A DNA stretch of 33,839 nucleotides from an alpha proteobacterium MED-G10. GTDB lineage: Bacteria; Pseudomonadota; Alphaproteobacteria; Methylaequorales; Methylaequoraceae. Positions 1 through 33,839 of the stretch are shown here, in pieces. Within the stretch, counting starts at the first letter, position 1; every line of letters begins with the position of its first letter. Made by a program: the position numbers and the translations under genes. The DNA is taken from assembly GCA_002457065.1 (NCBI GenBank), contig NTKR01000009.1:1-33839 (forward strand), given 5' to 3'. The notes below the pieces were generated by a model. The model was given only the letters and a program-made list of their open reading frames with translations, did no database searches and was not told the DNA's origin.

Positions 1-314
1 TTAAGATAAATGATTATTGCAATTTACTCTACGGAGTTTATTTTGTAAATGTGACTATTTTAGATTCAAGGATTGACAATAAGTTCAAAGGAATCGCTAA
101 TTATGGTGTGAAACCTACTTTTACAAATAATAAACCTTTGTTAGAAGTACATTTGTTTAATTTTGATGAAGAAATTTATGGAAAAAAACTAAAAATTGAA
201 TTTGTAAAGTTAGTAAGAGAAGAAAAAAAGTTTGAATCTATTGAGAAATTAAAGGATCAAATTATAAAAGATATTAACACGGTAAAAAATGACAAACTTT
301 TCCAAAACAATTAA
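1..314 (+). CDS. ribF: Bifunctional riboflavin kinase/FAD synthetase, C-terminal end (partial at window start)
   Basis: The frame is open from the first complete codon at base 3, so this is the 3' end of a longer gene cut by the window edge; the GTG at 51 is an internal codon. Visible is the end of the riboflavin kinase (flavokinase) domain: a GVYFV strand, then GIANYGVKPTF, matching the family's GxANIGxRPTF, then LEVHLFNFDEEIYGK and the closing helix with KFESIEKLKDQI. RibF makes FMN from riboflavin and ATP and then FAD from FMN in the cytosol; the N-terminal adenylyltransferase domain lies outside the window. The gene overlaps ileS by 26 bp. The ribF-ileS-lspA order is common in proteobacteria and supports the call. 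Confidence 0.93.
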   Translation, partial: KINDYCNLLYGVYFVNVTILDSRIDNKFKGIANYGVKPTFTNNKPLLEVHLFNFDEEIYGKKLKIEFVKLVREEKKFESIEKLKDQIIKDINTVKNDKLFQNN

Positions 315-3072
315 TCTCCCATTAACCTCCTTTTCAATGAAAGCGAACCTTTCGAAAACTGAAGTTCACAGAATAGAGTTTTGGAAAGAGAATAGAATAT
401 TTGAAAAGATTAAGACTCAAAGTTCAAATAAAAAAAAGTATATTCTTCATGATGGTCCTCCTTATGCAAATGGTGATCTGCACCTAGGACATGCACTTAA
501 TAAAATTTTAAAAGATATAGTTTGTAGATCCAAATTCCAAAATAACTTTGATGTTGAATTTGTTCCAGGTTGGGATTGTCATGGCTTACCTATCGAATGG
601 AAAGTTGAGGAAAAATTCAAAAAAAAGGGACACCAAAAAAATGAAGTTGATGTAATTAAATTTAGGAAAGAATGTAGAGAATTTGCTGATCACTGGGTAA
701 ATGAGCAAAAAATTCAATTTAGCCGCCTTGGAATTAATACTGACTGGAAAGAAATATATTTAACAATGAATAAAAATTCTGAGGTATCTATTGTCAAAGA
801 GCTTCTTAAGTTTTTAGAGTCAGGAGATTTATTCTTAGGTTTCAAGCCAGTGATGTGGTCGGTTGTAGAACAAACCGCATTGGCTGAGGCTGAGATTGAG
901 TATCACAACAAAATATCTAAATCAATTTATGTAAAGTTCCCATTAAAAAATAAAGACAAAAATATTTCTATTGTTATATGGACCACAACCCCTTGGACAA
1001 TACCTTGTAATAAGGCAATTGCTTATTCTACCAAATTAAAATATTTATGCATTGAGATAGAAGAGGTTTATCCAAAATTGAATTTAAAAAAAGGAGAGAA
1101 ATTAATTTTAGCTGAAACTCTTCTTTCTGATTTCTTAGATAAAAACGGCATAAAAAAATATAAAATTTTAGAGCCTATTGAGAATCAAAAAATAAAAGAA
1201 TTAATTTGTAATCATCCATTAAAAAATTTGGGTTTTGATTTTGAAGTAAAAATTTATTCAAGTAAGCATGTGACAGATGAAAATGGTACAGGTTTCGTTC
1301 ACATAGCTCCAAATCATGGACAAGATGATTTTGATTTGGGTAAAAAATATGATTTAGGAAACGATCCAACAGTCGATGAAAAAGGAATCTATGAAAAAAA
1401 TATTCATTTTTTTAAAGGAATGCATGTGTTTAAATCTGATCAAATAGTTATTGAACAATTAAATATTGCTAAAAATATCCTTTCTGATTCAAACTATGAT
1501 CATAGTTACCCTCATTCCTGGAGATCAAAAGCTCCATTAATTTTTAGAGCAACATCTCAGTGGTTTATTTCAATGGAAAAAAATAATCTTAGAAAAAAAG
1601 CCCTTCAGGAAATAAATAATGTAAAGTGGATTCCCGAAAATAGTAAAAAAAGAATGTTTTCAATGATAAAGGACAGGCCTGATTGGTGTGTTTCAAGACA
1701 AAGAAATTGGGGAGTGCCTATGACGGTTTTTGTTTCTAAAAAAACTGGAGAACCTCTAATAGATGAACAAGTAAATAGAAAAATAATCGAAGTAATTGAA
1801 AAACTTGGAGTTGATAGTTGGTTTACTGAACCTAATGAAAAGTTTTTGACAAATGATTATGATTCAGATCACTTCGAGAAAGTCACATCAATTCTAGATG
1901 TGTGGTTTGATTCAGGTTCAAGTCACGTTTATGTTTTGAAAAATAATGGAATTAAGCAAGCTGATCTATATTTAGAGGGTTCTGATCAACACAGAGGATG
2001 GTTCCAAACCTCTTTGTTAGAATCCTGTGCTGTATACGGTAAATCCCCCTATAAGTCAGTTTTAACTCACGGTTTTGTAATTGATGAAAAGGGGAAGAAA
2101 ATGTCAAAGTCGCTAGGTAATGTTATATCTCCAAAAGAAATTATTAATAAGTATGGTGCTGATATATTAAGAATTTGGGTGGCTAGCTCTAACTATAATG
2201 AGGATATAAAGATAAGTTTTGAAAATTTAAAAAGACAATCTGAGGGATATAGGAAAATAAGAAATACATTAAGGTTTTTATTAGGTAATTTAAATCCTCA
2301 AGATATAGAATCAGAATTTAATTCTAATAATATTCCAGATATTGAAAAGTTTGTTTTGAATAGACTTTATGAGTTGAATGATGAAGTTAATAATTTTTAT
2401 GAAGAATTTAATTTTAATAAGGTCTATCAAATAGTGCTAAACTTCTGTAACAGTGAATTATCATCATTTTTTTTTGATGTAAGAAAAGACTCACTTTATT
2501 GTAATTCACCAAAATCTCAAATAGTCAAATCAACTAAGAGTGTAATGATAATTATTTTTGAATTCTTAATCAGGTGGTTATCGCCTTTAATTCCATTTAC
2601 AATGGAAGAGGCATGGCAATGTTGGAGAAAAGAAATTAATACGAACGCAGAAGAAAGCTGTCATTTATTGAACAGAAAAGAATGTGAAAGCAATTGGTTA
2701 AGTAAACAGGTAAAAGAGGATTGGAAGAAAATTTTTGAAGTTAGAGATTTGTTTTTAAATATTGTTGAAGAAAAAAGAAATAAAAAGCATCTGAAATCTA
2801 GTATGGAGGCCAATGTTTTTTTATTTATTAATGATGATCAATATCTGAAAGTTTTAAAAAGAGTCAACCTTTCGGAGATTCTAATATCATCTGATGTTCA
2901 TTTTGTAGATAGTTTTGATCACTCATATACTGAAAGTTCTGAGAACTCTAATTTGAAAATTAAAGTTGAGGTTAACGAAGGAAAAAAATGCCCAAGATGT
3001 TGGCAAGTTTTTGCTGAAAATAATAAAGAACTCTGTCAAAGATGTGAATCAGTAATAAATGAAACAATTTAA
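289..3072 (+). CDS. ileS: Isoleucyl-tRNA synthetase
   Basis: Class I aminoacyl-tRNA synthetase that charges tRNA-Ile in the cytosol and edits mischarged valine. The 927 aa length is normal for a bacterial IleS. The class I signatures are intact: HLGH at residues 65-68, following DGPPYANGD, and KMSKS at 604-608. The large insertion between them is the CP1 editing domain. The C-terminus carries a four-cysteine zinc knuckle (C901, C904, C916, C919) within CPRCWQVF...LCQRC, as in E. coli-type IleS. The N-terminus (INLPLTSFSMKANL) matches the usual TLNLPxTxFPMRxNL, which supports the ATG at 289 even though it lies inside ribF. The last 14 bp overlap lspA, so translation of the three genes is probably coupled. 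Confidence 0.98.
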   Translation: MTNFSKTINLPLTSFSMKANLSKTEVHRIEFWKENRIFEKIKTQSSNKKKYILHDGPPYANGDLHLGHALNKILKDIVCRSKFQNNFDVEFVPGWDCHGLPIEWKVEEKFKKKGHQKNEVDVIKFRKECREFADHWVNEQKIQFSRLGINTDWKEIYLTMNKNSEVSIVKELLKFLESGDLFLGFKPVMWSVVEQTALAEAEIEYHNKISKSIYVKFPLKNKDKNISIVIWTTTPWTIPCNKAIAYSTKLKYLCIEIEEVYPKLNLKKGEKLILAETLLSDFLDKNGIKKYKILEPIENQKIKELICNHPLKNLGFDFEVKIYSSKHVTDENGTGFVHIAPNHGQDDFDLGKKYDLGNDPTVDEKGIYEKNIHFFKGMHVFKSDQIVIEQLNIAKNILSDSNYDHSYPHSWRSKAPLIFRATSQWFISMEKNNLRKKALQEINNVKWIPENSKKRMFSMIKDRPDWCVSRQRNWGVPMTVFVSKKTGEPLIDEQVNRKIIEVIEKLGVDSWFTEPNEKFLTNDYDSDHFEKVTSILDVWFDSGSSHVYVLKNNGIKQADLYLEGSDQHRGWFQTSLLESCAVYGKSPYKSVLTHGFVIDEKGKKMSKSLGNVISPKEIINKYGADILRIWVASSNYNEDIKISFENLKRQSEGYRKIRNTLRFLLGNLNPQDIESEFNSNNIPDIEKFVLNRLYELNDEVNNFYEEFNFNKVYQIVLNFCNSELSSFFFDVRKDSLYCNSPKSQIVKSTKSVMIIIFEFLIRWLSPLIPFTMEEAWQCWRKEINTNAEESCHLLNRKECESNWLSKQVKEDWKKIFEVRDLFLNIVEEKRNKKHLKSSMEANVFLFINDDQYLKVLKRVNLSEILISSDVHFVDSFDHSYTESSENSNLKIKVEVNEGKKCPRCWQVFAENNKELCQRCESVINETI

Positions 3073-3538
3073 AAGAAAATATTTTATTTCAAGCTCTTTA
3101 ATAATTTTTTCTGTATTAATCGATCAAGTTTCAAAAAAAATTGTATCTATAAAAAAAGATTTTTTTACAAATGGTATAGAGGTTAATAATTTTTTTAATT
3201 TAGTGTACCTAGAAAACAGAGGAATTAGCTTCGGTATTTTTTCTAAATATGAGTTATCATTTTACCTTGGAATTTTATCTTTTTTAATAAGCATTTACAT
3301 TGGTTATTTAATTAAGATTACGCAGAATAAGTATGAAGTCATTAGTCTATCGCTTATTTTAGGTGGGGCTATCGGTAATGGTATTGACAGGGTCAAGAAC
3401 AATTATGTAATAGATTTCTTTGATTTTCACATAGACATTCACCATTGGCCAGCCTTTAATTTTGCTGATGCTTTTATAACTGTTGGTGGAGTTATGTTTT
3501 TTTGGCAAGTTTTTTTTAAAAACCCTGAGAAAAAGTGA
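3059..3538 (+). CDS. lspA: Lipoprotein signal peptidase (signal peptidase II)
   Basis: Inner-membrane aspartyl protease (family A8) that removes the signal peptide of prolipoproteins after Lgt has lipidated the cysteine. At 159 aa with four predicted membrane segments it has the normal family size. Conserved boxes are visible: VLIDQVSK near residues 19-26, LENRGISFG at 51-59, GNGIDR at 106-111, and the catalytic aspartates D119 (in YVIDFFDFH) and D137 (in FNFADAFI). The ATG at 3059 lies 14 bp inside ileS. Two genes for probable lipoproteins, its substrates, follow immediately downstream. Confidence 0.97.
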   Translation: MKQFKRKYFISSSLIIFSVLIDQVSKKIVSIKKDFFTNGIEVNNFFNLVYLENRGISFGIFSKYELSFYLGILSFLISIYIGYLIKITQNKYEVISLSLILGGAIGNGIDRVKNNYVIDFFDFHIDIHHWPAFNFADAFITVGGVMFFWQVFFKNPEKK

Positions 3539-3605
3539 TAAATACACTTTGCAAAATAGTAAATTAATGTTATGAAAAGAAAAGAATGTAACAAAATGTT
3601 TGTAT

Positions 3606-3634
3606 TTGTAATTCAATACAATACTATATATAGT
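3606..3634 (+). promoter_or_regulatory. Possible sigma70 promoter before the lipoprotein gene at 3642
   Basis: TTGTAA at 3606-3611 and TATAGT at 3629-3634 are separated by 17 bp and resemble the -35/-10 consensus. This is in the 103-bp gap after lspA, the largest gap in the first 10 kb. A start about 7 nt past the -10 would fall at about 3641, next to the ATG at 3642, so the transcript could be leaderless; no Shine-Dalgarno sequence is visible. The region is very AT-rich, so chance matches are likely. Confidence 0.35.
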
Positions 3635-3636
3635 AT
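3621..3636. repeat. 16-bp perfect palindrome overlapping the putative promoter
   Basis: ATACTATATATAGTAT is a perfect inverted repeat ending 5 bp before the ATG at 3642 and overlapping the putative -10. It could be an operator or only an AT-rich coincidence; its position over the promoter is the only reason to note it. Confidence 0.4.
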
Positions 3637-3641
3637 GTTAA

Positions 3642-4265
3642 ATGATAAATAAGAAGTTTTATATCTTAACTCTCTCATTTTTTATAATTTCATGCTCAAC
3701 TATAGAGTCGACCATAGACTCGACTATAGATTCTATATCTGAAGCTGGTGATTATATCTATGATTCGGTTAACTTTTGGGAAGATGAAACAGATGAGCCT
3801 CAACAAAGTGAGGCGATAATAATCGAAGAGGCAGTAGAGGTGCCTGATTACGCTTTACCAGATGATAATTTTGTAAATCAAGAAATGTCTGTTACAAATC
3901 CCCCAATGCAGCAAATGTCTCAGCCACAACCATATTTTGATCCAATATATAGAAGTGCAAGACAATATTACTTTGTTGGACCTAACGGGACACCGCTTCT
4001 TGCCCCTCCCCCTCTCCCGTTTCCTCAATATTCGATTGATCAGGCAAGCCCAGTTGTTCCATATTCTTATTATAATAATTTAAATCCAAACCCCCAACCA
4101 CAGACTCTTGACCAGATTCAAAGATCCGAACCAAGCCCAAAAAAGATTTTACCAAAAATGTTGACAAGGGATGAAGAGATGGAATTATTTGCTATTCAAA
4201 ATGATTGTGTGAGGGTAAAGGAAGACTTAGTTAATGGAGGTTATGTTTGCGATGATTTCGAATAA
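3642..4265 (+). CDS. Hypothetical lipoprotein, Pro/Gln/Asn-rich
   Basis: I do not recognise the family. The 207-aa product has a lipoprotein signal peptide: short basic start, hydrophobic stretch, lipobox IISC with the acceptor C18. The +2 residue is Ser, favouring the outer membrane. Just after the lipid site comes a repeat (STIE/STID/STID, residues 19-30) encoded by three 12-bp units. The middle (about 90-170) is rich in Pro, Gln, Asn and Tyr and looks disordered or extended. The C-terminus is more globular, with an acidic-basic helix and two cysteines (C189, C203) that could form a disulfide in the periplasm. It follows lspA after 103 bp and overlaps the next lipoprotein gene. Existence of the gene is well supported; function is unknown. 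Confidence 0.8.
   Translation: MINKKFYILTLSFFIISCSTIESTIDSTIDSISEAGDYIYDSVNFWEDETDEPQQSEAIIIEEAVEVPDYALPDDNFVNQEMSVTNPPMQQMSQPQPYFDPIYRSARQYYFVGPNGTPLLAPPPLPFPQYSIDQASPVVPYSYYNNLNPNPQPQTLDQIQRSEPSPKKILPKMLTRDEEMELFAIQNDCVRVKEDLVNGGYVCDDFE
3699..3734 (+). repeat. Three 12-bp tandem repeats in the lipoprotein gene
   Basis: Units ACTATAGAGTCG (3699-3710), ACCATAGACTCG (3711-3722) and ACTATAGATTCT (3723-3734) lie in frame and encode the STIE/STID/STID block just after the lipidated cysteine. Twelve-bp units keep the frame, so copy number could vary without breaking the gene. Confidence 0.85.
4236..4240 (+). promoter_or_regulatory. Ribosome binding site GGAGG deciding the start at 4252
   Basis: GGAGG ends 11 nt before the ATG at 4252. 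Two upstream in-frame ATGs (4234 and 4243) either overlap this site or sit 2 nt after it and so cannot use it. The site therefore favours 4252, which also gives a normal-length signal peptide. Confidence 0.6.
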
Positions 4266-4845
4266 ACTTAACGCTTTCATAATTTTAAGTGTATCTATAT
4301 TTTTATCTTCTTGTGAAACACTAAGTGATCTTGCTGGATTAAGCAAACCAGACATTGATGATAATGTTTTTTCAGAAACTCCAGATCTAGTTCTACCCCC
4401 TGACTTTGGCAAGGAACCAGTTTCAGATGCCAATCAATTAAGTCAAAGGATTGAAAGATCAGAGTATCCCAATACTAACTTACAAAATAACTATCAAACT
4501 ATTAACCCTAGAATAACAAATTATATTTCTCCAAAAATTAATATTCAATCGTCACCAAGTCCGTCAGATTCACTTGAGCGTTTTAAAAAAAATAAAAAGT
4601 TTACCATTGGAGAATGGGTTTACAGTCAATACGTTGATGGTTTTAAAAGAGGTAACTTATATTACAGACCTGTTTATGACAAAGGTTATAATTTCTCTAG
4701 AAGATATCTTCCAGGAAATAATGTATCATCATTTAACCTTCAACAACCCAGTCAGACATTAAATAACTCTCAATTTCAGCAGTCAATTGAAAATTCTAAT
4801 CAATCAGAATTCAATACTTTTGATCAATTGCCAATTTTAGAATAA
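4252..4845 (+). CDS. DUF3035-family lipoprotein (BamF-like)
   Basis: Probable outer-membrane lipoprotein, 197 aa from this start. The signal peptide ends in lipobox LSSC with C21; the +2 residue is Glu. The segment ending ETPDLVLPPDFGKEP matches the hallmark of alphaproteobacterial DUF3035 proteins (a short conserved motif of the form P-L-x-[LV]-PPDF), where one member, BamF, has been described as a Caulobacter BAM-complex lipoprotein. The rest is low-complexity, rich in Asn, Gln, Ser and Pro, and poorly conserved. In many alphaproteobacteria a gene of this family sits between lspA and M16 peptidase genes, exactly as here. Start chosen by GGAGG spacing; ATG 4234 or 4243 are alternatives. A role in the BAM complex is inference. 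Confidence 0.72.
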   Translation: MISNKLNAFIILSVSIFLSSCETLSDLAGLSKPDIDDNVFSETPDLVLPPDFGKEPVSDANQLSQRIERSEYPNTNLQNNYQTINPRITNYISPKINIQSSPSPSDSLERFKKNKKFTIGEWVYSQYVDGFKRGNLYYRPVYDKGYNFSRRYLPGNNVSSFNLQQPSQTLNNSQFQQSIENSNQSEFNTFDQLPILE

Positions 4846-6159
4846 ATGAAATTAGTAGGACTAATTTTATTTTTTTTAACTTTTTTTTCTAAGCTTCAAT
4901 CAGAAGGAATTTACAATGCCAAATCGTTTCAACTAAAAAATGGAATGAAAGTTGTTGTTGTTGAGAACAAAAGAGCGCCAGTTGTATCTCAAATGATTTG
5001 GTATAATTTTGGTTCAGGGGTTGAAGAAAAAGGTAAAAGTGGTCTTGCTCACTTTATGGAGCACCTTATGTTTAAAGGAACAAAAAAATTTCCTGACAAC
5101 TATTATTCAAATTTCATTTCAAGAATTGGTGGAAGTGAAAATGCATTTACTAGTTACGATTATACCGCTTATTATCAAATATTTCCAAAGTATGAACTTG
5201 AAAAAATTATGCAAATGGAAGCAGACAGAATGGTAAACCTAACCTTAACTGAAGAAAATGTTGAAATTGAGAAAAAAGTTATATTGGAAGAAAGATTTCA
5301 AAGAGTTGAAAGTGATCCCTCGGCTAAACTTGATGAGTCAATGAGATCAATTCTTTTTCCAAATCATTATTATGGAACACCGATTATTGGATGGAGACAT
5401 GAAATTGAAAATTTAACATTTACTGATGTATTAAAATTTTATAAAAAACATTACATTCCAAATAATGCTGTACTCGTTTTATCAGGAGATGTTGAGTTTG
5501 AAGAGGTAAAAAAATTAAGTAAGAAATATTTTGGAAGGCATAAAAAAGGTAAAGTCTCTTTTGGAATGGAAACAAGGGATCCTCTAATAGAAACATCAAT
5601 CAAAGTGGAAATGAGTCATCCAACTGTAAAGCAGAAAATATGGAAGAAATTTTACAGAGTAGATTCATATAAAAAATCAATTAAAAAAGGACTTGCACTA
5701 GATATAGGACTAAAAATTTTGGCGTCTGGAAGTACTAGCTTGCTTTACGAAAGTCTTGTTAATAAAAAAAAAATTTTCTCTGCTGTAGGTGGATATTATC
5801 AAGGTCTTACTAAAGGTGAAGGTAATGTTTATTTTTATGCGATACCAAATGAAGAGATTAATTTAGATGAGGTTGATAAAATTATTAATGATGAGATGAA
5901 AATCATACTTAATCAAGGAATATCAGAAAAAAGGTTTGAAATAGAAAAGAAGAAATATATTTTCGATTCTATTTACAGTAGAGATGGTATTTTAAATCCA
6001 GCTCAGTCCATTGGAGAATCCTTGACAATTGGATTTTCTCTAGATGATATTGAAAACTTAAATAAAAAAATAAATGAGATTACTATTTTTGATGTTAAAG
6101 ATGCACTTAAAAGTTTTCAAGAAAATAAGAACTTTATAATTGGTGGATTGAAAAGTTGA
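4846..6159 (+). CDS. M16 zinc peptidase, catalytic subunit
   Basis: Periplasmic metallopeptidase of the pitrilysin/MPP family, 437 aa, with a signal peptide over the first ~20 residues. The inverted zinc motif HxxEH is intact as HFMEH (H69, E72, H73), followed by the usual FKGT. The third zinc ligand is expected in the EKKVILEER segment (142-150). The C-terminal half lacks the Arg/Tyr pair that other M16 enzymes use to bind substrate: the matching place reads VNKKKIFS, with N306 and F311. Those residues are present in the next gene's product, so the two probably form a heterodimer sharing one active site, as described for the Sphingomonas SPH2681/SPH2682 pair. The gene starts directly after the previous stop and shares 4 bp with the next gene. 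Confidence 0.93.
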   Translation: MKLVGLILFFLTFFSKLQSEGIYNAKSFQLKNGMKVVVVENKRAPVVSQMIWYNFGSGVEEKGKSGLAHFMEHLMFKGTKKFPDNYYSNFISRIGGSENAFTSYDYTAYYQIFPKYELEKIMQMEADRMVNLTLTEENVEIEKKVILEERFQRVESDPSAKLDESMRSILFPNHYYGTPIIGWRHEIENLTFTDVLKFYKKHYIPNNAVLVLSGDVEFEEVKKLSKKYFGRHKKGKVSFGMETRDPLIETSIKVEMSHPTVKQKIWKKFYRVDSYKKSIKKGLALDIGLKILASGSTSLLYESLVNKKKIFSAVGGYYQGLTKGEGNVYFYAIPNEEINLDEVDKIINDEMKIILNQGISEKRFEIEKKKYIFDSIYSRDGILNPAQSIGESLTIGFSLDDIENLNKKINEITIFDVKDALKSFQENKNFIIGGLKS

Positions 6160-7451
6160 TAATAAAAATATTGATATTTCTTTTTTTTCTATTAACAAAC
6201 CATAATGTAAATTCAATTGATTTCGAGCAATTAAGAACAGAAAAAGGAATAAACTTCTGGTTTGTGAAAGACAAATCCTTACCTTTAATAAGTATGAGTT
6301 TTTCCTTTAAAGGAGGGGCATTGTTAGACCCCAGTGGTAAGGAAGGCGCTACAAACTTAATGGTTTCACTTCTAGATGAAGGAACGGAAAATTTTAAAGG
6401 AAATAAGCTGAAATTGTCATTAAAAGAAAATGGAACTAAAATTTCACTTTCTGCAGAAAAAGAAAAAATCGAAGGAACATTTCAGGTCGTATCTTCACAA
6501 ATACAGGAGGGATTTTGGTTGTTGTACGAGTCTATAAATAAGCCTTTGTTCAACTCTGAAGATATCACAAAGGTTAAAAAACAAATTCAAGCAAGTATCA
6601 AAATTGATAAGTCAGTTGTATCGACCCAAGCATCAGAAAAATTTAATGAGATTTTCTTTAAAGACTCTTTGTTCTCGAGAAATGTAAAAGGCACTAGTGA
6701 ATCTTTAAAAAAAATATCTAGAAATGATATTTTTAAAATTCATAAAGAAAGCTTCACTAAAAATAATCTTATTATTGGGGTTGCAGGTAATATAGATTCA
6801 GAAAATGCAAAAAAATACATTGATTATGTTTTTGGAGAACTCCCTTCTTCAAAAGCTAAGCGTGAAACGCCACCCTTTAATAATTTAGAAAAGGGAAAAG
6901 AATTTTTTGAAATGGAAACACCCCAAGCTACTATTGTGTTTGGTCAAAGAGGTTTCGGAAGAAAAAATAAGGATTATTTTGCTGCTAGAGTTTTGAATTA
7001 TGTTCTTGGCGGAGGGGGATTTCAATCTCGACTCTACAAAGAGGTAAGAGAAAAAAATGGGTTGGTTTACTCAATATATTCATATTTAATGCCATATGAA
7101 TCTGATGGAGTCATCATCGGTGGTTTTCAAACAAGGAATAAAAACGTTGATGAAACAATATTAAAAGTAAAGCAGGAATGGAAAAAAATGAAAAATCAGG
7201 GTATTTCTGCTAATGAACTGAAAGAAGCAAAAACGTATTACAAAGGATCGTTTTCAAGAAATTTTACCAGTACCATTTCAATTGCCACACTCCTTAAAGT
7301 TGTCCAATATTATGATCTTGGAAAAGATTATTTTGCTAATCGCTCAGGAATAATTGATAATCTAAAGCTTAAAGAAATAAATAGTTTAGCCTCAAGGATA
7401 TTTGACGAAAAAAATCTTTTCTTTATGATTGTAGGTAAGAGAAATATGTAA
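6156..7451 (+). CDS. M16 peptidase-like protein, non-catalytic subunit
   Basis: 431-aa M16 paralogue with a signal peptide (hydrophobic 2-14, likely cleaved near residue 20). The zinc motif is gone: the HxxEH position reads GATNLMVSLLDEGT, with no His or Glu ligands. It keeps the substrate-binding Arg/Tyr pair in VREKNGLVYS (R298, Y305; spacing like R824/Y831 of insulin-degrading enzyme) after the conserved GGGGFQSRLY. It therefore complements the upstream catalytic subunit. The start is TTG at 6156, fused to the preceding stop as TTGA; a GGTGG sequence about 10 nt upstream may be its ribosome binding site. Translational coupling would fit 1:1 assembly. Confidence 0.9.
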   Translation: MIIKILIFLFFLLTNHNVNSIDFEQLRTEKGINFWFVKDKSLPLISMSFSFKGGALLDPSGKEGATNLMVSLLDEGTENFKGNKLKLSLKENGTKISLSAEKEKIEGTFQVVSSQIQEGFWLLYESINKPLFNSEDITKVKKQIQASIKIDKSVVSTQASEKFNEIFFKDSLFSRNVKGTSESLKKISRNDIFKIHKESFTKNNLIIGVAGNIDSENAKKYIDYVFGELPSSKAKRETPPFNNLEKGKEFFEMETPQATIVFGQRGFGRKNKDYFAARVLNYVLGGGGFQSRLYKEVREKNGLVYSIYSYLMPYESDGVIIGGFQTRNKNVDETILKVKQEWKKMKNQGISANELKEAKTYYKGSFSRNFTSTISIATLLKVVQYYDLGKDYFANRSGIIDNLKLKEINSLASRIFDEKNLFFMIVGKRNM

Positions 7452-8698
7452 TGGTTTTTTCACAGACTCTTTTTAATTTAGACGATTTTAAAAACAAAAC
7501 TAAGACAAAGCTTTTCCAGAGTGCCAGAGACCAACTTTATAAGGAAATAAACGATAAATCATATGGTTTTTTAAAAGATCTTTTTAACATTGATGTTAAA
7601 GAGGTTTACGAATTAAAAAAAAAAATAGAGAAATTTGATAATGTACTTTTTTTAGGAACAGGAGGCTCAAGTTTAGGCGGCAAGACTTTAGTCTCAATAA
7701 AAACAAACTTTTTTAAGCAAACTAATAATCCAAGAATATTTTTTTTAGAAAATATAGATATTATTTCAATTGAAGGGCTTTTAGAACAAATTGACTTAGA
7801 AAGAACTTCGATAGTTGTTACTTCTAAATCAGGGGAAACGTTAGAAACCCTTGCTCAATTCTTTTTCCTTAAGAAAAAAATAGAAAAGCTTAAAGATTAC
7901 AAGGATAAGTTTTTTGTAATTACAGAAGATAAAAAAAGTACATTAAAAAGAATCCAAGAGGAAGAAGGTTTCAAGTTTATAAAACATAATGAAGAAGTTG
8001 GAGGAAGATATTCGGTTTTTAGTATAGTCGGTTTGCTACCAGCTTCGCTGTCTTGTTTTGATATTGAGAGTTTTATTTTGGGTGCAAAAGACTTTATCAG
8101 AAAGATTGAAGACGAAAAGTATTTTAATTCGTTATTTATTTCATCCTTATCAATGATAATGCTTGAAAGGAAAGGTTTTAATATATCAGTTTTTATGCCT
8201 TATATTGATAATCTAAATAATCTTTCTTTTTGGTATCGGCAACTATGGGCAGAAAGTATTGGTAAGAATAGTAATGCAATTACACCTATGAACTCCCTTG
8301 GTACAGTCGATCAACATAGTCAATTGCAATTATATTTAGATGGACCTAAAAATAAATTTTTTAATCTAATTGGGAGGAAGTATTTTGATAATTACAAAGC
8401 TTTAAACTGTAGGTTTGGGTTAAATGAAAAAGTTCAAACACTTCATATGAAGTCACTGGAATCATTAATGAAATGTGAAATGGATGCTACTTTAGAAACT
8501 CTAGTAAAGAATAAGTTACCCGTAAGATTTATAGAATTAGAGAAAGTCGATGAAGTGACCATTGGAGGGTTAATGATGTACTTTTTTATAGAAACTATTT
8601 TCAGTTGTTACTTAATGAATGTTGATCCATTTGATCAACCAGCCGTTGAGTATGGAAAGAAACTTACAAAACAAAAATTAAAAAATTATGAAAATTAA
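7451..8698 (+). CDS. pgi: Glucose-6-phosphate isomerase
   Basis: Interconverts glucose 6-phosphate and fructose 6-phosphate in the cytosol. SIS-domain motifs are in order: GTGGSSLGG (69-77), TSKSGETLET (124-133), the PGI signature EEVGGRYSVFSIVG (181-194), DQHSQLQLYLDGP, and near the C-terminus DQPAVEYGKKL with the catalytic lysine region. At 415 aa it belongs to the shorter bacterial forms rather than the ~550-aa E. coli type. It begins in a TAATG overlap with the M16 gene and ends 11 bp inside mutL, so it is part of the same transcription unit although unrelated in function. Confidence 0.96.
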   Translation: MVFSQTLFNLDDFKNKTKTKLFQSARDQLYKEINDKSYGFLKDLFNIDVKEVYELKKKIEKFDNVLFLGTGGSSLGGKTLVSIKTNFFKQTNNPRIFFLENIDIISIEGLLEQIDLERTSIVVTSKSGETLETLAQFFFLKKKIEKLKDYKDKFFVITEDKKSTLKRIQEEEGFKFIKHNEEVGGRYSVFSIVGLLPASLSCFDIESFILGAKDFIRKIEDEKYFNSLFISSLSMIMLERKGFNISVFMPYIDNLNNLSFWYRQLWAESIGKNSNAITPMNSLGTVDQHSQLQLYLDGPKNKFFNLIGRKYFDNYKALNCRFGLNEKVQTLHMKSLESLMKCEMDATLETLVKNKLPVRFIELEKVDEVTIGGLMMYFFIETIFSCYLMNVDPFDQPAVEYGKKLTKQKLKNYEN

Positions 8699-10430
8699 AA
8701 TTCTTTCTGATGACCTTATTAATAAAATAGCTGCCGGAGAAGTTTTAGAAAGACCATCTTCAGCGGTAAAAGAACTTGTAGAAAATAGCATCGATGCAAA
8801 TTCAAAAACAATTAATATTTATATTAGAAACGGTGGGAAAACTGAAATTACTGTTATAGATGATGGGGATGGAATCGATGAAAATCAGTTAGAACTAGCA
8901 GTACAAAGGCACGCTACATCGAAACTAAATATGGAAAACTTTGACAACATTCTTTCATTAGGGTTTAGAGGTGAGGCCCTGCCATCAATTGCTGCTGTAT
9001 CAAATTTAAAAATAAAATCTAATACAAAAAATAATGAAAATGGTAATTTGATAGAGTTAAATGCAGGAAAAATAATATCGAAAAAACCTACAAATCAGAA
9101 AAAGGGAACATTTATTAATGTTAAAGACTTATTTTACTCTACTCCAGCAAGATTAAAATTTTTAAAATCTGAAAACTATGAATCTTTGTTAATAAGAAGA
9201 ACTATAAAGAAATTAGCAATATGTAATTATAACATCATTTTTAGGTTAAATGTTAACCATAAAGAAGTGTTAAAAACAAAAAAAGTCGAAGAAACAAATG
9301 ACCTAGCTCAGTTAAAAATTAGAGTTGCTGAGGTGCTGGGTAATGAATTTATAGAAAATTCCATTTTCTTTGATGAACAAAAAGATTGTTACAGACTTTT
9401 TGGTTTCCTCGGAGTTCCGACATATCACCACTCCAATACTAATAATCAGTATATTTTTGTTAACAAAAGAATTGTTCAAGATAAATCCTTGAATGTTATT
9501 TTTAAACTAGCCTATCGAGATTTCATATCATATGACAGATTTCCGCAATTTGTTTGTTTTATTGAATGTCCATCAGAAGATATAGATGTCAATGTGCATC
9601 CAGCAAAAAATGAGGTGCGATTCAAGGATATCAAAACCTTGAATTCAAATATCATAAATTGTGTTAAAGAAAATTTAAAGAAAGTTATGCATTTTGCTAG
9701 TACTGTAAATACAGATAGAGCTATAAATAAATTTTCTAAATCAGTCTCACAAAATACACTAAAATTGGCTGAGACTCCTGATGTTGAATTTACCCCTTTT
9801 CCAATGAAGGTTGAGAATCAGGAACAAAACCAGGAAAGTGAAAAGAAAGAATTTCCTCTAGGATATGCAAAAAGTCAATTTCACAATACTTACATTATAT
9901 CTCAAACTGATAATGGAATTGTTGTTGTAGATCAACATGCGGCTCACGAGAGAATAGTATACGAAAGATTAAAAAATCAAATTTATAATAATGAAATTAA
10001 AACTCAATTATTACTAATTCCAGTTGTGATTGATATTGAAAAATCATCTTTGAATGTAATTTTAAACTCTCTTGAAACGGTTAAAAAGTTTGGAGTTAAT
10101 ATTGAGCAGTTTGGAAGCGATTCAATTGTCGTGAGAGAAGTTCCTAGTATTTTATCTGATTGTGATATTAAAAATTTAACCTTAGATTTAATAAACGACT
10201 TTATTGAAAGTAAAGATTCTAAATTAGTTGAGGAAAGAATAAATAGAATCTGTTCCAAAATGGCTTGTCATGGTTCTATACGTGCAGGTAGAGAAATGCA
10301 AATTAATGAAATGAATGATTTACTCAGAAGAATGGAGGCAACTCCTTTTTCAGGCCAATGTAATCATGGACGTCCTACTTATGTTGAATTAAAACTAAAT
10401 GATATAGAGAAACTTTTTGGAAGAAAATAG
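8688..10430 (+). CDS. mutL: DNA mismatch repair protein MutL
   Basis: ATPase and endonuclease of methyl-independent mismatch repair, acting after MutS. The N-terminal GHKL ATPase is complete: IAAGEVLERPSSAVKELVEN, DDGDGI, RHATSKL and LGFRGEALPSIAAV. A variable linker lies around 330-390. The C-terminal dimerisation/nuclease domain has the endonuclease motif DQHA-x2-E-x4-E (D415, H417, E421, E426), plus CHGSIRAG and GQCNHGRPT (556-564), the metal-binding cysteine motifs. MutL with this motif is expected where MutH is absent. 580 aa is normal. It is the last gene of the plus-strand unit; an intrinsic terminator follows within 55 bp. Confidence 0.97.
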   Translation: MKIKILSDDLINKIAAGEVLERPSSAVKELVENSIDANSKTINIYIRNGGKTEITVIDDGDGIDENQLELAVQRHATSKLNMENFDNILSLGFRGEALPSIAAVSNLKIKSNTKNNENGNLIELNAGKIISKKPTNQKKGTFINVKDLFYSTPARLKFLKSENYESLLIRRTIKKLAICNYNIIFRLNVNHKEVLKTKKVEETNDLAQLKIRVAEVLGNEFIENSIFFDEQKDCYRLFGFLGVPTYHHSNTNNQYIFVNKRIVQDKSLNVIFKLAYRDFISYDRFPQFVCFIECPSEDIDVNVHPAKNEVRFKDIKTLNSNIINCVKENLKKVMHFASTVNTDRAINKFSKSVSQNTLKLAETPDVEFTPFPMKVENQEQNQESEKKEFPLGYAKSQFHNTYIISQTDNGIVVVDQHAAHERIVYERLKNQIYNNEIKTQLLLIPVVIDIEKSSLNVILNSLETVKKFGVNIEQFGSDSIVVREVPSILSDCDIKNLTLDLINDFIESKDSKLVEERINRICSKMACHGSIRAGREMQINEMNDLLRRMEATPFSGQCNHGRPTYVELKLNDIEKLFGRK

Positions 10431-10431
10431 A

Positions 10432-10989
10432 TTAAACGCTCTCAACAAAGATAAACTGAGAGTGTGAAATTTTTTTTTTTTTTAGGATAGAAAAGTTTTT
10501 GATTTCATCGATTTTTTCTTTATGAGATAGTTCTATGATTCCGTATGATTTCTTGTCAAATATTCTATTTTTGTAAAAGGATTCAAAAATATTTTTAATA
10601 CAAAGTTTTTCATACGGCGGATCTAAAAAAAAAAAATTGATTTTTGAATATGGTAATCTCAATTTTTCATAACTTTTTTTTATGAATTTAACATTTAATT
10701 TTACATTAAGGGCATTATAGTTCTGTTTGGCTAAATTTATTGATTCAAGAGAGTTATCTACAAAAATAATCTCTTTTGATCCACGAGATAAAAATTCTAG
10801 ACCAATTGCTCCTGAACCACAAAAACAATCCAAAACTGTAAGGTCAAGAAATCTTATTTTTTTTTTTACAAAAAAACTCTCTAAAATATTAAAAATTGTT
10901 TCTTTTGCTCTGTCTGAAGTTGGTCTTATTAAATTATCATTAGGTGTTAAAAGTTTTTTTCCTTTAAATTTACCAGAAATTATTCTCAT
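10432..10989 (-). CDS. rsmD: 16S rRNA (guanine966-N2)-methyltransferase
   Basis: Methylates G966 of 16S rRNA during 30S assembly. The N-terminus MRIISGKFKGKKL matches the family's MRIIxGxxxGRxL, which fixes the start at the ATG (10987-10989) rather than the TTG one codon upstream. The SAM-binding motif DCFCGSGAIGLE lies near 54-65, the conserved RPTSDRAKETIFNIL precedes it, and the catalytic DPPY is near 123-126. 185 aa is normal. Oddity: near the C-terminus a run of lysines is encoded by the A-tract opposite a 14-T run, because the opposite-strand terminator of mutL lies within the coding sequence. It converges on mutL with one base between stops and overlaps rluB by 20 bp. Confidence 0.94.
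   Translation of the reverse strand: MRIISGKFKGKKLLTPNDNLIRPTSDRAKETIFNILESFFVKKKIRFLDLTVLDCFCGSGAIGLEFLSRGSKEIIFVDNSLESINLAKQNYNALNVKLNVKFIKKSYEKLRLPYSKINFFFLDPPYEKLCIKNIFESFYKNRIFDKKSYGIIELSHKEKIDEIKNFSILKKKKISHSQFIFVESV
10436..10483 (+). terminator. Intrinsic terminator of the ribF-mutL unit, inside rsmD
   Basis: A 9-bp stem with one G-T pair (ACGCTCTCA at 10436-10444 with TGAGAGTGT at 10457-10465), a 12-nt loop, and after four bases a run of 14 T (10470-10483). This is the clearest intrinsic terminator in the window. It begins 6 bp after the mutL stop and lies wholly within the 3' end of rsmD, which is transcribed the other way. On the minus strand the T-run becomes an A-run before the hairpin, so it should act mainly for mutL. 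Confidence 0.8.
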
Positions 10990-11716
10990 CAATATATCCT
11001 ATTTTTTTGAAAATTTTGTTAAATTCTTGTTTATTAACCTCAAAAATTTTTCCTAATTCTAATTGGCCAAGTTTAAATGGACCATACTCTACTCTCTTTA
11101 ATTTCTTAACAACTAGTTTATAGTTCTTCATAATCTTTCTAATTTCTCTATTTTTTCCTTCTATTAATTCTATTTTCAGTGTGTGGATTTTTTCTCTTGA
11201 AGATATAACTTGAATTTTAATTTTCTGGTATATCTGGCCAGCAATTTCAAAATTTTTTTTTGTTGCAACAAACAAGTCTTCACTTAAATCACCTTTAACG
11301 ATTACTTTGTATTTTCTAGTAATCTTATTTTTAGGTTTTTCAAGAAAACTTGAAAGAGTAGGGTTATTTGTGAATATCATCAATCCCTCTGACATAATAT
11401 CCAATCTTCCAACTGAGACTAATCTTGGTATATCTTTCGGAAAAAGCTTAAATAGACTTCTTTGATTTCCTTGTTCTTTATTTGATGAAACATAGTTAAT
11501 AGGTTTATTAAAAATCCAAATTCTCGTTTTCTTTTTATTCAGTACTTTATCAAAAATTGAAATTTTTTTTATTTGTTTACTTTCTATCGAGTAATCAGTA
11601 AAAATTTTTCCATTTACTTTTAAGTATCCTTCTTTTATGTATTTTTCTGCTTCTCTACGAGAACATATTCCACAGTGTGATAATATTTTTGATAGTCTTA
11701 CTTTACTGCTTTTCAA
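10970..11716 (-). CDS. rluB: 23S rRNA pseudouridine synthase, RsuA/RluB family
   Basis: Isomerises a uridine in large-subunit rRNA (U2605 for E. coli RluB). The N-terminal S4 RNA-binding domain (RLSKILSHCGICSRREAEKYI, about 7-50) is followed by the catalytic domain with the RsuA-family motif VGRLDIMSEGLMIFTN; D106 is the catalytic aspartate. The C-terminal EGKNREIRKIM and YGPFKLGQLELG motifs are typical. 248 aa is on the short side but complete. The start is TTG at 11716, overlapping the end of the puuD-like gene by 14 bp. The exact target uridine cannot be read from sequence; RluB is the usual alphaproteobacterial member. Confidence 0.88.
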   Translation of the reverse strand: MKSSKVRLSKILSHCGICSRREAEKYIKEGYLKVNGKIFTDYSIESKQIKKISIFDKVLNKKKTRIWIFNKPINYVSSNKEQGNQRSLFKLFPKDIPRLVSVGRLDIMSEGLMIFTNNPTLSSFLEKPKNKITRKYKVIVKGDLSEDLFVATKKNFEIAGQIYQKIKIQVISSREKIHTLKIELIEGKNREIRKIMKNYKLVVKKLKRVEYGPFKLGQLELGKIFEVNKQEFNKIFKKIGYIDENNFW

Positions 11717-12428
11717 TTTTCTTTGAGCTTTCTATTAAACCTTTAAATATTTCAATATCTTTTTCGTCAATTAAAAACTCTGGATGCCATTGAATGCCTA
11801 AACAATAATCAAGTTCGGGATTTTCAATACCTTCAATGATACCATCATCAGTTTCACAATTTACAATAAATCCACTTCCTAATTTTTTTACCGCTTGATG
11901 ATGGGCTGAATTGACATACATTTTGTCAACTTGGGTGATTTTGTGTAATTGAGTGTCTCTAAATATAGTAACTAGGTGACTAGCTTCATCTCTTGGATTA
12001 ACTTGTTCGTGATTTATTTTTGTTTTAATTTCATCAGGAATATGTTGGATTAAGGTTCCACCAGCAACAACATTTAAAAGTTGTTGACCACCACAAATTC
12101 CAAGAATCGGTAGGTTTAGTTTAATAGCTTTTTCAGTTATAACAAATTCAAACTCAGTTCTTTCTTGTTTAATTGAGACCTTATTACTTTTTTTCTTTTC
12201 ACCATAAATTCTCGGGTCAACATCAAAGTCGCCACCTGTTATTATCAGACCATCTATTAAATTCAGAAAGTCATCAATCATTTTTGTATTATGTGGAAGA
12301 AAAACAGGTGTTCCCCCAGCTTGTGCAACAGAATCAGAATAATTTCTTCTTGCCGCATACCAAGGATATTTAGAATAACTTGTGGAGTCTTCATTATCTA
12401 ATGTAATTCCAATAATTGGACTTTTCAT
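11703..12428 (-). CDS. Class I glutamine amidotransferase-like hydrolase (PuuD/peptidase C26 family)
   Basis: Free-standing class I glutamine amidotransferase fold of the gamma-glutamyl-GABA hydrolase family. Motifs: IIGITLDNED at the N-terminus, IDGLIITGGDFDVDP, nucleophile elbow LGICGGQQLLNVVAGG with C112, and QWHPEF with H215 and E217 completing the triad. The family's YVNSAHHQAV segment is also present. In E. coli, PuuD frees GABA from gamma-glutamyl-GABA in putrescine breakdown, but no other Puu gene is nearby, so the natural gamma-glutamyl substrate is unknown. First gene of a minus-strand unit with rluB and rsmD; it is divergent from the cyclophilin-like gene with about 38 bp between start codons. 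Confidence 0.86.
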   Translation of the reverse strand: MKSPIIGITLDNEDSTSYSKYPWYAARRNYSDSVAQAGGTPVFLPHNTKMIDDFLNLIDGLIITGGDFDVDPRIYGEKKKSNKVSIKQERTEFEFVITEKAIKLNLPILGICGGQQLLNVVAGGTLIQHIPDEIKTKINHEQVNPRDEASHLVTIFRDTQLHKITQVDKMYVNSAHHQAVKKLGSGFIVNCETDDGIIEGIENPELDYCLGIQWHPEFLIDEKDIEIFKGLIESSKKIEKQ

Positions 12429-12456
12429 AGTATTTAAAAAATAGTTATTTAATGTT

Positions 12457-12460
12457 AGGA
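12457..12460 (+). promoter_or_regulatory. Shine-Dalgarno AGGA deciding the start at 12467
   Basis: AGGA ends 6 nt before the ATG at 12467, good spacing for that codon. The in-frame ATG at 12452 lies upstream of this site and has no purine-rich sequence of its own. Confidence 0.5.
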
Positions 12461-12466
12461 TATTAT

Positions 12467-12841
12467 ATGCAAAAAAAATGTAAAATATGTATAAAAAATT
12501 TTGAAATAATAGTTGATTTAAAACATACTCAAACGGCTGAAAAGATTTGGGATGCCCTTCCTATAAAATCCAATATAAATGTTTGGGGTGATGAAATTTA
12601 TTTTTATACCTCTGTTTCGTCAGATCAAGAAAAGGATGCTAAGGAAGTAATAAGTTTAGGTGAAATTGTTTATTGGTCAGCTGGTAAAGCAATTGCAATA
12701 GGCTTTGGTAAAACTCCAATATCTGAGGGAAACGAAATCAGATTAGCAGATAAATGTAATATATGGGGTACAACAACTTTTGATTTAAAACAATTAAAAA
12801 ATATTCCAAGCAACTCTGAGATTTCAATTGAAAAATACTAG
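12467..12841 (+). CDS. Cyclophilin-like domain protein (PF04126-type)
   Basis: Small cytosolic protein, 124 aa, resembling the bacterial/archaeal cyclophilin-like beta-barrel family typified by Thermotoga TM1367. The recognisable block is WGDEIYFYTSV, then a spacer, then GEIVYWSAGKAIAIGFGKTPIS, which matches the family's G-[ED]-[VI]-x-Y-W-x-x-G-x-A-[LI]-x-x-F-G-P-T-P core with Lys for the first Pro. The family has the cyclophilin fold but no demonstrated prolyl isomerase activity; its function is unknown. The N-terminus carries a CxxC pair (C5, C8). ATG 12467 is preferred over 12452 on ribosome-binding-site grounds. It overlaps tadA by 14 bp. Confidence 0.72.
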   Translation: MQKKCKICIKNFEIIVDLKHTQTAEKIWDALPIKSNINVWGDEIYFYTSVSSDQEKDAKEVISLGEIVYWSAGKAIAIGFGKTPISEGNEIRLADKCNIWGTTTFDLKQLKNIPSNSEISIEKY

Positions 12842-13277
12842 AAAGAATTTTATGAAACTTGCCGTTAAACAAGCAGCAAAGTCTATAGGTTTAAGTGAAG
12901 TACCTGTTGGATGTGTGATAGTTGATGGAAATGGTGAGATTATTAGTTCAGGATATAACGCTAGTATTGAGAAAAATGACCCCACACTTCATGCTGAGAT
13001 AATGGCAATTAGAAAGGCTTGTAAGAAAAGAAAAAATACGAAACTTTTAGATTGTTCTTTGTATGTAACCCTTCAACCTTGCACAATGTGCGAAGCCGCT
13101 ATATTTGAAGCTGGCATAAAGAAAGTTTATTTTGGTTCTTATTCGGATAGTTTTAAAAATTTTTCAGATTTAAAAAATAAATATCATAAGGAATTAAATG
13201 GATATATTTATTATGGTGGTATCGAAGAAGAGAAGTGCACTTCAATGTTAAAAGTTTTTTTTAAGAAGTTAAGATAA
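12828..13277 (+). CDS. tadA: tRNA-specific adenosine deaminase
   Basis: Converts A34 of tRNA-Arg(ACG) to inosine; essential in most bacteria. Cytidine/deoxycytidylate-deaminase fold with zinc ligands H55 (in LHAEIMAI, E57 the proton shuttle) and C85/C88 in PCTMC. The approach EVPVGCVIVDGNGEII and the C-terminal YYGGIEEEKCTSMLKVFF are TadA-like. The family usually has TLEPC; here it is TLQPC. The start shown is TTG at 12828, which aligns with the N-terminus of other alphaproteobacterial TadAs; ATG at 12852 (141 aa) is a credible alternative. The stop abuts the convergent purD stop with no intervening base and no visible terminator. Confidence 0.93.
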   Translation: MKNTRKNFMKLAVKQAAKSIGLSEVPVGCVIVDGNGEIISSGYNASIEKNDPTLHAEIMAIRKACKKRKNTKLLDCSLYVTLQPCTMCEAAIFEAGIKKVYFGSYSDSFKNFSDLKNKYHKELNGYIYYGGIEEEKCTSMLKVFFKKLR

Positions 13278-14543
13278 TTAATAATTTTTAATACCTATAT
13301 CATTTCTATAAAAACCATTTTTCCAATTAATTTGCTTAAGGATTCTATATGCAGTTTTTCTAGCTTTTTTTATATTTGAGGAAACAGCAGTTACAGACAA
13401 AACTCTTCCACCATACGAATAAAAATCCTCTGAAATAAGCTTTGTACCAGCATGAAAGATTTCTACATCCTTTTCTAATTTCAAGTTTTGTAAATTTTTA
13501 ATTATTTTATTTTTTTCATACTTTCCTGGATAACCTTTAGCTGCTAAAACTACGCAGACAACAGCCTGTTTTTTTTTGATTATTCTTATATTTGATAATT
13601 TGTCTTCACAAGTTGCTTTGAAGATTTCGAGTAAATCTGTTTTTAAACTTCTCAATAGTGTCTGACACTCAGGATCTCCAAATCTTACGTTATATTCTAT
13701 AACCTGAGCTTTATCTTTTTGAATTATGAGCCCAAAGAAAATTACTCCTCTATATACAATTTTATCTCTTTTTAGACCATCAAAAGTTTTCTTTACTATA
13801 TCTTTAATTATATTCTGTTCTAAGACATTACTTACCAAATTTGATGGTGTAAAACATCCCATTCCACCTGTATTTGGACCCTTGTCATCTTCATAGGCTT
13901 TTTTATGATCTAATGCATATCCAAGCGGTAAAAATGTTTTTTTATCAAAAAATGCAAAATAGCTTATCTCAAAGCCTTCTACAAACTCTTCAATAATTAT
14001 TTTTTTCCCTGATTGTCCAAATCTTTTTTGTAAAAGAATTTCTTCAAGTGCTTTTATGCTTTGAATTTTGTCTTTACAAATAATTACTCCCTTACCTGCA
14101 GCCAGCCCATCTGCTTTTACTACAATTGGAAAGTGGCAGTCTTCAAGAAAAATTTTGGCTTTAGAAAATGAGGTAAACTCTTTGAACATTGGCGTCGGAA
14201 TTTTATGTTTGTTTAAAAATTTTTTTGCAAATGATTTTGAGCTTTCAAGTTTTGATGCCGACTTAGTTGGTCCAAAAGTCTGAATACCATTTTTTATTAG
14301 ATAATCACTAAGCCCATCTGCTAGAAATTCCTCTGGTCCGATTATTACAAACTCAACATTATTTTTGAGGCAAAAATCTAATATTTTTTTCTTATCTTTT
14401 GGATCAATATTAAAACATTTTGCTATTTTAGATATACCTGCATTTCCTGGAGTACAAAAAATATTTTTTGACTTTTTAGATTTTTTTATACTCCAACATA
14501 TCGAATGTTCTCTGGCTCCACCTCCAATAACCAAAATGTTCAA
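13278..14543 (-). CDS. purD: Phosphoribosylamine-glycine ligase (GAR synthetase)
   Basis: Second step of purine synthesis: phosphoribosylamine + glycine + ATP gives GAR. ATP-grasp enzyme of 421 aa, normal length. Motifs: NILVIGGGAREHSICW at the N-terminus, IIGPEEFLADGLSDYL, VVKADGLAAGKGVIIC (ATP-binding loop), GPNTGGMGCFTPS and the signature VRFGDPECQTLL. The start is TTG at 14543, preceded by an AAGGAAGA ribosome binding site; there is no in-frame ATG that would keep the nucleotide-binding N-terminus. It is a single-gene minus-strand unit, divergent from xseA across 36 bp. Confidence 0.97.
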   Translation of the reverse strand: MNILVIGGGAREHSICWSIKKSKKSKNIFCTPGNAGISKIAKCFNIDPKDKKKILDFCLKNNVEFVIIGPEEFLADGLSDYLIKNGIQTFGPTKSASKLESSKSFAKKFLNKHKIPTPMFKEFTSFSKAKIFLEDCHFPIVVKADGLAAGKGVIICKDKIQSIKALEEILLQKRFGQSGKKIIIEEFVEGFEISYFAFFDKKTFLPLGYALDHKKAYEDDKGPNTGGMGCFTPSNLVSNVLEQNIIKDIVKKTFDGLKRDKIVYRGVIFFGLIIQKDKAQVIEYNVRFGDPECQTLLRSLKTDLLEIFKATCEDKLSNIRIIKKKQAVVCVVLAAKGYPGKYEKNKIIKNLQNLKLEKDVEIFHAGTKLISEDFYSYGGRVLSVTAVSSNIKKARKTAYRILKQINWKNGFYRNDIGIKNY

Positions 14544-14547
14544 TTTT

Positions 14548-14555
14548 TCTTCCTT
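14548..14555 (-). promoter_or_regulatory. Ribosome binding site for the TTG start of purD
   Basis: On the minus strand the sequence reads AAGGAAGA a few bases before TTG at 14543. This good match to the anti-Shine-Dalgarno sequence supports the non-ATG start. Confidence 0.55.
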
Positions 14556-14579
14556 TTATGTTATACGTTAATTCTACTT

Positions 14580-15917
14580 ATGAATACTATATCTAATATA
14601 TCTGAATATACTGTAAGTCAGCTCAATAAATCCATAAAAAATATTATCGAAAATAGTTTTTTTGTGATTAAAGTTGTAGGCGAAATTTCACAAGTCAAAA
14701 AACACTCATCAGGACACATTTATTTTACTTTAAAAGATAGTGAAAGTACAATTTCTGCAGTTTGTTGGAGATCAAATACCAGCAAACTAAAAGTTGATGT
14801 TGAAGAAGGTAAAGCAGTTTTAGTGAAAGGAAAGGTTACAACTTACTCACCACAATCTAAATATCAATTAATTGTAGAGCAAATTGAATACCAAGGTGAG
14901 GGAGAGCTTCTTAAATTATTAGAGGATAGAAAAAAAAAATTAGCAGAACAAGGTTTTTTTGATACAGAAAGTAAAAAAAAAATTCCAGAGTTACCAAAAA
15001 ATATAGGAGTTATAACATCGGAAACAGGTGCAGTTTTTAGAGATATAATTCATAGAATTAGTGATAGATTCCCTTCGAATTTATTACTTTTTCCTGCTAG
15101 AGTTCAAGGTGAAAATAGCGTCCAGGAGATTTGTGACGGCATAGACTTTTTTAATAGTTTACCAAATACCAATGAAAACAAACCTGATGTAATAATTATA
15201 GCAAGAGGAGGGGGGAGTCTCGAGGATCTGATGCCATTTAATGATGAAAAAATTGTTATCAAAGTTTTCAATTCAGAAATTCCAATTATTTCTGCAGTTG
15301 GCCACGAAACAGATACTACTCTTTGTGATTTTGCTGCAGACCTAAGATCACCAACTCCTACGGCTGCAGCTGAAATGGTTGTACCTGATAGAAATCAGAT
15401 TTGGCTAAGGATTTCAGATAAATTTATTGCTTTAGAAAAATATGTAGAAAACTTTTTAAAAGAGAAAAAAAATGAATTACAACTTACTGAATCTAAGATA
15501 CCTGACATAGAACAGAATATAAACAATAGTTTCCAAAACATTGATTTTCAAAATCAAAAATTAAAAACAAGTTTAGAATATAAAATTTCAGACAAAAAAA
15601 TAAGTTTTTTTGAAATTTCTAAAAGATTAAATTTTGATAAAGTTTTTGATAATTTAAAATTAATCTCTGAAAGATTGATTGCATCGTTTGAGAAATTTGA
15701 AATAAAATTTGGAACTTTTATGAAAGATAAACAAAAAGATCTAGAGTTGCAAAAAAGGAAACTGGATATTTTGTCTTATAAAGAAACTTTAAGAAGGGGA
15801 TACGCAGTTGTGAAAAAAGGAAAAAAAGTAATAAGTGATAATGCTGATGCGAAAGTCAATGATAATCTAGAAGTTGAATTTTCGAAAAGCACAATGCTTG
15901 TGAAGAAGATACAATGA
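14580..15917 (+). CDS. xseA: Exodeoxyribonuclease VII large subunit
   Basis: Catalytic subunit of exonuclease VII, which degrades single-stranded DNA into oligonucleotides together with XseB (not in this window). The OB-fold N-terminus reads YTVSQLNKSIKNII...GEISQVKKHSSGHIYFTLKD, as in the family. The catalytic region carries GVITSETGAVFRDIIHRI, IIARGGGSLEDLMPFNDE and SAVGHETDTTLCDFAADLRS. The C-terminal half is a long coiled coil ending in the RGYAVV motif. The ATG at 14580 gives 445 aa with the standard N-terminus; an upstream open extension to 14505 would run into purD and adds unconserved residues. It overlaps the M23 gene by 4 bp (ATGA). Confidence 0.96.
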   Translation: MNTISNISEYTVSQLNKSIKNIIENSFFVIKVVGEISQVKKHSSGHIYFTLKDSESTISAVCWRSNTSKLKVDVEEGKAVLVKGKVTTYSPQSKYQLIVEQIEYQGEGELLKLLEDRKKKLAEQGFFDTESKKKIPELPKNIGVITSETGAVFRDIIHRISDRFPSNLLLFPARVQGENSVQEICDGIDFFNSLPNTNENKPDVIIIARGGGSLEDLMPFNDEKIVIKVFNSEIPIISAVGHETDTTLCDFAADLRSPTPTAAAEMVVPDRNQIWLRISDKFIALEKYVENFLKEKKNELQLTESKIPDIEQNINNSFQNIDFQNQKLKTSLEYKISDKKISFFEISKRLNFDKVFDNLKLISERLIASFEKFEIKFGTFMKDKQKDLELQKRKLDILSYKETLRRGYAVVKKGKKVISDNADAKVNDNLEVEFSKSTMLVKKIQ

Positions 15918-16711
15918 AAATATTTTTTTTAATTTCTCTCTTACTATTTGCAAAATTATCTTTCGCAGATGAGTTTCCCAATTTTTTTGGATGTTTTTGT
16001 GAGGGTGGTCTTATAACAGGGAAAATTAAATCAGGCGACGAGTTGAAAATTGATGGTAAAAAAATGGAAGTTTTTGAGAATGGAGAATTTATTTTTGCAT
16101 TTGGAAGAAAATTTAAGAACAAAATAGACGTTGACTATAATGGCAAGTTTAAGATTTTTGATGTTAAAAAAAAAAAATACAAGATAGAGAGAATAAGTGG
16201 GCTTCCCCAAAAAAAAGTCGAGCCAGCAGAAGAAGATATTAAAAGGATAATAAAAGATAAAAAAAGGATAAATTTGTCAAAAGAAATAGGTAAAAAAGAG
16301 AAGCTTTTTGATGATGAATTTATTTTACCGGTTGACGGTCGTCTTTCTGGAGTTTTTGGAAGTCAAAGGATTTTAAATTCAAAACCAAAAAGACCTCATT
16401 TTGGAATAGATATAGCTCAGAAGGAAGGATCTCCAATACTAGCTCCTTCCTCAGGTATTGTTAAATTAGTTGATTTTGATATGTTTTTTACTGGAAACAC
16501 GATAATTGTTGATCATGGTCTTGGACTTATTTCAATTTTCGCGCACTTGAAAGATATTTATGTAAAAGAAGGTCAAAAAGTGAGTATTGGCCAAAAAATA
16601 GGATCAGTTGGTAAAACTGGAAGAGCAACTGGTCCTCATCTTCATTGGGGAATTTATTTAAAAAATAAACCAGTAGATCCATTATCTATGACTAAATCAA
16701 GATTTTACTAA
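15914..16711 (+). CDS. M23-family (LytM/lysostaphin-type) murein endopeptidase
   Basis: Secreted zinc peptidase likely to cut peptidoglycan cross-bridges. A signal peptide covers about residues 1-18 (ending SFA). The central region (90-130) is Lys-rich. The C-terminal M23 domain is complete: zinc ligands H162 and D166 in HFGIDIAQ and H244 in PHLHWG, with H211 in FAHL as the catalytic histidine. The glycine-rich closing region (KTGRATGPHLHWG) is typical of active enzymes rather than the degenerate EnvC/NlpD activators. 265 aa, no LysM domain seen. It follows xseA by an ATGA overlap and its last 15 bp overlap the convergent lpxK end. Confidence 0.92.
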   Translation: MKIFFLISLLLFAKLSFADEFPNFFGCFCEGGLITGKIKSGDELKIDGKKMEVFENGEFIFAFGRKFKNKIDVDYNGKFKIFDVKKKKYKIERISGLPQKKVEPAEEDIKRIIKDKKRINLSKEIGKKEKLFDDEFILPVDGRLSGVFGSQRILNSKPKRPHFGIDIAQKEGSPILAPSSGIVKLVDFDMFFTGNTIIVDHGLGLISIFAHLKDIYVKEGQKVSIGQKIGSVGKTGRATGPHLHWGIYLKNKPVDPLSMTKSRFY

Positions 16712-17662
16712 TCTTTGTTTCATACTATTTACAAAATTTTTTAATGAAAATATCTTTATATCAAGTTCAGCGACAAAGATCTTTTTTTTAAATTGCTTTG
16801 GAACCTTTACATAATCTTTTTCAGTGCAAACAATAGGTAAATTATATTTTTCAGCTTCATTAATTATATTCTCCAGATCATCTTCTGAGTAGTTATAATG
16901 ATCAGGAAAAGTCTTGAATTTGATGATTTCATATTTACTTTTTTTTAATTGACTAAAAAAATTTTCGTTGTTTCCTAAGCCAGAAAAGGCGTATATCTTC
17001 TTTTTACGTAATCTTTTTATAGTTATTATCTTTTGCGCAAAAAAAAGGTTTTTCTTTCCTGTAATTTTTTTAAATTTATCATCTTTTGGATTTCCAAAGA
17101 CAATTATAAAATCACATTCTGAAATAGTGTGACCTATTCTATCTCTCAATGGACCAGCAGGAAGTAAAAGGTTGTTACCAAAACCATAATCGGAGTCAAT
17201 TACTAAGATCTTAATTTTTTTTACTAGATCTTTACTTTGAAGTCCATCATCCATAATAATTAAATCCGCTCTTTCTTTTTTACACAAGAAAGCTCCTAAT
17301 CTTTTATTTTTTGAAACACAAGTTGATCCATATTTTGCATGAATTATGCTTTCATCTCCAACTTCCTGATAAGTAGAATCTTTTGAAACTATTAATGGTC
17401 CTTTTTTCGAGCCCTTATAACCTCTTGTTAGAACAAAAATTTTATTATAATTATTTAATAGCTTTCTTAACTTTATAACCATAGGGGTTTTTCCAGACCC
17501 TCCAACTACTATATTTCCTATACATATGATGGGAACACCAATAAAAGTTTCTTTAGAAAAAAGTTGATAAAGTTTTAATACACACAAATAAATAAATGAA
17601 ATTGGGAGTAAACCTAGTGATAAAATATTGGTTTTTTTCCAAAAGTTTGGACTTTTGATCAT
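16697..17662 (-). CDS. lpxK: Tetraacyldisaccharide 4'-kinase
   Basis: Inner-membrane kinase that phosphorylates the 4' position of the lipid A disaccharide precursor to give lipid IVA. An N-terminal membrane helix (about 14-35) precedes the Walker A region VPIICIGNIVVGGSGKTPM (43-61). The conserved IIMDDGLQ and LLLPAGPLRD motifs follow, and the C-terminal half has FSGLGNNENFF, FPDHYNYSEDDL and CTEKDYVK. 321 aa is normal. It is the last gene of the minus-strand lipid A unit, starting in a TAATG overlap with waaA. Its stop overlaps the M23 gene end by 15 bp. Confidence 0.96.
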   Translation of the reverse strand: MIKSPNFWKKTNILSLGLLPISFIYLCVLKLYQLFSKETFIGVPIICIGNIVVGGSGKTPMVIKLRKLLNNYNKIFVLTRGYKGSKKGPLIVSKDSTYQEVGDESIIHAKYGSTCVSKNKRLGAFLCKKERADLIIMDDGLQSKDLVKKIKILVIDSDYGFGNNLLLPAGPLRDRIGHTISECDFIIVFGNPKDDKFKKITGKKNLFFAQKIITIKRLRKKKIYAFSGLGNNENFFSQLKKSKYEIIKFKTFPDHYNYSEDDLENIINEAEKYNLPIVCTEKDYVKVPKQFKKKIFVAELDIKIFSLKNFVNSMKQRLVKS

Positions 17663-18912
17663 TAAAGTTTCCTGTAAATATTTTGGATTAATAAAGAGGA
17701 TTTTTTGGCTTCTAAAATTTGAAGTTTTTTAAAATTTTTTATTATTTTTTTTCTTTTGGTTTCATTTTTTAAGAAGTAAGCAATTTTATCTGCTAATTGT
17801 TTTGAGTTTTTTACTTGTATTCCAGATTTAGTAGTTAATATCTTTTCTTTTATTTCTTTAAAGTTTTGCATATTAGGACCAAAAATAACTGCGCTATTAA
17901 AATGTGACACCTCAATCGGATTATGTCCTCCTGTTTTGTTGAAAGATCCGCCGACAATAGAGATCTTCGATAGTTTAAAAAAGAGACCAAGTTCCCCAAA
18001 AGTGTTAGCAATATAGAAATTGTGGTTTTTTTCTAAATTATTTTTGGATCTAATGGAGTATGATAAATCTTCAATTTCTAAATTTTTAACGATGGTATTT
18101 AAATTTTTCATATGCCTTGGAACTATTATAAAAAATAAATCTTTAAAACTATTTTTTAGATGTTTTGAACATTCTATTAAAATTTTTTCTTCATTTTTAT
18201 GGGTGCTGAAAAAAGTTATTATATCTTTTGTTTTTATTTTTCTTTCAAGTTCTATAAACTTTTTATTATCAACTAACAATTTACTGGATAAATATTTTAT
18301 ATTTCCAGCAGACCTTACATTTGTAGTACCTAATTTCTTAAATCTCTCTTTAGAAATTTCATCTTGAGTAGCACAAAAGCTTATTTGTTTAAAAATTTCT
18401 TTAGTAAGTAAATTAAATTTTATCCACCAAAAAAAAGATTTATCTGACATTCTTCCATTAAGGATAATAAATTTACACCTTGTACGACTTAATTCTTTAA
18501 TAATATTTGGCCAGATTTCAGACTCCATAAAAAATGCAAAACTTGGATCCCAATAATTTACAAATTTCTTTACTAAAAAATTAAAATCAACCGGAAGAAA
18601 AACTAAGATTACTTGTTTATTCATTTTTTTAATTTCTTTATAAGCAGAGATTGTCGATGTGCTAAATAAAATTGTGGTATTTGGACTGATCCTTAAAATT
18701 TCATTTGCGATTGTCAATCCAGACTTTGCTTCACCGATGCTTACTCCATTAATCCAAATTATTTCACCTTTTGGACGTTTTTTATTTATTAAACAAAATT
18801 TTTCAGAGATGCTTTGAATGTTTTCTTTAGAAAAGATAAGTCTTAAAAGAAAAAAACTTAAAATGAATATTGAGAATGAAAGTAAAATAAAATTGTAAAA
18901 AAATAGGAACAT
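17662..18912 (-). CDS. waaA: 3-deoxy-D-manno-octulosonic acid (Kdo) transferase
   Basis: Adds Kdo to lipid IVA at the cytoplasmic face of the inner membrane. An N-terminal membrane anchor (about 3-26) precedes a GT-B fold of the GT30 family. The catalytic base lies in WINGVSIGEAKSG (E61; most homologues have WxHaxSVGE, so the His is Asn here). FMESEIWPN and LNGRMSDKSFFWW follow, and the donor-binding end carries GGSFNKTGGHNPIEVSHF and FGPNMQNF. 416 aa is normal. The gene is flanked without gaps by the DUF374 acyltransferase upstream and lpxK downstream. Confidence 0.95.
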   Translation of the reverse strand: MFLFFYNFILLSFSIFILSFFLLRLIFSKENIQSISEKFCLINKKRPKGEIIWINGVSIGEAKSGLTIANEILRISPNTTILFSTSTISAYKEIKKMNKQVILVFLPVDFNFLVKKFVNYWDPSFAFFMESEIWPNIIKELSRTRCKFIILNGRMSDKSFFWWIKFNLLTKEIFKQISFCATQDEISKERFKKLGTTNVRSAGNIKYLSSKLLVDNKKFIELERKIKTKDIITFFSTHKNEEKILIECSKHLKNSFKDLFFIIVPRHMKNLNTIVKNLEIEDLSYSIRSKNNLEKNHNFYIANTFGELGLFFKLSKISIVGGSFNKTGGHNPIEVSHFNSAVIFGPNMQNFKEIKEKILTTKSGIQVKNSKQLADKIAYFLKNETKRKKIIKNFKKLQILEAKKSSLLIQNIYRKL

Positions 18913-19569
18913 TTACTTAGCTAAGTTTTCAGAAAGCTTTGTTACTCTTTTAAGTTCATTTTCGATTACTTTAAGATTTTCTTCGGGTTTTTTATTTTTG
19001 TTATACTCTACAGCATTTCCCCATACAGCAACAAATTTATTAAAAGGGGTGACAAATATAAATTTATCCCAAGAGTTAATTTGAATTTTAAATTTTGCAG
19101 AATAACTTAGCGGTATAACTGTAGCATCAGTTTTTCTAATGAGAGATATTATTCCGTCTTTGATTTTTTCCCTTGGTCCTCTTGGTCCATCAGGAGTTAT
19201 TCCAACAACATTTGAGTCTTTTAAACTTTTTAGTATTTCTTTTAAAGAAGACATTTTATTTTTACTTGATGATCCTTGAATTGTTCCGATACCTAGATGT
19301 GACACTGCATTTGATATTATTTGACCGTCACGATGACTAGAAATTAGCATTCTGAAATTATTCTCATAATTCCAACAGAATGATGTCATCAGTAATCTGT
19401 TATGCCAGAAAATAACAATTATTTTTTTTTTATTTTTAAGCTTTGATAAAATTTCATTTTCATTCTTCAGATACCATAATGATGTGTTAAAGCAAACTTT
19501 AATATAAAATGCTATAAGCCAACCTATAAATTTTTGAGTATTATTATGTTGTAAAAATTTTTTAAGCAT
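18913..19569 (-). CDS. DUF374 lysophospholipid-acyltransferase-like protein (possible lipid A late acyltransferase, LpxJ-like)
   Basis: 218-aa membrane-associated acyltransferase of the DUF374 family. Visible motifs are FWHNRLL (54-60), ISSHRDGQIISNAVSHLGI (76-94) and the substrate-binding TPDGPRGP (125-132) that defines the family. DUF374 includes LpxJ, shown in Helicobacter and Campylobacter to add a secondary acyl chain to lipid A in place of LpxL/LpxM. Its position between msbA and waaA in a lipid A operon supports the same role, and no LpxL-type gene is in this window. The specific acyl chain and acceptor cannot be read from sequence. Stop-to-start junctions on both sides have no intervening bases. 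Confidence 0.82.
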   Translation of the reverse strand: MLKKFLQHNNTQKFIGWLIAFYIKVCFNTSLWYLKNENEILSKLKNKKKIIVIFWHNRLLMTSFCWNYENNFRMLISSHRDGQIISNAVSHLGIGTIQGSSSKNKMSSLKEILKSLKDSNVVGITPDGPRGPREKIKDGIISLIRKTDATVIPLSYSAKFKIQINSWDKFIFVTPFNKFVAVWGNAVEYNKNKKPEENLKVIENELKRVTKLSENLAK

Positions 19570-21336
19570 CTATTTCATTGTATTTTTAAATTGCAATTCG
19601 TAGAGATTTTTGTAAATTTTTGACTTTTTTAATAGATTCTTATGTCTATCAATATCCTCAATTTTACCATTATGTAATAGTATTATTTTATCAGCGTCAA
19701 TGATAGTTGAAAGTCTATGTGCAATTACCAAAGATGTTTTATTTTTCATAAGATCTGTTAAAGATTTTTGAATTTTTCTTTCTGACCTCGAGTCTAATGA
19801 AGATGTTGCTTCATCAAGCAACAAAAAAGGTGAATTTTTTAAAAAAGCTCTCGCAATTGCTATTCTTTGTTTTTGTCCCCCAGATAATTTAACCCCTTTT
19901 TCACCAATTATTTCATTAAGCCCTTTTGGAAATTTTTTTATAAATTCATCGCAGTTAGCTTTTTTGCATGCAGCTAATATTTGTTTTTCAGTAATATTGG
20001 ATAATCCATAACAAACATTATATTTTAGTGTGTCATCAAACAAAACTATGTCTTGGCTAACTAGTGAAAAATGTTCTCTTAGAAAGTTAAAACTAAGATC
20101 TTTAATATTAACATCTTCAATGAAAATTTTTCCTTTTTTAACGTCATAAAATCTAGGTAGCAAATTCAGTAGCGTAGTTTTACCAGCGCCAGAGTAACCA
20201 ACAAGAGCTATTTTCTCTCCTTTTTTTATTTCAATGCTAATATCCTTAAGAATATTTTTTTCATCGTCTGGATAAGAGAATGATACATTTAAGATTTTAA
20301 TATCATAAGAGGAATTCTTTTTTAGAAGGTTGTCTTTAGTAAGTGAACTTTCTACTATATTAGGCTTTGAATCAATTATGTCGAATATCCTCTCGGCTGA
20401 GGCCATTGCCATTTGCAATGTGGCATTTAAGCTAGCTAATGATTTTATAGGTTGATATGCCATTAACAGAGCCGTTAAAAAGGAAAAAAATGTACCTGGG
20501 GTAGTGGTCCCTGATATAACTTGGCTGCCACCCACATAGATAATTATAGCAATGGCAAGTCCACCAAGTGTTTCCATTAGGGGCCTAGATATTGAGTTAA
20601 CTTTTGATGACTTATAAGTTAATTGAAAAATGTTATCAACTTCCTTTTCAACTTTATTTTGTTCAATAAATTCTGCGTTAAAAGATTTTATGGTTTTTAT
20701 CCCTTGAAGGGATTCAGATAATCTTTTTGTTAAAATTCCAAATCCTATTTGAGTGCTTTTAGATATCTTTCTTAACCTCTTTCCAATTCTAGAAATTGGA
20801 TAAATAGCTAGTGGAAAAACAAATAATGAAATCAAGGCTAAATTTGAATTATGATAAAACAAGACTCCAATTAAAAAGACTAGTGTAAAGAAATCTTTTA
20901 TAATGTTAATTACAACATTATGTACCCCTCTGGAAAGTGCTCCAACATCAGCAAGAAATCTTGAGATCAATGTCCCTGAATTAGTTTTGCTGAAATAAGA
21001 AATATCACATTTTAAAAGTGTCCTGAACATATCATTTTGAAGATCTGCAACAATTTTATATCCAATAAAACTCATCAGAATGGATTGAAAATATGAGGAA
21101 AAGCCTTTCAAAATAGCAATGAGTAAAATAACTAAAGGAATAATAAGAATAAGTCTTTCATCTTTTTTTATAAAGATATCATCTAAAACTGGCTGCATCA
21201 TCCATGCATTGATAGCTGTAGTTGCTGAAACAATTATCATACAAAAAAATGAAATAAAAAGTTTTTTATTATGTTTGCGTATATAATTTTGAAAAATTCT
21301 ATATAACAATTTCTTTGTTGAATTTTGAATTTTCAT
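19570..21336 (-). CDS. msbA: Lipid A export ABC transporter (MsbA-like half-transporter)
   Basis: Homodimeric ABC exporter, 588 aa, expected to flip core-lipid A across the inner membrane. The N-terminal half has six predicted membrane helices of the type I exporter fold. The nucleotide-binding domain has Walker A GYSGAGKTT (about 378-386), the signature LSGGQKQR (about 483), Walker B FLLLDEATSSLD (about 503-513) and the H-loop IAHRLST (about 535). MsbA is a functional inference from the neighbouring waaA, lpxK and acyltransferase genes; sequence alone would allow another type I exporter. It lies 4 bp after the CysQ-family gene and abuts the acyltransferase. Confidence 0.9.
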   Translation of the reverse strand: MKIQNSTKKLLYRIFQNYIRKHNKKLFISFFCMIIVSATTAINAWMMQPVLDDIFIKKDERLILIIPLVILLIAILKGFSSYFQSILMSFIGYKIVADLQNDMFRTLLKCDISYFSKTNSGTLISRFLADVGALSRGVHNVVINIIKDFFTLVFLIGVLFYHNSNLALISLFVFPLAIYPISRIGKRLRKISKSTQIGFGILTKRLSESLQGIKTIKSFNAEFIEQNKVEKEVDNIFQLTYKSSKVNSISRPLMETLGGLAIAIIIYVGGSQVISGTTTPGTFFSFLTALLMAYQPIKSLASLNATLQMAMASAERIFDIIDSKPNIVESSLTKDNLLKKNSSYDIKILNVSFSYPDDEKNILKDISIEIKKGEKIALVGYSGAGKTTLLNLLPRFYDVKKGKIFIEDVNIKDLSFNFLREHFSLVSQDIVLFDDTLKYNVCYGLSNITEKQILAACKKANCDEFIKKFPKGLNEIIGEKGVKLSGGQKQRIAIARAFLKNSPFLLLDEATSSLDSRSERKIQKSLTDLMKNKTSLVIAHRLSTIIDADKIILLHNGKIEDIDRHKNLLKKSKIYKNLYELQFKNTMK

Positions 21337-21340
21337 TTTC

Positions 21341-22123
21341 TTATTCTATTTTCTCTTTTAATTTCTCCACTAATGCATTATTTGACGCAATGACAGAATC
21401 AATCATAAGATTTTTAGTATTATAAATTATTTTCCCCTTAGATATACTTTTTATTTCGCCACCAGCCTCGGTTAAGATTAAATCGGCTGCTGCTAAGTCC
21501 CAGTCATTTTTTTTTGTAAAACTGATTGCAATATCAATCTCCCCTTTTGCCACAAGAGCTATTTTGTATGCGATTGAGCCCATTTTTTTTATTTTTTTCA
21601 TTTTAAAAAAAGAATGTTTTTCTAATCGTTTAATTTCGGAACTACTTGCAGCAATACTTGAGTTATCAATGTCTGTTTTTTTATTTACAAAAATTTGTTT
21701 TTCATTGCAAAATGACCCGTGTTTATGCTTTGCAAAAAAAAACTCTTCCGTGGTTGGATTATAAATAAAGCCAAGAACAGGACGATCATTAGTAATCAAT
21801 GCCAGAGAAATTGTAAATTCAGGTTTTCCATAGATATAAGACCTTGTTCCGTCAATAGGATCTAAACACCAAAAACTATCCAACTTATTTCTAGAATTGT
21901 CATCAATTGATTCTTCGGAAAGCCATCCATATTGTGGAGTGAGCTCTTTAAAATATTTTTTTAGGAATTCATTAATCTCAATATCTGCATTTGTTACAGG
22001 TTGATTCTCTGATTTATATTTAATATCTAATTTTTTTTGTAAGTTTATAGAAATCTTTCCAGCTTTAATTATTGCCTCTTTACATAATATATCCAAGCTT
22101 GAATAAATATTTTCTTTTTTCAA
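21341..22123 (-). CDS. Inositol-monophosphatase/CysQ family phosphatase
   Basis: Mg-dependent phosphatase of 260 aa. Metal-site motifs are PVTNADIEIN, WLSEES, DPIDGTRSYIYGKPEFT and WDLAAADLILTEAGG. Two functions are possible: 3'(2'),5'-bisphosphate nucleotidase (CysQ, removing PAP from sulfate assimilation) or a sugar/inositol phosphatase. In alphaproteobacteria the gene next to pmbA is often annotated cysQ, so that is the first guess, but the motifs do not separate them. The start is TTG at 22123, adjoining the pmbA stop (TAATTG). It is in the same minus-strand unit as msbA-lpxK. Confidence 0.86.
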   Translation of the reverse strand: MKKENIYSSLDILCKEAIIKAGKISINLQKKLDIKYKSENQPVTNADIEINEFLKKYFKELTPQYGWLSEESIDDNSRNKLDSFWCLDPIDGTRSYIYGKPEFTISLALITNDRPVLGFIYNPTTEEFFFAKHKHGSFCNEKQIFVNKKTDIDNSSIAASSSEIKRLEKHSFFKMKKIKKMGSIAYKIALVAKGEIDIAISFTKKNDWDLAAADLILTEAGGEIKSISKGKIIYNTKNLMIDSVIASNNALVEKLKEKIE

Positions 22124-23461
22124 TTAAATCCCACCAAGAGTTAAGTTTTCAACGAATATGGAGGGTGCATTAATTCCAAAATTAAATTCTAAGTCATCTG
22201 CGGCGGATAGGTTTGAAAAAATATTCTTAAGATTACCTGCAATAGTTATTTCTGAAACTGGATAAGATATTTCTCCATTTTCTATCCAGAATCCTGAAGC
22301 TCCTCTGCTATAATCTCCATTAGCATAATTAATTGAACTTCCCATTAATTCGGTAACTAATAAACCTTTTTTCATTGATTTAATCATATCTTTTTTCTTA
22401 TTATCTCCATTATCTAAATAAAGATTTGAATATGATGCGCTTGGAATTGAAGAAATAGATCTCGAGCCATGACGTGATGGAGTATCTTTAAGTTGGCGTG
22501 CTGTACTTAAACAGTTGAAAAAGAATTTTAAAGTACCGTTTTCAATTAAATTTTGTTTTTTTGTAGTTAATCCCTCTGCATCAAAAAACTTCGATCTCAG
22601 TCTCTTCTTCATATGAGGGTCATCGATTACATTAATTTTAGAATTGAATACTTTTTTTTCTTTATGATTTTTTAAAAAGCTAGTTCCTTTAATTATTGCC
22701 GAAGCATTACATGCGTTAAACAAATTGCTTAAAAGACTTGATGATATTCTTGAATCAAAAATAACATCACTTTTACACGTTTTTATTTTTCTAGAATTAA
22801 GTTTTTTAATTGCATCGACTGATACTTTTTTCCCTATTTTTTTGAAGTTACCTAGATCATCAAAAAAAACTTTTGATTTATAATCGTAAGCTCTTTCCAT
22901 AGAATTTTTATTTCCAGCTAAGACAGCAACAATATAATCACTATGCGTCTTATTGATTTCTGTTTGAAATCCATTGGAGGCCATCAGATGATACTTTACA
23001 CTCGAGAAAGATAACTCAGCCCCTTCAGAATTAATAATTTGTTTGTTTTCTAAAGCACTATTTTCCAACTCTAGGACTTTTTCATTTAACTCTTTAATCT
23101 TTGGTTTGTAAGAATCAAATAATTGAAGTTCTGAGTTTTTTTTATTGATATTTTCATAATATTTTTCTTCTGCTAAACCACAAAACTCATCTTCAGGCAC
23201 TACTTTTGCCATTTCGACAACTTTATCTATTAGTTTGTTAATGTTGTCAGATTCTAAATTTGTTGACGAAATTATAGATTGTTTTTTTTTAATTATTGCT
23301 CTTATGCCAATTTCTCTAATTTCTGATACCTCAGTTTTTTCTATCTTCCCAAGCCTTGATGATGCAGATGAAGTTGAATCCTCTGCAAAAATGACATCAG
23401 CTTGGTCACAGCCTTTTTTTTTTAATTTTTTTAAAATTTCTTCTAGTAAATTTTTATTCAT
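22124..23461 (-). CDS. pmbA: TldE/PmbA subunit of the TldD-TldE metalloprotease
   Basis: 445-aa partner of TldD. In E. coli the TldD/TldE heterodimer cleaves the leader of microcin B17 and degrades unfolded peptides; TldD carries the zinc and TldE is the non-metal partner. Typical features here are the N-terminal FAEDSTSSASSRLGKIEKTEVSEIREIGIRA block, the central RSKFFDAEGLTT, PSRHGSRSISSIPSASYSNLYLD and the C-terminal GDYSRGASGFWIENGEISYPVSEITIAGNL. No HExxxH motif is present, as expected for TldE. It is the first gene of the minus-strand unit running to lpxK. tldD lies 3.5 kb away in its own unit. Confidence 0.95.
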   Translation of the reverse strand: MNKNLLEEILKKLKKKGCDQADVIFAEDSTSSASSRLGKIEKTEVSEIREIGIRAIIKKKQSIISSTNLESDNINKLIDKVVEMAKVVPEDEFCGLAEEKYYENINKKNSELQLFDSYKPKIKELNEKVLELENSALENKQIINSEGAELSFSSVKYHLMASNGFQTEINKTHSDYIVAVLAGNKNSMERAYDYKSKVFFDDLGNFKKIGKKVSVDAIKKLNSRKIKTCKSDVIFDSRISSSLLSNLFNACNASAIIKGTSFLKNHKEKKVFNSKINVIDDPHMKKRLRSKFFDAEGLTTKKQNLIENGTLKFFFNCLSTARQLKDTPSRHGSRSISSIPSASYSNLYLDNGDNKKKDMIKSMKKGLLVTELMGSSINYANGDYSRGASGFWIENGEISYPVSEITIAGNLKNIFSNLSAADDLEFNFGINAPSIFVENLTLGGI

Positions 23462-23471
23462 AAGTTAATAA

Positions 23472-23499
23472 TTTATATTTGAATTTCTTATAATTACAA
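23472..23499 (-). promoter_or_regulatory. Possible promoter for the pmbA-to-lpxK unit
   Basis: On the minus strand, TTGTAA (23499-23494) and TATAAA (23477-23472) are 16 bp apart, the -10 lying about 10 bp before the ATG at 23461. This would head a unit of six genes. AT-rich surroundings make chance matches plausible. Confidence 0.35.
23489..23494 (+). promoter_or_regulatory. Possible -10 element for the DUF4170 gene
   Basis: A perfect TATAAT on the plus strand, 26 bp before the ATG at 23521, with only a weak -35 (TTAATA at 23465-23470, 18-bp spacer). It overlaps the putative pmbA promoter on the other strand by one base, so the two divergent units may compete. Confidence 0.3.
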
Positions 23500-23520
23500 C
23501 CTTAACTAAACTATTTTATT

Positions 23521-23706
23521 ATGAGTTACTGGGTAGTCGGCGGTACATATAAAGATACAAGCTTTACAGAACTTGAGAAAAACAATGAACTTGAGAGATA
23601 TGGTCCATATAACACTTATGATGAAGCAAAAAAAGAGTGGGACAAAATCTCCTGGAAGAATGTCGATAGTTGTAATACGAGATACGTGATACTTCCTCAA
23701 AAATAA
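23521..23706 (+). CDS. DUF4170 family small protein
   Basis: 61-aa soluble protein of a family largely confined to alphaproteobacteria. It matches the family along its whole length: YWVVGGTYKDTSF at the start, a central RYGPYNTYDEAKKEW and a closing VDSCNTRYVIL. No function is established for the family and no catalytic residue is evident. It stands alone on the plus strand between the minus-strand pmbA and ubiA genes, and its last 10 bp overlap the 3' end of ubiA. Confidence 0.85.
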   Translation: MSYWVVGGTYKDTSFTELEKNNELERYGPYNTYDEAKKEWDKISWKNVDSCNTRYVILPQK

Positions 23707-24566
23707 TTTGATAAAAGAAGAATGCTTGTTATTAATCCTCCTGTATAAACATTTGAGTCAAAAGCTAATTTGTAAGACTTTCTAGTCACAAATATTTTAT
23801 ACTGAAATAAAAAAGATACCAAGATTGGTATACTCAAAATTAAACCTGCAAGAAAACTGAGATGTTCAAGATAAAGAAGAGAAAGTGTAAAAAATAAATA
23901 ACTTATAAAAAATATTAATAAAATATATTTTTTTGAATTTTTTTCTAAGATTATAGCTAAAGATCCAATTCCTATTCTTTTGTCATCATTTATATCTTGA
24001 AACGCATATATGGTATCGTAAGCAATAGTCAAGAAAACTCCTCCTAAAAATAAAAAAATAAGACCAGAGGAAAAATAATCATTTTGTGTTGCGAAACCTA
24101 CAAGAATTCCCCAATTGAATGCTATGCCCAGGAATAACTGAGGGTAATTACTAACTCTCTTCAAAAGTGGATAAATAATGATTACAGGTATTATTAAGAA
24201 ACTAAAGAAAATGGCCTTTGCATTCAAATTTATCACAACCGCAAAACCAATTAAAAGTTGCAGTAATATAAAGTAGAAGGCATTCCTGGTGCTTAAGGCA
24301 TTACTGGCTAATGGCCTAGATTTTGTTCGAGATACTTTTTTATCTAAATCTCTGTCAAAATAATCATTTATGCAACAGCCTGCTCCCCTCATCACAAATG
24401 AACCAACAAAAAATAAAAATAAAGTTTTAATAAAATCTGTATCAAAGTTTAGTTGATAAAATACACCCCAAAAACAAGGCCACATTAATAAAAAACCACC
24501 AGTGGGATAATTGTATCTTCCTAGGGCTAGAAAAGGTTTTGATTTTTTTAAAAAATTTAGATTCAT
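23697..24566 (-). CDS. ubiA: 4-hydroxybenzoate polyprenyltransferase
   Basis: Inner-membrane prenyltransferase that attaches the polyprenyl tail to 4-hydroxybenzoate in ubiquinone synthesis. The first Asp-rich Mg-diphosphate site is NDYFDRDLD in GAGCCINDYFDRDLDKKVSR, followed by RPLAS; the second is DINDDKRIG after TIAYDTIYAFQ. Eight or nine hydrophobic segments fill the rest. 289 aa and the N-terminal RYNYPTGGFLLMWPCFWG are standard for UbiA rather than for the heme O synthase paralogue (ctaB, also in this window). Single-gene minus-strand unit whose 3' end overlaps the DUF4170 gene. Confidence 0.95.
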   Translation of the reverse strand: MNLNFLKKSKPFLALGRYNYPTGGFLLMWPCFWGVFYQLNFDTDFIKTLFLFFVGSFVMRGAGCCINDYFDRDLDKKVSRTKSRPLASNALSTRNAFYFILLQLLIGFAVVINLNAKAIFFSFLIIPVIIIYPLLKRVSNYPQLFLGIAFNWGILVGFATQNDYFSSGLIFLFLGGVFLTIAYDTIYAFQDINDDKRIGIGSLAIILEKNSKKYILLIFFISYLFFTLSLLYLEHLSFLAGLILSIPILVSFLFQYKIFVTRKSYKLAFDSNVYTGGLITSILLLSNYF

Positions 24567-24663
24567 AAATATAAATTTAATTTATATCCAATTTGATTGA
24601 AAATAATGATTTTTTTTTCCATATTCAAGAACATTTGTGTTAGTTTATTTTATTTTTTTGGTT

Positions 24664-24667
24664 GGAG
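24664..24667 (+). promoter_or_regulatory. Shine-Dalgarno GGAG deciding the start at 24676
   Basis: GGAG ends 8 nt before the ATG at 24676. An in-frame GTG at 24637 would add 13 unconserved, mostly hydrophobic residues and would place this site inside the coding sequence. Confidence 0.6.
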
Positions 24668-24675
24668 AATTGCAG

Positions 24676-25374
24676 ATGTCAAAAATTAGGTTGTTTTTTA
24701 AGGAACAATTTTTAAAGTCTGGTGAATTGAAGTTAAGCGCTGATAAAATTCACTATCTCAAAAGAGTGATGAGGAAGAAAGATGGAGAAAAAATTTTTGT
24801 TTTTAATGGTTCTGAGGAATGGAAAGCAAGTTTGAAAATAAATCAATCAAGTTTAGTATTGGAAGAATTAATTAGAAAAAATTCTTTTGTTCCTGATATT
24901 GAATTATATTTTTGTTTGCTAAAGAGCAAGCAAACCAATTATCTTATAGAAAAAATCTCTGAAATAGGTCTTAGAAAAATTTTCCCAATAACATCTGAAT
25001 TTTCTGAAAATTATAATCTTAATTTAGGCCGTCTTAACAAGATTGTGATCGAAGCAGTTGAACAAAGCGATGGAATTTTTGTGCCTGCAATTGAAAATTT
25101 AAATAATCTTGAAAATATTCTGTCTAACTGGGATATGGATAGAGAAATTTTTATTTGTGATGAAGATAGAAAAGGCAAACAAATTCAGAAATATTCTTTA
25201 AAGAAAAACGACAAGGCTTCAATTTTCATAGGACCAGTTGGTGGATGGTCCGCTAAAGATAAATCTCTATTTAATAAGAAAGCTAATAAAGTGAAATTGG
25301 GTTCTAATGTATTAAAAGCAGATACAGCTGCTATTGTTTGTTTATCGGGCTTGAGGAACTTAATGGATGCCTGA
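24676..25374 (+). CDS. rsmE: 16S rRNA (uracil1498-N3)-methyltransferase
   Basis: SPOUT-class methyltransferase that modifies U1498 of 16S rRNA. The N-terminal PUA-like part reads IRLFFKE...LSADKIHYLKRVMRKKDGEKIFVFNG. The C-terminal knot has LLKSKQTNYLIEKISEIGLRKIFPI, then EAVEQSDG, then IGPVGGWSAKD and LGSNVLKADTAAIVCLSGL. The family norms for the last two are IGPEGGfs and LGxxILRxETA, so Glu is Val, Arg is Lys and Glu is Asp here. The core framework is still there. 232 aa from the chosen ATG, a normal length. It overlaps gshA by 8 bp. Confidence 0.88.
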   Translation: MSKIRLFFKEQFLKSGELKLSADKIHYLKRVMRKKDGEKIFVFNGSEEWKASLKINQSSLVLEELIRKNSFVPDIELYFCLLKSKQTNYLIEKISEIGLRKIFPITSEFSENYNLNLGRLNKIVIEAVEQSDGIFVPAIENLNNLENILSNWDMDREIFICDEDRKGKQIQKYSLKKNDKASIFIGPVGGWSAKDKSLFNKKANKVKLGSNVLKADTAAIVCLSGLRNLMDA

Positions 25375-26731
25375 AGACAAGCTAGATAAAGATAACTTGA
25401 TTTCTTTTTTTTCCTCAGGATGCAAAGATAAAGAGAGTTGGAGAATCGGAACTGAGCACGAAAAATTTGGTTTTAGAAAAAAAACACTAGAACCGATAAA
25501 TTATGAAGATATAAAAAAAATTTTAGAAAATTTATCAATAAAGTTTGGGTGGGAGAGAATCTATGAGGAAAATTATCTAATTGGTTTAAAAAAAAATGAT
25601 GCTTCAATTTCTTTAGAGCCAGGAGGGCAAATAGAACTCTCTGGGGCTCCTCTAGAAAATTTGTTCCAGACTTGTAAAGAGGTGAACAATCATCAAGTCG
25701 AATTGAACTCGGTTTGTGAAGAATTAGATATTGAATTTATGGGAATGGGTGTTTTACCAAAATGGAATAGGGAAAAAATTAATTTGGTCCCAAAAAAAAG
25801 ATACAAAATAATGAGTTCGTATATGCCTCGTGTAGGTTCTTCTGGCTTAGATATGATGTTAAGGACTTGTACCATTCAGGCAAACTTTGATTTCTCATCT
25901 GAAATAGATATGATAAAAAAAATAAGAGTAAGTCAATCAATTCAACCAGTAATAATCGCTTTATACGCAAACTCTCCTTTTATAAATGGAAAATTGACAA
26001 ATTATTTGAGTTTTAGATCGCACATTTGGACAAATACGGATAGTGAAAGATGTGGTTTACTACCCATATTTTATGATGATGATTTTTCTTTTGAGAAATA
26101 TGTTGATTACATATTAGATGTTCCAATGTACTTTATCATTAGAAATAATAAATACATTGATTTTACTGGTTATTCATTTAAGGACTTTTTAGAAAATAGA
26201 ATAAAAAAATTTCAAAACTTTAAAGCTTCATTTCGTGATTGGGAAAATCACATAACAACTATTTTTACTGAGGTAAGATTAAAAAAGATAATAGAGCTTC
26301 GGGGAGCAGATGGTGGTCCCTGGGCAAGGGTATGTGCTTTGCCTGCCTTTTGGACTGGTATTTTATATAATAATGAAAACTTAGATGATATTTGGAACCT
26401 CGTGAAGGATTGGAAATTCAATGATATTCAAAACTTTTATAAAGAAGTAAGAGAAAAAGGTATGAATGCAAGCACGCCTGACGCTGAGAGTCTAATAAAC
26501 TTTTCAGAGAAAATTTTGAATTTTTCTTCAGATGGCCTTCAAAAAAGAAATAATTTTTTAGATGGAAACAATGAAAGTGTTTTTTTAGATCCATTAAAAA
26601 AAATAATTAAATCGAGGATGTCGCCAGCTGAAATGTGGAAAAAATTATTTTTGGAGGAATGGAACAATAATGTTGATATGCTGTATAAGACAAATTATTT
26701 TAAGGTTTTAGAGGAAAATGAAAAAATATAA
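25367..26731 (+). CDS. gshA: Glutamate-cysteine ligase (plant/alphaproteobacterial type)
   Basis: First, rate-limiting step of glutathione synthesis: glutamate + cysteine + ATP gives gamma-glutamylcysteine. The 454-aa length and the motifs SWRIGTEHEKFGF, SLEPGGQIELSGAPLENL, KKRYKIMSSYMPRVG, MLRTCTIQANFDFSSE, FRSHIWTNTDSERCG and ELRGADGGPWARVCALPAFW identify the GCS2-like family of alphaproteobacteria and plants rather than the E. coli gshA type. The ATG at 25367 overlaps the rsmE end (ATGGATGCCTGA); GAGGA at 25353-25357 gives the ribosome binding site. It overlaps the chorismate mutase gene by 14 bp. Confidence 0.95.
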   Translation: MPEDKLDKDNLISFFSSGCKDKESWRIGTEHEKFGFRKKTLEPINYEDIKKILENLSIKFGWERIYEENYLIGLKKNDASISLEPGGQIELSGAPLENLFQTCKEVNNHQVELNSVCEELDIEFMGMGVLPKWNREKINLVPKKRYKIMSSYMPRVGSSGLDMMLRTCTIQANFDFSSEIDMIKKIRVSQSIQPVIIALYANSPFINGKLTNYLSFRSHIWTNTDSERCGLLPIFYDDDFSFEKYVDYILDVPMYFIIRNNKYIDFTGYSFKDFLENRIKKFQNFKASFRDWENHITTIFTEVRLKKIIELRGADGGPWARVCALPAFWTGILYNNENLDDIWNLVKDWKFNDIQNFYKEVREKGMNASTPDAESLINFSEKILNFSSDGLQKRNNFLDGNNESVFLDPLKKIIKSRMSPAEMWKKLFLEEWNNNVDMLYKTNYFKVLEENEKI

Positions 26732-27008
26732 CTCTATCCAAGATATTAGAGATGCAATTGATAAGATCGACTTAGAAATAATAGACCTTATCTCCGACAG
26801 GAAAGATTTAGTTGATGAGGTGGTTAAGCTTAAGAAGAAAGATCAAATTGTTGATCAAGAAAGAATAGATTTTATTTTAAATAAGTTAAATCACGAGGCG
26901 AAAAAAAGAGGAATTCCTGAGCAACTTGTAGAAAAGATCTGGGGCATAATGATAAAAACTTTTATAGAATACGAAACAAAAGTCTATGATTCTGTTCATA
27001 AAAAATAA
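26718..27008 (+). CDS. Chorismate mutase, AroQ type (monofunctional)
   Basis: 96-aa all-helical AroQ domain that converts chorismate to prephenate for Phe/Tyr synthesis. R11, R28 and K39 fall at the same spacing as in the E. coli P-protein mutase domain, in IQDIRDAIDKID, DLISDRKDLVDEVVKLKK and the following VDQERIDFIL helix. The C-terminal helix is IWGIMIKTFIEYE. It is not fused to prephenate dehydratase or DAHP synthase. Its neighbours (rsmE, gshA) are unrelated in function, so the operon looks like convenience packing. A lone AroQ domain could also act on a related substrate (isochorismate-pyruvate lyase), but chorismate mutase is the simplest reading. Confidence 0.9.
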   Translation: MKKYNSIQDIRDAIDKIDLEIIDLISDRKDLVDEVVKLKKKDQIVDQERIDFILNKLNHEAKKRGIPEQLVEKIWGIMIKTFIEYETKVYDSVHKK

Positions 27009-27009
27009 A

Positions 27010-28413
27010 TTATTTTGTTCCACCAACCGTAAGCTTTTTTATCTTTAAACTCGGTTGACCAACTCCTACAGGAACCATTTGTCCTTCTTTGCCACAGGTT
27101 CCAATTCCATTATCTAGTTTTAAATTATTTCCAACCATAGTAACCTCTTTAAGAATCTCTGGACCATTGCCAATTAAAGTAGCTCCTTTTAGAGGTTTTC
27201 CAATCTTTCCATTAGTAATTTCATAGGCCTCAGATGCACTAAAAACAAATTTTCCTGATGTTATGTCGACTTGACCACCACTGAATTGAGTTGCGTAGAT
27301 TCCTTTCTTAGTAGACTTAATTAATTCATCGTGATCATATTTACCCGATAACATATAAGTGTTAGTCATTCTTGGCATTGGGATATGAGAATAACTTTGA
27401 CGCCTTCCGTTCCCAGTTGAATCCTTGTTCATTAGTCTGGCGTTAAGTCTGTCTTGCATAAAGCCCTTTAAAATTCCATTCTCTATAAGTGTAGTATTTT
27501 GTGATGGGGTCCCTTCATCATCAATTGTTAGTGAACCCCTTCTCTCAGGAATTGTTCCATCATCGACTATAGTAACTTGATCAGAAGCGACTCTTTTTCC
27601 AACAAGATCGTAGAAAGCTGAGGTTTGTTTTCTGTTAAAATCACCTTCAAGCCCATGTCCAATGGCTTCGTGTAAAAGAATGCCTGGCCAACCAGGACCT
27701 AGGACAACTGTCTGTTCTCCAGCAGGTGTTTCTTTTGCTTTTAATTTAACTTTTGCTTGTTGAAAAGCACTGTCGATTGCACATTTCCAGTTTTTTTTAG
27801 AGAAGAGTTTGTCATACATATGCCTCCCTCCAAAACCATAAGATCCGGTTTCTACTCTCCCATTTTTTTCAATCGATATACTTACATTCATTCTTACTAG
27901 TGGCCTTGAATCATAAAATGTATTACCACCCAATTTTACTATCTCAACATTTTGGAAATTTCCATTTATACCTACACTTACTTGTTTGACTGATGAGTCT
28001 AATTTTCTTGCGTAAGAGTTTATTTTTTCTAAAAGATCAATCTTCTGTTTCAAAGATCTCTGGTTTAATGGGTTGGTATTGTCATACAAATTTTTGTTTG
28101 TTTTGATAATTTTTTTATTTAATTTTTCAGTGTTGATAGACCTATTTGTTTTAATGAGTTTTATACCCTTTTTAAGAGTATCCTCATTCACTTCAGAATT
28201 ATGGTAAAACTTAATTTCATCATTTTTAACTGTTCTTATTCCAAAACCTTTATCATTATCAAATGTTGAACTTTTAATTTTATTATCATCTAAAAGAATA
28301 TTTTCAGTAAAAACTTCTTCAACGAAAAGTTCGCCATCATCATAAGGTGACAATAATTTGTCAATTTCCTTAGAAATTATTTTTTTGTCCCAATTTGTAT
28401 CTATAAGTTTCAT
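27010..28413 (-). CDS. tldD: TldD subunit of the TldD-TldE metalloprotease
   Basis: 467-aa zinc-bearing subunit of the heterodimer with PmbA/TldE. The metal motif HEAIGHGLEGD (HExxxH) follows VVLGPGWPGILL. N-terminal DNDKGFGIRTV and central GGRHMYDKLF, SHIPMPRMTNTYML and TSGKFVFSASEAYEITNGKIG motifs are typical, and the protein ends KIKKLTVGGT. In E. coli the pair trims microcin B17 and CcdA-like peptides; no precursor peptide gene is evident here, so the substrate is unknown. Single-gene minus-strand unit; its stop lies one base from the convergent chorismate mutase stop and it diverges from coxB across 199 bp. Confidence 0.96.
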   Translation of the reverse strand: MKLIDTNWDKKIISKEIDKLLSPYDDGELFVEEVFTENILLDDNKIKSSTFDNDKGFGIRTVKNDEIKFYHNSEVNEDTLKKGIKLIKTNRSINTEKLNKKIIKTNKNLYDNTNPLNQRSLKQKIDLLEKINSYARKLDSSVKQVSVGINGNFQNVEIVKLGGNTFYDSRPLVRMNVSISIEKNGRVETGSYGFGGRHMYDKLFSKKNWKCAIDSAFQQAKVKLKAKETPAGEQTVVLGPGWPGILLHEAIGHGLEGDFNRKQTSAFYDLVGKRVASDQVTIVDDGTIPERRGSLTIDDEGTPSQNTTLIENGILKGFMQDRLNARLMNKDSTGNGRRQSYSHIPMPRMTNTYMLSGKYDHDELIKSTKKGIYATQFSGGQVDITSGKFVFSASEAYEITNGKIGKPLKGATLIGNGPEILKEVTMVGNNLKLDNGIGTCGKEGQMVPVGVGQPSLKIKKLTVGGTK

Positions 28414-28505
28414 ATTATAATATGCCGAAGTTAATAAATAATACTTTAAACTTTAAAAATCAAACATTATTAATGCACACATTACGAAACTGAATCATAT
28501 GTTAG

Positions 28506-28534
28506 TTGTAAATAAAAAAATCCTAGTTTATAAT
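28506..28534 (+). promoter_or_regulatory. Probable sigma70 promoter of the cox operon
   Basis: TTGTAA (28506-28511) and a perfect TATAAT (28529-28534) with a 17-bp spacer, in the only sizeable intergenic region (28414-28612). Transcription would begin near 28541, leaving a leader of about 72 nt before coxB. This is the best promoter match I found in the window. Confidence 0.55.
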
Positions 28535-28563
28535 CACAAAAAAAATATTTTAATTTTAAATTA

Positions 28564-28591
28564 AATAATTGTTTTTTTTTGAGCAATTATT
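28564..28591 (+). repeat. Inverted repeat in the coxB leader
   Basis: AATAATTG (28564-28571) and CAATTATT (28584-28591) are perfect complements around a 12-nt loop made mostly of T. It would form a weak AT-rich hairpin in the coxB leader, ending about 21 nt before the ATG. Regulatory meaning is uncertain. Confidence 0.4.
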
Positions 28592-28612
28592 ATATTAATT
28601 AGCGAGAGTTCA

Positions 28613-29428
28613 ATGACGATATTTTATAAAACAATATTTGCTATTGCATTAACATTTAACACAGACCTGCTTGCAAAAGGCCAGCCAACCGAATGGCAAA
28701 TGGGTTTTCAAGAGGCCGCATCCCCATTGATGGCAGAGCTATCCGGATTACATGATTTCGTATTTTGGATTATTACTTTCATCACAGTTTTCGTTTTTGT
28801 GTTATTAGCGTATGTCTGTTATAAATTTAGTGCCAAAAGGAACAAAACCCCATCACAAACAACTCACAATTCTTTGTTAGAAGTTGCTTGGACGGTAATT
28901 CCAGTTTTAATACTAGTGGTTATAGCAATACCATCCTTTAAACTTCTTTATAAACAAAATGATTTTAGCAACATCGATATGACAATAAAAGCAACTGGAT
29001 ATACTTGGTATTGGGGATATGAATATCCCGACCATGATAGTATAGAATTTGATGCCATTATGCTCACTGAGGATGAGCTTGAAGAGGGTCAGCCAAGACT
29101 TTTAACTACTGACAATATGCTTGTCGTTCCTGTAAAGAAGAATATTAAAATGCAAATAACAAGTGATCCTGCAGGGGTCATACATTCCTGGGCAGTGCCT
29201 TCACTAGGTGTTAAAATGGACGCGATACCCGGAAGATTAAACGAAACTTATTTTAACATAAATGAGCCTGGCTTATATTATGGTCAATGCTCAGAGCTAT
29301 GTGGACCAGGACACGGGTTCATGCCAATCTCTATCAAAGCAGTTACTGAAGAAGAGTTTATTGTTTGGTTAGAAGAAGCTAAAGAGGAGTTTGCTTCTAA
29401 TCCCGACGAACAGATAGTTTTAAAGTAG
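28613..29428 (+). CDS. coxB: Cytochrome c oxidase subunit II
   Basis: Subunit II of the aa3-type terminal oxidase; receives electrons from cytochrome c through its CuA centre on the periplasmic side. 271 aa: N-terminal signal sequence (about 1-22), two membrane helices (about 49-71 and 91-113), then the cupredoxin domain. All CuA ligands are present: H191 in VIHSWAVPSLGVK, then C226, E228, C230, H234 and M237 in QCSELCGPGHGFM. The aromatic electron-entry patch is in ATGYTWYWGYEYPD. No C-terminal cytochrome c domain is fused, so it is the plain caa-less form. First gene of the cox operon, 12 nt before coxA. Confidence 0.98.
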   Translation: MTIFYKTIFAIALTFNTDLLAKGQPTEWQMGFQEAASPLMAELSGLHDFVFWIITFITVFVFVLLAYVCYKFSAKRNKTPSQTTHNSLLEVAWTVIPVLILVVIAIPSFKLLYKQNDFSNIDMTIKATGYTWYWGYEYPDHDSIEFDAIMLTEDELEEGQPRLLTTDNMLVVPVKKNIKMQITSDPAGVIHSWAVPSLGVKMDAIPGRLNETYFNINEPGLYYGQCSELCGPGHGFMPISIKAVTEEEFIVWLEEAKEEFASNPDEQIVLK

Positions 29429-29440
29429 AAAGGAAATTTT

Positions 29441-31003
29441 ATGTCTGATCATGCACCTTCATTTTTTAAGAGATATTTTTTCTCAACGAATCATAAAGAC
29501 ATAGGCGTACTATATCTTTATTTTGCAGTTATTGCCGGATTGATAGGTGGAATATTTTCCCTTTTGATTAGAATGGAGCTAGCCGAGCCTGGTATGCAAA
29601 TCCTTGGTGATGATTATCAGCAGTATAATGTATGGATAACCTCACATGGTCTTTTAATGATCTTTTTTATGATTATGCCAGCTATGGTTGGAGGTTTTGG
29701 TAACTATTTTGTTCCTCTATTAATTGGTGCTCCAGATATGGCCTTTCCGAGAATGAATAATTTAAGTTTTTGGCTGCTGGTACCTTCAATCATTTTACTT
29801 GTAGGGTCAGGGTTCGTAGATGGTGGAGCAGGACCAGGATGGACTCTTTACGCGCCTTTATCCACTTCGGGTCATGGCGGTCCGGCTGTTGATATGGTCA
29901 TTCTGTCTATGCATTTAGCTGGTGCATCTTCCATATTAGGTGCCATAAATTTCATTACCACTATCTTCAATATGAGAGCTCCAGGGATGACTCTTCATAA
30001 AATGCCTCTATTTGTTTGGTCAATTCTGATTACTGCATTCTTATTGCTCTTATCACTTCCAGTTTTGGCTGGCGCAATAACAATGATGCTGACTGATAGA
30101 AATTTTGGTACGGCGTTCTTTAACCCCGAAGCCGGTGGTGACCCTGTTTTATTTCAACATCTTTTCTGGTTCTTTGGTCATCCTGAGGTTTACATTTTAA
30201 TTTTACCTGGGTTTGGAATTGTTAGTCATGTTGTTTCTACCTTCTCCAAAAAACCTATCTTTGGATACTTGGGAATGGCATATGCAATGGCAGCAATAGG
30301 TGTAGTGGGATTTGTTGTTTGGGCTCACCACATGTACACGACTGGGTTAGACGTTGATACGCGAGCCTATTTTTTAGCCGCAACTATGGTAATTGCAGTA
30401 CCAACAGGTATCAAGATTTTTAGCTGGATAGCTACAATGTGGGGAGGGTCCATAGAATTTAAAACCCCAATGCTTTTTGCCATAGCAATGATATTTCTAT
30501 TTACACTTGGTGGTGTTACTGGAGTCGTTTTGGCTAACACAGGAATAGATGTTGCTCTACACGACACTTACTATGTTGTCGCCCATTTCCACTATGTTAT
30601 GTCAATGGGCGCTTTATTTTCTATTTACTCTGGTTTTTATTATTGGTTCAGTAAAATGTCTGGAGTTGAGTACAGTGAAATTTTAGGTAAGATCCATTTT
30701 TGGTTAACTTTCATTGGGGTTAATATCACCTTCTTTCCTATGCATTTTTCTGGTTTAGCTGGTATGCCGAGAAGAATACCAGATTATCCAGACGCATTCG
30801 CAGGTTGGAATTACGTTTCAAGTATAGGAGCCTACATTTCAGTGTTTGCAGCATTTTTCTTCGTAGCTCTTGTCTTAGAAGCTTTTTTTAGAAAAAGAAA
30901 GGCTCAAAACAACCCTTGGGGTAAAGGTGCAACAACTTTTGAATGGAAATTAAGTTCACCTCCGCCTTTTCATTCATTTAATGACTTACCAAAAGTTAAG
31001 TAA
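29441..31003 (+). CDS. coxA: Cytochrome c oxidase subunit I
   Basis: Catalytic subunit of the aa3 oxidase, 520 aa with twelve membrane helices. Metal ligands are complete: H69 and H384 for heme a, H382 for heme a3, and H247, H296 and H297 for CuB. Y251 in FFGHPEVY is the residue that cross-links to H247, and E249 matches the D-channel glutamate of A1-type heme-copper oxidases. The [16 protein letters not shown] block is canonical. An AAGGA ribosome binding site precedes the ATG. Subunit I and II together show a proton-pumping oxidase of the mitochondrial type. Confidence 0.99.
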
Positions 31004-31021
31004 TTTTATGAAAAATAAATT

Positions 31022-31927
31022 ATGGAGTCTAAATCAATCAGTGACCTAAACGGTTTAGTAAGCAATAGCTCAGTTGAGGACTATATTTCTCTTTTAAAAC
31101 CTAGGGTGATGGTGCTAGCCGTTTTTACATCATTATGTGGTCTGTTAATTGCACCAGTTAACCTTCACCCTTTTCTATTTATACTGTCAATCTTTTGTAT
31201 TTCATTGGGGGCTGGTGCCGCTGGTGCTATTAATATGTGGTTTGATAGAGACATAGATTGTTTAATGGAAAGAACAAAAAAAAGAGCTATACCTCAAGGT
31301 AAGATTGAAGCTGAGAATGCATTGGGTTTTGGAATCATCTTGTCTTTAATTTCAGTAATGATTTTAGGATTGTCAGTAAATTATTTAGCCGCTTTTTTAT
31401 TAGCGTTTTCAATATTTTTTTACATTATTGTATACACAATTTGGCTTAAACGACGAACTCCGCAAAATATTGTGATAGGGGGTGCGGCAGGTGCATTTCC
31501 ACCTGTTATAGGATGGGTTTGCGCAACTAGTGAACTTAGCTTATTTCCAGTAATACTTTTTTCAATTATTTTTATTTGGACTCCGCCACATTTTTGGGCG
31601 TTAGCACTCTATAAAGATATCGAATACTCAAAAGCTAAAGTTCCAATGTTGCCAGTAGTTTCAGGTCACAGAACAACAAAAATCCAGATTTTTTCTTACT
31701 CTGTAGCTCTTTTTTTTGTTTCTATGCTCCCTTACTTTTTTAATTACTCAGGAATGTTTTATTTATTATGCGCACTTTGTTTAGGAATAATTTTTCTTTA
31801 TTTTTCTTATAAAGTTTTGCGGTCTGAAGATAATAAAAATACTCATTTTGCGCCAACTCTATTTAAGTTTTCAATCCTGTATCTATATCTGATTTTTTCT
31901 TCATTAGTGATTGATAGTTTTATTTAG
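31022..31927 (+). CDS. ctaB: Heme O synthase (protoheme IX farnesyltransferase)
   Basis: Integral membrane prenyltransferase that adds a farnesyl group to heme B, giving heme O, the precursor of heme A for the oxidase encoded upstream. The UbiA-superfamily Asp motif is AINMWFDRDIDCLMERTKKR, with RAIPQG after it. YTIWLKRRTPQNIVIGG, AGAFPPVIGW and WTPPHFWALALY are characteristic of CtaB rather than UbiA. 301 aa and about nine membrane segments are normal. It lies 18 nt after coxA. CtaA, needed for the next step to heme A, is not in this window. Confidence 0.96.
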   Translation: MESKSISDLNGLVSNSSVEDYISLLKPRVMVLAVFTSLCGLLIAPVNLHPFLFILSIFCISLGAGAAGAINMWFDRDIDCLMERTKKRAIPQGKIEAENALGFGIILSLISVMILGLSVNYLAAFLLAFSIFFYIIVYTIWLKRRTPQNIVIGGAAGAFPPVIGWVCATSELSLFPVILFSIIFIWTPPHFWALALYKDIEYSKAKVPMLPVVSGHRTTKIQIFSYSVALFFVSMLPYFFNYSGMFYLLCALCLGIIFLYFSYKVLRSEDNKNTHFAPTLFKFSILYLYLIFSSLVIDSFI

Positions 31928-31928
31928 T

Positions 31929-32021
31929 ATGGATAATAGAAAGAAAAAGAATGTTGCACTTGGAATCTTTTTACTTACATTAGTAATGATTTTTTACTTT
32001 GTGACGATAATTAAATTTTAG
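31929..32021 (+). CDS. 30-aa membrane micropeptide in the cox operon (CoxF-like)
   Basis: A 30-codon gene between ctaB (1 nt upstream) and ctaG (7 nt downstream). The product begins MDNRKKKN, a very basic stretch, then a single hydrophobic helix (about 9-27), ending TIIKF. The layout matches short single-span proteins found at this spot in alphaproteobacterial cox operons, sometimes annotated CoxF, whose core resembles RRxxNxALGLVLxALVVLFYxVTIVKL; here the match is NVALGIFLL then FYFVTIIKF. This product lacks their longer N-terminal extension. Positive-inside topology puts the N-terminus in the cytoplasm. Assembly or stability of the oxidase is inferred from context only. Confidence 0.72.
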   Translation: MDNRKKKNVALGIFLLTLVMIFYFVTIIKF

Positions 32022-32028
32022 GTTTGAA

Positions 32029-32562
32029 ATGTATCAAATTAGAAAAATAAAAAGACAGGCTCTAATTTTAACCCTGTTTGTAGTTTTTATGATATCGATG
32101 AGTTATGCAGCAGTTCCATTGTACAAACTTTTTTGTCAGGTAACAGGTTATGGTGGAACTCCTATGATAGGTTCCAACAACTTTTATAGTGTCAGTGTTG
32201 GATCAATAGATGTAAGATTTGATTCATCTCTTGAGAAAAACGCACCTTTATACTTTGAACCAGTTTCAAAAACAATTAACGTTAAGATTGGTGAAAATAG
32301 TCTCGCTTTTTATAAAGCGAAAAATAAAACTAACAAAGAGATTACAACTATGTCAGTATTTAACGTAACCCCTCTTCAAGCTGGCAAATATTTTAACAAA
32401 ATTGAGTGCTTTTGTTTTGAAGAGCAAAAGCTATCACCAAACGAAGAGGTTGAAATGCCGGTTTCTTTTTTTATTGACCCTGAAATAAAAAATGATAAAT
32501 TTATTAATGAAATTAGCGAAATAACCTTATCCTATACTATGTTCATTAGAGAAGAAAAATAA
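32029..32562 (+). CDS. ctaG: Cytochrome c oxidase assembly protein CtaG/Cox11
   Basis: Copper chaperone that delivers Cu to the CuB site of subunit I on the periplasmic side. One N-terminal membrane helix (about 11-27) is followed by the family start AAVPLYKLFCQVTGYGGTP with C36, and the copper-binding CFCF motif (C127, C129) in KIECFCFEEQKLSPNEEVEMPV. FFIDPEI and the immunoglobulin-like beta domain follow. 177 aa is normal. It shares one base with coxC (TAATG), so the two are likely translationally coupled. Confidence 0.97.
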   Translation: MYQIRKIKRQALILTLFVVFMISMSYAAVPLYKLFCQVTGYGGTPMIGSNNFYSVSVGSIDVRFDSSLEKNAPLYFEPVSKTINVKIGENSLAFYKAKNKTNKEITTMSVFNVTPLQAGKYFNKIECFCFEEQKLSPNEEVEMPVSFFIDPEIKNDKFINEISEITLSYTMFIREEK

Positions 32563-33383
32563 TGAGTGAAAATCAGAAACATCCTTATCATCTTGTTGAT
32601 CCAAGTCCGTGGCCCTTAGTGACGGCAATGTCATTATTAGTTTTTGCATATGGATTTGTATCCTTAATGCACGACGAAAAAATTGTTGTTTTTTCTATCG
32701 GAGGTATTGCAGTTTTACTATCGAGCTTCTTTTGGTGGAGAGATGTTGTAAATGAATCAGAGGGGGGAAAGTTTCATAATAATGTAGTTCAGATAGGTCT
32801 TAAATATGGTATGATCCTATTTATTGCCTCTGAAGTAATGTTTTTTGCTGCTTGGTTTTGGGCATTTTTTGACGTAGCATTTTATCCAGGTAACGAAAGT
32901 GCAGAACTAATTGGAAGACAAGAATCTATTGGGGGAGTTTTTCCACCCGAAGATATTGAGTTAATCCCTCCATTTGGGATACCACTGTTAAATACTTTTA
33001 TACTCCTAGCTTCTGGCGGAACAGTGACATGGGCGCATCACGCTCTTAGGGTCGGTGATAGAAAAAACTTTTTAGTATTTCTTTTTTTAACCATCCTTCT
33101 TGGTATTATTTTTACAGGCTTCCAAGCTTATGAGTACCAACATGCTACATTTTCAATAGATGAGGGCATATATCCGTCGACCTTTTATATGGCAACTGGC
33201 TTTCATGGTGCACATGTTATTATAGGAACAATATTCTTAATAGTGTGTTTCTTTAGAGGCTTAACTGGACATTTTAAACCAGAAAAACATCTTGGTTTTG
33301 AATTTGCTGCTTGGTATTGGCATTTCGTTGATGTTGTGTGGCTCTTCTTGTTTACGTTCGTATACTGGTGGGCTTCTGTTTAG
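32562..33383 (+). CDS. coxC: Cytochrome c oxidase subunit III
   Basis: Third core subunit of the aa3 oxidase, 273 aa with seven membrane helices; it binds phospholipid and stabilises the active site against turnover inactivation. Signatures: HPYHLVDPSPWPLV at the N-terminus, FFWWRDVVNES, GMILFIASEVMFFAAWFWAF, TGFHGAHVIIGTIFL and EFAAWYWHFVDVVWLFLF near the C-terminus. The ATG overlaps the ctaG stop. The SURF1 gene begins 6 nt downstream. Confidence 0.98.
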   Translation: MSENQKHPYHLVDPSPWPLVTAMSLLVFAYGFVSLMHDEKIVVFSIGGIAVLLSSFFWWRDVVNESEGGKFHNNVVQIGLKYGMILFIASEVMFFAAWFWAFFDVAFYPGNESAELIGRQESIGGVFPPEDIELIPPFGIPLLNTFILLASGGTVTWAHHALRVGDRKNFLVFLFLTILLGIIFTGFQAYEYQHATFSIDEGIYPSTFYMATGFHGAHVIIGTIFLIVCFFRGLTGHFKPEKHLGFEFAAWYWHFVDVVWLFLFTFVYWWASV

Positions 33384-33389
33384 CCTCTA

Positions 33390-33839
33390 ATGACTTTTAA
33401 GTTCAATAACCAAACCTACACATTTAAACCCAGGTTGTTCCCGTTATTTTCCTTTTTAGTGGCACTGACCATCTTGTTAGGACTGTCATATTGGCAAGTA
33501 AAAAGATTGATTTGGAAAACAGAGTTAATTGAACAAAGAGTTACAAGCTTCGAATCTGAACCAATTAGTCTTCTTGACTTAAATAATCCTGAGAACGAAG
33601 AGTTTAAAAGAATAAAAGTTAGGGGGAAGTTGTTAAATGAATTTGAATTCTTTATGCCAGCCCTGAGTAAAAGGGGAAATAATGGTTTTCATATATTAGT
33701 ACCACTAGAGGTAAACTCGAAACTGACTTTAATTTATGACACTGGTTGGGTTCCACTTCAGAAGAAAGAAAGAGAAAAAAGATTAGACAATATAAATGAA
33801 AACGAGCAAGATTTAGTCGCTGTAATTAGATTGCCAGGA
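33390..33839 (+). CDS. SURF1/Shy1-family oxidase assembly protein (partial, truncated by window end)
   Basis: The first 150 codons are open to the window edge. Membrane-anchored assembly factor for heme A insertion into cytochrome oxidase subunit I. Seen here: N-terminal membrane helix (about 16-34), then LSYWQVKRLIWKTELIEQR, matching the family's GxWQlxRxxWKxxLI, then FKRIKVRGKL and YDTGWVPLQKKEREKR, matching the GWVP box. The second membrane helix expected near the C-terminus is outside the window. The start is the ATG at 33390, just after coxC. Placement at the end of a cox operon is typical for alphaproteobacteria. Confidence 0.92.
   Translation, partial: MTFKFNNQTYTFKPRLFPLFSFLVALTILLGLSYWQVKRLIWKTELIEQRVTSFESEPISLLDLNNPENEEFKRIKVRGKLLNEFEFFMPALSKRGNNGFHILVPLEVNSKLTLIYDTGWVPLQKKEREKRLDNINENEQDLVAVIRLPG

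Follow-up and report, generated by a model that had tools for sequence, protein, structure and literature searches.

A 30-codon gene between ctaB and ctaG is a minimal member of a general alphaproteobacterial oxidase-assembly family with a likely Coa3-type function

A gene of 30 codons lies between ctaB and ctaG on the forward strand (31929 to 32021) of the window, which is the whole stretch of 33,839 nt analysed here. It is close to certain that this is a real gene; it is under purifying selection and belongs, as a minimal member, to an oxidase-assembly family that is general in Alphaproteobacteria but has no name. Its product probably has a Coa3-like assembly role, as a transient one-helix chaperone for subunit I which would act between the insertion of haem and that of CuB. 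The link to Coa3 is absent from the sequence-only reading made previously of this DNA.

The source genome has 994 kb and is 78% complete, and the cox locus is on one of its contigs. This locus shows the following genes:

28613..29428, + strand: coxB, cytochrome oxidase subunit II (open reading frame, named from its translation read by eye)
29441..31003, + strand: coxA, cytochrome oxidase subunit I, the proposed client (open reading frame, named from its translation read by eye)
31022..31927, + strand: ctaB, haem O synthase (COX10; UbiA family match)
31929..32021, + strand: gene encoding a 30-aa single-helix membrane peptide of CoxF type (open reading frame, found in 29/29 family loci)
32029..32562, + strand: ctaG, CuB copper chaperone (COX11; PF04442, E 1.6e-53; NF003465 above its cut-off)
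32562..33383, + strand: coxC, cytochrome oxidase subunit III (PF00510, E 1.1e-94)
33390..33839, + strand: surf1, cut by the contig end (PF02104, E 5e-19)

The stop codon of ctaB ends at 31927, the peptide gene begins with an ATG at 31929 and its TAG ends at 32021, and the ATG of ctaG is at 32029. These coordinates confirm the sequence-only reading, in which a 30-codon frame fills the 101-nt interval between ctaB and ctaG and is 1 nt from the former and 7 nt from the latter. The product is MDNRKKKNVALGIFLLTLVMIFYFVTIIKF, of 30 aa. Translation from a TTG in frame at 31911 would extend the product to 36 aa, and the ATG at 31929 agrees with the starts in relatives. In many relatives, close ones included, the start of the peptide gene overlaps the ctaB stop (TAATG), which is consistent with translational coupling. 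A TldD-like gene (named by reading; 27010-28413) is the divergent neighbour of coxB (28613), and tldD is likewise divergent beside coxB in Paracoccus ferrooxidans pFER4 (L225).

A ctaG search in 60 relatives gave 49 matches, and the ctaB-ctaG intervals were then read. The search included 31 relatives of the same family: three show no ctaG match and one shows ctaG as a fragment at a contig end, so these four gave no interval. An intact frame occupies this position in 29/29 of the family loci inspected, which belong to 28 genomes (one with two copies), and the peptides range from 28 to 31 aa. None of the 29 intervals contains the stops or frameshifts that the sequence-only reading had proposed to look for, and the excess of synonymous change that it expected is present: pN/pS is 0.27 over the 100 less saturated pairs (pS < 0.6) of 406 in total, and dN/dS lies between 0 and 0.39 in every one of the 60 pairs listed. 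Comparison with a relative of the same genus shows saturation at synonymous sites (14 of 15.3), with nonsynonymous changes at 9 of 53.7. The assembly with two ctaB-peptide-ctaG loci (G019: L060 on C6 and L007 on C38) has a reported contamination of 4% and, from both facts, possibly contains two organisms. In another assembly, the ctaG match (L011, G024:C2:42253-42762) contains one internal TAA.

Outside the family, a class-wide search for ctaB matched 237 of 289 genomes, and 80 regions downstream of ctaB were fetched from the better-scoring listed matches of these 237. A homologous peptide is encoded directly behind ctaB in 79 of the 80 class loci examined, the exception being L166, and from these loci the family is nearly universal in Alphaproteobacteria. 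This set of 79 peptides was picked by ctaB position and with a profile built from a first set of 24, which includes two (L037 and L040) selected because they match Coa3. A class sample anchored on ctaG contains the peptide in 17/20 loci; L030, L050 and L055 lack it, and the peptide of L051, from the same sample, was seen but is omitted from the alignment.

The core alignment contains 104 rows, with L206 counted twice. A K or R just before a conserved Asn is found in 101/104 rows and the Asn itself in 97/104. Counting from this Asn, Leu is at +7 in 96/103 rows, Y, F or W at +15 in 101/103, T or S at +18 in 88/103 and K or R at +21 in 94/102. The window peptide aligns with this core free of gaps and has K, N, L, Y, T and K at these positions. 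Three of its codons are considered below:

31950..31952, + strand: Asn8 codon, the conserved Asn (N in 97/104 aligned rows of the wider family)
31995..31997, + strand: Tyr23 codon, Asn+15 (aromatic in 101/103 rows; aligned to human COA3 Tyr72)
32004..32006, + strand: Thr26 codon, Asn+18 (Thr or Ser in 88/103 rows; aligned to human COA3 Thr75)

The basic-helix-TIIK pattern anticipated in the sequence-only reading is conserved in relatives in the form basic-helix-T-x-x-K. The resemblance noticed there to a CoxF-like peptide of the same locus also stands, since the class peptides align with a gap-free core. The window peptide has the placement of the CoxF type, directly behind ctaB and before ctaG, and shares with its peers the basic N-terminus and the single helix. 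However, the peers mostly have 33-66 aa (up to 85 aa) and carry an N-terminal arm and, in many cases, a tail, whereas the window lineage has around 30 aa. The arm and the C-terminal tail are common but not universal in the family and are absent from the window peptide; this agrees with the loss outside the helix described previously, as the family peptides of 28-31 aa lack both parts, which most peers have. The name CoxF is taken from the sequence-only reading and is presumably that of the alphaproteobacterial ctaB-x-ctaG protein. In Bradyrhizobium, CoxG is a CtaG-like protein, the one part of the naming supported in the excerpts of PMC12617631.

Members from Sinorhizobium meliloti pSymB, Paracoccus ferrooxidans pFER4 and Sphingomonas parapaucimobilis are larger, are annotated only as 'hypothetical protein' and, when read by eye, have the basic-helix pattern too. 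The CoxF-type family has no Pfam model of its own and no NCBIfam model whose cut-off its members pass, and the window peptide alone matches neither Pfam nor NCBIfam. In the Jiella pelagia plasmid (L222), ctaG is clustered with genes for SCO, DUF411 and DsbA; the annotation shows neither a ctaB nearby nor a small gene directly before ctaG.

Beta- and gammaproteobacteria show comparable small genes. NCBIfam NF038351 (cyt_ox_assem_30), a model of 30 positions, is named 'cytochrome oxidase small assembly protein', and its cut-off is passed by Polynucleobacter (43.8 bits) and by a Burkholderiaceae genome (40 bits). Its proteins, as the window peptide, have a small helix and are encoded right before ctaG (7 nt upstream in the window), but the upstream gene in these beta and gamma loci, where readable, encodes subunit I and is not ctaB. 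Four of the 24 alphaproteobacterial peptides match NF038351 weakly (best E 0.022), all alphaproteobacterial peptides seen stay below its cut-off of 27.5 bits, and the window peptide has no match. In 150 genomes of the phylum, the highest-ranking match below the cut-off is the peptide encoded behind ctaB in G272. A small one-helix frame directly precedes ctaG in several loci of beta- and gammaproteobacteria (L107, L109, L127-L130, L132, L133, L136 and L138-L140). The gamma versions tested pass the cut-off of no NCBIfam model, and the SAR86 loci L108, L112 and L116 show no small frame in the region read before ctaG.

The commonest match of the 79 locus-anchored peptides among 24,736 Pfam families is PF09813 (Coa3_cc), which is matched by 38/79 (best E 0.0012); the next-commonest family is matched by 14/79. 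In the first set it is matched by 12/24, a number that includes the choice of two of the 24 for matching Coa3. The best family scores against PF09813 are 20.4, 19.5 and 18.7 bits, the first two from these pre-picked loci, and yeast Coa3 (sequence from recall) scores 21.3 bits. In the scored scans, all family members stay below the cut-off of 27 bits, which counts against the Coa3 reading; yeast Coa3 itself is also below it. In a genome-wide scan, none of 289 class genomes contains a PF09813 match over the cut-off. This class-wide scan is noisy alone: its best match is 7.4e-5, and most of its top ten are off the cox locus, three of ten being at ctaB. Among the 150 weak matches listed, 83 are in genomes without a listed ctaB position and 67 in genomes where it is known; 33 of these 67 lie within 450 nt behind ctaB. 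Of the 33, 23 are in frames of less than 120 aa, and the other ten probably include CtaG itself in some cases.

Three controls were scanned against PF09813. Shuffles which keep the basic and helical regions match in 0/48, and N-terminal basic helices of CcmE of the same class match in 0/18 (24 loci gave 21 segments, three without a helix were dropped and 18 were scanned). N-terminal helices of CtaG, for which the segment was obtained from 20 of 25 loci, match in 4/20, which indicates that part of the Coa3 signal is a basic-helix pattern common to the locus.

In the opposite direction, the profile of the 79 peptides scores human COA3 with 14.4 bits (E 0.02 per 20,000 proteins), COX16 with 0.3, COX7B with -0.8, COX14 with -0.9 and COX6C with -4.0 bits. 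It misses yeast Coa3 (-1.3 bits), which counts against the Coa3 reading. With a composition-corrected matrix, the fraction of shuffles reaching the best window, uncorrected for the choice of window, is 0.00005 for human COA3 and 0.0026 for yeast Coa3, and ranges from 0.018 to 0.075 for the other four proteins (COX6C, 0.056). The register of the human and yeast best windows puts the Coa3 Asn on the family Asn. The same register is found by hhalign between the family and human COA3, with a probability of 63%. In local mode, hhalign gives 57% for human and yeast together and 77% for human alone; in global mode, these are 5.6% and 26%, respectively. No alignment is obtained with yeast Coa3 alone. 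A search for a solved Coa3 structure in the PDB copy gave none.

The window peptide shares Asn, Tyr (+15) and Thr (+18) in one register with human COA3 and yeast Coa3. With Ala in place of these residues, the PF09813 score of human COA3 falls by 5.6, 9.5 and 4.7 bits, respectively, which indicates that they are conserved in Coa3. Coa3 (MITRAC12, CCDC56; PF09813) and the window peptide thus share one helix and a basic segment ending in Asn, followed by Tyr at +15 and Thr at +18. In contrast, Coa3 also contains long soluble parts, another conserved Tyr at +17 and a C-terminal segment. The Tyr at +17 is among the strongest Coa3 columns (Ala there costs human COA3 10.0 bits) and is absent from all 103 family rows, and the window peptide ends four residues after Thr and has no such C-terminal segment. 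Because it stays below the PF09813 cut-off and lacks this second Tyr and segment, it is not filed as Coa3.

The family column of Tyr (+15) holds Y72 of human COA3. As described in excerpts of PMC11011759, human cytochrome oxidase requires Coa3, which carries mutations in disease, and fibroblasts of a patient with COA3 Y72C and a truncating allele lose COX1, COX14 and nearly all assembled oxidase. Excerpts of PMC9232578 describe that, in human mitochondria, new COX1 is held by COA3 and COX14, and that COX11 complexes with COX10, COX15 and COA3 precede copper loading. Coa3 is thus a partner of complexes of COX10 and COX11, and the window gene is flanked by the genes of these two proteins. A one-helix chaperone for subunit I is proposed from these human complexes and from the gene order ctaB-coxF-ctaG, which reads as COX10-x-COX11. 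The product would be one membrane helix with its N-terminus inside and a lysine-rich cytoplasmic end. The helix would pack against newly inserted, cofactor-free subunit I, keeping it stable and accessible, and subunit I would be held in a module with CtaB (COX10) and CtaG (COX11). Once haem a and CuB are inserted, the peptide would leave and would not be part of the finished enzyme. This topology is predicted from the positive-inside rule, and membrane insertion, the subunit I client and release are predictions likewise. The N-terminus of yeast Coa3p is reported to be outside in the text available from PMC7582755, opposite to the predicted cytoplasmic N-terminus, which counts against the Coa3 reading.

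An open frame arising by chance is rejected because of its conservation in 29/29 family loci and at 79/80 class ctaB loci. It is likewise extremely improbable that the frame encodes no protein and is a by-product of spacing or of translational coupling from ctaB to ctaG: the frame is very short and its start overlaps the ctaB stop in relatives, but amino acids are conserved in all the family loci, pN/pS is 0.27 and homologues are found at the class loci. It is unlikely that the peptide serves CtaG or CtaB as a partner helix, for example holding CtaG near subunit I, and is unrelated to Coa3. The genes are adjacent and often overlap, CtaG helices match Coa3_cc in 4/20, the family profile misses yeast Coa3 and all scores seen are below the curated cut-off, as would agree with a likeness due to convergence of short basic membrane helices. 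However, such helices in CcmE (0/18) and the shuffles (0/48) do not match, the Asn/Tyr/Thr register is common to Coa3, and hhalign does not align the family with the CtaG N-terminus (probability of 17% over five columns). An origin of the peptide from the N-terminal helix of CtaG is rejected from this last result.

A structural subunit of the finished aa3 oxidase, comparable to bacterial subunit IV or to mitochondrial COX6C/COX7B and permanently bound to the rim of subunit I, is quite unlikely. It would fit a single helix and a gene located among subunit genes, and COX6C and COX7B are each matched by two of the 79 peptides (best for COX6C, 6.2e-5); the COX6C match of 6.2e-5 is stronger than any Coa3 match among the 79 and counts against the Coa3 reading. 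However, the family profile matches no oxidase chain, nor any solved chain, in the PDB copy, whose entries presumably include alphaproteobacterial aa3 oxidases, and this speaks against a structural subunit. The profile scores of COX6C (-4.0 bits) and COX7B (-0.8 bits) also disagree with it. COX6C is rejected as the mitochondrial relative, since despite its two Pfam matches its profile score is negative and its best window does not stand out from the shuffles (0.056). Short hypothetical proteins in COX operons are read as COX4-like in excerpts of Degli Esposti 2014 (PMC4013037), which favours a subunit. Nevertheless, no COX4 family is among the Pfam matches of the 24 members or the 25 commonest families of the 79, and a subunit IV or COX4-like protein is rejected for this and for the PDB result. 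A Coa3-type function is likely and common descent with Coa3 has a better than even chance, and the CoxF-type peptide is possibly the bacterial counterpart of Coa3.

Excerpts of one review (PMC6696091) describe Cox14 and Coa3 as 'not present in bacteria', and those of PMC9232578 count only five assembly factors for alphaproteobacteria. For P. denitrificans, the available text of a 2022 review of bacterial oxidase assembly (PMC9145763) gives CtaB as A1BA40 and CtaG as A1BA38, lists nothing under the accession between both and contains neither Coa3 nor Cox14. One paper which names Coa3 and alphaproteobacteria gives COA3 as 'n.d.' in Andalucia, in its excerpted part. In the open literature searched, as distinct from subscription journals and preprints, no paper was found, in the text accessible, that links the ctaB-ctaG peptide to Coa3 or proposes a bacterial Coa3. 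The open literature also gave no paper on CoxF with cytochrome c oxidase and CtaG or on 'oxidase small assembly protein', and no experiment on any CoxF-type member. The CoxF hits shown in excerpts of PMC7050145 are names such as CoxFA4.

On balance, we lean slightly towards the ctaB-ctaG peptides being bacterial forebears of Coa3, with the COX10-COA3-COX11 module as the protein image of an inherited endosymbiont gene order, ctaB-coxF-ctaG. If so, the 30-residue version would be the smallest natural Coa3-type factor, the helix with its Asn, Tyr and Thr would be the working core, and translational control would be a eukaryotic addition to this one-helix core. A small protein found at 79/80 ctaB loci would be an overlooked factor of general importance for oxidase assembly in bacteria and, if it is related to Coa3, the chaperoning of subunit I would originate in bacteria and be reducible to one helix.
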